Assembly (NCBI GenBank): GCA_004297825.1
Contig: SCSX01000037.1
Coordinates: 1 to 64,000 of the forward strand
Direction of reading: 5' to 3'
DNA length: 64,000 nt
Origin: Spirochaetota bacterium
GTDB taxonomy: Bacteria; Spirochaetota; UBA4802; UBA5368
This document shows positions 1 through 64,000 of the stretch, piece after piece. Each line of letters begins with the position of its first letter. Position 1 is the first letter of the stretch. Below the pieces are notes generated by a model. The model saw nothing but the letters and a program-made list of their open reading frames with translations. It was not told where the DNA came from and did no database searches. The translations under genes and the position numbers were made by a program.

Positions 1-36
1 CAGGCAGATCATAAAAAGACGAAGCAGCGTTACGAG

Positions 37-324
37 ATGGAGCGGAAACCCTCCCATCCGGGCGAGTTGCTGCTCGAAGAAGTCATGAAGCCGTGTGGAA
101 TCACCGTGACCGCGGCTGCTGAGGCGTTGCATGTGTCGCGGAAGCAGTTATCGGAGCTGGTGAACCAGCGGTGCATTCTGACTCCCGAGATGGCTGTCAG
201 AATCGGAACCTGGACCAGGACCTCGCCCGAGATGTGGCTGGGGATGCAGAATACCCTCAGCCTATGGGAAGCGCGACAGCAAAAGCGACAGCCCATCCAG
301 GCCCTGGCAGCCTGCAAGGTGTGA
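37..324 (+). CDS. higA: HigA-family antitoxin (XRE-type HTH)
   Basis: This small protein (95 aa from this ATG) has the HigA/VapI signature near its start, RKPSHPGELLLEEVMKP. A helix-turn-helix follows (residues about 25-60; TAAAEALHVSRKQLSELVN). HigA antitoxins neutralise the HigB mRNA interferase and repress their own promoter. The toxin gene normally lies immediately upstream, so here it would be outside the window. The frame stays open to base 1, so the true start may lie further left. Family call is firm; the start and the presence of HigB are inferred. Confidence 0.75.
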   Translation: MERKPSHPGELLLEEVMKPCGITVTAAAEALHVSRKQLSELVNQRCILTPEMAVRIGTWTRTSPEMWLGMQNTLSLWEARQQKRQPIQALAACKV

Positions 325-441
325 CACACCAGGGGTCGGCCGAGCCTTCGGCAGGCCCCTCCCCCACCCCATTCGTAGTGCTATCAACCCGCGTGATGGA
401 CTTTCACCACCAGGCGTGCGCCTTTGCCGGGCGCACCCATG

Positions 442-471
442 AAAAAGCCTTCCGTCTCCGGAGGGTTTTTT
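442..471 (-). terminator. Bidirectional rho-independent terminator
   Basis: A stem of about 7 bp (CCTTCCG with CGGAGGG, one G-T pair) and a TCTC loop is flanked by A-rich sequence on one side and T-rich on the other. It ends 5 bases before the stop of the leftward acyl-CoA synthetase gene, so it can terminate that transcript. It could also stop rightward transcription from the antitoxin gene. Confidence 0.7.
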
Positions 472-475
472 CGGA

Positions 476-2041
476 TTACCTAGCCGCGCTGCCGACCCCG
501 AGCTCGGCCTTGAGTTCCCTCTTGAGAATTTTTCCCGATGGATTTTTTGGAAGCGCATCGGCGATGAAAATCTTTTTCGGGCATTTGAATCCCGCGAGCC
601 TCTCCCTGGCGAAGGCAATGATGTCCTTGTCCGAAAGGGTTGCGCCCTTCTTGGGCACCACGACCGCCGCGACGATCTCGATCCACTTGGGATCGGGAAG
701 TCCTATCACCGCGACCTCCTCGACGTCGGGGAACTGGTAGAGCACCTCCTCCACCTCGCGCGAGGCCACGTTTTCGCCGCCGGTTTTGATCATGTCCTTC
801 TTGCGGTCGACCACGTAGAGGTATCCGTCCTCGTCGAACCTTCCCAGATCGCCGCTGTGAAACCAGCCGTGCGCGAACGCCTCTTCCGTTTTATCCGGAT
901 CGCTCAGGTACCCGGTCATCACGTGCCCGGAACGGTGCACGATCTCGCCCACATCGCCGGTGTGGAGGAAATTGCCGTCATCGTCCATGAGGCGCGTCTC
1001 GACGTTCAGCACCGGCCTTCCCGCCGACCCCTGCTTCGTGAGCTGGTCCTCCGGACGCAGTATCGTGGCCACGGGCCCCATCTCCGTCTGTCCGTAATAG
1101 TTCCAGAGCCGGAGTCCCTTGAAGGTGGACGCGAGCTGCTTGACGATCTCCACCGGCATGATGCTCGCCCCGTACGCGGCCTTCTTGAGCGTGCCATGGT
1201 CGTGGTCCTTGAATTCCGGGTGATTGAGAATCCCGATCCATACCGTGGGCGGCGCGAACATGTGCGTGACGCGGTATTTCGCGATGTTCTTTATCATTTC
1301 CAGCGCGTCGGCCTTATGCATGATGACGTTCTCCGCGCCCGTATACAGGAGCGGCGCGAGGAAGCAGTGGAGCTGCGCGCAGTGGAAGAGCGGGAGGGCG
1401 TGCAGCGAGATGTCGTCCGCGGCGTATTCCCCCTCGAAGATGCAGCTGAAGTACTGCGACATGAGCGCGCGATGCGAGAGCATGGCCCCCTTGGGCTTCG
1501 ATTCCGTGCCGCTCGTGTAGGGTATCTGCGCAATGTCCTCGGCGCTCACCTCCACGTCGGGCTCGTCGAAGGGCATGGCCGCCATCTCCCGCGGAAGGTC
1601 GAAGAATCCTTCCGGTACGGGCGTTCCCGCGAGCGGTATGAAGCCCCACTTCCCGACCGTGGTAAGCGTTGATTTATAGGGCTCGATCACGGGGTAGAGT
1701 GCGTCCTCCACAATGAATACTTTCGCCCCGGAGTGATTGACGATGTAGGCGATCTCCTCGCCGTTCAGCATATAGTTAATGGGTACCTGGACCGCCCCGA
1801 TTTTCGCAAGACCCATGAAGCATATCGGATAGAAATGCGAATTATACGCGTCCAGCGCGACCCGGTCCCCCTTCTTCACGCCGAGGCTCGTCATTAAATT
1901 CGCGAACCTGCATATCTCCCTCTCAAGCTCGATGAACGTCAGCTTCACGTCGCGAAACACGATAGCCGTCCTGTCGCCGTGCCTGGATGCCGCTCGCCGC
2001 GAAATGTCGCCTATGGTGTCCCTGGACATCCTGTTACTCAT
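476..2041 (-). CDS. AMP-dependent acyl-CoA synthetase (fatty acid-CoA ligase type)
   Basis: A 521-aa adenylate-forming enzyme that would activate a carboxylic acid to acyl-AMP and then acyl-CoA. The P-loop-like motif is YTSGTESKPKGAMLSH (about 175-190). YGQTEMGP is the adenine-binding motif. DRKKDMIKTGGENV is the hinge region, and the C-terminal NPSGKILKREL carries the catalytic lysine. Length matches the family. The ATG at 2041 has GGAGG 6 bases upstream. Substrate chain length cannot be read from the sequence; medium- or long-chain fatty acids are the usual choice. It is monocistronic, bounded by the terminator downstream and a 354-base gap upstream. Confidence 0.88.
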   Translation of the reverse strand: MSNRMSRDTIGDISRRAASRHGDRTAIVFRDVKLTFIELEREICRFANLMTSLGVKKGDRVALDAYNSHFYPICFMGLAKIGAVQVPINYMLNGEEIAYIVNHSGAKVFIVEDALYPVIEPYKSTLTTVGKWGFIPLAGTPVPEGFFDLPREMAAMPFDEPDVEVSAEDIAQIPYTSGTESKPKGAMLSHRALMSQYFSCIFEGEYAADDISLHALPLFHCAQLHCFLAPLLYTGAENVIMHKADALEMIKNIAKYRVTHMFAPPTVWIGILNHPEFKDHDHGTLKKAAYGASIMPVEIVKQLASTFKGLRLWNYYGQTEMGPVATILRPEDQLTKQGSAGRPVLNVETRLMDDDGNFLHTGDVGEIVHRSGHVMTGYLSDPDKTEEAFAHGWFHSGDLGRFDEDGYLYVVDRKKDMIKTGGENVASREVEEVLYQFPDVEEVAVIGLPDPKWIEIVAAVVVPKKGATLSDKDIIAFARERLAGFKCPKKIFIADALPKNPSGKILKRELKAELGVGSAAR

Positions 2042-2395
2042 ATTCGCCTCCGTTAGTTATGAAAACTTTAATGCTTGGTGGAACATTTTTTTTACATGTA
2101 TCCCGGCACGCAACAATTTATTGTATCGCGTCGGAAAAATATTTCTCAGGACTGTACAGTCCGTATCGCCGGAAGGAAACGGATAAACCGCTAATGAACG
2201 CGAATTATAAAAAGACAATGGATATGAATGATGACGGTTTTTCGTGGGAATAGCGCGCCTGAATGGAAAAAATATGGAAGCGCCTAAAATATTCGCGTTA
2301 ATTCGCGTGCATTCGCGGTCGTCCCTCCGTTGAGAGTCGACCGGAACGCAAGGAATGAAAAAAGGGAAGTAGTGCGGGACTTCGAATGCGGGCCG
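2042..2395. other. Intergenic region without a gene
   Basis: The gap between guaB and the acyl-CoA synthetase gene has no convincing ORF. It must hold the promoter of the synthetase gene, and it contains the inverted repeat listed separately. Confidence 0.6.
2187..2319. repeat. Inverted repeat of the ATTCGCG/CGCGAAT type
   Basis: The arms 2187-2207 and 2299-2319 are reverse complements at 19 of 21 positions and enclose about 91 bases of non-coding sequence. The right arm reads as degenerate tandem units (attcgcgt-taattcgcgt-gcattcgcgg). It looks like a small non-autonomous dispersed repeat. Only one copy is seen in this window. Confidence 0.6.
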
Positions 2396-3892
2396 CTACA
2401 TGTATTTGGGTTCCTTGTAGGAATACATGTCATGCACGCCGCCCTCTGTCTGCGCGGAGAGGGAGCGCCGCTCGAACCGCAGCTCTCCCGTGTTGAGCCG
2501 ATCGTGGAGCATCTTCACGCTTCGCGATCCCATGTCCTGGAAGGAATGCTTGAGCCCCTGGATCAGATAGGGGATGAAATCGAAGATGGACCCCTTGTCG
2601 ACCACCGCGCCGGTGACGCCCTGGGCGACGAGTATCTTCGCCTCTTCCGCGAAGTAGCGTTTCGCACCGCCCTTCTCGAGCGCCTCGAGCGAGGCCATGC
2701 CGCGGTAGCGCTTTACGCGCACCCCGTTTTCGTAATAGTACTCGCCGGGAGCCTCTTCGGTTGCCGCGAACATGGACCCCATCATCGCCGCCGATGCGCC
2801 GATCGCGAGCGCCTTGGCGATGTGTCCGATAGTCGAGATCCCGCCGTCGGCGATAACCGGCACCCCGTGCCTCCGGGCGAAGCGCGCGGTCCGGTACACC
2901 GCCGTCGCCTGAGCGCGCCCGACCGACATCGTGGTCTGGGTGGTACAGATAGAGCCCGGTCCCATCCCGATACGCAGCGCATCGGCGCCCGCCTTGATGA
3001 GGTTCTCGCACTGCTCCTCGGTCACCACGTTGCCGCCTATGACCTCGAGCCCGGGAAAACGCTTCTTGATGTATCGGATCATGTCGATCTCGTACACCGA
3101 ATTCCCCTGCGCGGAATCGATTATCACCGCGTTGACGCCGGCCTGGACCAGGCGCTCGACGCGCTCCCGGGACTCCTCCTTGGTTCCGATCGCCGCGCCC
3201 ACCATGAGCTGTTTCTGGGAGTCCTTGGACGCGTTTGGGTACTCGCGATTTTTAAGCAGGTCATTCCGGCACATGAACGCGACAAGCCGACCCTCGTCGT
3301 CCACTATGGGGAGCTTCCCCTTCTTGGACGCCTTCAGGATCTCGTTTGCCTGGACGAGCGAGATGCCCTTCTTCGCCGTCATCACCTCGCGCGTCATCAC
3401 CTCGCGCAGCTTCCTCGTGCGGTCCGATTCGAAATCCATGTCCCGGTTCGTCACCACGCCCACCAGCTTCGAGTAAAGCTTTCCGTCCTCGGTGATGGGT
3501 ATGCCCGAAAAACCGTGCCTTTCCTTTATCGAATCCACGTCCGCGATCGTGTGCTCCGGCGAGAGCACCACCGGGTCGGTGATGAAACCGTTTTCGAAGC
3601 GTTTCACCTTTTTGACCTGGGCGACCTGCTCATCGATCGTGTTGTTATAGTGGATAATCCCGATCCCGCCCAGGAGCGCGAGGGAGATGGCCATCTTCGA
3701 CTCGGTGACCGTGTCCATGGGACTGGATATGATGGGCCGCTTGAGCGTGATGGCGCGCGTGAGCGGGGAGTCGAGCTCCACGTCGTCCGGCGCGAAATCG
3801 ATGTAACCGGGAAGGATAATTATATCGTTATAGGTAAGTCCCTGGTCGCTGCTGAACAGCTCCTCTGCGGAAAAACCGTCTTTCCTTGCCAT
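2396..3892 (-). CDS. guaB: IMP dehydrogenase
   Basis: A 498-aa cytosolic enzyme oxidising IMP to XMP with NAD+, the committed step of GTP synthesis. The N-terminal barrel begins near residue 20 ([12 protein letters not shown]). A CBS pair lies at about 105-215, and the catalytic loop GPGSICTTQ puts the nucleophile at Cys316. The usual GG/DGG phosphate-binding segments follow (VIADGGI, about 345). Length and motifs are complete. It has its own likely promoter (3971-4000) and sits downstream of sppA on the same strand. Confidence 0.96.
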
Positions 3893-3970
3893 ATCACCTC
3901 TCCGGATCGCCTGGATGGAGTCATAAAGACCGCGGCGCGAGGGGCCGGCTGAAGGGGCCCCGCCGCGAGA

Positions 3971-4000
3971 ATGTAATGAAAGCTACCATGGGCACGTCAA
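3971..4000 (-). promoter_or_regulatory. Candidate sigma-70-type promoter of guaB
   Basis: Read on the minus strand, TTGACG (4000-3995) and TTACAT (3976-3971) are separated by 18 bases, about 80 bases upstream of the guaB ATG. The surrounding stretch is AT-rich. Prediction from consensus match only. Confidence 0.5.
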
Positions 4001-4066
4001 TTTTCAAATAAATTACATTGATTACCGGAATTCTCCCGGTTTTGTCAAGAAAAGAACGCGCACCGG

Positions 4067-6526
4067 CTATTTAATATCGAGCCGGTAGGGCATCATGTAC
4101 AGATACGGGTCGCTCCCGAAATAAAAACCCTTCAGGTTCGCGGTAAGGGGCTTAAGCGCGCGCATGAGCCCGCCCTCCTTTGCGGTGGCGGACCCCACGA
4201 GCTGTACCAGGGGCGATTTCCCGCGTGGGAAATGCAGGACGCGGCATTCATCATCTATGCCGGCGCCGGCACGCGCCGACTCGATCGCGGCGAGCAACCC
4301 CCCCAACTCGTCCATGAGGGCCTTATCCTTCGCCTGCGACCCGGTGAACACGCGTCCCTCGGCCACGCCCGGGATTTCCTTTTTATCTATCTTGCGCGCG
4401 TCGGCGACCTTATCGGTAAAGCTCGTGTAGATGAAATCGGTTCCCCTCTGGAGCACCTCGCGTTCCCGCGGGGTGAGATCGCGGGATTCGCTGTAGATGT
4501 CGGCGAACTCGCTCATCTTGATCACTTCCTTGTTGATGCCGAGCGTCTCGTAGAGTTTCTGCAGGGACAGCTTTCCCGATATGACGCCTATGGAGCCCGT
4601 CACCGTGCCGGGCATGCCGTAAATTTTATCGCCCGTGCATGCCAGGAAATATCCGCCCGATGCGGCGACGTTGCCGAACGAGAACACCACCGGCTTGTCC
4701 CATTTCTTTTTCAGGGCGCCCAGCGCATGCCACATGTGATCGGACGCCAGGGCCGACCCGCCGCCGGAATCGACGCGCACCACCACTGCCTTTACGTTCT
4801 GGTCCGAGAACACCTCTTCGAGGATTTCCGCGTACCCCTCACCGCTCGTGCTCTCGCCCGCGAAACCACCGCCGCCTTCCCCTTCGACTATATTCCCGCT
4901 CACGTGGACGACCGCAATCGCGGGGACCGTGCCCCAGCGGCGTGTCCGTTTCACGCTGCGCGCGTATTCCACGCACTCGAGAGTTTCGGAGCGGAGATAA
5001 CCCCTGTCACGGAGGTCCTTGAGCGCGTCATCGGGATAGAACACGCCGTTGATAAATCCGGCCTCCCGCGCCTCCTGGGGCGTAAGAAATCCCTTTCCAA
5101 AAAGCTCGTCTATTTTTTCCCGGTCAAGGTTCCTGTCAGCTATGATCTCGTTGAGGAACTGCATGTTGAGATCGAGGAGGAGCGCCATCATGTTCTCGCG
5201 GTATTCATCCGACATCCGGTCCCTGGTGAAAGGCTCGTTGAAGGACTTGTACTTCCCCCGGCGGACCGATTCGATCTTCACCCCGATCTTTTCGAGCACC
5301 GCCCTGAAAAAATAAACCTCCGCCGAGAGCCCCGTGAGGGAAAAACTTTCGGACGGGGACATGCTTACCTCGTTCGCCGCGGCCGCGAGATAATATCCCT
5401 TGTTGTCGACGTGCGAGAGCGAGGCGTGTATCTTCTTCCCCCTCGCGCGGAACCGTTTCATTTCCTCGCGGATCTCCTGCACCTGGGCGAAACCCAGGTC
5501 GTTTCCCGTGATACGCATGAAAATTCCCTCGATCCCGTCGTCGGACGCGGCGTCCCTGATCGCCCCGAGCACCTCGTGCAGGGTGAGCGGGCTTTCCTCG
5601 AAAAGCCGGTCCTCGATTATCTCTCCCAGTTCCGGACCGATTTCAATTTTTAGTATCGAGCGCCTGAACACCGGCGCCTCGCGGTCTGCCTCGCCCGAGA
5701 TGGCGATCGAGAACGTGCTGCGCGAAGGGAGGTTCCTCGTTTTCGCCGCGTGCCCGGCCCCCGCGATAATGGTCGCCGGTTCCCCGGCCTTCGGCGACAG
5801 CGGAATCTGCACCCCGAACAGGAAGCGGTTCCCCGCGCCCCACCGGGCCATGACCGAACAGCCGCCGAAAAGCATCTCCGCGGATAGGGCGATATCGGAC
5901 CCCTCAATTTTTTCGTCCCCGGTTTTAACCGCGTCGGCTGAGAGGGTGAGGAATTCATGAAACGGGCGAAACGATATCGAGGCGGTTTGTGTGCGCGGAA
6001 GGCGTTCGCCCGCTATGCGCGGGCCGTTCATGTCTTTAAGCACGTAACCTAAGGCAAAAAATCTCCACGGCTGGAAAACAAGCCCATGCTCGAGCGAGCG
6101 ATAATGATTGTACGCGTACTGGTCGCTCTGGGAATACGAGTAGGTGACACCCAGCCCGAAGTATTCCCCGAACATAACGCTCTTCCCGATCGTGTAGAGT
6201 CCCGCGCCCGGGCGGACGGGCCTGTCCGCATTCGCGGTCCATATCTCGCGTATCCAGCTTCTTGAAAACGTGAATCCCCAGGCGTTGAAAATCACAAGGT
6301 GGTTTACGCGATCCTGCGCTTCGCCCATGTCCGCGGAGTAGCCCAGGCTGGAGGCGCGGGGAACCCCGCCCAGCGCCGGATTCATCAGGGGGCTGAAAGG
6401 CCCCTGGAAGTAGCTCGCCGGCCCGAACCTGTCGCCGGGGAGAAAAGGATTTTCCGCGCCACGGGCCGGTACGGCCGCGGCGACGCAGGCGACCAGAAGC
6501 AATGACTTGATCAATCCGCTGTTCAT
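4067..6526 (-). CDS. sppA: SppA-type signal peptide peptidase with N-terminal barrel-like domain
   Basis: An 819-aa protein with a signal peptide (about 1-23, cleavage near ARG-AEN). Residues 24-270 are rich in alternating aromatic/hydrophobic strands and look like an outer-membrane-type beta domain. From about 290 on there is a double SppA/protease IV unit. RRGKYKSFNEPF places the general-base Lys at 427, and VAASGGYF places the nucleophile Ser at 623; both align with the E. coli dyad (Lys209/Ser409). SppA degrades cleaved signal peptides and membrane fragments. The extra ~270 residues are not part of standard SppA. The ATG follows the stop of the SpoIIE gene by one base (TGAGATG), so translation is probably coupled. 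Confidence 0.88.
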   Translation of the reverse strand: MNSGLIKSLLLVACVAAAVPARGAENPFLPGDRFGPASYFQGPFSPLMNPALGGVPRASSLGYSADMGEAQDRVNHLVIFNAWGFTFSRSWIREIWTANADRPVRPGAGLYTIGKSVMFGEYFGLGVTYSYSQSDQYAYNHYRSLEHGLVFQPWRFFALGYVLKDMNGPRIAGERLPRTQTASISFRPFHEFLTLSADAVKTGDEKIEGSDIALSAEMLFGGCSVMARWGAGNRFLFGVQIPLSPKAGEPATIIAGAGHAAKTRNLPSRSTFSIAISGEADREAPVFRRSILKIEIGPELGEIIEDRLFEESPLTLHEVLGAIRDAASDDGIEGIFMRITGNDLGFAQVQEIREEMKRFRARGKKIHASLSHVDNKGYYLAAAANEVSMSPSESFSLTGLSAEVYFFRAVLEKIGVKIESVRRGKYKSFNEPFTRDRMSDEYRENMMALLLDLNMQFLNEIIADRNLDREKIDELFGKGFLTPQEAREAGFINGVFYPDDALKDLRDRGYLRSETLECVEYARSVKRTRRWGTVPAIAVVHVSGNIVEGEGGGGFAGESTSGEGYAEILEEVFSDQNVKAVVVRVDSGGGSALASDHMWHALGALKKKWDKPVVFSFGNVAASGGYFLACTGDKIYGMPGTVTGSIGVISGKLSLQKLYETLGINKEVIKMSEFADIYSESRDLTPREREVLQRGTDFIYTSFTDKVADARKIDKKEIPGVAEGRVFTGSQAKDKALMDELGGLLAAIESARAGAGIDDECRVLHFPRGKSPLVQLVGSATAKEGGLMRALKPLTANLKGFYFGSDPYLYMMPYRLDIK

Positions 6527-6527
6527 C

Positions 6528-8897
6528 TCAAAGCACCCTGAACCCTATTATCGTCAGGTCGTCGCGGATGAGTTCCTTGTATTTCGCCGAAGCCTCCATG
6601 ACCGCGTGTACCTTTTCCCCGATGTCTTTTTCCCTCATGCGCAGGAGGATGTCCCCCACCGATTTTTCACTGAACTGCTGTTCGGACTTCTCGTCGAAAA
6701 TCTCGACCAGGCCGTCGGTATACGCGAAAAGCTCGTCGTCCTTCGACAGTATGAGCCTGGAGGAAAAATAATTCGCCGCGGGATCGGCGCCCAGGATCTT
6801 CGAACGACCCTCGAGATACTGGAGGTCCTTCCTGCCGGCGCGCATGAGGATGGGGGTGCAATGCCCGGCGTTGATATAGGCGAGCTCCCTCGTTTTCTTG
6901 TTATATATGCCTATGAAAAGCGTGATCAGGTCGACGCCGTTGTAACGGAAGTTGAGGAAGTGATTGATCTCCTCGACCGCCCTCTCGATCGACCTCTTCT
7001 CCCCGAGCATCGCGTTCACGATACTGCTCGTCATGGACAGGATCATCGAGGCGGCAAGACCGTGCCCGGACACGTCGCCCATGATGATCGCGGTTTTATC
7101 CCTGCCTACCGGGATGAAATCGAAATAGTCCCCGGTCACCTTGCTGTACGGCTTATTGTAAAAACTGATCTTGAGCCCGCAGCGCTCGGGGGCCCTCGCG
7201 GGGAAAAGCCGCAGCTGGATGTTCGACGCGATGTCGAGCTCCTTCTCGTAGCGCTTCTTTATGATATAGTTGCCGAACAGACGGTCGTTCTCTAGGAGCT
7301 GGTAGAGCTGCAGGGACACCGTCTGCAGGTAGCCGAACTCCTCCTCGGTGTAAGGCTCGCCGCTGGCCTTTTCGCCCACCAGCAGGGCGCCGCGAATCTC
7401 CGGGCCCTTGAAGAGCGGGACCGCCATGAGCGAGCCCCTCTCCGAAAGAAAACGGTAGAGCTTTTCCTCCTGCTCGTCGTTCATGATAAGCGTGTAGCGC
7501 AGGAGTATTCCCTTATTGACCCGGAAGAAGGCGGCGAACTGCGGCGATTTCCCCGCATATTCCATGAAGGAGCTTATTTCCGGATTCTGGTCGCCCGTTC
7601 GATCCTCGAAGAGCACCAGCTTGAGCATCTTCGAACCGGTAAGCGAGCGGACCTCCTCGAATATTTTTCCGAGTTTCGCCGGAAGATCGGCGGGCGAGGA
7701 GACGAGCTCGGTTATGTGCTGCAGCGACCCCGAGTAATAGTCCCGGAGCTTGAGCACCGCGTTGTTTATGCGAACGCCCAGGAAATGCTTGAGATCCAGG
7801 AGGTAGATCATGAGTGTCCCGAAGACCGCATAGTACGCCGTGAGCTGGTAACGGTATCCGCCCGCGTTGGATATGTAAAACAGGAAGAATCCCCCGATGA
7901 GCGCGATCACGACGTTGAGCATGGTGATGATCGCACCCCGGTCGAAATACACCTTCATATCGAAGGAATTGCTCTTTAACAGCCGCGTTCCGATAAACAG
8001 GGGGATGAGAAGCGTCATCACGGGAATGGTGCCCGGCGGCAGGGGCAGATCGAATTGGAATCCCAGGAGAAACAGGCCCACGGGAAGCAGGAAGCCGGCC
8101 AGCATGCAGACAATGACCGAGACGTTCCGATTCGTCAGATAATGGTTCGGGTTCCTGACGGTCGAAACGGCAAGCCATGCAATGGAAAATCCCGCGCAGG
8201 CCGCGAGATACGTAAAATACAGAGAGAACACGAAGGCAGACGATTTTACGAAGGGCAGCGCGAGCGGGGAAGCGGTCATAATGACGCCCGCCCCGGCAAG
8301 AAGGGCCGCCGTCCCCCTGCTCAATTTCCGGTTGGCGAGATTCAGGCCGATAAGCACGCCCAGGTAGCCGAGCACCGCACCCGAAGCAAGAAAGACCGCC
8401 GTGAGCCGGTTGTAGGAAAACAGGTCGATCACCGTGAGGATATGCACCGAAAGCGCGAGTCCGAAATAGACGAAAAGCCGCGCAAGGTAGCGGTGGGAAT
8501 ATATCACCTGCACGGCGACCGCCCACAGGAAATGGATATCGGCGCACAGGATGAGGAAAAGAAAAAACCACAACAGGTCGGAGTTCATCCTTCCCGCGAG
8601 AAACTCACTTACGGTGATCTCGTCGCCGTGCTGTATCGTGATCAGGACCTTCTCCCCGGCCGCCCTCGACAGCGCCTCGGCCGCATCCTGCGCGGTCACC
8701 GCTTCCCCGTTTATGTGGGTGATCACGCTTCCGTAGGGAAGGGGCAGGTCCGAGGATGCGATGCCGGCGACGAGCGTATTCCCCGCGAGAAGCCTGCCCA
8801 GCGGATACTTCGCGCTGAAATCCAGGGCCCTGTTGAAGAACAGGATGTTGAGACCCACCATGCAGAGGACCACGAGCGCGTACCACAGCCTTCTCAT
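6528..8897 (-). CDS. Membrane SpoIIE-type PP2C phosphatase with PDZ-like, multi-TM and GAF regions
   Basis: A 789-aa protein. A signal-anchor at 5-25 is followed by a short PDZ-like segment (about 35-100; PYGSVITHINGEAV). Seven or eight membrane helices follow (about 108-370), then a GAF-like domain (about 390-540) and a C-terminal SpoIIE/PP2C phosphatase (about 555-789). Metal-binding motifs are intact: TGDYFDF and MGDVSGHGLAAS (about 602-613). Such enzymes dephosphorylate anti-sigma-antagonist proteins in partner-switching pathways. It overlaps the upstream pseudophosphatase gene by 4 bases and abuts sppA, so all three are likely made together. The signal sensed is unknown. Confidence 0.85.
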   Translation of the reverse strand: MRRLWYALVVLCMVGLNILFFNRALDFSAKYPLGRLLAGNTLVAGIASSDLPLPYGSVITHINGEAVTAQDAAEALSRAAGEKVLITIQHGDEITVSEFLAGRMNSDLLWFFLFLILCADIHFLWAVAVQVIYSHRYLARLFVYFGLALSVHILTVIDLFSYNRLTAVFLASGAVLGYLGVLIGLNLANRKLSRGTAALLAGAGVIMTASPLALPFVKSSAFVFSLYFTYLAACAGFSIAWLAVSTVRNPNHYLTNRNVSVIVCMLAGFLLPVGLFLLGFQFDLPLPPGTIPVMTLLIPLFIGTRLLKSNSFDMKVYFDRGAIITMLNVVIALIGGFFLFYISNAGGYRYQLTAYYAVFGTLMIYLLDLKHFLGVRINNAVLKLRDYYSGSLQHITELVSSPADLPAKLGKIFEEVRSLTGSKMLKLVLFEDRTGDQNPEISSFMEYAGKSPQFAAFFRVNKGILLRYTLIMNDEQEEKLYRFLSERGSLMAVPLFKGPEIRGALLVGEKASGEPYTEEEFGYLQTVSLQLYQLLENDRLFGNYIIKKRYEKELDIASNIQLRLFPARAPERCGLKISFYNKPYSKVTGDYFDFIPVGRDKTAIIMGDVSGHGLAASMILSMTSSIVNAMLGEKRSIERAVEEINHFLNFRYNGVDLITLFIGIYNKKTRELAYINAGHCTPILMRAGRKDLQYLEGRSKILGADPAANYFSSRLILSKDDELFAYTDGLVEIFDEKSEQQFSEKSVGDILLRMREKDIGEKVHAVMEASAKYKELIRDDLTIIGFRVL

Positions 8898-10294
8898 TGC
8901 CGGCCCTCCTCTAACCTGATAACGATGAGGAGCGAATCGAGCCCGGTTACGGACGACCGTTTTTTAAGCTCCCCCGCGAGCAGCGTTCGAAGCCTTGCGG
9001 CGGTCGCATCGGCGTGCCGCGCGATGAAGTCCGAGTAGAACGCGGCGTTGCCCTCGATGAGCTCGTAGAAGTGTCCGCAGGCGATTATGCACGCGTCCCC
9101 CGGATGAATCTTCAGGCTCTGCGAGGGGCCTTTGCCGGAGGGCCGCACCGGCTGCAACCTGCCGTCGCGCTTCCTGAACACGAGCGGCGGCGCATACCTG
9201 TCGTTGATGAAGTTGAACTCGCCCCCCTGGTGCACGCTGCCGTGGATAATGGCGAGCTCTTCGCGCTGGAGACCCCGTTCGCGGGCTGTCCGGTTGAGCC
9301 GCGACAGAACCCGCGCGGGGGGAAATCCCATCCGCGCGAAGCTCTGGACGACCGCCTGGACCCCGGGCATGATTATCGACGTGCCGGTGATGTTTCCCCT
9401 GATCCGGTAGGCCGATACGCGGACGTCGTCCTCGAGGAGCTCGTTCTGGAACACGTCGTAGTATTCCCTGATTATGAGCGAACCCGGCTCATGGAACACC
9501 GCGATCGAGACACGGCCCGCCGAAAGCGTGTCGTGCGGGAGAAATTTTTTCTGAACCCTGCCCGCGAGCTCATATTCCTTTTCAAGCTGCTTCTTCTTCA
9601 CCATCTCGTTGAAAAGGAAGGCGTTCACCGAGAGAATCGCGATCTTCGAGGCGAATATCTTGAGCAGCCGTATCTCGTTGTCCGAGAGCCAGCGCCTGCG
9701 CTCCCCCGTGATGATGAGTCCCAGGAACATCTCGTGATAGTATATCGGCACCACGATCTCTCCCCCGATGTTTTCGAGCTCCGTGATGATCGTGTTCTCG
9801 AAATGGATCGACGGGTTCAGCTTCCCCTTGATGATGATGTCATCGGGCCCGCCGATCACCTTGAAGAGAATATTGTCCGACATGATGCGCGCCTTGCGGA
9901 TGGTGCGCTTTCTCCGGTCGCGCTGGTAGAAGATGTTGAACTCGTCCTTGTCCTGGTAATAGAAGATGAGAAGCCCGGACTTGACCTTGATAAGGTTGAG
10001 TATCTGGTCGAAGGTCTCCCTGAGTACCTCGTCGTAGGATTCGAGCGAGAGTATCGAATCCACGGTCTGTATGTAAAGGTCGCTGTAGCGTATGGGGCTG
10101 ATAATAAGGTCTATGGAGGTGCGCAGGTAGTTCAGCAGCGGGAGCAGGGAAATAATAAGGACAAAGAAAAAAAGGATGAGGGCGCGTCCCTCCAGGCGCT
10201 CGTGAAAAAAGAAAATGGAGACGCCGATAAGACCTCCCGTGAACAGGAGGTTCAGTCCATAGGTGAGGGCGATATTTTTAAGCTTGTTCCTCAT
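8894..10294 (-). CDS. Membrane GAF protein with degenerate SpoIIE phosphatase domain
   Basis: A 466-aa protein with two N-terminal membrane helices (about 8-60), a GAF-type sensor domain (about 75-225) and a C-terminal region collinear with SpoIIE phosphatases. Where an active enzyme has SGDYYDF and GDVSGHG, this one has IREYYDVFQN and RIRGNITGTS. The metal-binding aspartates are therefore missing. It is probably a pseudophosphatase that binds a partner or regulates the active phosphatase encoded next to it. Start and stop overlap its neighbours (TAATG with tmk, ATGA with the SpoIIE gene). Confidence 0.75.
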   Translation of the reverse strand: MRNKLKNIALTYGLNLLFTGGLIGVSIFFFHERLEGRALILFFFVLIISLLPLLNYLRTSIDLIISPIRYSDLYIQTVDSILSLESYDEVLRETFDQILNLIKVKSGLLIFYYQDKDEFNIFYQRDRRKRTIRKARIMSDNILFKVIGGPDDIIIKGKLNPSIHFENTIITELENIGGEIVVPIYYHEMFLGLIITGERRRWLSDNEIRLLKIFASKIAILSVNAFLFNEMVKKKQLEKEYELAGRVQKKFLPHDTLSAGRVSIAVFHEPGSLIIREYYDVFQNELLEDDVRVSAYRIRGNITGTSIIMPGVQAVVQSFARMGFPPARVLSRLNRTARERGLQREELAIIHGSVHQGGEFNFINDRYAPPLVFRKRDGRLQPVRPSGKGPSQSLKIHPGDACIIACGHFYELIEGNAAFYSDFIARHADATAARLRTLLAGELKKRSSVTGLDSLLIVIRLEEGRQ

Positions 10295-10908
10295 TACGCT
10301 CCGAATGCGCGCTCCATGTCGTCCCGCACCGCCCTGAAGAGCGATTCCGGGTCCGCCGAGCCGTCCATCACGGAAAAGCGCTCGTCCGCCATCGCGAGGT
10401 AATGGGCGCGTACCCGCTGGAGGAATTCCTGCTTTTCGAAAAGGTCGTTCCCCGTGCCGGTGTCGCGCCCGCTGATCCGCTCGAGCGCGGCCTCGGGCGA
10501 CAGGTCTAGCAGGTACACCCGCTGGGGAATCGGGAAGCCCCGGCGCACATTCTCCTCGAGAATCGAGACGGGCGGGATTCCCCCTGCCCCCTGGTAGGCC
10601 GCGTTGGAGTAGAAATACCTGTCCATGAGCACCAGGCGGCGGTGCCGGATCGCGGGAAGTATGTTGTTCTCCACGTCATACTCGCGATCCATGAGGAAGA
10701 GCCGCACCTGCTCCGCGGCGTCGGGGAGTTCCGGCCCTTTGAGCATCTCCCGGATTTTTCGTCCCCAGATCCCATCGGTGGGCTCCCTGAGGAGCACAGA
10801 GGGCAGCTTGTTCGACAGGAAGTGGGCGTGAAGCCGCGCGCACAGCGTCGATTTTCCGCAGCCGTCTATGCCCTCGAACGCGATGAAAAGGGGAAGCCGG
10901 AGCGTCAT
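10294..10908 (-). CDS. tmk: Thymidylate kinase
   Basis: A 204-aa kinase phosphorylating dTMP to dTDP. The P-loop FEGIDGCGKST (11-21), the DR(Y/F) motif in LMDRYFYSNAAYQG (about 95-108) and the Arg-containing lid region are present. Length is typical. It overlaps pgi by 4 bases (ATGA) and the downstream pseudophosphatase by 1 base, inside a compact leftward operon. Confidence 0.95.
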   Translation of the reverse strand: MTLRLPLFIAFEGIDGCGKSTLCARLHAHFLSNKLPSVLLREPTDGIWGRKIREMLKGPELPDAAEQVRLFLMDREYDVENNILPAIRHRRLVLMDRYFYSNAAYQGAGGIPPVSILEENVRRGFPIPQRVYLLDLSPEAALERISGRDTGTGNDLFEKQEFLQRVRAHYLAMADERFSVMDGSADPESLFRAVRDDMERAFGA

Positions 10909-12302
10909 AGTACGAATGTCGCGCTCTTCTTGTAATCCTTCTCGAACGCGGTGCGGAATTTTTCGTACCCGGGCCTGTTGAGCAGCCCAAAGGTGAAATG
11001 CTTTCCCTGTTCCACCGCCGGCTGGTCGTAGGGATTGATATCGTACAGGTAGCCCGCGTACGCGGTCTGCATTTCCATGAACATTATGAATTCGCCCACG
11101 GTCTTCGCGTCGAGCGCGGAGAGGATGATCGACGCGCTGGGCCGGGATGCCATCTTGAGCGCGAGCTCCGTCGCCGATTCCTCGAACCGGTTGAGCTCCC
11201 GCAGGCTCTTGCGCGAGATGTAATCGAGCTCCGGGTTTCCCTTGTAGAAATCGGGGATCTTCACGTCGCGGCCGAACTTTTCCAGTTTGAGGAACGTGAT
11301 CACCTTGTCGTTGGGGCCCTCCAGGTAAAGCTGCGCCTGCGAGTGCTGGTCTATGGTCCCCAGCGCCGGGACGGGCGTGAGCCCGGATACCAACGGGGCC
11401 CCGCGCATGTTCCGGTTCTTCCCGAGCGATTCGGCCCAGAGCTGGCGGAACCAGTCGGAGAAGAGAAAAAGCTTCCGCGTGTATGGCATAATTACGCTGA
11501 TACGCTTTCCCTTGCGGGTATCGAACAGGTAGTGGAAGGCCGCGTTCAGGAGCGGGGCGTTCTGTGCGAGCGGTTTCCCGTAAAAGCGCTCCACCGTGGT
11601 ACGGGCGCCCTTGAGCAGTCCCATGATGTCGATGCCCATGAACGCCGCCGGGACGAGACCCACCGCGGAAAGGACGGAAAAGCGTCCCCCGACATTCGCG
11701 GGGACGGGGAAGGTCGCGAACCCCTCCGCGTCGCTTATTTTTCTGAGCACCCCCTTCTCCGGGTCCGTGATCGCGACAATGTGGTCGCGGTATTTCTTCC
11801 CGGCTTTCTTCTTCAATTGTTCCAGGAGGATCGAAAAGTTCGCGTTCGTTTCCGTAGTCCCGCCGGACTTCGAGATCACGAGGAAAAGCGTTTTCCTGAC
11901 ATCCAGCAGGTCCTTCATCGCCTCGATCTCGTACGGATCGACGTTGTCGAAAAAGAACATTCTACAAGAGCCCGCCCTCTTCTTTTTATCGAGCTCGTTC
12001 AGGTAAAGGTGTGAAAGGGAGGCGCGCAGTGCCTGCGCCCCGAGCGCGGACCCCCCGATCCCAATGACGGCGACAGAGTCGAACTTCGTCCCCGCGGCGG
12101 CGCGGAATTTTACGATCTCCCGCGCAGTTTTCAGGTCGAACGGCAGTCCCAGAAAGCCAAGCGCGCCTGCGTCTTTTTCCCTTTCCATGCGCGCGAGCGC
12201 CGCTACGGCACGCTCCTCCACGCCGGTAATATCGGCCCGGCCGATACCGTGCTCGGCGCCTATATGCTCGTCCATGAAATAGTTGTAATCGAACCTGATC
12301 AT
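10905..12302 (-). CDS. pgi: Glucose-6-phosphate isomerase
   Basis: A 465-aa glycolytic enzyme interconverting glucose 6-phosphate and fructose 6-phosphate. It shows the first SIS fold with IGIGGSALGAQALR (about 62-75), the phosphate-binding VISKSGGTTETN, and the C-terminal SIS fold with the TIDQHSQAQLYLEGP segment. Length fits the shorter bacterial/archaeal-type PGI. The gene begins one base after the CysZ-like gene stops and overlaps tmk downstream. Confidence 0.95.
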   Translation of the reverse strand: MIRFDYNYFMDEHIGAEHGIGRADITGVEERAVAALARMEREKDAGALGFLGLPFDLKTAREIVKFRAAAGTKFDSVAVIGIGGSALGAQALRASLSHLYLNELDKKKRAGSCRMFFFDNVDPYEIEAMKDLLDVRKTLFLVISKSGGTTETNANFSILLEQLKKKAGKKYRDHIVAITDPEKGVLRKISDAEGFATFPVPANVGGRFSVLSAVGLVPAAFMGIDIMGLLKGARTTVERFYGKPLAQNAPLLNAAFHYLFDTRKGKRISVIMPYTRKLFLFSDWFRQLWAESLGKNRNMRGAPLVSGLTPVPALGTIDQHSQAQLYLEGPNDKVITFLKLEKFGRDVKIPDFYKGNPELDYISRKSLRELNRFEESATELALKMASRPSASIILSALDAKTVGEFIMFMEMQTAYAGYLYDINPYDQPAVEQGKHFTFGLLNRPGYEKFRTAFEKDYKKSATFVL

Positions 12303-12303
12303 G

Positions 12304-13092
12304 TCAGGAAACCTCCGTAATGGTCTTGTTCTCGTACGGCATGATACGGCGCACGTACAATTCCGTTGCGCCCACCGTGCAAAGGCTCATGCCCAGGAAT
12401 CCCAGGACCGGCACGAAGGTGATGAGCGCGAATCCCAGCCCCACGCCCGCCGTCATGAACTTGAACCGCCACAGCACGTCCATCTTCCTCCGAAACTCGT
12501 AGCGATGACGCTCGAGCGCGAAATCGAAAAAATTGAATCCGAAAAAGAACATCGCGGCCGAAAAGCTCAGCAGCGAATACACCGCCGACCCGATCCCGGG
12601 AACGATGTTCAGCGCGAGGAACAGGATATTGAACATGACGATGATGAAAAGGAATTTCACAATGTTTTTCGTCATCCGCCAGATATCCCGCGCAAGAATG
12701 CGCAGGGAAAACGGCTCCTCCACGGCAGTGCCGGCGATTATATGTTCCACCCGCGCCGAAAGGGGATCGTTGAACGGCGCCGATACGATGTTTCCGGTAA
12801 TCGAATAAATGAAGAAACATGCGATGGTGAGCAGCAGGAAGAGCACGGGTCCCGCGATCCACCGCAGCACCGCCATGTACCAGGCCTCGCCCTGGAGCAG
12901 GGCGCTCGCCATCGGAAAAAGACTGCCGAACGCCCACCAGAAGATCGCGACAATGAGAAACAGGTTGAGTACGAATGGAATCGCAATGTACCTGAGAAGG
13001 CCCTTGTTTCGTGCGATGAACGATACGGCCCTGAACGGTGCGGACACTCCCTCTGCAAGTAGACCGAGCGCCGCAGGCATCTGCGCATCCAT
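12304..13092 (-). CDS. CysZ/EI24-like integral membrane protein
   Basis: A 262-aa protein with about six hydrophobic helices and the EI24/CysZ architecture: an early helix pair, the GNIVSAPFNDPLSARVE loop (about 105-121) and a late helix pair containing LNIVPGIGS. CysZ proteins move sulfate, but many EI24-family members have no known substrate, so transport function is inferred. The ATG at 13092 has AGGGG 8 bases upstream and is preferred over an in-frame ATG 29 codons earlier. First gene of the pgi-tmk-phosphatase operon. Confidence 0.7.
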   Translation of the reverse strand: MDAQMPAALGLLAEGVSAPFRAVSFIARNKGLLRYIAIPFVLNLFLIVAIFWWAFGSLFPMASALLQGEAWYMAVLRWIAGPVLFLLLTIACFFIYSITGNIVSAPFNDPLSARVEHIIAGTAVEEPFSLRILARDIWRMTKNIVKFLFIIVMFNILFLALNIVPGIGSAVYSLLSFSAAMFFFGFNFFDFALERHRYEFRRKMDVLWRFKFMTAGVGLGFALITFVPVLGFLGMSLCTVGATELYVRRIMPYENKTITEVS

Positions 13093-13198
13093 AACGGTTC
13101 CCCTTTTTCTGAAAATACCGAGAGTGCGGAAACCTGCGCATACGGAAATCGGCCCATGCACAGGTATGGTAGGTTTCACGTCACTTGAGTGCTGAAAA

Positions 13199-13226
13199 TT
13201 AATATACCAAATGGCCGGTTTGTCAA
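13199..13226 (-). promoter_or_regulatory. Candidate promoter of the CysZ-like/pgi/tmk operon
   Basis: On the minus strand a perfect TTGACA (13226-13221) is followed after 16 bases by TATTAA (13204-13199), about 105 bases upstream of the first gene. Inferred from consensus only. Confidence 0.5.
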
Positions 13227-13252
13227 ATAAAATATAAGCGCAGACCGGAGGC

Positions 13253-14221
13253 TTACCCGCGGGAGGCGGCCCTGCGCAGCCTGTTCATGATCGCGCGGCC
13301 CACCCCTTCCTCCGGGACCTCCTCGGCATAGATGACGTCCAGCCCCAGGCGATCAAGCTCGTGCAGGGAGGCGAACAGGCGCGCCGCCGCCTCGCGCAGA
13401 TCGCCGGTGGGAGAAAGCACCTCTATCCTTTCGAATCCCGGTGCATCGTGCGGGTCCATGAACGCGATGAGGCCGCAGCGCCCGGTCCGCGGACCAATTT
13501 CCTTAAAGCTTTTCACGACCCTGACCGGGGTGCGCGGCGAATAATGCTGGTTCATCTGTCCCGGCGCCTCGGGGACCGCCCTGGCGCCGCTCGCGTCAGC
13601 AAGCCTCGCCCCCGCGAGCATCTCGATTTCCTCGACGGTTACGCCCCCGGGCCGGAGCAGCGTATAACCATCGCCGCTGATTTTTACGATGGTCGACTCT
13701 ACCCCCACCGCGCACGGGCCCCCGTCAAGGATCAGGTCAACCCGCTCGCCAAGCTGTTCCTCGACATGCGAGGCGGTGGTGGGGCTAATATACCCGAACG
13801 GGTTCGCGCTGGGCGCCGCAAGGGGAACGCCGGTCTCCTCGATAAGCGCGCGCGCGACGGGATGCGCGGGCATACGCACGCCAACGCTCGGGAGCCCGGC
13901 GGTCACGATGTCGGGGACCAGGTCTTTTTTCGGGAGCACCAGCGTGAGCGGACCGGGCCAGAAGCGTTCGATAAGCCGGAGGGCAAGGGGCGTAACCCCC
14001 GACACGAGGGCGTCGAGCTCCTCGATACGGGCGATATGCACGATGAGGGGATCGAAGGAGGGCCTGTTTTTGGCCTCGAATATCCGCGCCACGGCCCTGC
14101 CGTCGTCCACGCGCGCGCCCAGTCCGTACACGGTCTCCGTGGGAAACGAAACGATGCCGCCGTCCCGCAGGATGCGCGCGGCGCGCAGGATAGCGTCCGC
14201 GTCCGCGGTCACCCTGGACAC
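13253..14221 (-). CDS. tsaC: L-threonylcarbamoyladenylate synthase (Sua5/TsaC)
   Basis: A 322-aa enzyme making threonylcarbamoyl-AMP for the t6A37 modification of ANN-decoding tRNAs. The YrdC/TsaC domain (about 8-205) shows GGIVSFPTETVYGLGA, KNRPSFDPLIVHI and the AAPSANPFGYISPT segment. The C-terminal Sua5 domain (about 215-320; NQHYSPRTPVRVV) marks it as the long Sua5 type. Start is GTG with AGGGG upstream, four bases after the glycosyltransferase stop. Confidence 0.92.
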   Translation of the reverse strand: MSRVTADADAILRAARILRDGGIVSFPTETVYGLGARVDDGRAVARIFEAKNRPSFDPLIVHIARIEELDALVSGVTPLALRLIERFWPGPLTLVLPKKDLVPDIVTAGLPSVGVRMPAHPVARALIEETGVPLAAPSANPFGYISPTTASHVEEQLGERVDLILDGGPCAVGVESTIVKISGDGYTLLRPGGVTVEEIEMLAGARLADASGARAVPEAPGQMNQHYSPRTPVRVVKSFKEIGPRTGRCGLIAFMDPHDAPGFERIEVLSPTGDLREAAARLFASLHELDRLGLDVIYAEEVPEEGVGRAIMNRLRRAASRG

Positions 14222-14225
14222 GGGC

Positions 14226-15422
14226 TCACCCCTTCCTGTTCTTGACCATGGAAGCGTACAGATCGAACAGCATGTCGAAATGATCGTCCATGGTTCCTAT
14301 CTTTTCCCTGCTCGCGGCGACACAGGCTTTTGAGAGCACCTTCCGGTCGCGTTCCAGGATTTTAAGCATGGCCGCGGCGCAGGCGGAATGGCTCCCGGTG
14401 GGATAAATCTCCGCGTAGTTGGGCCTCCCCAGGTCGGCCGCGCCACCACGGTCGGGGACGATCACCGGCGTCCCGGAACAGATCGCCTCGGCGACGACGA
14501 GCCCGTAGGTCTCGGCCGCAGAGCCATGCAGGAAGACATCGGCGCTCGCCATCACGTCGGCCATCTCTTCCCGGCTCCTCGTGTAGCCGGCGAAGTGCAC
14601 GCCCCTGAGCTTGGCAATGCGACGCAGCAGCCATTTCCGCTGGGGACCGTCCCCGTATATGACGAGCCCCATGGGGCGGGATTTGGACGCGATCTCGAAC
14701 GCTTTGAGCAGGGTGCCCAGCCTCTTCTCCGGGTGCAGGCGGCTTACGATGATGAAGAGCGCCGCGTCATCCGGCATCCCGCATTTATCGAGAATGGCTT
14801 TCCTCACCTTCACCGAGCGCCTCTTCGGGGAGAAGAGCGTTTTCTCGATCCCGAACGGCACCGATTGAGGATTTTTCAATCCGAAGCGTTCCAGCTTATC
14901 GGCGAGCCATTTTCCGCTCGTCACCGTCACGTCGAAATGGCCGCTGATGCGACGCAGGTAACCCCAGAACAACCCGAATAATCGGTCCACCCGGTCCATG
15001 CCCAGCGCGTTCCCGAAAAAGGTCTGCGGGTACACCGCGACCGGGTCCGAGTGATAGATGAAGGACTTCACGGCGTCGCCCTTCCATTTCGCCACGAACC
15101 AGCCTCCCATCCACGGCGACGAGCCCTCGACGACGTCCGGCTTCTCGCGGTCGAGTATCTCCCTCACCCTGTTCTTCCTCAGCATGACGAAGTACCGGGG
15201 ATCGAACGGCATGTGCGGTCCCTTCACCCAGACGATGCGTCCCCCCAGGAGCTCGCTCTCGCCGTTGTCCGGGCCCGGCGCGACGATCACGATCTCGTGC
15301 CCGGCTTTCGATCCGGCCTGAAGCTTCTGGCGCACGTAGGTGCGCACGCCGCCGCCCTCCTCCGCGTAGAACTCGGACACGTCGACTATTTTCAGCTTTT
15401 TTCTGGAAGGCGCTTTTTTCAT
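14226..15422 (-). CDS. GT-B glycosyltransferase, family 4 type
   Basis: A 398-aa cytosolic glycosyltransferase. The N-terminal Rossmann half has the glycine-rich EEGGGVRTYVRQKL segment. The C-terminal half carries FIIVSRLHPEKRLGTLLKAF (about 215-235), YGDGPQRKWL, and the EX7E-type nucleotide-sugar motif around AAETYGLVVAEAICSGTPVI (about 305-325). It would transfer a sugar from an activated donor to a lipid or polysaccharide; acceptor unknown. The ATG at 15422 has GGGGAG at good spacing and is preferred over the ATG six codons upstream. Confidence 0.85.
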   Translation of the reverse strand: MKKAPSRKKLKIVDVSEFYAEEGGGVRTYVRQKLQAGSKAGHEIVIVAPGPDNGESELLGGRIVWVKGPHMPFDPRYFVMLRKNRVREILDREKPDVVEGSSPWMGGWFVAKWKGDAVKSFIYHSDPVAVYPQTFFGNALGMDRVDRLFGLFWGYLRRISGHFDVTVTSGKWLADKLERFGLKNPQSVPFGIEKTLFSPKRRSVKVRKAILDKCGMPDDAALFIIVSRLHPEKRLGTLLKAFEIASKSRPMGLVIYGDGPQRKWLLRRIAKLRGVHFAGYTRSREEMADVMASADVFLHGSAAETYGLVVAEAICSGTPVIVPDRGGAADLGRPNYAEIYPTGSHSACAAAMLKILERDRKVLSKACVAASREKIGTMDDHFDMLFDLYASMVKNRKG

Positions 15423-15634
15423 TGTGTGCTCCCCGGGCATCTCATGTGAAGCGAACCATGTGCATGAATTCGATCAATCGTGCCCTCAGCCTTAAAGTAC
15501 AGCGGCCAATTGTCAATAAATAACTTGGAGCCAAGAAGCGGCAGGGATCGGGGACCGATACGCACACGCCCTTCGATGGATTCCATTGCTCGACGGTGCG
15601 GACGTATCGGCGCGGAACTATGCCCGGTAAAAAT

Positions 15635-15669
15635 AATAGCGCCCCCGGGTTTCCCGCGGAGGCGCTTTT
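15635..15669 (-). terminator. Rho-independent terminator of the outer-membrane protein gene
   Basis: On the minus strand AGCGCC...GGCGCT forms a GC-rich stem with an AAA-containing loop, followed by ATTATTTTT. It lies just downstream of the stop at 15688. Confidence 0.75.
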
Positions 15670-15687
15670 GTCAGGAGTAAGCCCTAT

Positions 15688-16536
15688 CTAATAAAGCTTC
15701 ATCTGGTATGAGAGCACCAGGAAGAGGTAGTGGTCTTTCTCCGTCAACCTGCGCTCGTTGGGAACCCCATACACCGTCTGAAACATGTACAGAGGGGTGA
15801 TCGCCATCCCGGGAGCCAGGGTATAGCTGAATCCTGTATAGAAGCGATTCTGGTTAAGGCCTTTACGCTCGAATCCGGGGCTCATTCTTTGGGATGTAAT
15901 ATCCTTGGTGTCTTTATCCTCGATGACGCCTACGAATATCTCGTCGCCCACCAGGAGACGAAGGGTGGGATTCACCGAATACTGTACCCTGAAGTACTCA
16001 CGAACGAGGAGGCAATGACCATTCGCCAGCTTGCTGTCGCTCTTTCCGGCGAATGCGGCAGTGTCGTCGTTTTCATAAAACGATGAATAAAGCTTGTTAT
16101 GTAGAATGATCCTGTTCCAGAAGGTCCAGTTCCCCATCTTGTAATCGATCGTGGGTACTATTTCTATATTATGCGTATAGAAATACTGGTCTTTGCCCTC
16201 ATGAACTCGGGTGGGAAATCCCTGGTAATAATACCATACCGGCAGCTTGAAGGTGAAATCGCCAAACTTTTGTACGTACATGGGACCGGCAAAAAGCTCC
16301 CATAAGAAGGTCTGCTTGGGAAATGTATTTGTGGCGGACGCCTCATTGTGATTATCCCTGCTGTACTCATAGCTGTGGCTTCCCAGCACATCGAAGCCCC
16401 AGTTTTCGGAAATCATCGCCGTATAATTCAGATAAAGCCACGAGCGGTACGCCTCCGCCGTGTGGATAGTTTTCGCGGAAACCGTACCCGCGAACGCAAG
16501 AACCACGAATAAAATTACGAGTAACCTTTTTATCAT
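15688..16536 (-). CDS. Predicted outer-membrane beta-barrel protein
   Basis: A 282-aa exported protein of unknown function. It has a signal peptide (1-21, cleavage after VSA). Repeated amphipathic strands rich in Tyr, Trp and Phe follow, and the C-terminus (SYQMKLY) ends in an aromatic residue as in barrel proteins. The overall pattern resembles the DUF2490-like porin group. The ATG has AGGGG upstream. Base composition is lower in GC than its neighbours. Confidence 0.65.
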   Translation of the reverse strand: MIKRLLVILFVVLAFAGTVSAKTIHTAEAYRSWLYLNYTAMISENWGFDVLGSHSYEYSRDNHNEASATNTFPKQTFLWELFAGPMYVQKFGDFTFKLPVWYYYQGFPTRVHEGKDQYFYTHNIEIVPTIDYKMGNWTFWNRIILHNKLYSSFYENDDTAAFAGKSDSKLANGHCLLVREYFRVQYSVNPTLRLLVGDEIFVGVIEDKDTKDITSQRMSPGFERKGLNQNRFYTGFSYTLAPGMAITPLYMFQTVYGVPNERRLTEKDHYLFLVLSYQMKLY

Positions 16537-16903
16537 TGAGCACCCCTCATACTATGAATAGTGCGGCGTCTCTCGCAACCCGGACCCTCACACACGGGGT
16601 CGCCCGTGTGTATTTTCCGTGGATACCTTTGACGCCGAATCTTTTTAAAAAATTAACGCGCAGTCTATAAGGCTAATCTCGTATGTCAACATAAATTCCG
16701 TTGCATCGGGGGAGAGAAACGATGAACCATGTTCATTATCCGTCATACGGACTTCCAACCCGCCCATGACTTTTAAACCGCTACGGGATCGCGGAACTTT
16801 TTTCATATAGCATTATGCTGAATAATCGTGTTTACGCCGAAAATTTTTGTTTCCTCCACGCTGCTCTTGATGAATAGTATGCTGGATATCCGACAGGGGA
16901 ACA
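16537..16903. other. Divergent intergenic region with a stable hairpin
   Basis: No gene is seen. It separates the leftward outer-membrane gene from the rightward membrane-protein gene and should hold both promoters. A 9-bp hairpin (ACACACGGG / CCCGTGTGT, loop GTCG, 16590-16611) lies about 54 bases upstream of the leftward gene and is followed by ATTTT on the plus strand. It may be a leader structure or a terminator facing right. Confidence 0.45.
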
Positions 16904-17755
16904 ATGTCCATGTTCATACGCGCGCTGTCCCGGGCTTACGACACCATACAGGCGTTCTGGGAGAAAAACCGGACGGTGAAGGTGCTCGGCGCCCTCCTGG
17001 TCACAACCTATCTTTTTTCGCTCATGCTCATCACCCTCAACATGTGCGGCTTTCTTCCGGAATACCTGTCCGAAAACATACCCATGGGCCATTTCCACGC
17101 CGTAACGATGACCTTCACCCTCCTGCTCGTCATCGAGGTGATACAGCTCATCCTGGGCATCGCGCGTTCGGTATCCTCATCTATGGGCATGCAGTTGGAA
17201 ATACTGTCCCTCATCATGCTCCGCAAATCGTTCGTGGAATTCTCCGGCCTGCACGAGCCGCTTCAGTGGTCCGAGGTTTCACAGGCGGTATTCCCGGTGC
17301 TTTCCGGCGCCGGCGGGGCGCTTTTCATTTTCGCTGGTCTGATACTCTATTACCGCTGTATCCGCCACCAGCCCATCACGGGCAATTCCGCGGACCAGGA
17401 ACACTTCATCGAATCGAAGAAAATACTTTCGCTGCTCCTGCTTGTCGTCTTTTTCACCATTATCGCCTTGTACTGGTACGGCATGGCGGCGCGCGGGGAA
17501 TCGTTCGACATATTCAGCGTATTCTATACGGTGCTCATCTTCAGCGACATACTCATTGTGCTCCTGGCAAGCAGGTTCAGCTACACCTATCCCATCGTGT
17601 TTCGCAACACGGGGTTCGCACTCGCCACGGTCCTGATAAGGATAGCGCTGACCGCACCCCACTATTACAATGCCGCCCTGGGCGCCGGGGTGATCATCTT
17701 CGTACTCGCGATAATGGCCGGCTACAACCGTCTCACACTTCACCACGCGGAATGA
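16904..17755 (+). CDS. Polytopic membrane protein of unknown function
   Basis: A 283-aa protein with about seven hydrophobic segments (near 25-47, 65-90, 128-150, 175-197, 208-230, 238-256 and 258-275). No catalytic or transport motif is recognised. AGGGG lies 4 bases before the ATG. It is followed by a pair of paralogous exported proteins in the same direction, with no evident functional link. Confidence 0.55.
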   Translation: MSMFIRALSRAYDTIQAFWEKNRTVKVLGALLVTTYLFSLMLITLNMCGFLPEYLSENIPMGHFHAVTMTFTLLLVIEVIQLILGIARSVSSSMGMQLEILSLIMLRKSFVEFSGLHEPLQWSEVSQAVFPVLSGAGGALFIFAGLILYYRCIRHQPITGNSADQEHFIESKKILSLLLLVVFFTIIALYWYGMAARGESFDIFSVFYTVLIFSDILIVLLASRFSYTYPIVFRNTGFALATVLIRIALTAPHYYNAALGAGVIIFVLAIMAGYNRLTLHHAE

Positions 17756-17847
17756 AAAAGGTCTGCGGCCGCCTTCCATGATCCGCCAATCACCGGGAGC
17801 TTTTGCTGTTGACAGCGGACATTAATTCTGCCCAATTCTCATATCAT

Positions 17848-19404
17848 ATGAATGCCCTTCGCTACATGAATGCATTATCACACGAGCCTGTTGTGCGCGG
17901 GATTCTCTACGCGTGCGTGCTCGTCCTTGCCACGCTCTTTCGCCCCCTTCCATCCCAGGCCGCCGAAAGGCTCCTCGTGGGCGTGGCCGGCATCGAGGCC
18001 CGGAACCCGCGCGCGGCCAATATCGCCTCGCTCACCGGAAGCCATCTCGCCAACGTCCTCGCCTCGGCGGGGGTATTTTCCGTGGTAAATCAGGCCCAGC
18101 TCGAGCGCGAGCTTAACGCGTTCGGCTGCACGGACGAGCCCTGCCTGCTGCGCTTCGCGCGGACCGCGGGCCTAAGCCTCCTGGTGCGCGGCAGGATCGA
18201 ATCGGAGAGCGACGCGGCCCGGCTGGAGCTTTCATGCTATGCCATGGACGCCGCGTACAACGGCAAGCTCGTCTATCGCTATTCGGCGCGCATAGCCCTC
18301 AGCCGCCCCAACATCACCGCCCGCGAACTGGGCTACCTGAGCGAGGAACACGCGGGGGCGTTCATCGCGGGCGTGCTGCGCGCGTACCGGCACCCCTACC
18401 GCATCCGCACGACCGGCGGCCGCGTAACCGCGGACACCCCCTCACCGCTGAACGGCCGTTTCACGGTCTACCGGACCTCGTCCCCCGCGGCCGAGGAGGA
18501 CGCTCCCCGCGATTTGATCGAAGCCGGGGAGCTTGAATTTCAAAACGGCTCCGCGAAGCTTCCGGATCGCGCGGCCGCGTTCCGCGAGGGGGATTTCATT
18601 CTGCAGAACTTCACCGCGCGCGCCGATTATCTCGACGAATTTTACCGCGGGCGCAAGAAGGAGCTCGTCTTCGAATCGCACTCCCCGGCCGACACGATCT
18701 ACATCATGCTGTTCGGCGCGCCCGCGAGCGTGAGCATGCCCCTCATGGCCCCCCTGGGCTATTACGTATACGGCGACTACGCGGGCCTTGGTCTCTGGGC
18801 GGTGAACGTTTCGCCCTGGCTCTATCTCGAGGCGGACGGGTTTCTCAACCGCCCCTCGAAGCTCAGGGAGGACCATCGCGATATTTCCCGCACGCGCGCC
18901 GCGCGGTACGACTTCGCGCTCTACATGGCGCTCTCGGGCGGAATCCCGCTTTTTGTGGACGCGTTCGCTCACCAGTATCTCCGCGACGCCGCGGAGTATT
19001 CGGGCACGCAGCCGATTATCGGCAACCCGTGGTCGGCGGCCTTTCTCGCGCTCGCGTCGCCGGGCGGGGGACATTTTTACCGCGGCTCAAGGGCCTGGGG
19101 CTATTTCTATTTTCACCTGGACAACCTCCTGGTCTACTCGATCCTGAACGAGTTCGCGCACGCCACGCGTTACGATGCCGCGGGTGAGCAGTACGCGCGC
19201 GCCCCGCATGATCACCGGCGCGGCTACACGCTCCTGTACGCCCTCGCCGCGGTGAAGCTCGTCGAAATCGTTCACGCCGTGCTCACCCCCGACGCGATTT
19301 ACACGGGTGAAGCGCGCGGCGAGGAACTCGCATTCCAGCCGTCAATCTATCGCGATGAACGCGGCCATACCGTCGTGGGCGGCGGTTTCGCCCTGAGGTT
19401 TTAG
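17848..19404 (+). CDS. Exported protein, CsgG/TolB-like N-terminus and GGGHFY C-terminal membrane module
   Basis: About 518 aa. After a signal segment (ILYACVLVLATLF, cleavage near SQA-AER) comes a domain like those that build names from environment: LTGSHLANVLASAGVFSVVNQ then CTDEPCLLRFARTAGLSLLVRG, a pattern typical of CsgG/TolB-type periplasmic domains. The C-terminal third has hydrophobic helices around SPGGGHFYRGSRAWGYFYFH and ends in ALRF. It is paralogous in layout to the next gene. Start uncertain: TTG at 17803 and ATGs at 17848 and 17866 are in frame, none with a strong ribosome site. Function unknown. Confidence 0.6.
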   Translation: MNALRYMNALSHEPVVRGILYACVLVLATLFRPLPSQAAERLLVGVAGIEARNPRAANIASLTGSHLANVLASAGVFSVVNQAQLERELNAFGCTDEPCLLRFARTAGLSLLVRGRIESESDAARLELSCYAMDAAYNGKLVYRYSARIALSRPNITARELGYLSEEHAGAFIAGVLRAYRHPYRIRTTGGRVTADTPSPLNGRFTVYRTSSPAAEEDAPRDLIEAGELEFQNGSAKLPDRAAAFREGDFILQNFTARADYLDEFYRGRKKELVFESHSPADTIYIMLFGAPASVSMPLMAPLGYYVYGDYAGLGLWAVNVSPWLYLEADGFLNRPSKLREDHRDISRTRAARYDFALYMALSGGIPLFVDAFAHQYLRDAAEYSGTQPIIGNPWSAAFLALASPGGGHFYRGSRAWGYFYFHLDNLLVYSILNEFAHATRYDAAGEQYARAPHDHRRGYTLLYALAAVKLVEIVHAVLTPDAIYTGEARGEELAFQPSIYRDERGHTVVGGGFALRF

Positions 19405-19411
19405 AGGCACT

Positions 19412-20935
19412 ATGGGGTCCGATACGCATACAGGTTTTTTAAAAGCATTTTTCATGACCGCGCTGCGAATCCTGCTCGCGGCCGCGTCCCTGCTTCTCCT
19501 TCGCCCGGGCGCGTTCGGTGCGGATGAAATCATCGTAAACCTTCCCTCGGGGGGCGTGGTCGTATTTGTGCTCCCGGCCCAGGGCGAATCCCTCAAGGCG
19601 CTTTCCCTTGAATCGCTGATCGCGGTACGCCACACCTTCGAAGAATGCGGGCGCCTCCTCCCGGTCGAGGAAAATAATCTGAAATGGGCGATGGAGCGCT
19701 CCCGGAAGGCCCCTCCGGAAGAGCTGTTCCGGCAAACCGCAAAAACCCTCAACGCGGACGCCTACTGCGTGATCGCCGTCGCCCAGGAGCTCAACACCTA
19801 TTACGCCGAGCTCGCGTTCGTTCCCCTGAACCCGGCATACGGCTCCCAGGCCCGCTCCGTCCGGGTGAAAAGCCGGCTCATTCAGAACATTCCGCTCAAG
19901 CTCAGCAGGGCACTCGCGAAGGCCCACGAAAAAATCCCCATCCACGCCCCGGTGCTTGAAAAGCTCGAAGGGGACCGGGTACTCATAGGCGCGGGACAGT
20001 GGCACGGAATCAAACCGGGGGCTTATCGGACCGCGTCGCACGGCGAGGTACTGGTCACTGTGACCAGCCGCTATCAATCCATCGCGCGCGTCACGGGGCA
20101 GGTCCCGGACGAAGACGTCCTTGTCATCAAGGCATACCCGGAAACCGCGGAAATGGGGCAGGACCTCACTCGGCGGATCTCCGAGAACACGGTGCGCAAA
20201 TACTCCCTGGAAAGCACTACCCTGCGCGGCGACGACGCGGGCAAGCGCTACATCGAGGGGATGTGCGTCGTCAACCTGGGAGGGAATATCTGCCTGCCCG
20301 TGTACGGCGCGTTTCTCTCGACGCAGTACCTGGGGTTCAGCACCGCGTCCCCCGACATGACCGGCATGACCCTCTCCGGCGCGGCGCTGGTCACCCAGCT
20401 CGCACTACCCGAATTCATGACGGGCTTCCGCGGAAATTTCTTCCCCTGGAACAGTGACGCGGACAAGAGCGCTGCCGTTCACCGCATGCAGACGTTCCTG
20501 TGGGTGGGACTGCCGTTCACGTTCACGGTCGCGTACCTCGACCAGCTCTCCGAAATGTTCCCGAAGACCGATACGCTGCCCCCGTTCTTCGAAGAACGGG
20601 ACACGACCGCGGCGCTCATGTCGCTCTTTGTCCCGGGCGGGGGCCATTTCTACAAGGGCCGCAGGTTGCCGGGATGGGGCTTTTATTTCACGGAGATGGC
20701 CGTCGCCTCGTATTGCGCGTACGAATACAGGAATCGCGCCCGCGCGGTATATGCATTTTCTGCGCTGGGCGTCATCAAGATTGCCGATATCGCGCTCGCC
20801 TATCTAAGCCGCACCTCCTACAAGCATTACACGATCGAAACCGACCGGGACGAGGCGGCGCCCTCGCTGTCCCTGCAGGGACGCATGAACGACCGCGAGC
20901 CTGTCTACGAGCTCTCACTGGGGTTCAGGTTTTAG
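19412..20935 (+). CDS. Exported protein, paralogue of the preceding gene
   Basis: A 507-aa protein with a signal peptide (hydrophobic core LLAAASLLLLRPGAFG, about 20-36). A domain resembling the CsgG/TolB-type region follows (LNADAYCVIAVAQELN), then a central beta-rich part. The C-terminal membrane module holds LFVPGGGHFYKGRRLPGWGF and the end is SLGFRF. The GGGHFY(K/R)G motif and the terminal FRF/LRF match its upstream neighbour 7 bases away, indicating an old tandem duplication. The motif recalls TM2-like modules (PGxGxFYxG). Function unknown. Confidence 0.6.
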   Translation: MGSDTHTGFLKAFFMTALRILLAAASLLLLRPGAFGADEIIVNLPSGGVVVFVLPAQGESLKALSLESLIAVRHTFEECGRLLPVEENNLKWAMERSRKAPPEELFRQTAKTLNADAYCVIAVAQELNTYYAELAFVPLNPAYGSQARSVRVKSRLIQNIPLKLSRALAKAHEKIPIHAPVLEKLEGDRVLIGAGQWHGIKPGAYRTASHGEVLVTVTSRYQSIARVTGQVPDEDVLVIKAYPETAEMGQDLTRRISENTVRKYSLESTTLRGDDAGKRYIEGMCVVNLGGNICLPVYGAFLSTQYLGFSTASPDMTGMTLSGAALVTQLALPEFMTGFRGNFFPWNSDADKSAAVHRMQTFLWVGLPFTFTVAYLDQLSEMFPKTDTLPPFFEERDTTAALMSLFVPGGGHFYKGRRLPGWGFYFTEMAVASYCAYEYRNRARAVYAFSALGVIKIADIALAYLSRTSYKHYTIETDRDEAAPSLSLQGRMNDREPVYELSLGFRF

Positions 20936-20974
20936 CCGGCCCTTGCGGGGCATCGGTCCCCGCGCAATGCCGGC
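20935..20974 (+). other. Long GC-rich hairpin after the exported-protein pair
   Basis: GCCGGC at 20935-20940 pairs with 20969-20974, and the inner TTGCGGGG pairs with CCCCGC(G)CAA. It sits on the stop codon of the exported-protein gene and has no following T-run. It may slow or end transcription in a factor-dependent way; that is inference. Confidence 0.4.
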
Positions 20975-20988
20975 CGGGGAATTATGTT

Positions 20989-21015
20989 TTGACTCTCGAA
21001 GGGGGCCGGTATAAT
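20989..21015 (+). promoter_or_regulatory. Candidate promoter upstream of the YkgJ-like gene
   Basis: TTGACT (20989-20994) and a perfect TATAAT (21010-21015) are 15 bases apart. A TTTTGA two bases earlier would give 17. Transcription would start near 21022, just upstream of the candidate small ORF and the YkgJ-like gene. Confidence 0.5.
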
Positions 21016-21048
21016 CAGGCCGAATCCCTGGACCGTTGGAGACACGTC

Positions 21049-21126
21049 ATGAAATCAGCCGGTATCGGACCCCTCTGCCTCTCTCCTGTCATCCTCCTGT
21101 CGGGCGCGCCCGGCTGCGGAAAATAG
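21049..21126 (+). CDS. Candidate 25-aa lipoprotein-like peptide
   Basis: An ATG with GGAGA 6 bases upstream opens a 25-codon frame encoding a Lys-led hydrophobic peptide that ends GAPGCGK. The Cys near the end resembles a lipoprotein cleavage site, but the -3 residue is not typical. It lies between a good promoter and the YkgJ-like gene, whose start is 9 bases beyond its stop. It may be a micro-lipoprotein, a leader peptide coupling translation, or chance. Confidence 0.3.
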   Translation: MKSAGIGPLCLSPVILLSGAPGCGK

Positions 21127-21134
21127 GACGCGTC

Positions 21135-21497
21135 ATGGGAGAATGCAAGCGCAGGGGTTATTGCTGCCGGGACGTCCGCCTGGCGGAACCGCCCGAGCTT
21201 CTCGAACGCGCATATCACTTCTGGAAGAAATCCGCTTCGATCGATCCGAACTTTTCGGAAATTTATCTGATCTACCCCATGCTCGAATTCCTGTTCGAAA
21301 AAAAAGAAGAGGATATTCCTTACCATTATCGCTGCAGGCATTTCACCCACGACGCGACGGGCCTGCCGACCTGCTCCATCCACCCCATTCGGCCCAGGAT
21401 GTGCCGGGATTTCCCCTACTACGAAGACGTCGCGCATCTCGACACGTCGGGGCCCCTGAGCCCTTACGAGGGGTGCGGGTATAATGATCCGGATTGA
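21135..21497 (+). CDS. YkgJ-family cysteine-cluster protein
   Basis: A 120-aa protein with the scattered Cys pattern of the YkgJ (zinc- or iron-chelating) family: GYCC near the start, CRHF and CSIHPIRPRMCRDFP in the middle, GCGYN at the end. Family members bind metal, and some have been linked to Fe-S or metal-dependent processes; the role here is unknown. The ATG at 21135 with AGGA upstream is chosen over an in-frame start 33 codons earlier that would include unrelated sequence. Confidence 0.75.
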   Translation: MGECKRRGYCCRDVRLAEPPELLERAYHFWKKSASIDPNFSEIYLIYPMLEFLFEKKEEDIPYHYRCRHFTHDATGLPTCSIHPIRPRMCRDFPYYEDVAHLDTSGPLSPYEGCGYNDPD

Positions 21498-21517
21498 GTG
21501 CGCCGGGGGCTGACCCG

Positions 21518-22249
21518 TCAGGGGATGTACTCGGTGTCTATGCGCGAGGGCGCCGTGAACAGGTTATGCAGGGCGAATCGCGAAAGCGCGTGCATCTCCT
21601 TCACGAGGTTTTTCGTCACCGCGCGCATCGAGCTCTGGCCGTAGGGGCATATATATTCCCCGGGAACCAGTCCCTTCAGCTTCACGTACCGTACGATGTC
21701 CTTTTCCGCGAGGAGACCGAGCGGGCGGATGAGATCGAACTGCCCGCTAAACATCGAAAGCGTGAGCGGCATCGCGCAAATCTTCCCGTGAATCGCCATG
21801 TTCATAATCAGGGTTTCGACGATATCGTCCATGTGATGGCCGAAGGCGAGCCTGTTGAATCCCAGTTCTTTCATGAGGATGAAGAGCTCCCTGCGCCGGT
21901 GCCACGAGCAGACGAAGCAGGGCGAGCTGCCGCGCGCAAAGTCGATCCTGCCGGGAACCGTACGGATATGCAGCGCGATCCCGCGCTCCCCGCAGAATTC
22001 ACGCAGGTAGTCCTCGCTCGCCTGGCGCGGCATGCACTCGATCACCACGTGCGCGGCGGCAACCTCATAGGTTATGGGCAGGTAGCGCAGCCGCTCCGTG
22101 ATCGTATCCAACAAAACCAGGGAGTCTTTCCCCCCCGAGAGCGCGACCAGCACCCTGTCGCCCGCCTTCACCATCCCGTAACGGTTTATGGCGCGTCCCA
22201 CCGTCTTCCGGGTCTGCGTAATGAATTCCCGATGGCTTTTTTTCAGCAT
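21518..22249 (-). CDS. ttcA: TtcA-type PP-loop tRNA thiolation ATPase
   Basis: A 243-aa protein of the TtcA/TilS-like family. TtcA adenylates and thiolates tRNA at C32 using a [4Fe-4S] cluster. The PP-loop LVALSGGKDSLVLLD (about 34-48), CFVCSWHRRRELF (CxxC), GHHMDDIVETLIMNM and a third cysteine in EYICPYG are all present. The ATG at 22249 is chosen; an in-frame upstream start would add 15 residues lacking homology. It converges on the YkgJ-like gene. The exact tRNA target is inferred from the family. Confidence 0.85.
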   Translation of the reverse strand: MLKKSHREFITQTRKTVGRAINRYGMVKAGDRVLVALSGGKDSLVLLDTITERLRYLPITYEVAAAHVVIECMPRQASEDYLREFCGERGIALHIRTVPGRIDFARGSSPCFVCSWHRRRELFILMKELGFNRLAFGHHMDDIVETLIMNMAIHGKICAMPLTLSMFSGQFDLIRPLGLLAEKDIVRYVKLKGLVPGEYICPYGQSSMRAVTKNLVKEMHALSRFALHNLFTAPSRIDTEYIP

Positions 22250-22429
22250 AACCGACCTGCGCGCGAAAAGTAATTGAATTTTAAGGTGCATCAATTTTAC
22301 TATACCGGCATATGGGTCCCGTCCGCATTGTCAAACCCATTATCTGTGTTGCCGGGGAGGGGGCCGATACGCTTAGCTTTCCGCGAAACGCTTTTTGCGG
22401 AAGACATTACGCGCACACCCGGGGTATTC

Positions 22430-22786
22430 ATGGCAAAAGGGATCATCGTAGACGACTCCAAGTTCATGCGAAGAATCATCAAGGACGTATTGGAGGAAGG
22501 CGGGCACGAGGTACTCGGGGAGGCGGAAAACGGCGCCGAGGGGCTCGATGCGTTCAAGAAGTTCAGGCCCGACTTCGTCACTATGGACATCACCATGATG
22601 GGCAAGGACGGCATCGAGGCCGTTGCCGAAATCAAGGCGGTGGACCCCAATGCGAAGATCGTGGTGATCTCCGCGCTGAGCCAGACCACGCTTAAACTGA
22701 GCGATTCAAAGATCCAGGCGACGGCCTTTCTCACCAAGCCGTTCGAGAAAGAAGAGCTTTTAAAAATTTTGAAAGACATACTGTAA
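22430..22786 (+). CDS. CheY-like stand-alone response regulator
   Basis: A 118-aa single receiver domain. The acidic pair is D8/D9 (GIIVDDSKFMRR), the phosphoacceptor is Asp53 (FVTMDITMMGKDG), and the conserved Ser/Thr and Lys are in VVISALS and FLTKPF. It resembles the CheY-type regulators common in spirochaetes. It has no output domain, so it should act through protein contact. It is followed 9 bases later by the cyclic-nucleotide-binding gene, suggesting joint expression. The ATG at 22430 begins the domain; earlier in-frame codons are non-conserved. Confidence 0.88.
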   Translation: MAKGIIVDDSKFMRRIIKDVLEEGGHEVLGEAENGAEGLDAFKKFRPDFVTMDITMMGKDGIEAVAEIKAVDPNAKIVVISALSQTTLKLSDSKIQATAFLTKPFEKEELLKILKDIL

Positions 22787-22795
22787 GCCCGCGCC

Positions 22796-23863
22796 ATGGC
22801 ACCGGGCAGCTTCCTCAGGCTTTACACCGCAGCGACGCCCCCCGCCGAGGCCTTCCTGCTGTCCGAGGGTGTCGTCTATTTCTTCGTGACCGACGCCGAC
22901 AAGTACGCCGTAAAGGGCAGCAACCTGATAATCGGCGCCACCGAACTGGTACTGAACGGCCTTGTGGGCAAGGAATGCAGCAGGCTCGAGACCGCCATCA
23001 CCGATTCCGGCTCGGTCGTGAAAAAGATTCCCGCCGAAAAATTTCTCGCCTCCATGAGCAACTATTCCTTTGCCATCAACATCTCGATGGTGATGGCGAA
23101 GCAGGTGCTCCTCACGAACCAGATCATCAACAAGAACATGGGCTCCCTCAAGGGGGATGAGATGCGCGGCAAGGAGATCGCCGTCGAGTATTACCGGATA
23201 GTCGCGCGTCTCAAGAAGGAGTGGGACAAACGGCGCCTCCCCTGGCTCAAGCAACTGGCCGAGAAATATGAGGCGAACCTGCTTTTTAAACGCGGCGAGG
23301 CCTTCGACCGCGGAGCCGAGGCCACCAAGATCAGCGCTCCCATAACCATGAGCGATACGACCCTGGAGTTTCCCGGCGGATCGGTCATCTGCGAGGAGGG
23401 GAGCGTCGGCGACGAGATGTACATTCTGCAGTCGGGCACCATCGATGTCTACATGAACGGAAACCGCATAACGGGAATTTCCGAAGCGGGGTACGTGTTC
23501 GGCGAAATGGCGCTGCTGCTCGGGGAAAAAAGATCTGCGACGCTTAAGGCGAAGGGCGAGGTGGTGCTCACCAGGCTCAAGCGCAGCAACCTGAAAGATA
23601 TCGCCCAACAGCATGGGGACGTGCTTCTCTCGATCATCAAGTCGCTGGCCGAGAAGCACCTGTTCAACATCGAAAAAATCGCCGCCATAAACGGCATGAT
23701 TCTCGAGAAAGCCCTTTCCGCCCAGGAGCAGGGTGGTTCACCGCAAAAGGTGCTCGACAAGCACAGGGCCGAAAACGAGCTCGCGGGGATGAAGAGGGAA
23801 CTGGAGACCCAGCTGAGCGCAAAAAAAGCCGATTTCCTGGACGACCTGACGGCGACGTTCTAG
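22796..23863 (+). CDS. Tandem cyclic-nucleotide-binding domain protein
   Basis: A 355-aa cytosolic protein. The C-terminal CNB domain (about 185-300) has GDEMYILQSGTIDVYMNG and a phosphate-binding cassette FGEMALLLGEKRSATL with the Glu and Arg that hold cAMP/cGMP. The N-terminal region (about 5-110) looks like a second, degenerate CNB fold (GATELVLNG). There is no DNA-binding helix-turn-helix, so it is not a CRP regulator. The C-terminal tail is predicted coiled. It follows the CheY-like gene and its stop overlaps that of the convergent PadR gene (CTAG). Confidence 0.8.
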   Translation: MAPGSFLRLYTAATPPAEAFLLSEGVVYFFVTDADKYAVKGSNLIIGATELVLNGLVGKECSRLETAITDSGSVVKKIPAEKFLASMSNYSFAINISMVMAKQVLLTNQIINKNMGSLKGDEMRGKEIAVEYYRIVARLKKEWDKRRLPWLKQLAEKYEANLLFKRGEAFDRGAEATKISAPITMSDTTLEFPGGSVICEEGSVGDEMYILQSGTIDVYMNGNRITGISEAGYVFGEMALLLGEKRSATLKAKGEVVLTRLKRSNLKDIAQQHGDVLLSIIKSLAEKHLFNIEKIAAINGMILEKALSAQEQGGSPQKVLDKHRAENELAGMKRELETQLSAKKADFLDDLTATF

Positions 23864-24399
23864 GACTCGGCCTCAACCGCGCTTACATCTCCGCGCTTCA
23901 GCGACTTCAACCAGTTAAGCTCCGCCTTCAGGTGGTTTTCCAGGTAGGTGAAAATGTGAATGTGCGATTTGTCTTCCGGGAGTTTTTCCTCTTCCTCGAT
24001 CTTGATCCGGATGTCCGATAATTTCTCCTTGGCAAGCTCGATCCTGTCCTCGATGAACGCTTCGCGCTGTTCGGGGCTCAGCGAATTCAGGAACATGAGC
24101 ACGATATCGATATCGAAATGTATCATCGTGTGCTCGAAATACTGCTTGAGCATCTTCTTGTAATACTTCCGTCCCGTCGGCAGAACCTGGTAGATGTAAC
24201 GCTCCGGGTTACCCCCTTCCTTCTCGGTTCCAACGCGCTTCACCCAGCCGTTATCCACCGCCTTCTTGATTGCGTAGTAGATGGATCCGAACTTTATATC
24301 AACGTAATCTTCGAGACGCTCGACGATTTTCTTCTTTATTTCATATCCGTACAGGTTTTCTTCCATGAGCAGGCCAAGAATCGTTATTTCTATCTTCAT
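23860..24399 (-). CDS. PadR-family transcriptional regulator
   Basis: A 179-aa regulator. The winged helix occupies about 1-85: ITILGLLMEENLYGYEIKKK, FGSIYYAIKKAVDNGWV and the wing ERYIYQVLPTGRKYY. The C-terminal half (about 90-175) is a helical dimerisation/effector domain of the Vir_act_alpha_C type. PadR proteins usually repress a linked gene in response to a small molecule; here the neighbours give no clear target. The ATG at 24399 has GGGAG upstream, better than one nine codons earlier. The 135-base AT-rich gap upstream should hold its promoter. Confidence 0.85.
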   Translation of the reverse strand: MKIEITILGLLMEENLYGYEIKKKIVERLEDYVDIKFGSIYYAIKKAVDNGWVKRVGTEKEGGNPERYIYQVLPTGRKYYKKMLKQYFEHTMIHFDIDIVLMFLNSLSPEQREAFIEDRIELAKEKLSDIRIKIEEEEKLPEDKSHIHIFTYLENHLKAELNWLKSLKRGDVSAVEAES

Positions 24400-24561
24400 G
24401 GCATCATCTCCCCGGGTGGTTTCCACGTTTAAATAATATATAATGCCGGAAATGATGCAAAATCAATTATTATTTTTTTTATACAATGATTTAAGTAGAA
24501 GAAAAATATTTATTAATTATTTTTAATACATGGTAACTATGGGCGGGGTGTGCTCAAAGAT

Positions 24562-25143
24562 TCAGGCGAGCAGTTTGAGAGCCGCCTTGAGCACATGCTC
24601 CGTATCGGCCGAAGGGTTCTCTTTAACGGCGGCCTCGACCGCTTTCGACGCGCGCGCGTCATCAAAACCCAGGGAAACAAGCGCTTCTATCGCCTCGCTC
24701 CGGGCGGTTACAGGAGCGGAAACGTCCTGGGTCAGGGCCTCGATTTTCTTCGCCTTCCTTGCCAGTTCGAATATCAGCTTTTCCGCCTTGGCCTTGCCTA
24801 CCCCCGGGATGCGCATGAGCGCACCGGGGTTGTTTGCCTTTACCGCGCCGACAAGGACATCGATTGAGATGCCCGAAAGAATCGCGAGGGACATGGCGGG
24901 GCCGATGCCCGGTATGCCGAGCAGCATCATGAACAGGTTCTTTTCCGTCTGGGTATAGAAACCGAAGAGCCGCAACTGGTCTTCGCGGTGATGCGTGTAA
25001 ATATGAAGGACGGCCTCGCTATCGCCTCGCAGCTTTTCATACGTGGAAAAGGGGATGCTGCACCGGTACCCGACTCCGCCGGCATCGATCACCACCTCGG
25101 CGGGCTTCAACTCGTCAATTTTCCCCCTGAGCTTGGAAATCAT
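24562..25143 (-). CDS. ruvA: Holliday junction branch migration protein RuvA
   Basis: A 193-aa DNA-binding subunit of the RuvAB branch migration complex. It has an N-terminal OB fold (about 1-62), tandem helix-hairpin-helix motifs (LLGIPGIGPAMSLAIL and MRIPGVGKAKAEKLIF, about 72-125) and a C-terminal UBA-like domain that contacts RuvB (about 145-193). It is 15 bases downstream of ruvC. ruvB is not in the window. Confidence 0.95.
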   Translation of the reverse strand: MISKLRGKIDELKPAEVVIDAGGVGYRCSIPFSTYEKLRGDSEAVLHIYTHHREDQLRLFGFYTQTEKNLFMMLLGIPGIGPAMSLAILSGISIDVLVGAVKANNPGALMRIPGVGKAKAEKLIFELARKAKKIEALTQDVSAPVTARSEAIEALVSLGFDDARASKAVEAAVKENPSADTEHVLKAALKLLA

Positions 25144-25158
25144 CGCGCCTTCTTCTCC

Positions 25159-25653
25159 TCAGGAGGATTTGCGTATCGGCGCCCGCTGCGGCGACTTCCC
25201 GGCCATCGAATGGCAGGCCGCTATCGCGAGCGCGTCCGCGGCGTCGTCGGGCCGGGGAATCTCCTTCATGCCGAACAGTCGAAGCACCATCTCCTGCATC
25301 TGAGATTTCGAAGCGCGGCCGTACCCGGTGAGGGCGTACTTTACCTGGAGGGGGGAATATTCGGCACACCTTAATCCATGCATGCGCAGGGTGAGAATTA
25401 CCACGCCTATGGCCTTTGCCACGTCCAGGGAGGTGGTCGTATTGCGGGCGTGAAAAAGCTTTTCCATGGCCGCGGTCTCGGGTGCATACTCCCTGATGAT
25501 CACCGTCATGCCGGTATGTATCTCGTGAAGCCTGTCGTCAAAGTGCGCCTGTTTGGAGGTTTCGATCACCCCGTATGCGAGGGCCTTGAACGAATCCTCG
25601 ATTACCGCCCATCCCAGAATCCCGTATCCCGGATCGATACCAAGGACTCTCAC
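25159..25653 (-). CDS. ruvC: Crossover junction endodeoxyribonuclease RuvC
   Basis: A 164-aa resolvase cutting Holliday junctions. The first catalytic Asp is in VLGIDPGYGILGWA (residue 7). The second acid is in TAAMEKLFHARNTTT (about 62-76). The C-terminal acidic residues are in the DAADALAIAACHS segment (about 138-150). It starts with GTG directly after the yebC stop (TAGGTG), so yebC-ruvC-ruvA form an operon, a common arrangement. Confidence 0.95.
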   Translation of the reverse strand: MRVLGIDPGYGILGWAVIEDSFKALAYGVIETSKQAHFDDRLHEIHTGMTVIIREYAPETAAMEKLFHARNTTTSLDVAKAIGVVILTLRMHGLRCAEYSPLQVKYALTGYGRASKSQMQEMVLRLFGMKEIPRPDDAADALAIAACHSMAGKSPQRAPIRKSS

Positions 25654-26409
25654 CTACCTCGCCTCGCTGATGCGCGCCATGACATCATCGGGTATCTCAT
25701 AATTGGAATAAACCTGCTGCACGTCATCCTGGTCCTCCAGGCCCTCGATAAGGCGAAGGCATTGTTCGGCCTTCTTGTCATCCAGCGGCACGGTGGTCTT
25801 GGGAATGCGAGAAATTTCGTTCATGACCAGCTTCCAGCTTTTCCCGTTCACCATGTCCAGCACTTCCTGGTATGCGGCGGGCGGCGTGATGATCACGATG
25901 GTGCCGTCCTCGTTCCTTACATCCTCGACCCCCAACTCAAGTACCAGCTCCATGACGGCGTCTTCGCTGGCCTGCCCCGCCTCGATGATAATCATACCCT
26001 TGCGCTCGAAGAGGTACGAAACGCTTCCCGATTCTCCGAGGTTTCCGCCGTTCTTTGAGAATATAGTGCGGAGCTCCGGCGCCGTGCGTTTCTTGTTGTC
26101 GGTGAGGCACTCCACCATGATGGCAACGCCCCCGGGTCCGTAGCCCTCGTATGTAATCTCCTCGTAGACGACCCCCTCGAGCGTTCCCATGCCCTTTTTG
26201 ATCCCGCGCTCCACGGTATCACTGGGCATGTTGTTTTCCTTGGCTTTCTGCAGGGCGTTTTTCAAGCGCGGATTCGAATTGACGTCGTCGCCGCCCATCT
26301 TGGCCGCCACGGTGATCTCACGGATTATTTTCGTGAACAATGCGCCCCGCTTCGAATCGGTCGCGGCCTTCTTGCGCTTTATGGTAGCCCATTTGGAATG
26401 TCCTGACAT
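25654..26409 (-). CDS. yebC: YebC/PmpR (TACO1) family protein
   Basis: A 251-aa protein with the hallmark start MSGHSKWATIKRKKAATDSK and the central EEITYEGYGPGGVAIMVEC (about 92-110). Family members act as transcriptional regulators or, as shown for TACO1 and some YebC proteins, assist ribosomes at proline stretches. Complete length, good ribosome site. It lies 39 bases after the TPR gene and directly before ruvC. Confidence 0.95.
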   Translation of the reverse strand: MSGHSKWATIKRKKAATDSKRGALFTKIIREITVAAKMGGDDVNSNPRLKNALQKAKENNMPSDTVERGIKKGMGTLEGVVYEEITYEGYGPGGVAIMVECLTDNKKRTAPELRTIFSKNGGNLGESGSVSYLFERKGMIIIEAGQASEDAVMELVLELGVEDVRNEDGTIVIITPPAAYQEVLDMVNGKSWKLVMNEISRIPKTTVPLDDKKAEQCLRLIEGLEDQDDVQQVYSNYEIPDDVMARISEAR

Positions 26410-26448
26410 ACCTTTCCCCTCAAACTCATTTTAAGATCAATCTATGCT

Positions 26449-27741
26449 TTAATAACCGCGATTAATTTTCAACTGTAATTTTTGAAGGCGGTCCCTGGCC
26501 TCGGCAGGGTTGTAATTGAAAAGTACGGCTTCCTTGTAATACCGGATGGCCTCATCGAATTTTCGAAGCCTCTCGAATGCTGTGGCGATTCCCCAGCGCG
26601 ATTTTCCGGCGCCCAGCCGTTCATATTCATAGAATATGCGTTTCCTGTCCCGCTCCAGCCTGGCCAATTCTTCGAGCTTCATTTCGTATTCCGGGTAGAG
26701 CTCCGGCTTTTTGCCTTCCATAAGCGATCCGCGCAGTTGTTTCAGCGAGGTATTGAACGACGCCAGTTCCTGGTCCTTCTTCCCGAGCAGTGCCTTTATC
26801 TCGTCCTGGAATTTCACCGTGTTCAGAAACAACTCCGCCGCGCGCGCGTATTCCAGGTCCTTCATCGCCATTTCCGCCAGGTACTCGTTCGCCTTGGATC
26901 TGCGATAGAGATCGTCCGCGGGAAGCAGCGTAAGTGCCTTCTCCAGCGACTGCCGCGCCAGGGAATAATCGCCCGTGTTCGCGAAGGCGAGATACCCGAG
27001 CCCGAACCGGATTTGCGCATCATCCGGTTTTATTTCCAGATATTTTTTGTAGTATTCAACTGCCTTCAGGAATTTTCCCGTGTCCTGATGCAGGTTTGCG
27101 AGCATGAGAAAAAGCGACGGTTCGGACCCGGCCCCCGGTTCCGCCTCGACAAATCGATCCAGGTGGAATATAGCCCGTTTTTTATCGGCTGTCCGATAAT
27201 ACAGTTTTCCAAGTTCGAGCGAATAGCCGAATTTTTTCGGGTTCAGGGAATACGCCGATTCAAGGGCGTCGATCTGTCCGCGCCACTGGTTGAGTTTCCC
27301 GTAAATCTCGGAAATCTCATGGTAAATAACATCGTCCTTTTCATATTCTACCGTTTTAAATTTCAAGGACTGGTAATAATGATTTAATGAAGACTGGTAT
27401 TCCTCCATCGCCACAAGACAGCGTGCCGCGTCCAGGTGAAGCCCGGAAAGCTCGGCATTTTCCTCTATAAAAAATCCCCTTGCCCTTCTCTTCTTGAATT
27501 CCTCGTTTACGTTTACTTTTTCCTCGAGCCTCTTCGCGGTAATGAAATCGGTCGGGATCCTTTTCCATTCGATCCGGGTGTCATAGATCGCATTGAGCTT
27601 TTTCTGGATGAGCGCAAAAGCTTCGGAATATTTCTTGTCGGTCAGTAAGACCCTGTAATCGTCCTGTGCCTGTGCCGTACGGGGGAAACCACCGCACAAT
27701 AGGCATATACATAGGGCGACGAATAGTATTCTTGCGGTCAT
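26449..27741 (-). CDS. Exported tetratricopeptide-repeat protein
   Basis: A 430-aa periplasmic or envelope protein: signal peptide 1-25 (cleavage near AQA-QDD), then several TPR-like helical pairs (for example LGKLYYRTADKKRAIFHLDR, KAVEYYKKYLEIKPDDAQI and FEEAIRYYKEAV-like repeats near the end), with a charged coiled stretch at about 320-390. TPRs scaffold protein contacts; partner unknown. The ATG at 27741 has GGGGGAG upstream. A longer in-frame start would run through the 5S rRNA gene and is rejected. Confidence 0.8.
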   Translation of the reverse strand: MTARILFVALCICLLCGGFPRTAQAQDDYRVLLTDKKYSEAFALIQKKLNAIYDTRIEWKRIPTDFITAKRLEEKVNVNEEFKKRRARGFFIEENAELSGLHLDAARCLVAMEEYQSSLNHYYQSLKFKTVEYEKDDVIYHEISEIYGKLNQWRGQIDALESAYSLNPKKFGYSLELGKLYYRTADKKRAIFHLDRFVEAEPGAGSEPSLFLMLANLHQDTGKFLKAVEYYKKYLEIKPDDAQIRFGLGYLAFANTGDYSLARQSLEKALTLLPADDLYRRSKANEYLAEMAMKDLEYARAAELFLNTVKFQDEIKALLGKKDQELASFNTSLKQLRGSLMEGKKPELYPEYEMKLEELARLERDRKRIFYEYERLGAGKSRWGIATAFERLRKFDEAIRYYKEAVLFNYNPAEARDRLQKLQLKINRGY

Positions 27742-27847
27742 AATGCTCCCCCTTCCAGTATCGGTCAGGAATGGCATTCCACTTGACCGGTTGTAATCGG
27801 ATAAAAAACGCGATTCCGTCCGCGGAGAATTTTTTTCATTTTTTTTA

Positions 27848-27876
27848 TTGACAAAGATGACCCCCTGGGTTGTAGT
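27848..27876 (+). promoter_or_regulatory. Promoter of the 5S rRNA gene
   Basis: A perfect TTGACA (27848-27853) is followed after 17 bases by TGTAGT (27871-27876). Initiation near 27883 would give a short precursor leader before the mature 5S end near 27900. Confidence 0.6.
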
Positions 27877-27899
27877 GCACAAGTCACTGAGAAAAAATT

Positions 27900-28017
<118 letters not shown>

Positions 28018-28033
28018 TTGCAATTATAAATTA

Positions 28034-28071
28034 AAATAAAAAGGGCATCGGAAACGATGCCCTTTTTATTT
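28034..28071 (+). terminator. Terminator of the 5S rRNA gene (bidirectional)
   Basis: A perfect 17-bp stem (28034-28050 with 28055-28071) closed by a GAAA tetraloop. The GC core GGGCATCG is flanked by A-runs and T-runs on both strands. Confidence 0.9.
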
Positions 28072-28098
28072 TAGCGCCCGTGCCGGGCGCACCAAAAA

Positions 28099-28129
28099 AA
28101 TAAGCCGCGCATTCCATGCGCGGCTTATT
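28099..28129 (-). terminator. Terminator of the LPP20-like lipoprotein gene
   Basis: A 13-bp perfect stem (AATAAGCCGCGCA / TGCGCGGCTTATT) with a 5-base loop, followed on the minus strand by a T-run. A smaller hairpin (GCGCCCG/CGGGCGC, 28074-28090) lies between it and the 5S terminator. Confidence 0.85.
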
Positions 28130-28151
28130 TACCAAGTTGGATGTATTGGGG

Positions 28152-28622
28152 CTACTTCGTTGCTCCGCCCTGAACGTCCTTCTTCAAATTCTTCTTCTCG
28201 ACCCTGTACACGAGCTCAACCGAGCAGCGTGCTTCGCCTTCGTCGCATGCGCCGATCGTCTTGCTGATGATCGAACCGCCCTTCACCATTCCGCCGAATT
28301 CCTTCGCAACGGCAACGCCTGTGGAGGCATAGTCAGCAGCGCCGGCAGCACCTTCGAGTCGAGCGCCTACAAATTTTTCAATAACCCGCTTTTCAGCCAT
28401 CGCCTGGGCGGCTTCGCTCGCGGTACCAATTTTCATATCTTTATTCGTAAGACCTTCCTTGGATACACCAGTCGAAACAACCTGGAAAGCGTCATTACCG
28501 ATCCATCCTTCAGTCTTCATCGTCTTGCCTTCGACCTGTCCGCCCATACCGCCTTTATCGCCGCAGGAAATGAGGGCCACGCCTACCAGCAGAACGAACA
28601 TAACCAAAAGAAACTTTTTCAT
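28152..28622 (-). CDS. LPP20-like lipoprotein
   Basis: A 156-aa lipoprotein: signal sequence with lipobox LISC (Cys about 20), then a short Gly-rich linker. The domain resembles the LPP20 family (GWIGNDAFQVVSTGVSK, then EAAQAMAEKRVIEKFVGARL). Such proteins are abundant small outer-membrane lipoproteins in several diderm phyla, including leptospires; molecular role unknown. ATG with AGGAGG upstream, own strong terminator: likely highly expressed. Confidence 0.75.
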   Translation of the reverse strand: MKKFLLVMFVLLVGVALISCGDKGGMGGQVEGKTMKTEGWIGNDAFQVVSTGVSKEGLTNKDMKIGTASEAAQAMAEKRVIEKFVGARLEGAAGAADYASTGVAVAKEFGGMVKGGSIISKTIGACDEGEARCSVELVYRVEKKNLKKDVQGGATK

Positions 28623-28845
28623 AGAAACTCCTCCTTAATTATTTGGGGATACACCCCGTTGAGATAGAAAGTACAAATCCGGCAAATATTTATCTCGTAA
28701 TAACCGTTGGCATGAATGGTACTATCTATTCAGGGGGGCGTCAACTTAAAAATCCAAAAATTTTACCGTCGCGATAACTCGCATAATTATACACATTAAG
28801 CTTTATATGTTTACTTACATGCGAGTAGTGGCGGCAGTAATCACC

Positions 28846-29385
28846 TCATTGTTCATTATATTCCCGCGCCAGTGCAAATTCCATCAACACGATTAGCACG
28901 CTCAGGTTCAAAATAAACCAGAGAAACCCCAGTTCCTTGTCCCTGGCCCACGTATACATGAGGGAACTCCCCATGCCGCCGCCGAGCCCAATGACAAGTA
29001 CCCCCGCGTGACGCGCCAGGAAATTCAATATGTCGTCTGCATGGCTGTCGGAAGCCATGACGCGCGTGCTCTCAAAGCGTTCCTTGAGCACCGGCAATAA
29101 AAGGTACGCGATGACGAACAGAATCGCAGAAGAAAAAAACCAGTGGTCGGAAATTTGCGGTATGAGAAGGCCGACCAGGGAAGCCGGGAGCAGGGCAAGC
29201 ATGAAACCCGTTTGGTGGTATTTCTCGCCCAGCATGGCGAGATATCCTGAAATGTAAGGAAGTATATTCGAAAGCTCTTCCCGAGTATACTGATCCTTAC
29301 TTGAAAGCAGGTGTATATAATAATTAACGGTGAGCAGAAAGAACATGAAAAACATGTACACCGCTAGAATGTACAGGAAGCCCAT
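28846..29385 (-). CDS. Membrane protein of unknown function
   Basis: A 179-aa protein with about five hydrophobic helices (near 3-24, 57-78, 80-100, 125-147 and 150-172). No recognised motif apart from a Gly-rich stretch, VIGLGGGMGSS, entering the fourth helix. The ATG at 29385 has GGAGG upstream; an adjacent in-frame GTG is less likely. It is isolated, with a 223-base gap to the lipoprotein gene. Confidence 0.55.
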   Translation of the reverse strand: MGFLYILAVYMFFMFFLLTVNYYIHLLSSKDQYTREELSNILPYISGYLAMLGEKYHQTGFMLALLPASLVGLLIPQISDHWFFSSAILFVIAYLLLPVLKERFESTRVMASDSHADDILNFLARHAGVLVIGLGGGMGSSLMYTWARDKELGFLWFILNLSVLIVLMEFALAREYNEQ

Positions 29386-29482
29386 CACTCCTCCTTCTCG
29401 CGATTCGCGGCACCGATAAATTTCGGGAACGCCTGACCTGAAAGTTGAATTTAGTCGGATTTATCGAAATAGCAAGCACATT

Positions 29483-30100
29483 TTAGGGCAGAATGATAAC
29501 TTTTCTCCCCTTGACCCTGAGTTTGCCGGCGCAGAACAGGCGAACCGATTCCGGCAATATCCGGTGCTCCTCGCGTAGTATTCGCGCCGCAAGGGAATCG
29601 GCCGTATCGTTTTGATTTATCGCAACAGCCGCCTGCATGATGATGGGCCCCGTATCGGTCCCTTCGTCGATAAAGTGGGCAGTGCAACCTGTAATTTTCA
29701 CACCGTAGTCAAACGCCTGTTGCTGTGCGTGCACCCCGGGGAAGGAAGGAAGAAGCGCCGGGTGGATGTTTATCATGCGGTTTTTAAACTCATTCAGAAA
29801 TCTGGTTGTGAGAAGTCTCATGTATCCCGCTGCCACCACGAGGTCCGTCTTATGTTTTTTTAAAACGCGGATCATTTCCTCTTCGTGCGCGCCCCGATCC
29901 GGAAAATCTTTCGGATTGATGCAATATGCGTCCATACCGAATTCCTTCGCGAGGTCGAGGGCCTTGGCGTCCCGCCTGTCCGTCACGAGGATGCCCAGTT
30001 TCCCCGGAATGGAACCATCGATCACTTTTTCGGCGACCGCTTTGAAGTTGGAGCCGCGGCCGGAGGCGATAAATGAAATGGTTTTTTTTCTTACGATCAT
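29483..30100 (-). CDS. purN: Phosphoribosylglycinamide formyltransferase
   Basis: A 205-aa enzyme formylating GAR with 10-formyl-THF in purine synthesis. It begins with ISFIASGRGSNFKAV, has the catalytic Asn-His-Asp arrangement (NIHPALLPSFPG and CTAHFIDEGTDTGPII, about 105-145), and normal length. It starts one base after the stop of the thiouridylase-like gene, completing a moeA / PP-loop / purN operon. Confidence 0.95.
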   Translation of the reverse strand: MIVRKKTISFIASGRGSNFKAVAEKVIDGSIPGKLGILVTDRRDAKALDLAKEFGMDAYCINPKDFPDRGAHEEEMIRVLKKHKTDLVVAAGYMRLLTTRFLNEFKNRMINIHPALLPSFPGVHAQQQAFDYGVKITGCTAHFIDEGTDTGPIIMQAAVAINQNDTADSLAARILREEHRILPESVRLFCAGKLRVKGRKVIILP

Positions 30101-30101
30101 G

Positions 30102-31097
30102 TCATATCCTCAATTTATCGAGAACATCGTCGTCGATTTTTTCCAGGCAGGGACATTTTATCTCGGTGCCGTCGGCCAATGTACAGAGCAGCGTGTTGTT
30201 TTCCGGTTCCGGTTTGCCGTACCGGGCGCACATCCCGGCGAGGGTTTCAAGATCATTCCCCGTAAATCCCCCCCGTGCGTAGAGTGCGGGGCCCTTGAAC
30301 TCCGGGACCGCGAAGCAGTCCGCTTCGTGCCTGTATTTTTCAAGTTCCCGGTTTTCGACTTCGCTCCTCCCGACGATGATTTTAAGATTTTCCCGGAGTC
30401 GGAAATGCCTGCCGACGGCCAGCAGATATACGTCGGTCATGGAAAAGCCGGGAACAAACCGGAACAGGTCTTTGACGCGGCGGGCGATGGGAGCGTCGGT
30501 GAGAAGGCAGCCGCCCGCGGGCGCGCCGTATTCGGCAATACCGTAACGGGCGGCAAGTTCCATCTGCGCACCCCGTGAACGGCCGTTTATCGCCAGGAGG
30601 GAGGTCCTGTCGACTATCCCGCTCTTTTCGGCGTTCGTCTCTTTCATAAGCTTCGCCGAAAGCGGCCTCAGGAGGTTTCCCTCCAGGCCGCTCTCTTTTT
30701 CGATGTGGTTCAGCATGTGGCGCATCTGCGACATGGGCCTCTGGCCTACCACCTCGCCCGTCGCCACGAATGATGCCCCCTGGGCCTCCATCATCTTTTT
30801 CGCCTCGCGCAGGAAGTGGATCTTGCAATCGATGCAGGGATTCATGTTCTTGCCGTAACCGTGCAGGGGGTTTTTTACCATGTCCATGTACTCGCGGCCG
30901 CATCGCACGAAGCGAAGAGGGAGCCCGATATTCCTCGCGTGGCGCGCGGCCGCGCTCAGGGAAGGATCGTCGTCAAGAGGCTTAAAGGGGCTGATAAACT
31001 GGACGCTCGCGATCTCGATCCCCTGTTCGAGCAGGACTTTTCCAGCCAGCAGGCTGTCGAGGCCCCCGGAGTAGAGGAGGATTCCCTTCCGCGCCAT
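30102..31097 (-). CDS. PP-loop thiouridylase-like protein (MnmA/ThiI superfamily, no THUMP)
   Basis: A 331-aa protein opening with a PP-loop (ILLYSGGLDSLLAGKVLLEQ, 6-25) and a CxxC in NPCIDCKIHF (about 85-95). GQRPMSQMRHMLNHIEKES and PAGGCLLTD (about 192-200) are typical of the ThiI-like branch. The C-terminal ~100 residues (KIIVGRSEVENRELEKYRH) look like an NFACT-R/DUF814-type RNA-binding part. It probably thiolates a tRNA or a sulfur-carrying small molecule. There is no N-terminal THUMP domain, so it is not canonical ThiI. Overlaps moeA by one base. Confidence 0.7.
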   Translation of the reverse strand: MARKGILLYSGGLDSLLAGKVLLEQGIEIASVQFISPFKPLDDDPSLSAAARHARNIGLPLRFVRCGREYMDMVKNPLHGYGKNMNPCIDCKIHFLREAKKMMEAQGASFVATGEVVGQRPMSQMRHMLNHIEKESGLEGNLLRPLSAKLMKETNAEKSGIVDRTSLLAINGRSRGAQMELAARYGIAEYGAPAGGCLLTDAPIARRVKDLFRFVPGFSMTDVYLLAVGRHFRLRENLKIIVGRSEVENRELEKYRHEADCFAVPEFKGPALYARGGFTGNDLETLAGMCARYGKPEPENNTLLCTLADGTEIKCPCLEKIDDDVLDKLRI

Positions 31098-32341
31098 CAG
31101 ATCTCCTCGTGCTGGATGAGCTGGATGAGAACACGTTCGCCCGCGCGAACCCTTTCGGTTTCCGCGGGAAGCACGATGAGGCAGTTCGCCGCGCTCATTG
31201 AACGGAGGATACCCGATCCTTGGGGACCCGTGGTAGAGACGTAAAACTCCCCGTCACGGACCGTGAAAAGCCCGCGGATGAAATGCACGCGTCCGGGTTT
31301 TTTCACGATATCGTCCCGGGCCACGGCATGCACCACCGGTTTCGCCAGGCGCGCCGCCCCCATGAGCTTGAACAGGGCCGGACGAACGAATTGTATGAAC
31401 GACACCATGGTTGAGACAGGATTCCCCGGGAGACCGAAAAAAAGGAGCGGTCCCTTCGTACCGAACACGCAGGGTTTCCCCGGCTTCATCCGGATATTCT
31501 GTATCAGTATCTCGACCCCAAGAGCGGCGATCGCGTCCTTTACAAAGTCGTACCGGCCCATGGAAACTCCGCCGGTGGTGACAATCACGTTGCACCCCAT
31601 GGCCTCGCCGAGCAGCAGGCGGGTCGCCTCCAGGGAATCGCGCACGATACCCAGGTAGCGCGGCTCGCACCCGTACCGGGCGATTTCTGAAACGAGGGTA
31701 TAGGCATTGCTGTTTCTCACCTGGCCCGGGAGGAGATCGGGACCCGGCTCCACGACCTCGTCGCCGGTGGAGATCACCGCGACGGTGGGTCTTCGATACA
31801 CGCGCGCCTCACGGACGTTAATCGAGGCGAGGAGACCGATATCGGCGGATAGAATGCGTGCGCCCTTGCCAAGAACGACGGCACCCGCGCGTAAATCCTC
31901 GCCGGCCCGGCGAATGTTTTCTCCTTTTACAACAGGGACAAAGATGGAGACCCGCTCTCCTCGCTCCTCCGTATCCTCGAAACGCACCACGGCGTCCGCG
32001 CCGGGCGGGATGGGGGCCCCGGTCATAATTCTCACCGCGCGGCCCGGCTCCACCAACAGTCCTGCCATCGCCGCTCCCGCCTGGAGTTCGCCAATGACAT
32101 CAAGCCCCACCGGATCGCGCCGGCCGGCCCCGGCAACGTCACCCGTGCGCACGGCGTACCCGTCCATTGCAGAGTTGTCGACCATGGGAATATCCATGGT
32201 GGAGATTATATCCTCGGCAATCACCCTTCCCGCGAGAGCCGCGAGTCCGCACGGTTCCACGGGCAACGGCCGGATCGTTTCGAGGATGAGCGCGAGCGCG
32301 CGTTCCACCGGCATAAGGATTTCATTTTCATCGCGTTTCAT
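31097..32341 (-). CDS. moeA: Molybdopterin molybdenumtransferase MoeA
   Basis: A 414-aa enzyme inserting molybdate into adenylated molybdopterin. Domain order fits MoeA: substrate-binding (MVDNSAMDGYAVRTGD, about 55-70), the ISTGDEVVEPG segment (about 190-200), the MPT-binding TTGGVSMGRYDFVKD (about 255-270), FGLPGNPVSTMVSF (about 300-315) and a C-terminal beta domain. Its presence implies molybdoenzymes elsewhere in the genome, plausibly selenocysteine-containing ones given the selAB cassette nearby; that link is inference. Confidence 0.93.
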   Translation of the reverse strand: MKRDENEILMPVERALALILETIRPLPVEPCGLAALAGRVIAEDIISTMDIPMVDNSAMDGYAVRTGDVAGAGRRDPVGLDVIGELQAGAAMAGLLVEPGRAVRIMTGAPIPPGADAVVRFEDTEERGERVSIFVPVVKGENIRRAGEDLRAGAVVLGKGARILSADIGLLASINVREARVYRRPTVAVISTGDEVVEPGPDLLPGQVRNSNAYTLVSEIARYGCEPRYLGIVRDSLEATRLLLGEAMGCNVIVTTGGVSMGRYDFVKDAIAALGVEILIQNIRMKPGKPCVFGTKGPLLFFGLPGNPVSTMVSFIQFVRPALFKLMGAARLAKPVVHAVARDDIVKKPGRVHFIRGLFTVRDGEFYVSTTGPQGSGILRSMSAANCLIVLPAETERVRAGERVLIQLIQHEEI

Positions 32342-32376
32342 TGTACCGCCGTGATGCGTGTAGTGGCAATCCGTGC

Positions 32377-32928
32377 TCAGCCGCCCGCATAATACCGCGA
32401 GAGCGAATCGCGGATCCTGAGACGTACCTCGTGTTCCACTTTTTTAATGGTATAGGTTGAGACATCGAGGTCCTTCATTACCTGATTCAACTTCATGTCA
32501 AGCATAGCTCTGCGGATGAAAATCTCGCGCTTTTTTTCCGGGATGGAATTAAGGGTATCGTGCAGGGTGGAGATTACCTCGCCCTCGATCACGGCGTCCG
32601 CCAGGTCCCGGTAGAAGCGGTCATCCATGATCGCCTCGTCGAAAGCGGCGTGCGTCCTCACCCGGTCTTCCCTCCGGCATTTCGCGAGGTAGTCGAGCGA
32701 TCGGTGGCGCGCCACGATATAGAGAAAGCTCCTCAGGGTAGGCCGCGATTCGTCAAGCGCGACCTTTTTTTCGTAGAGCTTCATAAAGGTGTCCTGGACA
32801 ATTTCTTCGGCGGCATATTCGTCATGCACCAGCCCCGCCACGAAGCGCCTGAGGGGTGCCGCGTATGCCTTGTAGCAGCGCGCATACGTCCTGTCCAGTT
32901 CCGCCCTCGACTCGTCAACCGCATCCAT
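32377..32928 (-). CDS. RNA polymerase sigma-70 family (ECF-like) sigma factor
   Basis: A 183-aa protein with sigma region 2 (about 15-85; AAPLRRFVAGLVHDEYAAEEIVQDTFMKLYEK and TLRSFLYIVARHRSLDYLAK, each in parts) and region 4 (about 125-180; LNSIPEKKREIFIRRAM, MKDLDVSTYTIKKVEHEV). ECF sigma factors direct polymerase to stress or envelope genes and usually have an anti-sigma next door; none is seen here. The ATG at 32928 with GGAGG 7 bases upstream is preferred over a TTG 11 codons earlier. Confidence 0.88.
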   Translation of the reverse strand: MDAVDESRAELDRTYARCYKAYAAPLRRFVAGLVHDEYAAEEIVQDTFMKLYEKKVALDESRPTLRSFLYIVARHRSLDYLAKCRREDRVRTHAAFDEAIMDDRFYRDLADAVIEGEVISTLHDTLNSIPEKKREIFIRRAMLDMKLNQVMKDLDVSTYTIKKVEHEVRLRIRDSLSRYYAGG

Positions 32929-33210
32929 GCGCAGGCCTCCAGTATCTCCACAGTTGTTCAAATTTTACCGCAGCATCTCAAACCAGTGACGGCGCCACAC
33001 GGGATTCCTGTTGTATCGGCGCACATCCGTTCGCTCGAATATATTTCCGCACGTTATTTGCGGCATGTCCGCAGCAGATTCATGAGCTCCCGCGGATGGG
33101 AACCGTCCGTGAAATGGCATTATCGGAACCCGGGGATCACAGGCACGGGATTTTCACCTGTTTCCATGACTGTTTTCAATGCCCGCATCGGGACGCATTC
33201 GGATAAAGGA

Positions 33211-33672
33211 TTAGTCTTCTTCCTTATAATATAAATCGACATCAAATCCGCCGTAAGAGGTTTTAAATGAAAGGTTGATATTCTCATAGAAGGCCTTCAG
33301 GGCGATGGGATCCTCGCCGAATTCCGGCGCTGAAAGCCTCACGTTGTGCCTCAGGAACTGGAGCTGGTTGGCAAAGGTGCCCGATATCAGGTTGGCGATC
33401 TCGCCCGCGACATCGGGATGATGCTTCTTGATGGTACGCGGCGTCAGATCGGGGATCATCCTTTTTGTAATCAGGTCGAGGGTTTTCATCGGAATATTGA
33501 ATACCAGCTCCCCCTTGAGGGTGCCCTCGATCTCGATCGCGACGCTCGAGGCATGGGGAGTAGAGGCCTGGGATTCGTAAACCTCCTCGACGCTCGCGTC
33601 GTTCAGGAAGTTTTTAAAGATATGATCTACCGATCGAACGATAAATCGCGAATATTTTTCATAATTGCTCAT
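33211..33672 (-). CDS. cheX: CheX-like chemotaxis phosphatase
   Basis: A 153-aa single-domain protein of the CheC/CheX/FliY phosphatase group. The conserved Glu-Asn pair of the CheX active site appears in DVAGEIANLISGTFANQLQ (about 88-106). CheX dephosphorylates CheY-P. It is not next to other chemotaxis genes, but a stand-alone CheY-like protein is encoded at 22.4 kb in this window. The upstream 804-base gap must contain its promoter. Confidence 0.8.
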   Translation of the reverse strand: MSNYEKYSRFIVRSVDHIFKNFLNDASVEEVYESQASTPHASSVAIEIEGTLKGELVFNIPMKTLDLITKRMIPDLTPRTIKKHHPDVAGEIANLISGTFANQLQFLRHNVRLSAPEFGEDPIALKAFYENINLSFKTSYGGFDVDLYYKEED

Positions 33673-34476
33673 TCAGGCTCCGTACTTCTCATAGTAGTGA
33701 TAGTTTTCCGAAAATACGGCAAAAAAAAATGAGGGATTACCGCAGAAAATATGTGAATCGCCCGGCTTTGCAAGCCATTTTCCTGTATATAATAACGATT
33801 CCGCCGTCATGGTTCGCGCGGCAGCGGCCGGGAATGTTGCCAGACAAGAAAATTAATTTTTGTCCATATAAATTTTGTAATCCATGTCCCCGTATTTATT
33901 TCCATTCATTGCACTACGTTTTCCGCTAAATGGTTATTTTTCATTCGCCCCTCTCCTTATTCACAAACGCCATCAGTTCAACAATCCATGGCTACTGTGC
34001 ATACGGCCCGCATAATGCGGAATCTATTGCGAGGCGTTCGGCGTTCCCGCCTGGCGAATAATAAAAACAATTATAACTCCTGGTATTTCGAGAACTTAGA
34101 ATGAACATCCGTCGCGGATCGAAATTAATTTCTTTCATTGGCAATTTTTTGACGTTGCTCGACACTTTCAGAGAAATTAATTTAGTAAATTAATGTAATT
34201 TTCAAACCCGTTTGTGGATAATGTGGATAACTTTGTGAATAACTGGGCTTGTCAACATAACGAAGTTTTCATAAATCCATTACAAATACTATAATTTATG
34301 TATAATATATTTGCAAAATGTTCACTTATGGCCCATTTTGACCCAAAAATTTGCAATTTCTTTATTCGGTAAAAATCGAAATCATTTTATTCAGCTCAGG
34401 AGGGGGTGCCAGGGCATTCCGGCCCGGGCACGTAGTGGTGCAATAAAAGGTCGGTATATCGCGGGGGAGCCCGTGA
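33673..34476. other. AT-rich 800-base non-coding region with DnaA boxes
   Basis: No credible gene. The region is clearly more AT-rich than its surroundings, especially about 34080-34390. It contains the DnaA-box cluster listed separately and no tRNA or obvious RNA gene. A partial hairpin (GTGCC-GGGC / GCCC-GGCAC, about 34405-34431) lies downstream of coaX without a T-run. Confidence 0.6.
34213..34242. other. Cluster of three DnaA boxes
   Basis: TGTGGATAA occurs twice back to back (34213-34221 and 34222-34230) and TGTGAATAA (one mismatch) follows at 34234-34242, all in the same orientation. The reverse complement TTATCCACA is the E. coli consensus R-box. Long AT-rich runs lie on both sides. 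This is the pattern of a bacterial replication origin or of a DnaA-titrating site. Neither dnaA nor dnaN is in the window. Confidence 0.6.
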
Positions 34477-35256
34477 TCAGCGATTCATCGAGTATACGTA
34501 AAAAATGCCTTTCATGGTCAGCAGCGGATCGAATTCGTGCTTTAGGGTCAGTTCCGGTGAGAGGGGCGCCGCATAGCCCCCGGTGAGCACCGGGGTGAAT
34601 GGTTTCCCGTACTGCGCCTCGATCCTGGCGATCAGGCCTTCGATCATCGAGAGCCACCCGTAAAAAAACCCCGAGGTAATCGCGTCCCTGGTATCTGTTG
34701 CAATAAGCTTATCCGGCTTTTTAAAGTCCACCTTCGCCAACTGCGAGGTCTTTGCGGCGAGCGCATCGACGGTCACCCCGATCCCCGGGGCAATGAGGCC
34801 GCCGTCGAATCGGCCGTCGGCATGCAGCACGCACACAGTCGCCGCGGTTCCGATATCGATTATTATTTTATCGCCGGGATATTCCCGGTGTGCGGCGACC
34901 GCGTTCACGATCCGATCCACACCGAGCGTCGAGGGATCGTCATAGGCCAGCGAAAGGGGGGTCCGGGAAAGGTGATTGATTTCATACAGGGAGAGTGAGA
35001 AATAGCGTCCCGCCATCTCGTTGAAGCGCCTGTTGACCTCGGGGACGACGCTCGCGATGGCCAAGCCGCGTACAGCGTCAACAACGCCGTTTTTCTCGCT
35101 GAAATTGTGCACGAACGAGGTCGCGAGAGCCCCTATTTCATCCCGCGTGAGATCGCGCCGGGTCCGAAACCTGTACGTTTCCACGGGAGAGGGGACGCCC
35201 TCCCGGTAGATACCCATCACGGTGTTGGTGTTTCCTATGTCGAAGCCGAGGAACAT
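34477..35256 (-). CDS. coaX: Type III pantothenate kinase
   Basis: A 259-aa enzyme phosphorylating pantothenate, the first step of CoA synthesis. It has the ASKHA phosphate motifs: MFLGFDIGNTNTVMGIY (1-17), the LGVDRIVNAVAAHREYPG segment (about 108-125), IIDIGTAATVCVL (about 128-140), and the GLIAPGIGVTVDALA substrate loop (about 150-165). Length is typical. It follows the HEAT-repeat gene by 12 bases. Confidence 0.95.
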   Translation of the reverse strand: MFLGFDIGNTNTVMGIYREGVPSPVETYRFRTRRDLTRDEIGALATSFVHNFSEKNGVVDAVRGLAIASVVPEVNRRFNEMAGRYFSLSLYEINHLSRTPLSLAYDDPSTLGVDRIVNAVAAHREYPGDKIIIDIGTAATVCVLHADGRFDGGLIAPGIGVTVDALAAKTSQLAKVDFKKPDKLIATDTRDAITSGFFYGWLSMIEGLIARIEAQYGKPFTPVLTGGYAAPLSPELTLKHEFDPLLTMKGIFYVYSMNR

Positions 35257-35268
35257 CGCAGCCGGGAC

Positions 35269-36303
35269 CTAATTGCCGGAGGGCGAGGTGACCTTGTCGA
35301 GGCGCGACTTGAGGGAATAATAGGCCGCCTTGGCCTCGTCGCGCACATTGTGATTCTTGTCATGGAGCGCCTTCTCGATCCCGGCAAGCGACGCCGGATC
35401 GAAGAGCTTTTCGAGCGCCTTCACGACCTCGATACGGACGTCGAAGTACGGATCGTCCAGAAGCTTTTTGACCATCTCGACGGCCGACTTCTCCCTGAGA
35501 AGGCCGACCGCGCGCACCGCCTCGATGCGTACATTTTTGTACTCGTCGAGGCAGGCTTTCTTTACGAGCGGAACGCCTTCCTTAATTTTGAGCTGGCCTA
35601 TCTGCCGCAGGGTTTCCCGTCGTGTGAATTCACCCTCGGTCATGCGCTTGACGAGCAGCATGAAGGGCGCGTCATTGAGCGCGTTCATGGCGCGGGCGGT
35701 GGCGATTTTCCTGAGCGCGTCCTGGGCCCCCTTGCGGACCTCCGAGTGATTGTCAACGAGGGCGCCTATGAGGGGCGACGTGGCGGCGTCCTCGCCTATC
35801 TCCCCCAGCGATTTCGCCGATTGCAGGCGAATCTGGTAGCTCGCGTCGTCGAGCTGTTCCACGAGGTGCACCACCGAATACTTGTCCCTGATCGCGCCCA
35901 TGGTCTTGATCGCCTCGATCTTCACCATGGGCTTCTTGTCGCACAGCGCCAGGTACATTATTTTTGATATCTCGAGGTCGTCCGTGCGCCCGCGCCCCGC
36001 GAGGATGCGGAGCGCCTCGATCTTGTCGCGCTGGGAACCCGATACGATGACGTTTTTCAGATTTTCGACTATTCCGGGCTCGCCCAGCTCGCCGAACTTG
36101 AGGGTCGCGATGGCCCGAACCTTGGGATCCTTGTCTTTAAGCAGCTTTCTTATTTCGACGAGCACCCTTTCGTCGGGACTCTTCGCCAGCGCCAGGAATG
36201 ACTGCAAGCGTACGTCGGCCTTCCGGTGCGAGAGACATTTCAATAACCCGTCCGTGTCCCCGCTTTCGATCAGCGTGTCAATATTCGGTCCGAAAAGTCC
36301 CAT
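35269..36303 (-). CDS. HEAT-repeat protein
   Basis: A 344-aa cytosolic protein built almost wholly of HEAT/PBS-lyase-type helical repeats of about 31-36 residues, recurring as KVRAIATLKFGELGEPG, YQIRLQSAKSLGEIGEDA, KNVRIEAVRAVGLLREK and FDVRIEVVKALEKL. These are protein-binding scaffolds; no enzymatic residues seen. It lies between selB and coaX on the same strand. Partner unknown. Confidence 0.82.
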   Translation of the reverse strand: MGLFGPNIDTLIESGDTDGLLKCLSHRKADVRLQSFLALAKSPDERVLVEIRKLLKDKDPKVRAIATLKFGELGEPGIVENLKNVIVSGSQRDKIEALRILAGRGRTDDLEISKIMYLALCDKKPMVKIEAIKTMGAIRDKYSVVHLVEQLDDASYQIRLQSAKSLGEIGEDAATSPLIGALVDNHSEVRKGAQDALRKIATARAMNALNDAPFMLLVKRMTEGEFTRRETLRQIGQLKIKEGVPLVKKACLDEYKNVRIEAVRAVGLLREKSAVEMVKKLLDDPYFDVRIEVVKALEKLFDPASLAGIEKALHDKNHNVRDEAKAAYYSLKSRLDKVTSPSGN

Positions 36304-36377
36304 AGAGCTTCCCCAGTGAGGTTTAATGTACGGTCCAATCCATATTAGCAGGAGCGCGCCGGGCGAGTCAATATTAA

Positions 36378-38201
36378 TTACGCCTTCATCCGGAAGTCCC
36401 CGATGCGCTTCAGGAGCCCCTCGGTCTCCATGCGGTTCAGGAAGGGTATGATATACTTCCGCGAAAATCCGGTGGCCTCCTTGGCTTCCGGTATGGTGAT
36501 CTTGTCCCGTCCCTCGAAGAGCTTCATGACGCGCCCCTTGAGTTCGTCGTACACGGCGCGATGGAGCACGATATTTCCGTCAAGGCTCACGAGAAAACCG
36601 AGCCGCACCAGCTCCCTCACCTGTTTTTTTTCCGCCTCGGCGGGCAGGCGGTCAAGCTCCACGCCCTCCGCGCCGCGGGCGCGCGCCTGCTCGAGGGCGC
36701 GCGTGCGTTCGGGGGAGAGCGTATCGGCGGTGATCGCGTCGCCGGCAAAGTAGCGGCCGTCCTTCTCCACCATGCTGTGCCGCTCCATGACGCGCGGCAT
36801 GAGCGCCCGGCAAATCTCCTCGCCTATCCTGACGCGCCCGGCAATCTCCTGGAGGTTGGGTCCCACGGTCGCCCCCACGGCCTGGACAATCGCGGCCAGC
36901 GCCTCCTCCGCGAAAACGGCGTCCACCAGAAGTCCGTCGAGCGCGAGCACCTTCCCGGAGGCGATGAGCGTATCGGCGAGGGTCGCGAGGTGCTTCTCGC
37001 TGTCGGGAAACATGCGGAGAAACGCGGCGCGCGGCATGGACCTCGCCGCGGCGATGATGAAATACGCGGTCTCCTCCCTAGAAAATGCGCCCAGCAGGGG
37101 AAGCAGTCCTTTCACCCGCTTGCGGTCGGACGCGTCTCCCGCGCCGGTCAGCACGACCGATCCGCCGCCGATTATCCTGAATCCCCCGGGATTCGTAAGA
37201 ATGAACGGCTGGCCGGGATAGAAGTACCAGGGCTCGTCGAACTTGACGCGCGCCGGAAACACCCCGGCTCCCTCCGGGGGCGCATCGGCGAGGATAAGCC
37301 GTCCCTTCACGGTCGTGGTGCCGATAAGCACCTCGATCCCCATGTTGTTTTTCACCGCGCGGCGCTTTTCCAGGAGCTCGATGCGCGCGAGGATCTCCCC
37401 CGATTCCGCGAAGAAATTTTGGCGCACTACGACATGACCGCGCCCCACCTCCTCGGTCGAAACGCCCGTGAGATTCAGGGCGGTGCGCTGGGAGGGGACG
37501 CCCTCCTGCATCTCGTGGTAATGGCTTTCGATCTTTTTAACGCGGACCGGGCGCGCGCCGGGGAGCAGGGTGAGCTCGTCGTTTTCGCGGAAGACGCCGT
37601 TTTTAAGGGTGCCGGTGACCACCGTCCCGAAGCCCTTTGAGGCGAAGACGCGATCCACGTACAGGTAGGGCCTGTCGGCGTTAGCCGCGCGGGGGAGCTT
37701 GCGGAGGTTTTTCAGGATCACCTCCTTCAGGTCCGCCACGCCCTCGCACGTCTTCGAGGAGACCTTCACGATGTCCGATCCCGCATAACGCGTACCCGCG
37801 AGCTTCTCTTCCACCTCGGCCTGGACGAAGGCGATCATCTCCGGGTCGGCGGCGTCGATCTTGTTGAGGGCGACCACCATGCGCTCCACGCCCAGGAGCG
37901 AGAGCACGCGGAAATGGTCCTCGGTCTGGGGCATCCAGCCGTCGTCCACGGCGACCACGAGGATCGCGAGGTCCACCCCCCAGGCGCCGGCAACCATGTT
38001 GCGGATGAAGCGCTCGTGACCCGGCACGTCGATCACGCTCACGGTCCCGAACTTCGGGTACTCGATCTGCGCGAAGCCTATGTCGATGGTCATCTCGCGC
38101 GCCTTTTCCTCGGGGAGCCGGTCGCAGTCTATGCCGGTGAGCGCGCGGATGAGGCTCGTCTTGCCGTGGTCGATGTGCCCGGAGGTGCCGACGATGTACA
38201 T
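36378..38201 (-). CDS. selB: Selenocysteine-specific elongation factor SelB
   Basis: A 607-aa GTPase that delivers Sec-tRNA to UGA codons marked by a SECIS hairpin. G1 [14 protein letters not shown] (5-18), G3 DVPGHERFI (about 57-65) and G4 NKID are present. The G-domain switch has the SelB-type [10 protein letters not shown]-Tu-like domains 2-3 follow, then winged-helix repeats that bind SECIS (about 390-607). The ATG shares a base with the selA stop (TAATG). The longer upstream open frame is a shadow of selA. Confidence 0.94.
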
Positions 38202-39586
38202 TATGCGCCGTCGCGGGGCAGGATGGAATCGACCCCCGCGGCGAGGTCGGGGATGTCGGCGGGAAACAGCGTGCGGAAATCCAGGGTGAACACGCCCTCG
38301 TCGATATAGCCGATCACCGGCGGCGTGAGCGCGACCAGCGCGTCCGAGACCGACTCGGCGCTCATGCCGGGGATCTCGATGCGCACGCCCTCGCTGCGCA
38401 GCACCATCGTGGGAAGCGAACCTCCGCCAAAGGCGCTCGAGAGCGGCGATTTGCGGATGCACGTTTTTTTGGCGGGTGATTTCAACAGCTTCATGAAGCG
38501 TGCGATTTTCCGGTCGAGCTCGTGCGCGTCCTGAAATATGGCGTCCCAGGCGGGAACCTTCGCGTGTTCTCCGTTCATGTGGGCGATGAGCGTCTCTTGA
38601 AGTATGAAATACGTCACCTTGTCGACCCTGAGCATGCGCATGAGCGGATGCGTGCGCAGCTTCGCGATGAGATCGGCGCGCCCCACGATGAAGCCCGCCT
38701 GGCATCCGCCCAGGAGCTTGTCCCCGCTGAAGCACACGAGATCGGCGCCCTGGCTCATCTCGTAGGCCACGGTGGGTTCGAAGCTCGCAGGAAGCCTGTC
38801 GTCGAAGACGAGGTTCCCGCTCCCCAGGTCGCGCACCAGGAGAATCCCCTCGCGCTTGAGGGTCGATAATTCCTTAATGGAAGGAATGCTGGAAAATCCC
38901 CGTATCCTGAAATTGGACTGATGGGCCGAAAACAGCATGGCCGTATCGTCCCCGATCGCGGCGCGGTAGTCCTCGAGCTCGGTGATGTTGGTGGTGCCCA
39001 CCTCCACGAGCCGGGCCCCCGTTTCGCGCATGATGTCGGGGATGCGGAAGCCGCCCCCTATCTGGATGAGCTCGCCCCGCGAGACGATGACCTCGCGTCC
39101 CGCCCCGAACCGGCGCAGCAGAAGGTATACGCTCGATGCGTTGTTGTTGACGATAAGCGCGTCCTGCGCGCCGGTGAGGTGCGCGATAAGCTCCTCGGCG
39201 AAGCCGCCGCGCTTGCCGCGTTTTTTTTCCGGGAGGTAGTACTCCAGGTTGCAGTAGCCCGAAAGCTCCGCGGCCAGCCGGTCGAGCACCTCGCGCGAAA
39301 GGGGCGCGCGTCCCAGGTTGGTGTGCAGGATCACCCCCGTGCCGTTGATCACTCGTTGCAGCTTCTCGCGGCTGCGCGCCGCGCAGCGTTCCACTACGGC
39401 CGCGTAGATATCCCCCGCGGGCAACCCGGGATTTTCGCGGAGGCCGGCCCGGTAGCGCGTGATCTCCTCGCGCACCACCCCCACCACGATCTCGCGTCCC
39501 AGGACGGGCACCCACGCGCGCACGTCCTCGCGATCGATCACGCGCTCCACCTGGGGGATGTTCCTGAAGGCTTCGGACGTTTCCAT
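38201..39586 (-). CDS. selA: L-seryl-tRNA(Sec) selenium transferase
   Basis: A 461-aa PLP enzyme converting Ser-tRNA(Sec) to Sec-tRNA(Sec) with selenophosphate. [18 protein letters not shown] (about 80-97), [16 protein letters not shown] and the PLP-lysine segment [18 protein letters not shown] are characteristic. The ATG at 39586, with GAGGTG just upstream, lies 12 bases after the tRNA-Sec gene; a longer in-frame start would cross the tRNA. Forms a selC-selA-selB transcription unit. Confidence 0.95.
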
Positions 39587-39598
39587 GGCACCTCGATG

Positions 39599-39688
39599 CG
39601 GAAGGGGCAGGAATCGAACCTGCCGCTGCAATAAATTGCAGCCTACGGTTTTGAAGACCGCGGAGACCACCGGATCCCATCCTCTTCC
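39599..39688 (-). tRNA. selC: tRNA-Sec (anticodon UCA)
   Basis: A 90-base tRNA with the oversize shape of bacterial tRNA-Sec. The anticodon loop is CTTCAAA (TCA). The 7-bp long variable arm is GCTGCAA/TTGCAGC with loop TTTA. The T arm is GCAGG-TTCGATT-CCTGC. The acceptor starts GGAAGAGG and ends CCTTCC plus discriminator G. CCA is not encoded. By hand pairing, acceptor position 6 is an A-C mismatch. It lies directly upstream of selA on the same strand and has its own promoter. Confidence 0.93.
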
Positions 39689-39705
39689 AGTAAAACTAAT
39701 TTCGA

Positions 39706-39734
39706 GAAATATCGTCCGGCGAGCCCTATGTCAA
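39706..39734 (-). promoter_or_regulatory. Promoter of the selC-selA-selB unit
   Basis: Minus strand TTGACA (39734-39729), 17-base spacer, TATTTC (39711-39706). Transcription would start near 39699, about 11 bases before the mature tRNA 5' end. Confidence 0.65.
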
Positions 39735-39888
39735 TACATTAATGGCCAGCACCGGGCAGCACGGGCCGCGCTTTTTCCCAAGTCCCGGCACGCATGGGCA
39801 AAAAATGAATGACGAATACAGGGGTCTGATATACGGTGCGTGAGTACGTGCCCGCGCCGCCGCAAGCATGCCCGTCCCGGAGGAAGCC

Positions 39889-41472
39889 ATGAAAGCCGCA
39901 GGAAAAAAAGCCACGACCGAATACATACTCTCCATAGACGTCGGCACCCAGTCGATTCGCGCAATCCTGATCGACCCGAGCGGGAAGGAGCACGATATCG
40001 TCAAGACGCCTATCGAACCCTATTTTTCCGCGCAGCCGGGATGGGCCGAACAGGACCCCGAGTATTACTGGAAGACCCTCTGCCTCACCTGCAAAAAGCT
40101 CATCGCGCGCAACCGCGCGAAGGTGTCGGCGATACGCGGCGCGACCATCACCACACAGCGCTGCACCATGATCAACCTCGACGAAAATGGAAAGGTGCTG
40201 CGCCCTGCGATCGTGTGGCTGGACCAGCGGCGCGCGCAGAAGGAATCGTGGCCCAATCCCCTCTTAAAGATGGCACTTTCGGCGATCAAGATCGGCGAGG
40301 TCGTGGATGCGGGCATCACGGACTGCGAGGCGAACTGGATCCGTCAGAACCAGCCGGAGATCTGGGAAAAAACCCGCAAATTCCTGTTCCTGTCAGGATT
40401 TCTCATCCACAGGCTCACCGGCGAATACCGCGACTCGACGGGAAACATCGTGGGATACGTACCCTTCGATTACAAGAATTTTGAATGGGCGAAGCCCTCG
40501 GATTTGAAGTGGAATATGTTTCCCATGGACAGGGACATCCTCCCCGACCTGGTGCACCCGTCCGAGACGCTGGGCACCGTGTCGAAGAAGGCAGCCGCCG
40601 CGACCGGGCTTCCCCTGGGGCTCCCGCTTATCGCCGCCGCGGCCGACAAGGCCTGCGAGGTCCTGGGATCCGGCTGCCTCTCGCCGGAGATCGCGTGCCT
40701 CTCCTACGGCACCACCGCGACCGTCGAAACCACCAACTCCAAGTACGTCGAGATCGTACCCTTTATCCCGCCCTACCCGAGCGCGGTGCCGGGTGCCTAC
40801 AACACCGAGGTGATGATCTACCGCGGCTTCTGGATGGTGAGCTGGTTCAAGCGGGAGTTCGGTATGCGCGAGGAGCTCATCGCGAAGAAGAAAAAAATTT
40901 CCCCCGAGGCGCTTTTCGACAAGCTGGTCGCCGATATACCCCCCGGCTCGATGGGGCTCGTCCTCCAGCCCTACTGGTCTCCCGGGCTCAAGGTGCCGGG
41001 GCCCGAGGCGAAGGGCGCGGTGATCGGGTTTGGCGACGTGCATACACGGGTACACATTTATCGCGCGATCCTCGAAGGCCTCGCGTACGCCCTCAAGGAA
41101 GGCATGCAGCGGACCGAGAAGCGCAACGGCGTGAAGATCGAGAGGCTGCGCGTGTCGGGCGGGGGCTCCCAGAGCGAGGTCGCCATGCAGCTCACCGCCG
41201 ATATTTTCGACCTCCCGGCGGAAAGGCCTCACACCTACGAGACCTCCGCGCTGGGCGCGGCGATCGACGCCGCCGTGGGCCTAAAGATCCACCCCGACTT
41301 CAAGACTGCCGTTGCGCACATGACCCGCATAGGCAAGGTGTTCGAGCCCATCGCGAAAAACCGCGACATCTACCGCGCGCTGTACGAGCGTGTGTACACA
41401 AGGCTCTACGACCGGATGAAGCCGTTATACGACGATATCCGGGAAATTACGGGGTATCCGCCAAAACGGTAG
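39889..41472 (+). CDS. FGGY-family carbohydrate kinase
   Basis: A 527-aa ATP-dependent sugar/polyol kinase with two ASKHA domains: ILSIDVGTQSIRAILIDPSG (near the start), GATITTQRCTMINLDENGK, WLDQRR (substrate region), and the C-terminal LRVSGGGSQSEVAMQLTADI and ETSALGAAIDAAVG. These match xylulokinase/glycerol-kinase relatives. The substrate is not decidable, and no transporter or isomerase sits beside it. The ATG at 39889 has GGAGG 6 bases upstream; an in-frame ATG 7 codons earlier has none. Confidence 0.88.
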   Translation: MKAAGKKATTEYILSIDVGTQSIRAILIDPSGKEHDIVKTPIEPYFSAQPGWAEQDPEYYWKTLCLTCKKLIARNRAKVSAIRGATITTQRCTMINLDENGKVLRPAIVWLDQRRAQKESWPNPLLKMALSAIKIGEVVDAGITDCEANWIRQNQPEIWEKTRKFLFLSGFLIHRLTGEYRDSTGNIVGYVPFDYKNFEWAKPSDLKWNMFPMDRDILPDLVHPSETLGTVSKKAAAATGLPLGLPLIAAAADKACEVLGSGCLSPEIACLSYGTTATVETTNSKYVEIVPFIPPYPSAVPGAYNTEVMIYRGFWMVSWFKREFGMREELIAKKKKISPEALFDKLVADIPPGSMGLVLQPYWSPGLKVPGPEAKGAVIGFGDVHTRVHIYRAILEGLAYALKEGMQRTEKRNGVKIERLRVSGGGSQSEVAMQLTADIFDLPAERPHTYETSALGAAIDAAVGLKIHPDFKTAVAHMTRIGKVFEPIAKNRDIYRALYERVYTRLYDRMKPLYDDIREITGYPPKR

Positions 41473-41485
41473 GGGTGATATTTAT

Positions 41486-41514
41486 TTGACACCCGCGGGA
41501 TTGATCGTTATTCT
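41486..41514 (+). promoter_or_regulatory. Promoter of hicBA
   Basis: A perfect TTGACA (41486-41491), 17-base spacer and TATTCT (41509-41514). Transcription would begin about 41520-41522, two to six bases before the first plausible hicB start, predicting a leaderless or nearly leaderless mRNA. Confidence 0.6.
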
Positions 41515-41526
41515 ATGTCCATCATG

Positions 41527-41733
41527 ATGAACGAGATTATATTCTACATCGAAGAATCCCTGGACGGCGGGTTCGAAGCACGCGCCCTTGGGCAATCCAT
41601 TTACACCCAGGGGGAGGACATCGAAACGCTTAAAGCCAATATTATCGACGCGATAAAATGTCATTTCGAACCGGGAATGGCTCCGCAGGTGATAAAACTT
41701 CACTATGTACGGGAGGAGGCCATTGCCCTTTGA
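41527..41733 (+). CDS. hicB: HicB-family antitoxin
   Basis: A 68-aa protein with the short HicB (DUF1902-like) fold: MNEIIFYIEESLDGGFEARALGQSIYTQG in parts, then DAIKCHF. It lacks a C-terminal DNA-binding domain. It should neutralise the HicA ribonuclease encoded next. The antitoxin precedes the toxin, the less usual order. The start is chosen from the predicted transcription start: the ATG at 41515 lies on the -10 element's edge and is improbable; 41524 is also possible. Confidence 0.8.
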   Translation: MNEIIFYIEESLDGGFEARALGQSIYTQGEDIETLKANIIDAIKCHFEPGMAPQVIKLHYVREEAIAL

Positions 41734-41972
41734 AAATTCCCCGAGATGAAAGCGGGGAATCCCTTGTAAAACGATTATCCGCATTTGGCTATACGATTAC
41801 CCGTCAATCAGGGAGTCATATCAGGCTTTCGACCGCACAGAAAGGTGAACACCATATCACTATCCCGTCTCATGATCCGATAAAAATCGGGACCCTGAAT
41901 TCAATATTAAAGGATATCGCCTCTCATTTCCAGATATCAAAGGACGAACTAATTCAAACGTTGTGGGGTTAA
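41730..41972 (+). CDS. hicA: HicA-family mRNA interferase toxin
   Basis: An 80-aa double-stranded-RNA-binding-fold toxin that cleaves mRNA. The typical start (M/L)KIPRDESG, the catalytic His in RQSGSHIRLS (about 27-36), and the HHITIPSHDPIKIGTLNSIL block are all present. The start is a TTG overlapping the hicB TGA stop (TTGA), with GGAGGAGG upstream, so toxin translation is coupled to the antitoxin. A longer upstream frame is non-homologous. Confidence 0.88.
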   Translation: MKIPRDESGESLVKRLSAFGYTITRQSGSHIRLSTAQKGEHHITIPSHDPIKIGTLNSILKDIASHFQISKDELIQTLWG

Positions 41973-41996
41973 CGGCCGCGTCCGTAATGCGAAATA

Positions 41997-42047
41997 CGGC
42001 AATAAACGTAGAGACGTCCCGGCGGGACGTCTCTACGTTTATTGCCG
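41997..42047. repeat. Perfect palindromic repeat a (GTAGAGACG core)
   Basis: Two 24-base arms (41997-42020 and 42024-42047) are exact reverse complements around GGC. Each contains GTAGAGACG, the half-core shared with the palindromes near 47.9 and 52.5 kb. It lies in the short gap between hicA and the convergent hybrid kinase gene, where it could also act as a bidirectional transcription stop. Confidence 0.85.
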
Positions 42048-42076
42048 CATGATTTTTACGCTATCCCGGCGCGTTT

Positions 42077-45000
42077 TTATGTCCGCCGCCTCATTGCGAC
42101 CATGGTGATGTCGTCGTCGCTCATGCGGTTCTTCGCGTACTTCGTTCCCTTCATGCGGACGAGCACGTTTCTCAGGCACTCCTCCAGGTCCTCGCACTCG
42201 ACATTCTCCCCGAAGGCCTGGACGAGACGCTTGTCATCGTCGATCGCCGGCTTCCTCCGCTCCTCGCCGCGCTGCGCAAACGAAAAGTTTTCGAGTATAC
42301 CGTCCGTGTAGAGAAAGAGCGTGGCGCCCGGGGGGAAATCCGCCCGGCTCTCGTCGAACGCGAGGGTGCGGTTTATCCCGCAGATCGCCCCGTGCGGCTT
42401 GAGGTGGATAACGCCCTTCCCCGGCACATGTACGTACTGCTCGGGATGACCCGCCGAGCTCGCCGTCACCTCCCCGGCGTTAAGATCGACATCCGTGATG
42501 CTGCCCGTGAAGTACACCCGCGAATGCTGGAACTTGCTACAGAGCCGCTCGTTCAGGAAGGTGAAGACCTCCCCGGGCGAAAGGTCCGTGCGGCGGATGA
42601 GGTCGTACTCGGTGAGGATCGAGATGCAGTTGAACGAGGCGTTCACCCCGTGCCCCGTCGCGTCGATGATGAGGATGCGTATGCGCCCCGGGGCGTGCTC
42701 GTAGATGTCGTAGATGTCGCCCCCTATCGTGTAGAGTGGGTCGTAGTGGATAGCCGTCTCCAGGCGCTCCTGCGAGTCGATGCGCTTCATCATCATCTTC
42801 CCCACGAACAGGCGCGCCAGGTTCAGGTCCTCCATGAGGAGCTTCTCCCAGTCGCTCATCTTCGTGATCGCCTCGTTCAGCGTCGCGGTGCGCTCTAAAA
42901 GCGAAATTTCCAGATCTGTCGTCTTCGCCGACAGGTGCGACTTCACCCGGTCCTCCATCTGGAAGATGTAGCCGATCGCGAGCTGGTTCTCCACCCGCAC
43001 CAGGAGCTCTTTCGCGTTGTAGGGCTTGGTGATGTAGTCGTTTCCCCCGAAGATGAAGCCCTGCACCAGGTCGTTCAACTGTGCCCGCGCGCTCACCATG
43101 ATGATGGGGATGAACCGCACCGGGTTGTCCGTGCGGATGCGGAAGGCGACCTCGTAGCCGCTCATCCCCGGCAGCATGATGTCAAGGATCACGAGCGCCG
43201 GGATCTCCCGCGCGACGTGCTCCACCGCCTCCGGGCCGCTCGCGGCGGTACGCACCTCGTACTCCTCCGAGCCGAGTATGTCGGCAACGATTTTCAGATT
43301 CACGGGATCGTCGTCCACCGCGAGGATATAGCCGGGGCGGTGGCGCCCCGCCTCGCGCAGCTCCACGCGTACCTCGGGGATGGGCTCCTCTATCATGACG
43401 GGCGGGAGTATATCGGCGCGCGCGAGCTGGGTTCGGGAGACGCCGGCGATTCCCTGTGGTGGCTGGGCGGGGAGCCACACGTGGAACACGCTTCCTTTAC
43501 CTAAGGTGCTATCGGCCCACACCCTTCCCCCGTGCAGTTCCACGAGCCGTTTCGTGATGGGAAGCCCCAGGCCCGCCCCCTCATAGTGGCGCGTGGACGG
43601 GTCCTCCACCTGCTTGTAGGCGCTCCATATCTGGTTCAGGTCCTCCTTCCGGATGCCCGGCCCCGTGTCGCGCACCGAGACGAGGACGCCGCCGTTGTCC
43701 GTGCGCGCGCTCACCTCGACCTCGCCTTCCGGGGTGAACTTGATGGCGTTCCCTATGAGGTTCAGCATGATTTGCTCGAAGCGATGCTTGTCGCCCACTA
43801 TGGAGGGGAGGTCCTCCGGGACCGCGTGTGTGAGGCGCAGCGGCTTTTCACCCACGAGGCCCTGCGCGAGCGAGACGAGGCCCGCGATATGCTCGGGGAG
43901 GCGGATCTCCTCGATAAAGAGGTCGACCTTCCCCGCCTGGAGCTTGCTGAAATCGAGGATCTCGTTCACGAGCCCCGCGAGCCGCTCCGCGCTCCTCTTG
44001 ATAAGGCCCACGTTCTCGCGATGCTTCGCCGGCAGTGGCGCCTTCTTGTCGCGCTCCATGACCTCCGAGAGGCCTATAATCCCGTGAAGTGGCGTGCGCA
44101 GCTCGTGAGAGGTCGTGGCGAGGAAATCGTCCTTCATCTTATCGACGACCAGGAGCTCACCATGGGCGGATTCGAGTTCTGTGTGGACCTGGGCGAAGCG
44201 GGAGGCGAGGACGGAAGCGAAGACGAGAACCATGAAAAAAAATCCTTCTGCGGTATAATCGCGGGTAAAGATAAATACATTCAGGAAATGAAACATGCTA
44301 AGTAAAGAACAAATAGCCAGAACCAACATTCCGGTTAAAATCCGCATGGAGTAGGCTTTGCCTAATCTTTTACTACGGAAGGAAATCCATAGCCCATAAA
44401 CCAATACCAAGCCTATGCTCTGAATAAATGGTTCATAGAAATACTTGATATAATTCGAAGGACTTGAAAAATATATGCAATCGGCGAAAAGAAAAAGCAA
44501 TAAAAAGGCGTAGAAACTAAGTATAATATATGTTATTCTAAAAAGTGATTGTTTAAGAAACACATGGATGAATAAAATCAATAATGGCGGGATAAGAATT
44601 CCAATACCATATGTTAACAAGACATATACTTGTTGAGAATCGAAAATCCAAAGAGCGATTCCTTTATAACCAAGAATGAAAAGCCCAATTGATAACGCCA
44701 AGAGCGAAAAGACCAAGTAATATAAATCCCCTTTTCTATAGTTATAGTAAAGGAGGAAATAAACAAACAAAAACAAATCGATTGCTGCAAGGAAACAATA
44801 CCAGATAAAATTGATAAACCATTCACGCTGCAATACTTTATAGGGGCCAAATTTCACATAACGCTGAAATCCGGAGTTTCCGTTGAGAATACCAGTTCTA
44901 ATTGCTACTATATTAACGCCTTTTTTTTGAAATGAAACAGGCAACAACACAACTTCAGATTTACCAACGATTTCCGGATTTATTCCGCCGGCTTCAAACG

Positions 45001-45433
45001 GCCTTGTTTCATGAATAATTTGACCATTACAATATAGTTGCAAACCCCTATAATGAAATGGAAGGGACAAACCATAATTTCCGACTTCGTCTATAACTAG
45101 TTTTTTAAAGTACCATGAGGTGCCATGATAAAATTCGTGGCCCTGATTTTCCCATGACGTATAGAGACTTAGCATGTCCCATTCGCCGTTTTCTAATGAT
45201 GGTTCTTTATCTTCCAGAATGTCCTTCGGCAAGAAAAACCAGCGATCTGTGAATTCATATATGGCGTTTTTATCAGAAACATGAATTATACCGGGGGCAT
45301 CATAAATCGAGGAATCAGTATGGCCGGATGAACGAAATCCGGCCATCACAACTAATAAAAAGAAAAGGAGGACAAAAGTCCTTTTCGCAAAGGCGCACAA
45401 TAAATTTATAATTCTCACATGTTTAAAGTTCAA
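42077..45433 (-). CDS. Hybrid sensor kinase: 7TMR-DISM sensor, histidine kinase, receiver, SpoIIE phosphatase
   Basis: A 1118-aa membrane signalling protein. It has a signal/anchor (about 15-32) and an extracytoplasmic jelly-roll sensor (about 50-205, 7TMR-DISM-like; WYFKKLVIDEVGNYGLSLPF). Seven membrane helices follow (about 215-405). The HisKA has its His in TTSHELRTPLHGIIG (about 440), the ATPase shows NLIGNAIKF, DTGPGI and GAGLGLPI, and the receiver has its Asp in LVILDIMLPGMSGYE (about 750). An intact SpoIIE phosphatase ends the protein (GGDIYDIY, IDATGHGVNAS). It could autophosphorylate and also dephosphorylate a partner. The start is TTG, 23 bases after the upstream small gene. The DNA for the sensor half (from about 44240 up) is AT-rich; the rest is GC-rich. 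Confidence 0.85.
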   Translation of the reverse strand: MNFKHVRIINLLCAFAKRTFVLLFFLLVVMAGFRSSGHTDSSIYDAPGIIHVSDKNAIYEFTDRWFFLPKDILEDKEPSLENGEWDMLSLYTSWENQGHEFYHGTSWYFKKLVIDEVGNYGLSLPFHYRGLQLYCNGQIIHETRPFEAGGINPEIVGKSEVVLLPVSFQKKGVNIVAIRTGILNGNSGFQRYVKFGPYKVLQREWFINFIWYCFLAAIDLFLFVYFLLYYNYRKGDLYYLVFSLLALSIGLFILGYKGIALWIFDSQQVYVLLTYGIGILIPPLLILFIHVFLKQSLFRITYIILSFYAFLLLFLFADCIYFSSPSNYIKYFYEPFIQSIGLVLVYGLWISFRSKRLGKAYSMRILTGMLVLAICSLLSMFHFLNVFIFTRDYTAEGFFFMVLVFASVLASRFAQVHTELESAHGELLVVDKMKDDFLATTSHELRTPLHGIIGLSEVMERDKKAPLPAKHRENVGLIKRSAERLAGLVNEILDFSKLQAGKVDLFIEEIRLPEHIAGLVSLAQGLVGEKPLRLTHAVPEDLPSIVGDKHRFEQIMLNLIGNAIKFTPEGEVEVSARTDNGGVLVSVRDTGPGIRKEDLNQIWSAYKQVEDPSTRHYEGAGLGLPITKRLVELHGGRVWADSTLGKGSVFHVWLPAQPPQGIAGVSRTQLARADILPPVMIEEPIPEVRVELREAGRHRPGYILAVDDDPVNLKIVADILGSEEYEVRTAASGPEAVEHVAREIPALVILDIMLPGMSGYEVAFRIRTDNPVRFIPIIMVSARAQLNDLVQGFIFGGNDYITKPYNAKELLVRVENQLAIGYIFQMEDRVKSHLSAKTTDLEISLLERTATLNEAITKMSDWEKLLMEDLNLARLFVGKMMMKRIDSQERLETAIHYDPLYTIGGDIYDIYEHAPGRIRILIIDATGHGVNASFNCISILTEYDLIRRTDLSPGEVFTFLNERLCSKFQHSRVYFTGSITDVDLNAGEVTASSAGHPEQYVHVPGKGVIHLKPHGAICGINRTLAFDESRADFPPGATLFLYTDGILENFSFAQRGEERRKPAIDDDKRLVQAFGENVECEDLEECLRNVLVRMKGTKYAKNRMSDDDITMVAMRRRT

Positions 45434-45456
45434 TAAGAAAACATGGCTGCCAATCC

Positions 45457-45681
45457 TTAGTAGCTGTCCGATGTAATATTTGCTTTAAATGTGGGAAGAT
45501 CATCAGCATGGGCAATAATCAATTCACATTCATGATCCAATATAGCATTGTAGCCATTGGCGGAAAACCATTCCTGAAGCACTTTCACATTTCTTTTCTC
45601 GACTGCCTTCTTGAATTCCGCTATCATGTCGACTTTTTCCTTTTTCCCTGCATCTAGTACGAAATCTAAAAATCCTTTCAT
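45457..45681 (-). CDS. Small Nif11-like protein 1
   Basis: A 74-aa protein beginning MKGFLDFVLDAGKKEK, with a helix then LQEWFSANGYNAILDHECEL. The spacing of this block (helix, GY turn, acidic helix) resembles Nif11 leader domains of ribosomal peptide precursors. It shares the F(L/I)DF start, WFSxxGY, CE(L/R) and a terminal Tyr with the protein at 45977-46246. There is no obvious core peptide. A very strong ribosome site (GGGGAGG) suggests high expression. It precedes the kinase gene by 23 bases in an AT-rich region. The Nif11 assignment is tentative. Confidence 0.6.
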   Translation of the reverse strand: MKGFLDFVLDAGKKEKVDMIAEFKKAVEKRNVKVLQEWFSANGYNAILDHECELIIAHADDLPTFKANITSDSY

Positions 45682-45976
45682 GTTTTCCTCCCCTCAGTTA
45701 CATATTTAATTATTTCATGAATTTCATCACTTACACTGGATCATGTTTTTGTAATAAGTCAAATGATTAATTTTTGGCTTTTTAACGTGGCGTGGTGATA
45801 ATAAGGAGTGTTTTATGGAAATTCCAGCAATTTCGTGTTGAATTGCGTTCGTCAGAATTACGCTCACAACAGAATAATACCAAACCACCTCACCAAGGGC
45901 ACAACCAACCGCGCTCCATGGGGAGGGATGTGGCTTCAATGAAAAATGAAAAAAGTTACCTTCTAAAATCTGGTGA
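45682..45976. other. Gap between the two Nif11-like genes
   Basis: No convincing gene; a leftward open frame here overlaps the neighbouring gene and has no homology signal. A plus-strand AAGGAG-ATG opens only an 8-codon frame. It may hold a promoter for the downstream small gene and kinase. Confidence 0.4.
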
Positions 45977-46246
45977 TTAATACCCACCATTGAAACGCAA
46001 TACGTCTTTATAATTGCCGATGGATTCTCCCGATTTAATGAGCCTCTCACAATCTTCAATTTTAACGACATATCCCAACTCAGAAAACCAATCGCATAGC
46101 TTTTGTGCATCGCCTTCTTTAGTTAGGCTTTCAAGTTTTTTAATATTCTTATAGCTTTCCTCAATTTCATTCTTTGAAATTGATACAATAAAATCGATAA
46201 AATCGTTTTTCTTATACTCTACGTTTCCATTAATTTGACCAGTCAT
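45977..46246 (-). CDS. Small Nif11-like protein 2
   Basis: An 89-aa protein related to the 74-aa protein downstream: FIDFIVSISKNEIEE, then KLESLTKEGDAQKLCDWFSELGYV and EDCERLIKSGE, ending NGGY. The helix-GY-helix pattern is close to Nif11 leaders (LAKELGYxFTxEDL type). The Gly-Gly near the C-terminus is where leader peptides are often cut, but only one residue follows. The ATG at 46246 is preferred; a TTG 20 codons upstream is possible. AT-rich like its neighbours. Confidence 0.55.
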   Translation of the reverse strand: MTGQINGNVEYKKNDFIDFIVSISKNEIEESYKNIKKLESLTKEGDAQKLCDWFSELGYVVKIEDCERLIKSGESIGNYKDVLRFNGGY

Positions 46247-46356
46247 CCAAGTACCCCCATTTATAGTGAATTGACTAAGAGTTCTACGCGAACCAGATTT
46301 AGTCAAGATTAATTATTTCAAATAGATAATAAACAGTATGACAAAGTACCTATAAG

Positions 46357-47073
46357 TTAAAGTTCAATTACGATACGAAATCCTTCTGTATTATCTATTT
46401 GATTTATTTCCCCCCATGTTCGAAAAGCCGACCGGACACAAATACTTGTGCTCCATGATCCACCACGCATTACTTTATATTTTCCTGTAGTAGGGCCTTT
46501 GGGATTATCTTCCGGAGAGATTGAATAATATTTTTCATCATACCAGTCCATACACCACTCCCAAACATTCCCACACATATCATAGATACCCCAGGAGTTA
46601 GGTAATTTATGCCCTACTGCTTGTGTTTGGTTATTTGAGTTTTTTCCATACCAAACATATTTATCAATTATGTTTGGATCATCACAATTACCCCAAAAGT
46701 ATTTAGAATTTGTTCCGGCCTTGCAAGAATATTCCCATTCGCATTCAAAAGGAAGACGCGCCTTTATGGAATATTTATCTGAATATCGATTACAAAATCT
46801 CATCGCATCCAACCATGACGTATTTTCAACAGGACAATTTGAGTTCATTTTAAATAGGGAAGGATTTTCATTCATTATTGTGTAATATAAAAGTTGTGTT
46901 GTTGGATTCTTGCTAATAAAAAAAGGGGCTATATTCACAATATGTTGCGGATGCTCATCTATATTGCCTTCATTTTCATGGGAACCCATGGCAAAAGTCC
47001 CCCCACTGATGAAAATAAACTCAGTCCCATCTATCGTAATACAACTACCATGTTGATATATATTGTTTACCAT
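46357..47073 (-). CDS. SUMF1/FGE-fold protein (formylglycine-generating-enzyme family)
   Basis: A 238-aa protein of the FGE-sulfatase/C-type-lectin fold: FIFISGGTFAMGSHENEGN (about 17-35), the PVENTSWLDAMRFCNRY block, LPFECEWEYSCKAG, DMCGNVWEWCMDWYD and the terminal VMRGGSWSTSICVRSAFR then GFRIVIEL. In true FGE two cysteines near GGS bind copper. Here they align with Thr/Ser and only one Cys (SIC) is nearby, so canonical formylglycine formation is doubtful. There is no signal peptide. It lies 110 bases upstream of the Nif11-like gene 2, same strand, AT-rich. Confidence 0.8.
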   Translation of the reverse strand: MVNNIYQHGSCITIDGTEFIFISGGTFAMGSHENEGNIDEHPQHIVNIAPFFISKNPTTQLLYYTIMNENPSLFKMNSNCPVENTSWLDAMRFCNRYSDKYSIKARLPFECEWEYSCKAGTNSKYFWGNCDDPNIIDKYVWYGKNSNNQTQAVGHKLPNSWGIYDMCGNVWEWCMDWYDEKYYSISPEDNPKGPTTGKYKVMRGGSWSTSICVRSAFRTWGEINQIDNTEGFRIVIEL

Positions 47074-47239
47074 TGAAAAGCAAACCCAGAATAAAAATTA
47101 ACTTAGCGATTCCTTTCTTTAAACTTGTATCTCGAGTCAGTCAATTCTTGCTATGTTAAATGTGGGCGCATATCATCATCAACGCGCCGATGCAGTTCCA
47201 ATTGGGTTTGTTACAGATGGCGCCGTTACGATGCGGTTC

Positions 47240-47497
47240 CTACCTGTAATGATATCGGCATAAAATAATCCTAAGCTCATCCTTCACGATCTCATACACA
47301 AGCCGGTGCTCCTGGTCGATGCGCCTTGACCAGCAGCCCTGGAGCTGGAATTTGAGCGGTTCCGGTTTGCCTTTGCCGTCGAAGGGCTCGCGCAGAATGT
47401 CCTGAATAAGGAGGTTGATCCTTTTAAGTATTATTTTATCCGTTTTTTGCCAGTACAGGTAGTCCGCCCACGATTCCTCCGTGAAAAGGATGTTCAT
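47240..47497 (-). CDS. yoeB: YoeB/Txe-family mRNA interferase toxin
   Basis: An 85-aa RelE-fold toxin that cleaves mRNA on the ribosome. LFTEESWADYLYWQKTDKII, REPFDGKGKPEPLKFQL, the SRRIDQEHRLVYEI block and the C-terminal CRYHYR carry the YoeB catalytic residues (Glu, Arg, His, Tyr). It overlaps the antitoxin gene by 4 bases (ATGA), giving coupled expression. Confidence 0.93.
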   Translation of the reverse strand: MNILFTEESWADYLYWQKTDKIILKRINLLIQDILREPFDGKGKPEPLKFQLQGCWSRRIDQEHRLVYEIVKDELRIILCRYHYR

Positions 47498-47748
47498 CCG
47501 CTCACCAGGTCCTTCCGGATGGTTTTCCCCTTCCTGGAGCTTTCTAGAGACTTCAGGAGCCTTTTCGCGTTCGCCTCGTTCGACAGAAGGTAATTCGTCT
47601 CGACCAGGGAATTATAGTCTTCTACTGAAACCAGCACGACGTTTTCATTGTTCTTGCGCGTGATGATTAGAGGCTCGTGATCCTCGTACACCTTGCGCAG
47701 GTATGCTTTCAGGCGTTTGCGTAATTCGGAATAGTTAACGGCGTTCAT
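47494..47748 (-). CDS. yefM: Phd/YefM-family antitoxin
   Basis: An 84-aa antitoxin: N-terminal DNA-binding Phd/YefM domain (MNAVNYSELRKRLKAYLRKV, LIITRKNNENVVLVSVEDYNSL) and a C-terminal helix that wraps the toxin. The ATG at 47748 follows a palindromic operator by about 20 bases. An upstream in-frame extension passes through a palindromic repeat and is not part of the gene. Confidence 0.92.
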   Translation of the reverse strand: MNAVNYSELRKRLKAYLRKVYEDHEPLIITRKNNENVVLVSVEDYNSLVETNYLLSNEANAKRLLKSLESSRKGKTIRKDLVSG

Positions 47749-47767
47749 GGGGGGCCTCGCTATACGC

Positions 47768-47783
47768 GTACAATATATTGTAC
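47768..47783. promoter_or_regulatory. YefM-YoeB operator palindrome
   Basis: GTACAATATATTGTAC is a perfect 16-base palindrome 20 bases upstream of the antitoxin start; one side completes TGTACA, the hexamer recognised by YefM-YoeB in E. coli. It likely overlaps the promoter and mediates self-repression. Confidence 0.7.
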
Positions 47784-47856
47784 ACATATGCATGTCAAGG
47801 CAATCGATTTTTTCGGTTTGCCAGGCGAATTTTGGCATTGTTCCCGCAATCGGCGC

Positions 47857-47912
47857 CGTCGGGTCCGCCCGTAGAGACGCGATTAATCGCGTCTCTACGG
47901 GCGGACCCGACG
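47857..47912. repeat. Perfect 56-base palindrome b (GTAGAGACGCGATTAATCGCGTCTCTAC core)
   Basis: Arms 47857-47883 and 47886-47912 are exact reverse complements around TA. The inner 28 bases are the core also found at 52.45 kb; the outer 14 bases (CGTCGGGTCCGCCC) are private to this copy but still perfectly mirrored. It lies 3 bases downstream of the stop of the RAYT-like gene at 47916, the usual place for a REP element beside its transposase. Confidence 0.9.
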
Positions 47913-47915
47913 ATT

Positions 47916-48428
47916 TCACGGGAATGGGCAATCCCGCATATGCATCCGGACCCGTTCCAGTTCGGCGGTGTCTCGAATGACATGGTCATGGTAGCGCGAT
48001 TGCCATTCGAACGAGAAGTGCCCGGCGGCATGGATGGCGACGGTACAGCGGCCCTTGTACCAGCGGACGATCGCGGGCAGGGATGATTCCAGAACCAGCG
48101 GATCGGGCTCGTCTTGCTTCCTTACGGCCCCGCGTCGGCGATGCGGTCCCGGAAAATCATTCAGGAAAACTATCCCCTGCACCCGGTCCGGCAGCACCGC
48201 GCACGCGTCGACGGCCGCATGGCCGAATTGCGGGGGGATGGAATTCCATATCGATTTGACGATCCTCCCCAGGTCCGAAAGCACTATTGTCCCCTGTTCG
48301 ATTTTCCCAAAAAACGATCTGCGCTCACTGGTCTCGATGCTAACCAGGTGGCCGCCGGGCCAGAAATAGTCCCCGTCCGGTCTTTTCGCCGGGCGCACGC
48401 CGTAATAGTGATTGGAAAGGTTATCCAT
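47916..48428 (-). CDS. REP-associated (RAYT/IS200-like Y1) transposase, degenerate active site
   Basis: A 170-aa protein of the IS200-like/RAYT family. It keeps the overall frame (GGHLVSIETSERRSFFGKI, then SLPAIVRWYKGRC, then FEWQSRYHDHVIRD-AELERVR). The metal-binding HxH, normally MPDHVHGIV, reads LPDRVQGIVFL, so both histidines are lost and the protein is probably inactive. RAYTs process REP palindromes. It is paralogous to the pseudogene at 48564-49105, with which it forms a tandem duplication. Confidence 0.75.
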   Translation of the reverse strand: MDNLSNHYYGVRPAKRPDGDYFWPGGHLVSIETSERRSFFGKIEQGTIVLSDLGRIVKSIWNSIPPQFGHAAVDACAVLPDRVQGIVFLNDFPGPHRRRGAVRKQDEPDPLVLESSLPAIVRWYKGRCTVAIHAAGHFSFEWQSRYHDHVIRDTAELERVRMHMRDCPFP

Positions 48429-48448
48429 AATACATATACGGTTCTCCC

Positions 48449-48565
48449 ATGAAAACCGCTAACAGTAAAGACGCGATTCATCGCGTCTCGGCGCCCCCTG
48501 CCAACCGGCATTCCACCACCGCCGCTAACGCATTAATAAGCGCGGGTCCCACGTCACCACCAGTC
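48449..48565 (+). pseudogene. Fossil copy of the first 39 codons of the reductase gene
   Basis: These 117 bases align without a gap to 49126-49242, the 5' end of the FAD-dependent reductase gene, with 87 identities by hand count (about 74%). The frame is preserved (AALISAGPT against VAVIGAGPAG). Homology stops at the stop codon of the second RAYT gene (48564-48566). It is a truncated relic created when the RAYT unit was duplicated, and it includes a copy of the short palindrome. Confidence 0.8.
48469..48488. repeat. Short palindrome c (AGACGCGA / TCGCGTCT)
   Basis: An 8-bp perfect stem around TTCA, matching the inner core of palindromes b and e. It lies inside the reductase relic upstream of the first RAYT-like gene. 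Confidence 0.75.
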
Positions 48566-49105
48566 AGCGATTTTTATTCGTCCATCGCGCCGGGTTCATC
48601 CGGATATAGCGCCTGATCCGTTCCAGTTCGGCATTGTCGCGGATGATGTGGTCGTGGAAACGGGATTGCCACGCGAATCGGGGATGGGCGGCGCGGATAT
48701 CATGGGTGCACCGGCCTTTGTACCAGCGGATGATTTTCGGTATTGAACAACCGGCCAGCATGGGATTGGACACACCGGTAATACCACCGGTATTAACGGA
48801 ATCCATGGCAGAAAGACCCGCGAACCGGGTGAATGGGTAATAATCACAATCCCATGTATATGGTCCGGCATCACCACGAATTCATCGACAATCGCATGGC
48901 CGAATTGCCCGGGGATCAGATGCCAGATCAATTGCGCGATCTCCCCCATGTTCGACAACACCATGCGCCCGTCCATAATCGTCCCGAAAAATCGTTCGCG
49001 CCTGGAGGTATTAATAGTCACGAAATACCAGCCGGACCATGAATAATCCCAATGCGGATGGCGGGCGGAGGGAACCCGATAATAGTGATTGAAAAAGTTA
49101 TCCAT
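48564..49105 (-). pseudogene. Frameshifted RAYT/IS200-like transposase
   Basis: The N-terminal part (from 49105; MDNFFNHYYRV, then WYFVTINTSRRERFFG and the intact HxH in VMPDHIHGIVII) and the C-terminal part (IPKIIRWYKGRC, FAWQSRFHDHIIRD, LERIRRYIRMNPARW, ending at 48564) are in different frames. The shift lies about 48800-48830. Joined, they give one complete RAYT of the expected size. Unlike the copy at 47916 the catalytic histidines survive, so the frameshift is the main lesion (or a sequencing error). Confidence 0.8.
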
Positions 49106-49125
49106 AATATATATACGTATCCTCC

Positions 49126-50226
49126 ATGAAATCCGTTAACCGTAAAGACGCGATTCATCGCGTCTCAGCACCCCCCACACATCGGCGTCCCCGCACCGCC
49201 GACGTCGCCGTAATCGGCGCGGGTCCCGCGGGTGCGACGGTCGCACGCATCCTCGCGGAAGGCGGGGCGCGGGTCCTCCTCTTCGACTATCGCGCTCCCT
49301 GGGAGAAGCCCTGCGGCGGGATGCTCAGTCCCGGGGCGATGGAGATTCTCCTGGAAGACGGTCCGTATCCGGGCTCGTGGGCGGCCACCACCGATATCGA
49401 GTATATCCTTCCGCGCGGTGACCGGTCCGTTCACGCGTTCCGGAAACCGGTCGCGCTCGTTTCGCGGCGCGAAATGGGCGAATACCTGCTGGGAAAGGCG
49501 ACCAGCGGCGGTGCCGGGCATGTGGCGGAGAAGGTAACCGGCATTGCGCGCGCAAAGGCAGGCTGGGAGATACGGACGGCCCGCTCCACCTTCCATGCGC
49601 ACACGCTCGCGGGGGCGGACGGCATGCACGGGATCGTGCGGGGGACGGTGAGCGCGCCAATTCGCCGGGCGGACATGGCGCTCTGCTGCGGTTATTTCCT
49701 GGACCCCCTGGAAAACGCGCGCCCCGTCATCCGGTTTTCGGATATGCAGGGATATGCGTGGATATTTCCCCGCGGGAACGACACGAGCGCGGGAATCGGC
49801 GCGCGGCACGGGGAGAAAAAAGGCGCGGACCTTTTCCGCGAGCTCGACGGGCTCATTGCGGATACGTGCCCCGGGGCGCGCGTAAGGTCCCGGTGGAGCG
49901 CGGTACTGCCCATGGCCGCGGAGCCCGGATTTTTCGATTCACCCTGCGCGGGCGACGGCTGGCTCCTCCTGGGAGACGCGGCGGGGCTCGCCCACCCCGT
50001 GACGGGTGAGGGCATCCTGTACGCGCTCCTGTCCGGCAGGCTCGCCGCGCAGTGCATCCTGGAAGGGGCGCCGCTGCACTACGACCAGGCCTGGCGCGCG
50101 GGGTATGGAGCGTTTCTCGCGGAATCCACCCGCATCGCCCGTGCCGATGCCGCGCTTGGACGGGACTTTGGGCCCGGGATGCGCGGAGCTCTCATGTACA
50201 AACGCTTCATGGAAATCATGCATTAA
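49126..50226 (+). CDS. Geranylgeranyl-reductase-like FAD-dependent oxidoreductase
   Basis: A 366-aa flavoprotein. The dinucleotide-binding motif is VAVIGAGPAGATVARILAEG (28-47), then KPCGGML (about 64-70) and the second FAD motif LLGDAAGLAHPVTGEGI (about 283-299). These are features of the geranylgeranyl reductase family, which saturates isoprenoid chains. The first ~20 codons come from a palindromic repeat (KDAIHRVS) and are not family sequence. There is no clear ribosome site, and the RAYT relic begins only 20 bases upstream. Probably an isoprenoid-modifying enzyme acting with the next genes. Confidence 0.8.
   Translation: MKSVNRKDAIHRVSAPPTHRRPRTADVAVIGAGPAGATVARILAEGGARVLLFDYRAPWEKPCGGMLSPGAMEILLEDGPYPGSWAATTDIEYILPRGDRSVHAFRKPVALVSRREMGEYLLGKATSGGAGHVAEKVTGIARAKAGWEIRTARSTFHAHTLAGADGMHGIVRGTVSAPIRRADMALCCGYFLDPLENARPVIRFSDMQGYAWIFPRGNDTSAGIGARHGEKKGADLFRELDGLIADTCPGARVRSRWSAVLPMAAEPGFFDSPCAGDGWLLLGDAAGLAHPVTGEGILYALLSGRLAAQCILEGAPLHYDQAWRAGYGAFLAESTRIARADAALGRDFGPGMRGALMYKRFMEIMH
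49146..49165. repeat. Short palindrome d within the reductase reading frame
   Basis: AGACGCGA-TTCA-TCGCGTCT, identical in arms and loop to palindrome c. It encodes residues about 8-13 of the reductase ORF. Confidence 0.75.
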
Positions 50227-50247
50227 GGTTCGCACGGAGACCACCAG

Positions 50248-51252
50248 ATGGCCGATACGAGCACACTCATGCGGTACTGCGCGTCACTCCGGTTCGGGAG
50301 CATCGAACCCTGCGGCGCGGAGCGCGCGCTTCTCGTTGAGCTCAACGACACGGTGCTCGCACTCCTGCGCAGTCTGCCGGAATCGCAGCACGCCCCCGCC
50401 TCCCTGTTCCTGATGGAATACTCGGGGTTAAAATTAGGGGGGCCGATAGACTTTTTCCGAAACTACCATGCCCCCGCCTGGTCGGTGCTCCACTGGATCG
50501 CCGCGCGCGCGGACAACCCCCGGAAACCCGATTCCTCCTTATTCCCGCGTCTTGCGCGCGGTCACGCGATGGCGATGCTCCTCCACTCGCTGGACGACCA
50601 TCTTAACGACGGGGAGATTCCCTCCACACACCTTGCGCTCCTCGTGCGAAGCGAGGCATGGCGCGTCATGCGCGATTCATTTTCAATCGCCGAACGACCT
50701 GATGCGCTTGGTTCTGGAATCGCGGACTCCTGTATCGACGCGTATTACCGTGCTATAAGCTCCCCGCCGGACCGTGCAGGCCTGGACGCCTACTGCACGC
50801 ACTTTCGGGGTCAAATGGCCACCTGGCTCGCCGGGCCGCTCCTTGCCGCGCGCGCAGTCTCGGATGATCCGGACTTCTACCGGGGCGTGCGCGAGTCCTA
50901 CGAGTCGTTCGGAATCGCCTGGAGGCTCCTGGACGACATCCAGGACGTCGCCGCCGACGCGCGGGCGGGCGGGCACAGCGCCGTCTACCATGCGCTCGAC
51001 GAGGAAGGTCGCGCGCTCTGGGACGGGCTTTCCATGCGACCTCCCGTAAAGGAAGCGGAGATTCCGGCTGAGCTTGTACGAGCGCTTGCCGCGCAGGACA
51101 TATGCAGCGCTATTACAAACAGGATATGCGCAGAGCTCGCACGGGCGGAATCAATCGCCGCGCGGCATGCCATGCAGGGGCTTGCGGACGAGTTCCGCGT
51201 TCTGGCAGCCCCGCTCGCGCAGGAGAAATCAACGGGCTATGAGCGAATCTGA
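50248..51252 (+). CDS. Class I isoprenoid-synthase-like enzyme
   Basis: A 334-aa all-helical protein with two Asp-rich motifs typical of trans-isoprenyl synthases: MLLHSLDDHLNDGEIP (about 109-124) and WRLLDDIQDVAADARAGG (about 226-243). These would bind Mg-diphosphate. It is divergent from standard polyprenyl synthases. It could condense or cyclise a prenyl diphosphate. It lies 21 bases after the reductase and overlaps the radical SAM gene by 14 bases, so the three genes likely form one pathway. Product unknown. Confidence 0.72.
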   Translation: MADTSTLMRYCASLRFGSIEPCGAERALLVELNDTVLALLRSLPESQHAPASLFLMEYSGLKLGGPIDFFRNYHAPAWSVLHWIAARADNPRKPDSSLFPRLARGHAMAMLLHSLDDHLNDGEIPSTHLALLVRSEAWRVMRDSFSIAERPDALGSGIADSCIDAYYRAISSPPDRAGLDAYCTHFRGQMATWLAGPLLAARAVSDDPDFYRGVRESYESFGIAWRLLDDIQDVAADARAGGHSAVYHALDEEGRALWDGLSMRPPVKEAEIPAELVRALAAQDICSAITNRICAELARAESIAARHAMQGLADEFRVLAAPLAQEKSTGYERI

Positions 51253-52282
51253 ACTGCTCGAATCAATCACACAGGAAAACCTCACGCTCGAGGTGACGAC
51301 ACGCTGTACCAGCGCGTGCATGCATTGCTTCGCCCGCGCAGGACGCGCCGAATTCATAGATATGGCGCGGGAAATTGCTTCCGGGATAATTGATGAGGGG
51401 TTCGCGTGCGGCTACCGGCACCTTCACCTGACCGGCGGCGAGCCGCTTGTGTGGGAGGCGCTTTTCCCCGTTTTAGAGCATGCATTTACCAGGGGGTACG
51501 AATCCGCGTTCATCAACACCAACGGCATGCTTCTTTCGCGCGATATCTGCCGGGAACTCGCATCATTCAAGGCGGTCTCTCTTTCCATTAGCATCCAGGG
51601 CCCGGAGGGCCTGCATGACCGGATTCGGGGAGAGGATTCGTACCGGAAAGCCATCGCGGGATTGGAAGAAGCGCTCGGCTGTGGACTCGCGGTAAGCGTA
51701 TTTTCCTCCACGGGGAGAAGCCTTCTTGCCGGCCTTCCTCGTTTTGCGGAATCTCTTTTTAGCGGATTCCCCGGCATCGACCGGCTTACCCTTATCCAGC
51801 TCATCCGCGTCCCCGGCGACGCGCTCGATCTTTCGGGAGAGCTTCTTACTCCGGGAGAATTCGTTTCGCTCGTACGTACGGCGGCGCTTCTGAACCTTTA
51901 CGGCTATCGGATTTCCATCCAGGAGAATCCTCTCGCCCGGGCCGTGGCCGTGATCCTGGGCATGCCTTGGGTACCCGCTGCCCCGTCCCTGCATCGCGCG
52001 GGGCGCCTGGTTGTAATGGCGGACCTCTCCCTCACGCTTGCCCATTCCACCCGGGAGCCTGTCGGCGCCTACCGTCCCGGCTCACTGGCGGAAACCCTCG
52101 CTTCGGCAGAATACCGGGAGCGCACCCGACCCGATAATTTTATCTGCCCCCGTTGCAAATTCTTTTCATGCTGCCGTTCGGAGGGAATGCTTCGCCCTTC
52201 GGAACAATTCCGCGACATGGAGGAACACACGCCTTTCTGCGTGCGCGTCCTCGGAGAAGCGCAGGGTGCGCAGAATGTGTAA
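51239..52282 (+). CDS. Radical SAM protein with C-terminal cysteine-rich region
   Basis: A 347-aa enzyme. The SAM/[4Fe-4S] motif CTSACMHC is at about 21-28, followed by HLHLTGGEPLVWEALFPVL (SAM-binding GGEP) and the LSISIQGPEGLHDRIRG segment of a TIM barrel. The C-terminus has CPRCKFFSCC and PFCVRVLG, likely ligands of a second cluster (SPASM/twitch-like). The ATG at 51239 overlaps the isoprenoid-synthase-like gene. Substrate unknown; context suggests a modified isoprenoid or small peptide. Confidence 0.85.
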   Translation: MSESELLESITQENLTLEVTTRCTSACMHCFARAGRAEFIDMAREIASGIIDEGFACGYRHLHLTGGEPLVWEALFPVLEHAFTRGYESAFINTNGMLLSRDICRELASFKAVSLSISIQGPEGLHDRIRGEDSYRKAIAGLEEALGCGLAVSVFSSTGRSLLAGLPRFAESLFSGFPGIDRLTLIQLIRVPGDALDLSGELLTPGEFVSLVRTAALLNLYGYRISIQENPLARAVAVILGMPWVPAAPSLHRAGRLVVMADLSLTLAHSTREPVGAYRPGSLAETLASAEYRERTRPDNFICPRCKFFSCCRSEGMLRPSEQFRDMEEHTPFCVRVLGEAQGAQNV

Positions 52283-52436
52283 AATTATTTCTGGCGTCGT
52301 AACGGGAGCTTGCGCCAGGTGTGCGTATTTGGAATTATGCGGGGAATACGGCGTGCTTCCCGTGGTGGATTTTTCGGATGACGGGGGCGCGTTATTTTGC
52401 CGGCGCGTATTTGGCGGTGGGACGGAATCCCCATAA
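52275..52436 (+). CDS. 53-aa cysteine-rich protein resembling the radical SAM C-terminus
   Basis: It begins MCKIISG, overlaps the radical SAM stop by 8 bases in another frame, and contains GACARCAYLELCGEYG and LFCRRVFGGG. The Cx2C...C...FC(V/R)RV(L/F)G pattern mirrors the last 45 residues of the upstream radical SAM protein (CPRCKFFSCC ... PFCVRVLG). It may be a small cluster-binding partner, a peptide substrate, or a duplicated tail. The stop lies one base before palindrome e begins. No clear ribosome site; translation may be coupled. Confidence 0.5.
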   Translation: MCKIISGVVTGACARCAYLELCGEYGVLPVVDFSDDGGALFCRRVFGGGTESP

Positions 52437-52490
52437 AAACGGAATCCCGGTAGAGACGCGATTAATCGCGTCTCTACCGGGATTCCGTTT
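52437..52490. repeat. Perfect 54-base palindrome e
   Basis: Arms 52437-52463 and 52464-52490 are exact reverse complements. The inner 28 bases equal the core of palindrome b; the outer 13 (AAACGGAATCCCG) differ completely from b yet are perfectly mirrored. It lies between the cysteine-rich gene and the convergent permease gene, so it may stop transcription from both sides. Confidence 0.9.
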
Positions 52491-52544
52491 ACGGACTACG
52501 ACGGGGGTTCTGTTTACGGACGACCAAAAACGCGTATCGGCCCC

Positions 52545-54173
52545 CTATGCCGTTTTACGCCTCCTGCTCTTCCGGTACCCGTACGAGAAATACAGTACCC
52601 CTCCCACCGTGAGCCACACGAGGAAACGCAGGTAGGTGATGGACGGGAGCCCCGCGATCAGGTACAGGCACGCCCCGATCCCCAGGCCGCACATGAGGGG
52701 CGCGAACGGGACCCGGAAGCCGCGCTTCCGGCCCGCTTCGGTTTTACGCAGTATGAGCACCCCGATGCAGACGAGAATGAACGCGAAAAGCGTCCCTATG
52801 TTGATGAGGTCCACCATCTCGTCGATGCTCGTGAAGGCGGCGAAGAAGGCGACGAAGACACCGGTCATGATCGTGGTTACGTGCGGCGTGCGGAAGCGGC
52901 TGTGCACCCGCGCGAACGAGGGCGGAAGGAGCTTGTCGCGCGCCATCGAGTAGAAAAGCCTGGTCTGGCCGATCTGGTTCACCACGATGACCGCCGTGTT
53001 CGCGATCACGGAGCCGAACGCGACGATGCCCGCGGCCCAGTTGAGCGCGTTGTAGCTCATCGCGATCGCGAGCGGCTCCGCCTTGTTCGACTGCGTGAAG
53101 ACCGACAGCGGCACCATGCCCGTGAAAACGAGCGCGACGACGATGTATATGATGGTACAGATTATAAGGGATCCGATAATGCCTATGGGGAGGTTCCGCG
53201 ACGGGTTTTTCGTCTCCTCGGCGGCGGTGGAGACCGCGTCGAAGCCGATGTAGGCGAAGAAGACGATGGCCGCCCCCGCCTGGATGCCCGCCATGCCGTT
53301 AGGCGCGAATGGAACCCAGTTCTCGGGCTTTATGTAGAAAAATCCCACGGACACGAAGAATCCCAGGATAAGGAGCTTCACGAGGACCATGACCGCGTTG
53401 AAGCGCGCCGATTCGCGTATCCCCACGATGAGGATCACCGTCACGAAGGTGACGATGCCGACGGCCGGAAGGTTGAAGATGATGGGAAGCCCCAGGACGT
53501 GCGGCGCGGTCGTGATCGCGTTATGGGCGTGCACGAAATTGCGCGCGATTTCCGGGAAGCCCATTCCCCTGCCGATAAGCTCCTGTATCTGCCCCGCCGC
53601 CGATGCGCTCATGGACCTGACAGCGTCCATGCTCTCCCCCGAGACGAGCATCGACGCCGCGCGGTAAAGCGTCTCGCCGCTGAACGCGCTCCGGTAGTCG
53701 GTCGTGAGCCAGTCGGGGATCAGGATGCCGAGCCCCCTCATGAGCTCGTTGAAATAGCCCGACCATGATATTGCTACCGCGATATTGCCCACGGCGTATT
53801 CTATGATAAGGTCCCAGCCTATGATCCAGGCGATGAACTCGCCCAGCGTCGCGTAGGCGTACGTGTAGGCCGATCCCGAGATGGGCACCATGGAGGAGAG
53901 CTCCGCGTAGCACAGCGCGGCGAAGCCGCAGGCGACCGCGGTGATCATGAAGGAGACTACGATCGCGGGACCCGCACCCGGGCGCATGGTGTCGCCCACC
54001 GCGGCGGTCCCCACCGTGGTGAATATCCCCGCCCCGATCACCGCCCCGATCCCGAGCAGCACCAGGTCGAAGGGTCCCAGCACCCGTCGCAGCCCCTTCT
54101 CGTTCGCCGCCGCCTCGGCGAATATTATATCGAGGCTCTTGCGGCGAAAGATGCTCTTTAGAAATGACTCCAT
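52545..54173 (-). CDS. APC-family amino-acid permease
   Basis: A 542-aa inner-membrane transporter with 12-14 helices. Family signatures: FDLVLLGIGAVIGAGIFTTV (about 33-52, helix 1 with the GAGIF unwinding motif), SGSAYTYAYATLGEFIAW (about 107-124) and FFAYIGFDAVSTAAEETKNP (about 305-324), as in cationic amino-acid transporter (CAT/YfnA) relatives. Likely a proton- or gradient-driven importer; substrate not decidable. A 36-base gap separates it from the histidine kinase gene upstream, so they may be co-transcribed. Confidence 0.9.
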   Translation of the reverse strand: MESFLKSIFRRKSLDIIFAEAAANEKGLRRVLGPFDLVLLGIGAVIGAGIFTTVGTAAVGDTMRPGAGPAIVVSFMITAVACGFAALCYAELSSMVPISGSAYTYAYATLGEFIAWIIGWDLIIEYAVGNIAVAISWSGYFNELMRGLGILIPDWLTTDYRSAFSGETLYRAASMLVSGESMDAVRSMSASAAGQIQELIGRGMGFPEIARNFVHAHNAITTAPHVLGLPIIFNLPAVGIVTFVTVILIVGIRESARFNAVMVLVKLLILGFFVSVGFFYIKPENWVPFAPNGMAGIQAGAAIVFFAYIGFDAVSTAAEETKNPSRNLPIGIIGSLIICTIIYIVVALVFTGMVPLSVFTQSNKAEPLAIAMSYNALNWAAGIVAFGSVIANTAVIVVNQIGQTRLFYSMARDKLLPPSFARVHSRFRTPHVTTIMTGVFVAFFAAFTSIDEMVDLINIGTLFAFILVCIGVLILRKTEAGRKRGFRVPFAPLMCGLGIGACLYLIAGLPSITYLRFLVWLTVGGVLYFSYGYRKSRRRKTA

Positions 54174-54209
54174 GTGAAGTATTCTCCGTGGTGCGTATGT
54201 GGCGCGCGG

Positions 54210-55496
54210 TCAGGATTCCCGCGCGGGAATTTCAAAGCTGAACTCGGCCCATTCCCCGGGGCGCGAATCCGCCCGGATCGTTCCTTCGTGGACCGTGATT
54301 ATCTTCCAACTCATGTAGAGGCCTATCCCGGAGCCCTTCCTGCCCATGAGCTCGTCGGTTTGCAGGCGCGAGAATTTCTTGAAGAGATTTTTCTTTTCGC
54401 CCTCCGGGAAGCCCGGCCCCTCGTTCCAGACAGACACGCGCAGGGTCCCGGCGTCGCGCGCCGCGCGCAGGCGCACGCCCCCGTTCACGTTCCCGTATTT
54501 CACGGCGTTCGAGAGGAGGTTCACCATGACGATCCTCATGAGCTCGATATCGCATACGACCAGCGGCATCCCCCCCGGGACGTCCCGCTCGAAGCGGACG
54601 CGGTTCGCGTCCATCTGGGCCTGCACGATCTCGATCGCGGGGGCGAGCACATCCACGGCGAAGTCGGCCGGGGAGGCGTTGAGCGTGAGCTTCCCGCTCT
54701 CGAAACGGGACAGGTTCAGGTATTCGCCCGAGAGCGCGAGGAGGTACTCGGCCCTGTGCATCATGCGCTCCACCATCTCGCGCTGCCTTGGCTCTATGGC
54801 GCCAAGGTATCCCCCGGACAGGGTATGCCCCATCTGGATGATGGACGAGAGCGGGCTCTTGAGCTCGTGCGTGACGAAACCGAGCATCTCCATGTACGCG
54901 TTGAACGCGGAGGAGAGCTCCTCGATCCGGTAGGCCTTCTCCACCGCCTGGCTAAGCCGCTCCGCCATAGCCATGTGGAGCGCGACCTCGCGCGCCGTGT
55001 AGGCGCGGGGAACGCGCGCGGAACGAAAGAGGAGCCCCACCATGCGCCCCTCCACCGAGAGCGGGCAGGTCATGCTGGAGCGCACGCCCTCCCTGACGAG
55101 GAGCCGCGTGGATTCGCTCGAGGGGTTCGCGCGCAGGTATTCCCCCAGGTCGTTTATGATGCGCGGGGTCCCCGCCCGGAAAATTTCCGCGAGCGAGCTC
55201 CCGCGAATGTCACTGGCGTAGCCTGCATCCAGGTAGAGCGGCCCGTACGATGCGGCCACGTGGTAGAGCAGGAGCCTCCTGCCCTCCTCCTGCAGGAAGG
55301 CGATCCCTATGCGATCGCAGGGCATGAGCGCGCGCGTCTCGCGGAACACGAAGTCGACAATCTCCCTGAGCGACGCGCCCGCGGCGACGCGCCGGTTGAT
55401 GAGCGCGAGCGCGGCGCGCTCTTCCCCGGTAAACGACTCCGCACCCGGCACGCCCGCGGCGTCCAGGTACTCGATGCCCGTGAATTTTTCCGCCAT
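54210..55496 (-). CDS. GAF-domain sensor histidine kinase
   Basis: A 428-aa soluble kinase. A GAF domain (about 25-175; CDRIGIAFLQEEGRRLLLYH, TCPLSVEGRMVGLLF) is followed by HisKA with the phospho-His in GFVTHELKSPLSSIIQMGH (about 205) and an HATPase domain (NLLSNAVKYG, NEGPGFPEG, GSGIGLYMSWKI). No membrane helix and no linked response regulator. The ATG at 55496 is preferred to an in-frame start 48 codons upstream, which would overlap the promoter area of the divergent GH13-GT5 gene. Confidence 0.87.
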   Translation of the reverse strand: MAEKFTGIEYLDAAGVPGAESFTGEERAALALINRRVAAGASLREIVDFVFRETRALMPCDRIGIAFLQEEGRRLLLYHVAASYGPLYLDAGYASDIRGSSLAEIFRAGTPRIINDLGEYLRANPSSESTRLLVREGVRSSMTCPLSVEGRMVGLLFRSARVPRAYTAREVALHMAMAERLSQAVEKAYRIEELSSAFNAYMEMLGFVTHELKSPLSSIIQMGHTLSGGYLGAIEPRQREMVERMMHRAEYLLALSGEYLNLSRFESGKLTLNASPADFAVDVLAPAIEIVQAQMDANRVRFERDVPGGMPLVVCDIELMRIVMVNLLSNAVKYGNVNGGVRLRAARDAGTLRVSVWNEGPGFPEGEKKNLFKKFSRLQTDELMGRKGSGIGLYMSWKIITVHEGTIRADSRPGEWAEFSFEIPARES

Positions 55497-55621
55497 GGTG
55501 CGCTCATTACAGAGAACGTCCCCGTTAATTGAAACTATTTTTTTATAGCGTTTGACTTTTGCGTCCGTTATGCTATCAGGATAGTAACGGGGACCGATAC
55601 ACTCACGCGAGGAGAGCGCAC

Positions 55622-58600
55622 GTGGACAGCAGGACGTCATCCCTTAGCAGTCTCAGCCGATTCCGCATCCAGGACGAGCACCTCATCGTCGACGACATCG
55701 TCAAGGCGGAGCTGAAAACCGCATTCGGGGAAAACCGGTGTTTCGCGTTCACCCCCGATCCCGATCTCGTGACGCGCCTGAAATCCGGAGACCCGGTCGC
55801 CATATACCGCGAGCTTTTCCTGGGAATGAGAAACCGCATCTTCGACGACGTGTCGAAGGACGACGGCACGGTCAAGACCCGCCTGCTGTCCGATACGCGT
55901 CTTTCGAGCCGCCTCATGGGGGCGCTCACCTTCATCCACCGTGCCCTGGGCGAGGGAAGCTTCACCTCCCTGCCCGCGCGCCGCTTCGTCATCGTGAAGG
56001 AACGCCACGGCTCGCCCACGATACTGCACGTATCGCCGGAGACCACCGTGCTCGCCCACGTGGGACAGGGTCCCGAATGGCAGGAAACCCCGTCCGTCTA
56101 CCTGGGCCTCAACCTCTTCGACGCGCTGGGCTACGAATTGAAGCGCGGCGGACGCGAGCTCTACGGCGCGTTCCTGAGCCTGCTCGCCGTGGAAGAGCGC
56201 GCGATCGAGACCGGCTACTCGCACATCACCGTGTTCCCGCCCGAGGTATCGCGCTCGTTCGTCACGCTCCTGGACGAGGTCATCCGCGGCTTCACCCGCG
56301 CCGAGCTCGAGTACGAGGAGGCGCCGGTTGAGAAGGCCGTGCGCAAGTTCACCGCGCGCGACCGCCAGAAATACCTGAAGCTCCTGAACGCGCGAGTCCC
56401 CGGGGACGAGCTCAACTTCCTGCACGACGAGTGCGTGAAGGCGATGGACGGCATCGAGCGCCTCGCCCGCACCTTCAAACGCGCGGGCGACCGCAAGAGC
56501 CTGCGCGAGCTCATGCGCATACTGGTTGCCGCGGCGGGACACGACCTGCACGAGGTGCGTGACCGCGCGAACGTGGTGCTCGAGCGCATCTTCGCCCCCA
56601 AGGAGTTCGACGCGCCGCTTTCCGCGCGCTTCGCCACCGTGAACGCGGGCTCCATCCATTGGTTCAGCTTCGACCTGCCCCGCGACAAAGCCGAATACTA
56701 CCTGAGGATTTATCGGAACACCTCCGTGGACGGCATCTCGGTCGAAAAGGACATCGCCTGGGAGGAGTGCGCGCTCACCTTCGACCCGAGCTACAACCGC
56801 TTCGTGGGCGCGTGGGCGTTCGCCGAGTACGGCCACTACGATTACCTCGTGTGCCGCCGCAGCCGCAGGAAACACGACTGGGTCGCCCGCGCCGACACAA
56901 GCGGGCGCGTGAACGTCATTCCCGACGTGCGCGGCCAGATCATACTCGAGATATTCACCGATATTCACGGCCACACCAAGGCGTACTGGATGGACCCACA
57001 GGGACGCACCGGCCTCCTATACAACGAGAACGGGGAGGTCATTCGACTGGGCCGGTTCTCGGACGTCACCGCGCACCTGGACGACCTGGCGGACCGATAT
57101 CGCATAACGGCAATCTATCTCCTGGGCGTCCAGCGGCGCGGATCCAACAGCGAGGACTGGGCGCCCGAGGCAAGCTCCCCGTCCCCCTTCTCGCCCATGA
57201 GCCTCGTGGAGATAGAGCCCTCGCTCGGGGGCGAGGCCGATTTCCTGGACCTCGTCCGCGCGGCGCACGCACGCGATTTGAAGATCATCGTCGATATCGT
57301 GCCGCACCTTAACCGCCGCGCGACGGAGCTCCCCGTGGAATGCGTGGCGCAATGCTACGACGGGTCGGGAAACCTCGTGGAGCGCGCCTCCACCGACGGA
57401 CGGTACGGGAGCTGGAACGACGGGCGCCTGTACAACTACCGCATGCTCCAGGTCTGGGACTGGCTCGCCGAATCCATTCTCGCGCTCATCGAAAAATACG
57501 ACATCGACGGCATACGGTTCGACTCCGCGCACGCGGTCCCCATCGTCATGAAGCGCAACAACTACCTCTACGTATACGACCGCGCGCGCTCCGATGAGGA
57601 AATGGTCGAGGGCCGCATCATCGTGAACGAGCGCGAGGACGGCCACTTCATCACGACCGGGTACTATGACTGCGCCTGCCGCGACGTGATCGCCATTCCC
57701 ATCCACTACTACATGATGCTGCGCATCGAACGCGCGCTCATGGAGAAGGGGAAGACCTACTTTCTCAACATCGCGGAATGCTACTGGGGTCACGAGCGCT
57801 TTCTCACGCGCGTCGGGATCATTCCCTACAATTCGGCGCTGTTCAAGGTGTGCGAGAACATCATCCATGGCAAGACCGACGTCCGCGAGATATACCATAT
57901 CTACGACAACTATTTCCCGGCCGCGCTCCCGCCGGGCACCGAGCTCCTGGGAATACTCGGGAACCACGACGAACGCCGGGCGCTCAATACCTTTGGCCAC
58001 AGGGGGCTCCGTGCGGCCGTGGGAATCACCACGTTCATGAACAACATCATCATGGACTACGAGGGAAGCGCCGAGGGCGAGGGATGGAAGGTGTTCCTGG
58101 ACAACATCTTTGTAAACTGGAACTCCTTCGAGTATGCCTCCCACAGGAGCCTTGACCGGTTCTACCGGGAATGGTATTCCTTCCACCGGGAAAACAGGGG
58201 CAGGGGTTACCTCGTGTGGGCGAACAACACCATGGTGGCCGCCTCGGCGAAATTCACCGATACCGGGATATTCCTTGGCGTGTTCAACTTCGCGGACTCG
58301 ACCCAGCACGCCTCGATCCAGTTCGACAACCCCGCGCTTCCCATTCCCGACAGCGCCTACTACCGTGTGGAAGACATAATCTATTCGCAGGTCACCGGGC
58401 ACTACAGCTATTACAAGGGCCGGGAGCTCAAGAGCGCCCGCATCAACACCATTGTCTCCTACACCGATCGCGTAAAGCTCCTCCGGCTGCGCGCCGTCGA
58501 TAATCCCGAGGACTATTACGCCGACTTCCTGCGCGACTCGTTCTTCCGCCTTTGTGCGATATCGGGCCTGGAGCTTTTCTCCTCGAATTTCGCGTTCAAC

Positions 58601-60484
58601 GAGCTTTGCGCGCACGCGTCCCACTTCGAGGAGTTCGCGGGGTACGTGAGCGAGCATCTCGTTCCGCTTTTCTGGGACCGGAACCGGTACGAGCTCGAGA
58701 TCGGGATCAAGCGCGCGCTTTTTCACATGGTGGAGGACGGGTACCTTTCCGCCGCCGGCGCGACGGGATTCATCGCGGAGTTCGCGCGGCATGGCGACGA
58801 CAAGCTGCGCGCGCTGGGCGCCTCGCTCGAGAGTCACAACCGCCGCGACCCCATGGTGTTCCTCTCGGCGGAGGCCGACCCCTTCTCCAAGAGCGGGGGC
58901 CTCGCGAATGTCGTGTACGAGCTTCCGCGCGAGCTCGTCAAGATGGGCGAGGAAGTCTACGTGATCACCGGCTTTTACCGCAGCGGCGACGAGAAGGCGG
59001 TGGCCCGCATGCAGGACGCCGTCAAGAAATACGATATCCGCTACACCGGAGTGAATGTCCGGTTTCGGATCATGGGCGCGGAGTACGAGGTGGGCGTGAG
59101 CAGGGGGACCGTGGACGGCATCGGTTACTTCCTCCTGGACCACTACGAGTTTTTCGACGGGCTCTACTGGGGAATAACCTCGGAGGAAAAGCTCCGCAGG
59201 CGCATCGCCTTCGCGCGCGCATGCGCGGAGGTTATCTGCACCTTCGGCCTAAGGCCCCTGTTCACCTTCACGAACGACGCGTACGCGGGCCTGTTCAACG
59301 GCATCGTGCGCAGCGACCATGTCTACCGGGAGAACCCGAATTTCTTCCGCACGACCTTCCTGCACATCATCCATAACGGCGGGTGGCAGTATTTCGATTC
59401 CTATCACCGGTGGGAGCGCGGCTTCGACCTGTTCGGCCTGTTCAACCTGCCCTCGTGGCGCGCCGCGGAATTCTCCGATCCCGTGCACGGTGACCGCCTT
59501 AACTGCATGTCGGCGGGAATCCGCTTCGCGGACCGCACGATCACCGTGAGCCCCAGCTACGCCGTCCAGATCGAGTACGCCTCGGACGGGCTGGAGCACA
59601 TCCTCCACGATGTCATCGGCATCAGTAACGCCATAGGCCGGGACTTCAAGGAGCGTATCGGCGCCAACTTCGCCTCTTCGCGATTCATCGAAAGAAACGA
59701 GGGAAAACTTCTCGAAACGATTCGCGGCAACACGGCCCTTGAGGAGAAGATCGCGCAACGGTGCCCGGAACTGCTCAAGCCCGGCGGGATCGATTCAATA
59801 ACGAACGCCGACCGGCTCTGGATGGCGCGCAGGCTCCGCAACAAGCTCATCCTCCAGATGGAACGGGGCCTTGCGGTCGACCCGGACTGCATGCTCTTCT
59901 GCATGATTCACCGGATCACGGAGCAGAAGGGATTTCAGCTTCTTCTCGAATCGTCTAAGGGCCTTTTCGATACGCTGGGCCTGCAGGCAATTATCGGGGG
60001 GGCCGTGTCTTCAGGGGACCGCCGCGGCGAGGACCTGGCGCACGGGCTTTACCTGCTCAGTCAGATCTACCCGGACTCGGTCAACGTGTCGTTCGGTTTC
60101 CAGGACATAAGCGTTCCGCTGCTCTCTTCCGATATTTTCGGCATGCCTTCCATGAACGAGCCGGGAGGCATTTCCCAGATCGAAGCCTTTTCGGCGGGCT
60201 GCCTGGTAGTGGCCCGCGCCACGGGCGGACTGCGCGATACCGTGGTTCCCGTCAGGGTGCGCGAGGACGAGGTCGAGGGCAATGGCTTCCTGTTCTCGGA
60301 CTTCACCTCATCCGCGTTTTACGACGCGATGGCGCGCGCGAACGAATTCATGACCGGCATGTCCGCGGAGATCGTGCACCGGGCGCGCATGAACGCGGAA
60401 AATTCCGTCTATTACTGGGACCGTCCCGCGCGAAAATACATCGAGCAGATTTACCGCATCAAGGAGATTATCAGGGAAATGTAG
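55622..60484 (+). CDS. GH13 alpha-amylase / GT5 glycogen (glucan) synthase fusion
   Basis: A 1620-aa protein starting with GTG (GGAGAG upstream). Residues 1-430 are largely uncharacterised with a carbohydrate-binding-like part (about 340-430). The GH13 barrel follows with all four conserved regions: DIVPHLN (about 557), GIRFDSAHA (nucleophile Asp634), LNIAECYW (acid/base Glu719) and GNHDERRA (781-788). A linker leads to GT5 starch/glycogen synthase with KSGGLANV (1090-1097), HRITEQKG and NEPGGISQIEA (Glu1513). No signal peptide. It may trim or transfer and elongate alpha-glucans in one polypeptide. The layout recalls fungal alpha-1,3-glucan synthase without its membrane part. Product unknown. 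Confidence 0.88.
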   Translation: MDSRTSSLSSLSRFRIQDEHLIVDDIVKAELKTAFGENRCFAFTPDPDLVTRLKSGDPVAIYRELFLGMRNRIFDDVSKDDGTVKTRLLSDTRLSSRLMGALTFIHRALGEGSFTSLPARRFVIVKERHGSPTILHVSPETTVLAHVGQGPEWQETPSVYLGLNLFDALGYELKRGGRELYGAFLSLLAVEERAIETGYSHITVFPPEVSRSFVTLLDEVIRGFTRAELEYEEAPVEKAVRKFTARDRQKYLKLLNARVPGDELNFLHDECVKAMDGIERLARTFKRAGDRKSLRELMRILVAAAGHDLHEVRDRANVVLERIFAPKEFDAPLSARFATVNAGSIHWFSFDLPRDKAEYYLRIYRNTSVDGISVEKDIAWEECALTFDPSYNRFVGAWAFAEYGHYDYLVCRRSRRKHDWVARADTSGRVNVIPDVRGQIILEIFTDIHGHTKAYWMDPQGRTGLLYNENGEVIRLGRFSDVTAHLDDLADRYRITAIYLLGVQRRGSNSEDWAPEASSPSPFSPMSLVEIEPSLGGEADFLDLVRAAHARDLKIIVDIVPHLNRRATELPVECVAQCYDGSGNLVERASTDGRYGSWNDGRLYNYRMLQVWDWLAESILALIEKYDIDGIRFDSAHAVPIVMKRNNYLYVYDRARSDEEMVEGRIIVNEREDGHFITTGYYDCACRDVIAIPIHYYMMLRIERALMEKGKTYFLNIAECYWGHERFLTRVGIIPYNSALFKVCENIIHGKTDVREIYHIYDNYFPAALPPGTELLGILGNHDERRALNTFGHRGLRAAVGITTFMNNIIMDYEGSAEGEGWKVFLDNIFVNWNSFEYASHRSLDRFYREWYSFHRENRGRGYLVWANNTMVAASAKFTDTGIFLGVFNFADSTQHASIQFDNPALPIPDSAYYRVEDIIYSQVTGHYSYYKGRELKSARINTIVSYTDRVKLLRLRAVDNPEDYYADFLRDSFFRLCAISGLELFSSNFAFNELCAHASHFEEFAGYVSEHLVPLFWDRNRYELEIGIKRALFHMVEDGYLSAAGATGFIAEFARHGDDKLRALGASLESHNRRDPMVFLSAEADPFSKSGGLANVVYELPRELVKMGEEVYVITGFYRSGDEKAVARMQDAVKKYDIRYTGVNVRFRIMGAEYEVGVSRGTVDGIGYFLLDHYEFFDGLYWGITSEEKLRRRIAFARACAEVICTFGLRPLFTFTNDAYAGLFNGIVRSDHVYRENPNFFRTTFLHIIHNGGWQYFDSYHRWERGFDLFGLFNLPSWRAAEFSDPVHGDRLNCMSAGIRFADRTITVSPSYAVQIEYASDGLEHILHDVIGISNAIGRDFKERIGANFASSRFIERNEGKLLETIRGNTALEEKIAQRCPELLKPGGIDSITNADRLWMARRLRNKLILQMERGLAVDPDCMLFCMIHRITEQKGFQLLLESSKGLFDTLGLQAIIGGAVSSGDRRGEDLAHGLYLLSQIYPDSVNVSFGFQDISVPLLSSDIFGMPSMNEPGGISQIEAFSAGCLVVARATGGLRDTVVPVRVREDEVEGNGFLFSDFTSSAFYDAMARANEFMTGMSAEIVHRARMNAENSVYYWDRPARKYIEQIYRIKEIIREM

Positions 60485-60487
60485 GGG

Positions 60488-60505
60488 CCCCGCCGCAAGG
60501 CGGGG
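60488..60505 (+). terminator. Hairpin after the GH13-GT5 gene
   Basis: CCCCGCC-GCAA-GGCGGGG, a 7-bp GC stem 3 bases after the stop, with only a weak T-rich tail (about 60510-60520). A second hairpin (CGGGATA/TATCCCG, 60601-60619) follows. Either could end the transcript. Confidence 0.5.
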
Positions 60506-60712
60506 ATCGTGTCATTTTATGGTTGTAGCCATGCGGCCCGGTTGGGTAGTATGTCCGGGCGGCTCCGTGCGGCAACCGGGACCCTGGGAACAAAAAAATA
60601 CGGGATACATAATATCCCGTTGTTACCATAGTCAGTCTTCTATGAGAGTGCCGTTCTGGCATCATCGGGAAGACAGCCAGTGTAAAATGATCAATAAATA
60701 AATCGGCCGGTC

Positions 60713-61363
60713 GTGCTCAAAACTTTAGAAAAAATATTTTCCCCGGGCGGAATAATTCGCTCACCGCGCACCCGCGCGTGCGTGCGGCCGTCCGTGTACG
60801 GGCCGGCCTTGCTCCTGCTTGTCGCCTGCGCGTGCGCGGGGGGAGCAACGCAGGTCGCCGCCGTGGATCGCGTGATGGGGAAGATGAGCGGGGAGCCGGT
60901 GATACCCCGTTCCGCGAATCGCATCGTCGTCCCGGATTTTGAAAACCGGTCCCCCGTTCCCTCTCTTTCAGCGCGCGTCAGCATCAAGGTCCGGGAGGAA
61001 ATCGCCCGCGACGGCAGGCTTGGCGTCGTGGACGGGAAGGAGGAGGCAGACCTCCTGCTCGAGGGAAGAATCCTGTCCTGCCAGGTCCAGGTGACCGAAT
61101 TCAACGGTGCGGGGCTTCCCGTTAAAAAACGAATTCGCGTGCTCGCCTCCGTGAGCCTTGTCGAGGTAAAGACCGGGCACGAAATATTCCGCGACGCCGA
61201 CATACAGGCCTTCGAAACCTACTCCGAACTGGTTCCGCCCATCTCGAACGAACAGGCCGTTCAAGACCGAGTGCTCCTCGATCTCGCGAAGCGTGTGGCG
61301 AAAAAAACAGTGACCGGCTGGTACACGGAGCTTATGACCAGCGAAGAAAAGGGAAGAAAATGA
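60713..61363 (+). CDS. lptE: LptE-like LPS-assembly lipoprotein
   Basis: A 216-aa lipoprotein with hydrophobic segment ALLLLVACACAGG (lipobox LVAC, Cys about 39). The LptE-like fold has the motif IVVPDFENRSPVPSLSARVS, SIKVREEIARDGRLGVVD and ADLLLEGRILSCQV. LptE plugs the LptD barrel that inserts lipopolysaccharide in the outer membrane. The gene overlaps holA by 4 bases, reproducing the lptE-holA order known from enterobacteria, which supports the call. The N-terminus is long for a signal peptide; GTG codons inside it could be the real start. Confidence 0.72.
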   Translation: MLKTLEKIFSPGGIIRSPRTRACVRPSVYGPALLLLVACACAGGATQVAAVDRVMGKMSGEPVIPRSANRIVVPDFENRSPVPSLSARVSIKVREEIARDGRLGVVDGKEEADLLLEGRILSCQVQVTEFNGAGLPVKKRIRVLASVSLVEVKTGHEIFRDADIQAFETYSELVPPISNEQAVQDRVLLDLAKRVAKKTVTGWYTELMTSEEKGRK

Positions 61364-62406
61364 CGGCCGAAAAAACACGCTACCCCGCGTCCCGGCAATT
61401 CTGGACCGACATCAAGGGGGGTGCCGCGCATCCCACCTATCTTCTCATTGGCGAGGACGAAGGGGAAAAGGAAAAAGCCATAGGGCGCATCATCGCGAAA
61501 ATCCTGGGCGGGGAGGCGGACAGTTCGGCGACGGGACGCTTTCACGTGGAGATGGACGAGTTCATGCGCGCCGCGGAATTCGCGCTCATACGGTCCATGT
61601 TCTCGGAAAAAAAGGTATGTGTCGCGCTCAACATTCAGGGAATGCCCGCGGGCGCCCAGACCGCGGGCATTTTCGAAGAAATGATCCGCGCGCGGCCGGA
61701 GGGCGTAACCCTGGTCATGACTACCCCTGAAAACCGCCCGCCCAAATTCATGACCGGCGCCCTGCTCGAGCGCACCCGCGTCTATCATTTCTGGCGTCCC
61801 TTTGAAAAGGACATGTATGAAATCCTGCGCACCCGGCTCACCGAGGCCGGGATCAGGATCGACCGCACCGCCGCCGAGCTCCTCGTGGAACGAACCGGCC
61901 GCGACACCAGGAAGCTCGACGAGGCGATCGAACTTATCGCCGGCGCCTTCCCGGGAAATTCCCTCGTGACCGGCAGCGACATCCTGCCGTTTATCGAGGA
62001 TCAGGGCGAGGCGGGCATGTTCCAGTTCACCGACATGGTGTTCATGTGCGATAAAAAAGCGTTCAAACTTTTCCGAAAACTCATGGAGGACAATACCCCC
62101 GAACTCGTACTCCTTGGGCGCCTCTTTCACCGTGCCGAGCAGATTGAGCTTTTCCACACGCTCGTAGGAGCGGGCGCCCGGCCGGAGGAAGCGCTCGGGA
62201 AAGTCCAGGTGCGCGGCAGGGGCGCCGACGCCTTTCTCGAGCAGGCGCGCCTGACCCCGCCCGAGAGGCTTGCGCTCATGTTCCCGCTTCTCGCGCACGC
62301 GGATTACCGCGTGAAAAGCGCGGGACGGCCCATAAGCCTGGAGGCGCGTCCCCTGTTTCAGGCGTTAACTGAAATTTTCGAGGACGCGGCAGCACTGCGC
62401 GCGTAG
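61360..62406 (+). CDS. holA: DNA polymerase III subunit delta
   Basis: A 348-aa clamp-loader subunit that opens the beta clamp. The pattern fits HolA: PTYLLIGEDEGEKEKAIGRI (25-44), the FSEKKVCVALNI strand, LLVERTGRDTRKLDEAIELI (about 168-187) and a C-terminal collar of helices. Length is typical. Overlap with lptE (ATGA) and a 6-base gap to the adenylate cyclase gene point to one operon. Confidence 0.88.
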   Translation: MTAEKTRYPASRQFWTDIKGGAAHPTYLLIGEDEGEKEKAIGRIIAKILGGEADSSATGRFHVEMDEFMRAAEFALIRSMFSEKKVCVALNIQGMPAGAQTAGIFEEMIRARPEGVTLVMTTPENRPPKFMTGALLERTRVYHFWRPFEKDMYEILRTRLTEAGIRIDRTAAELLVERTGRDTRKLDEAIELIAGAFPGNSLVTGSDILPFIEDQGEAGMFQFTDMVFMCDKKAFKLFRKLMEDNTPELVLLGRLFHRAEQIELFHTLVGAGARPEEALGKVQVRGRGADAFLEQARLTPPERLALMFPLLAHADYRVKSAGRPISLEARPLFQALTEIFEDAAALRA

Positions 62407-62412
62407 CACGGC

Positions 62413-64000
62413 ATGGATTTTATAGAAACGATCTCCCAGAACAAGGCCAGGTTTCAGCGTTGCAACGCCATCAAATTCGAGCGCTTTCAGTCCCTCATCT
62501 CGAGCGCCACCGTCAGGAGGACCCTTAACCTCATCCCGTTCCTTCTCTCGGTGAACACCCCCAAGCTCCCCGGATACGTCGAGGGCGAGGTCCCGCTCGG
62601 GGTATACGCCTACAGTCCCGATGAAGACACCCGCCGTTTCCTCAGGGGTAAATTCGCCGGCGTGCGAACCGACGTTCCTGCCGAAAACCAGTTCGTGGAG
62701 ATGCTGGCGGTTATGGGCAGCGTGGGCACGGTCGCCTATAATAAGAAATCGGACTTCGATTACTGGGTGTGCGTCTCCCGCGCCGCGGTGGGCCCCTTGC
62801 CCTATGCGAACTTCCGCAAAAAAGTCGAAGCCGTTCAGCGATGGGTCGAATCGGAAATCAGGCTCCCCATCCATCTCTTCGTGAACGATATCGAAAGCGT
62901 GCGCAACAATATCTTCGCCGAGGACGACGAGGAGGCGTTCGGCTCCACGGTGGGCGCGGTGCTCATGGACGAGTTCTTCCGGAGCTCGATCATCATCGCG
63001 GGCAAGGTTCCCTTCTGGTGGGTGCTCCCGCAGTTCGTCCGCGACGAGGAGTACGACCTGCTCTACAACAGGCTCCCCGCGGAACAAAAAGCCGAATTCG
63101 TGGACCTGGGCAACCTGTACGAAATTTCCCGCGAGGACTTCCTGGGGGCCGCACTCTTCCAGATCATCAAGTCCCTGGGCAACCCGTTCAAATCCATCCT
63201 GAAGATCGGCGTGCTGGAGAAGTATATATTCGGGAAGGCGGATTCTCCCCTCCTGAGTCAGAAAATCAAAATGAACATTCTCAGGGAGAACCTGGATAAC
63301 GGCATCCTCGATTCCTACCTCCTCATGTTCCAGGAGGTATGCGATTACTACAGCGCTGCCCTCGAGGACCAGGGTCTCGTGGACATACTCAAGCAGAACC
63401 TGTATTTAAAGGTCGATCCCCAGATTTCGAAGTACGTGGGAATAAAGGACAAAAAAAACATTCCCTACAAGGTCGCGGTCATGTTCCGCTACGTCAAGGA
63501 ATGGAACTGGGACCTGCCCCGGATCAGGGACCTGGACCAGTTCGACGAGTGGGAATTCAACCGGGTAAAATCCTTCTGGGACGCGGTGCGCAAATTCATG
63601 CTCCTGAGCTACCAGAAAATCACCACGCAGATCCCGGCCCTGCGCCTGGATAAGAAAATATCGGAGACCGATTTTCTTCTTCTCAGCAGGAAAATCAAGA
63701 GCCATTTTACCACCGAGCCCAACAAGATCGAGCAGTTCATTACGTTCAAGGACACACCCTCGGAGGCCATTCTCTACATTGAGCCTTCCGGGCAGGGCCT
63801 GCAGGAAACCGAGTGGCGTCTCTTCAAGCGCGTGAAAAACGAAAAGGACGAAATCACCGCCACCACCCTGCGCATCGAATCCAGCCTCCTCCGGCTCCTC
63901 ATCTGGATGACCTTGAACCAGATATACGACCCGGTATTCTCCAGGCTCAACATCCAGTCCGGTTACACGAGGGTCAACCAGACGCTCGTGACCGAGCTCC
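62413..64000 (+). CDS. cyaA: Class I adenylate cyclase (CyaA type), truncated by the window end
   Basis: The first 529 codons, no stop reached. MAVMGSVGTVAYNKKSDFDYWVC (in parts, about 95-118) is the GS...DxD nucleotidyltransferase motif of class I cyclases (E. coli CyaA has the same layout), followed by LFVNDIESVRNN. The region around LNLIPFLLSVNTPKLPGYV and LYNRLP matches the N-terminal catalytic half. It makes cAMP, which the CNB protein at 22.8 kb could read. Ribosome site weak; likely coupled to holA. Confidence 0.88.
   Translation, partial: MDFIETISQNKARFQRCNAIKFERFQSLISSATVRRTLNLIPFLLSVNTPKLPGYVEGEVPLGVYAYSPDEDTRRFLRGKFAGVRTDVPAENQFVEMLAVMGSVGTVAYNKKSDFDYWVCVSRAAVGPLPYANFRKKVEAVQRWVESEIRLPIHLFVNDIESVRNNIFAEDDEEAFGSTVGAVLMDEFFRSSIIIAGKVPFWWVLPQFVRDEEYDLLYNRLPAEQKAEFVDLGNLYEISREDFLGAALFQIIKSLGNPFKSILKIGVLEKYIFGKADSPLLSQKIKMNILRENLDNGILDSYLLMFQEVCDYYSAALEDQGLVDILKQNLYLKVDPQISKYVGIKDKKNIPYKVAVMFRYVKEWNWDLPRIRDLDQFDEWEFNRVKSFWDAVRKFMLLSYQKITTQIPALRLDKKISETDFLLLSRKIKSHFTTEPNKIEQFITFKDTPSEAILYIEPSGQGLQETEWRLFKRVKNEKDEITATTLRIESSLLRLLIWMTLNQIYDPVFSRLNIQSGYTRVNQTLVTEL

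Follow-up and report, generated by a model that had tools for sequence, protein, structure and literature searches.

Diversified peptides paired with cognate histidine kinases are characteristic of the agr and nisin-type autoinducing peptide systems. The ComQXPA system of Bacillus is composed of an isoprenyl-synthase-fold enzyme, a short variable precursor and a multi-transmembrane histidine kinase, and polymorphism of its precursor and receptor results in pherotypes (PMC4008528, PMC4408185). comQXPA loci were not found outside Firmicutes in a 2014 census. In mycofactocin biosynthesis, the small precursor MftA has a C-terminal Tyr that is invariant, and MftC is a radical SAM enzyme (PMC3023750).

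The locus described here is in a 64,000-nt window (contig SCSX01000037.1 of assembly GCA_004297825.1, a Spirochaetota bacterium), and it looks like part of a previously undescribed chemical-signalling system of uncultured spirochaete-phylum bacteria; no description of this combination of genes was found in open-licence papers. The best reading is that the system works like ComQXPA and is not homologous to it. Both have an isoprenyl-synthase-fold enzyme, a short variable precursor, a multi-transmembrane kinase, and a polymorphic precursor and receptor. The present system differs in having an additional radical SAM enzyme, a 7TMR-DISM hybrid kinase, modification enzymes that do not move with the precursor and sensor, and hosts in Spirochaetota, Desulfobacterota and, in one case, a Bacteroidota isolate. 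ComX (PF05952) was absent from the Pfam matches shown for 29 members of the small-protein family at E ≤ 1, and the tail of the family alignment (A6) has no conserved Trp within 5–10 residues of the C-terminus, a ComX trait – an invariant terminal Tyr is found instead. The small precursor with an invariant terminal Tyr and the radical SAM enzyme are shared with mycofactocin. However, MftA ends in an invariant CGVY, while just the final Tyr is fixed in A6, and the loci here include an isoprenoid-type enzyme and a sensor kinase, with no mft partner genes seen. As in RiPP pathways, a small precursor is genetically linked to a putative peptide-modifying enzyme, here the radical SAM enzyme. The likeness to agr and nisin-type systems is in the diversified peptide and sensor pairs; their peptides, enzymes and receptors are not known to be homologous to those here. 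The features of the locus are as follows.

42077-45433, minus strand: kinase ORF, whole gene (sensor half and kinase half)
44237..45433, minus strand: kinase sensor half, residues ~1-399; extracellular-type N-terminal region and 7TMR-DISM_7TM (Pfam); AT-rich
42077..44236, minus strand: kinase half; HisKA, HATPase_c, Response_reg and SpoIIE phosphatase (Pfam); GC-rich resident core, GC3 0.87
45457..45681, minus strand: putative precursor 1, 74 aa, C-terminus ..TSDSY; directly upstream of the kinase; family member
45977..46246, minus strand: putative precursor 2, 89 aa from the ATG at 46246, C-terminus ..FNGGY; ORF extends to 46306; homologous to precursor 1
46357..47073, minus strand: SUMF1/FGE-fold protein; Pfam FGE-sulfatase E=4e-46
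49126..50226, plus strand: FAD oxidoreductase of the geranylgeranyl reductase superfamily; TIGR02032 165.6 bits, cut-off 158.8
50248..51252, plus strand: trans-isoprenyl-diphosphate-synthase-fold enzyme (PPS-like), by fold and by DDHxxD and DDIxD motifs
51239..52282, plus strand: radical SAM enzyme (CxxxCxxC) with C-terminal CxxC-x5-C...C; Pfam Radical_SAM E=6e-15

The GC content is 0.34-0.38 across ~44.25-47.2 kb, while most of the flanking DNA in the window is 0.60-0.67. The GC profile, ORF positions and Pfam domains confirmed a preliminary description of this region as an AT-rich island of four same-strand frames. That description saw no RiPP enzyme, which was wrong – the radical SAM and isoprenyl-synthase-fold enzymes are encoded at 50.2-52.3 kb, in genes that overlap by 14 nt, and they co-occur with the small-protein family. 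Its candidate maturase, the SUMF1-fold protein, was rejected: homologues were found in 23 of the 46 genomes of the order, and none of those listed is beside a small-protein locus. It is probably a passenger in the island, whose neighbourhood also has toxin-antitoxin genes and repeats.

The two small proteins of the window are homologous to each other (E=0.012-0.015 in a whole-genome search), match the family profile at ~1e-20, and are the sole copies of the family in this assembly. A second tandem copy is also found in genome G007 (L029:7242-7511). Of the 46 genomes in the order, 19 have the family, and its genes almost invariably sit immediately upstream of the kinase gene. Across 29 aligned sequences the C-terminal Tyr is the sole invariant residue, and the residues preceding it are highly variable; all 33 cluster-linked members, counting three found later, end in Tyr. 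Two paralogues in another context (L035:8668-8889 and L036:8553-8774) do not. An AF2 model of precursor 1 has a helical body and a disordered C-terminal tail; a Foldseek search with the small-protein model returned nothing significant. The two proteins of the window do have WFSxxGY, a D-x-C motif and a terminal Tyr in common. The Cys was rejected as the modified residue: it is missing in G007, G025, G035, G043 and some Desulfobacterota members, and is therefore unlikely to be essential.

Any relation of the small proteins to Nif11 is remote, since single proteins score below the cut-off and the link comes solely from profile-profile comparison. The Nif11-likeness proposed earlier is kept as possible remote homology and rejected, at the Pfam level, as a plain family assignment. 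A Pfam search with PF07862 gave no match in the window; three of 29 members had sub-threshold matches, the lowest E being 0.049. Profile-profile scores between the small family and Nif11 were 28-31; a score of 28.4 compares with at most 12.4 for shuffled and 12.8 for reversed controls, and hhalign gave a probability of 82%. The likeness to Nif11-leader RiPPs (PF07862) consists of a helical leader-type domain, with an in-register alignment over the Nif11 domain. The GG motif found in many Nif11 precursors is absent from the tail, which has the Tyr end instead, and no lanthionine synthetase or cyclodehydratase adjoins the precursor.

The two enzymes track the small family closely. The PPS-like enzyme is found in 17 of the 46 genomes of the order, 16 of which have the small family (Fisher p=1.5e-8), and the radical SAM enzyme in 18, 17 of which have it (Fisher p=1.6e-9). 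Of the 19 small-family genomes in the order, 17 have the radical SAM enzyme, whether linked or simply co-occurring, and so do eight loci of the Desulfobacterota type. In G033, the one apparent exception, the contig ends inside the kinase. Neither enzyme was found in the assemblies of G004 and G006 (95% and 73% complete). The PPS-like model has a pLDDT of 90 (AF2) and a Z of about 22 to GGPP and solanesyl synthases. At the sequence level, four of nine PPS-like members reached PF00348, weakly (best E 0.0012), and the PPS profile found no chain among PDB sequences. The closest PDB match of the radical SAM profile (A3) is SkfB, with PqqE and YydG also matched, and the weak NCBIfam neighbours of the enzyme include the mycofactocin maturase. 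Homologues of the FAD oxidoreductase adjoin small proteins in G007, G004, G025 and G043, and IPP isomerase genes are beside two loci. No exporter was found, no dedicated protease was found in the spirochaete loci, and no immunity or export genes recur beside the cluster.

An AT-rich cassette comprising the precursor and the kinase's sensor half is swapped as a single unit onto a resident kinase that is GC-rich, while the enzymes follow the kinase. A 7TMR-DISM kinase is directly downstream of the precursor in the spirochaete loci, and all 18 of the strongest sensor-domain matches adjoin a small gene; the window kinase itself scores 30.5 bits for 7TMR-DISM_7TM in Pfam (cut-off 29), and relatives reach 55. 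GC3 rises from 0.36 to 0.87 within the window kinase gene, at codon ~399. A break at the same junction is found in 11 of 11 GC-rich loci. Membrane-protein composition was rejected as an explanation for the AT-richness of the sensor half, since no such break occurs in unlinked 7TMR-DISM kinases encoded by these genomes. Between G007 and G004, the kinase halves are 99% identical, the sensors 29% and the small proteins 26%, and the cassette has no DNA similarity between its conserved flanks.

Small-protein distances correlated with those of the sensor (Mantel r=0.74, p=1e-4; 0.73 conditioned on the kinase), and the correlation with the kinase was not significant once the sensor was accounted for. 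The radical SAM and PPS-like enzymes track the kinase (r=0.59 and 0.72) and not the small protein (0.08 and 0.24). AU tests rejected shared trees for sensor and kinase; the small-protein data mildly reject the sensor tree too (AU p=0.0065, SH p=0.06). Nearly all of these loci come from metagenome assemblies. The covariation of small protein and sensor is partly linkage of adjoining genes, and so is no proof of ligand binding. Together with the G007/G004 swap and the tree tests, it supports the earlier suggestion of an exchangeable module pairing small peptides with a membrane-kinase sensor, and the gene-neighbourhood survey found the small gene and kinase pair conserved in related genomes.

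A PPS-profile scan of 84,980 genomes identified five Desulfobacterota-type loci, each encoding a PPS-like enzyme, a radical SAM enzyme and a Tyr-ending small protein, and a locus in Telluribacter with a PPS-like enzyme and a small protein ending in NY. In five of these six genomes, the top match of a small-protein profile made from spirochaetes only was the gene adjoining the PPS gene. Three further loci of the Desulfobacterota type, with the same three components, were found later. In the Desulfobacterota loci the small gene comes after the radical SAM gene, several have C25 or S8 peptidases, and a cyclase/AAA/TPR protein takes the place of the 7TM kinase, which means that the product may not act extracellularly in every case. 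Calothrix has a PPS-like gene for which no small partner was seen.

A ribosomally made, modified Tyr-peptide signal system with a cassette-exchanged kinase sensor is the best explanation of these results, and one we hold to be fairly likely. The signal is probably a prenylated, RiPP-type Tyr-peptide sensed by the kinase; from the gene content we infer the modification chemistry, cleavage, export and ligand role of the product. The small proteins would serve as precursors in which a helical leader, remotely like Nif11, precedes a flexible tail that varies in sequence and always ends in Tyr. The radical SAM and isoprenyl-synthase-fold enzymes would modify the C-terminal Tyr region, most likely by addition of an isoprenoid, with a geranylgeranyl-reductase-type flavoprotein, a B12-radical SAM enzyme or a methyltransferase as possible helpers at some loci. 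A protease would release the C-terminal peptide, and the exported product would be bound by the N-terminal/7TM half of the adjoining kinase, with output via the HisKA, receiver and SpoIIE modules. Together, the precursor and the sensor half would form a specificity cassette, exchanged as a unit onto the resident kinase core to give pherotypes; the enzymes would stay in place because the common leader and Tyr are what they recognise. More tentatively, at somewhat less than even chances, these loci may define a new RiPP pheromone class of didermic bacteria: a peptide whose C-terminal Tyr carries an isoprenoid would be produced by the radical SAM enzyme together with a peptide prenyltransferase of isoprenyl-synthase fold and read by 7TMR-DISM receptors, and a swap of precursor and half-receptor as a cassette would change its specificity. 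If the proposed signalling system is real, part of the 7TMR-DISM receptor class would gain candidate peptide ligands, a pherotype-like swap would involve a precursor and half a receptor, and isoprenoid-linked peptide signalling would be found in Spirochaetota and Desulfobacterota too, as a non-homologous system of independent origin.

The modified peptide could instead be mainly antimicrobial, and the kinase could sense it as an autoinducer or regulate immunity to it, in the manner of nisin-type regulation. A diversified peptide with a matching sensor would fit this as well, and SkfB, the nearest solved relative of the radical SAM enzyme, is a bacteriocin maturase. We consider it unlikely, given the lack of recurrent immunity or export genes beside the cluster and the main context of the spirochaete family, a kinase-adjoining precursor.

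It is also rather improbable that the small protein is an unmodified partner of the 7TM sensor – a ligand, inhibitor or co-sensor – and that the enzymes make something else. This would account for the tight covariation of small protein and sensor and for its absence between small protein and enzymes. However, the enzymes and the small protein co-occur almost completely, the radical SAM gene precedes the small gene in the Desulfobacterota loci, which have no 7TM kinase, and a simple binding partner would not usually keep an invariant terminal Tyr amid variable neighbours.

There is little chance that a small redox cofactor is derived from the Tyr end, with the kinase merely regulating its synthesis. 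The mycofactocin precursor also combines an invariant Tyr end with a radical SAM maturase (PMC3023750), and that maturase is among the weak neighbours of the enzyme here, but a fixed cofactor would need neither the highly variable residues before the Tyr nor the exchange of a precursor and sensor cassette.

A chance horizontally acquired fragment of unrelated or decaying genes, which the AT-richness and the nearby toxin-antitoxin genes, repeats and probable SUMF1 passenger might suggest, is scarcely credible given the intact frames, the same gene order in many genomes, the composition break at one codon in 11 of 11 GC-rich loci, conservation across three phyla, and the conserved neighbourhood found in related genomes.

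The proposed signalling system is directly testable with one precursor, two enzymes and one kinase. Telluribacter humicola (Bacteroidota) is a named isolate that carries a related pair, the enzyme and a Tyr-ending protein.

The GC content of the window is 0.34–0.38 between about 44.25 and 47.2 kb, against 0.60–0.67 in most of the flanks, so the AT-rich island of the preliminary description is real, and its four reading frames lie where described. By Pfam, one encodes a protein with an FGE-sulfatase (SUMF1) domain (46357–47073, minus strand) and another is the sensor half of a 7TMR-DISM/HisKA/HATPase/receiver/SpoIIE kinase, whose full gene spans 42077–45433 (minus strand). The two small proteins between them (45457–45681 and 45977–46306, both minus strand) have no significant Pfam or NCBIfam match.

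Of 46 genomes from the same order that were searched, 19 contain members of the small-protein family; a twentieth match, in genome G009, was discounted, as it lies inside a long frame containing a stop. Nearly every member is followed directly, on the same strand, by a 7TMR-DISM kinase, the conserved neighborhood for which a survey had been proposed. All 18 sensor-domain matches above about 400 bits adjoin a small gene. The kinase cores vary among loci – most are HisKA-receiver-SpoIIE, and some are PAS-HisKA_3 with an adjacent response regulator gene. SUMF1 homologs were found in 23 of the 46 genomes, and none of those listed adjoins a small-protein locus; the SUMF1-fold protein, earlier proposed as a maturase, is best seen as a passenger.

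The small protein and the sensor half of the kinase (residues ~1–399) have been exchanged together, in line with the earlier idea of a horizontally acquired module. Across 15 kinase/small-protein pairs, sensor halves average 34% identity, kinase halves 48% and small proteins 31%. Distances among the small proteins track those among the sensors (Mantel r = 0.74, p = 1e-4; 0.73 with kinase effects removed) and not those among the kinases, though some of this covariation arises from linkage alone. In genomes G007 and G004 the compared kinase halves are 99% identical, while the sensors are 29% and the small proteins 26% identical; in the DNA, about 2 kb without similarity lies between a 7 kb flank (85%) and the kinase (97.6% over 735 bp, at which point the G004 contig stops). 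AU tests rejected the kinase tree with sensor data (2e-38) and the sensor tree with kinase data (4e-53). With the small-protein data, rejection is far stronger for the kinase tree (lnL difference 87) than for the sensor tree (25; AU p 0.0065, SH p 0.06). In all 11 GC-rich loci, GC3 rises from 0.28–0.46 to 0.74–0.94 at positions equivalent to residues 396–424 of the window kinase, just ahead of its phospho-accepting His 443; this jump was not seen in unlinked 7TMR-DISM kinases of the same genomes. The exchange data and the GC3 break together indicate that the AT-rich island is the window's own copy of a cassette, made up of precursor and sensor, that can be exchanged.

Of the positions aligned across 29 cluster-linked members, only the final tyrosine is invariant; the residues before it vary. 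With G006 and three loci found later, 33 of 33 such members end in tyrosine. The predicted structure is a disordered tail on a helical body. Two paralogs (L035:8668–8889 and L036:8553–8774) end in LFLT(R/H) rather than tyrosine and have another conserved context, of methyl-accepting chemotaxis proteins and a ketoacyl-synthase-III-like gene. The small proteins had been described as Nif11-like: no family member passes the Pfam cut-off, but a profile-profile comparison against 14 Nif11 proteins of cyanobacteria aligned the domain in register (probability 82%; score 31 from the tool and 28.4 in a script run, against at most 12.4 for shuffled controls, column shuffling being lenient, and 12.8 for reversed), which makes remote homology plausible.

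Two enzymes are common to small-protein neighborhoods; in the window a third gene precedes them:

49126–50226, geranylgeranyl-reductase-family flavoprotein, preceding the PPS-like gene
50248–51252, PPS-like protein with two Asp-rich motifs
51239–52282, radical SAM protein

The radical SAM protein amends the earlier statement that no known RiPP enzyme or exporter was visible; as to the exporter that statement stands, none having been identified. In its AlphaFold model (pLDDT 90) the PPS-like protein is folded like trans-isoprenyl diphosphate synthases, with a VIA-align Z of about 22 across 286 residues and a Foldseek TM of 0.6–0.7. By sequence, 4 of 9 members match PF00348 weakly, and IPP isomerase genes adjoin the PPS-like gene in two loci.

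Within the order, the radical SAM protein occurs in 18 genomes, 17 of them among the 19 with the small family (Fisher p 1.6e-9), and the PPS-like protein in 17, 16 of them among the same 19 (p 1.5e-8); both tests ignore phylogeny. Only G033 has both enzymes and no small gene, and its contig ends inside the neighboring kinase; the enzymes are absent from the G004 and G006 assemblies. Gene order is divergent, convergent or collinear, so a single frozen operon does not explain the linkage. Radical SAM and PPS distances track the kinase (r 0.59 and 0.72) and not the small protein (r 0.08 and 0.24). B12-radical SAM-like proteins adjoin some small-protein loci (L024:10035–11615, L028:3396–4967, L028:11640–13292, L069:2550–4256), and a methyltransferase is present in L024 and L032; a lineage-specific tailoring step is likely. 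In the window, a 53-codon ORF (52275–52436, plus strand) overlaps the radical SAM gene at its end and resembles that protein's own C-terminal Cys-rich tail; it is possibly the remnant of a second copy.

A PPS profile scanned against 84,980 species genomes found five Desulfobacterota-type loci, Telluribacter humicola and two Calothrix. All five Desulfobacterota-type loci share one gene order: first a cyclase/AAA/TPR protein (by Pfam in L073 and L081; elsewhere judged from position, length and N-terminus), then PPS, then radical SAM, and last a small protein with a terminal tyrosine. They differ from the spirochaete loci in having another putative receiver protein. T. humicola, a named isolate, encodes a small protein ending in NY directly after the PPS; no radical SAM was seen in this locus, where the PPS-like protein, small protein, a protein of unknown family and a FAD_binding_4 oxidoreductase lie in a row (L083:9935–13383). 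In the Calothrix homologs (L079:9899–10927, L082:9887–10927) the second Asp-rich motif is altered (DDLRxC), and no tyrosine-ending small partner was seen. When a spirochaete-only small-protein profile was run against the whole genomes of the five Desulfobacterota-type loci and Telluribacter, the gene beside PPS was the best match in 5 of 6. When 395 genomes of the Desulfobacterota-type phylum were scanned later, three new PPS loci emerged; all three have a radical SAM and a small gene whose product ends in tyrosine (HCY, PLY, KDY). Among the Desulfobacterota-type loci, four carry a C25-type peptidase (by Pfam in L073, L077 and L148; L074 by sequence similarity), and in one a subtilase occupies that position. 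Almost all loci are MAG contigs.

A variable short precursor with a fixed tyrosine end, a radical SAM, an isoprenyl-synthase fold, a cognate sensor and precursor-sensor exchange are best explained by a modified-peptide signal. The PPS-like enzyme would prenylate the peptide; alternatively, it could make an isoprenoid used elsewhere. A modified-peptide signal of this kind resembles ComQXPA in logic and polymorphism – the comQXP genes differ from pherotype to pherotype (PMC4408185), and a comQXPA census found no locus outside the Firmicutes (PMC4008528). The fixed tyrosine at the precursor end recalls mycofactocin, whose precursor ends in an invariant CGVY (PMC3023750). By the features tested, the system is a member of neither.

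A HicA-like protein (PF07927; 41658–41972, plus strand) is also encoded in the window, and a YoeB/YefM-type toxin-antitoxin pair (PF06769, PF02604; 47240–47931, minus strand) lies in the stretch that separates the cassette from the biosynthetic genes. Two tandem related ORFs (47916–48428 and 48596–49105, both minus strand) have no Pfam match and by eye resemble REP-associated tyrosine transposases. Within the region 47857–49230, a 27-nt palindromic repeat occurs three times, and there is also a perfect palindrome of 56 nt.
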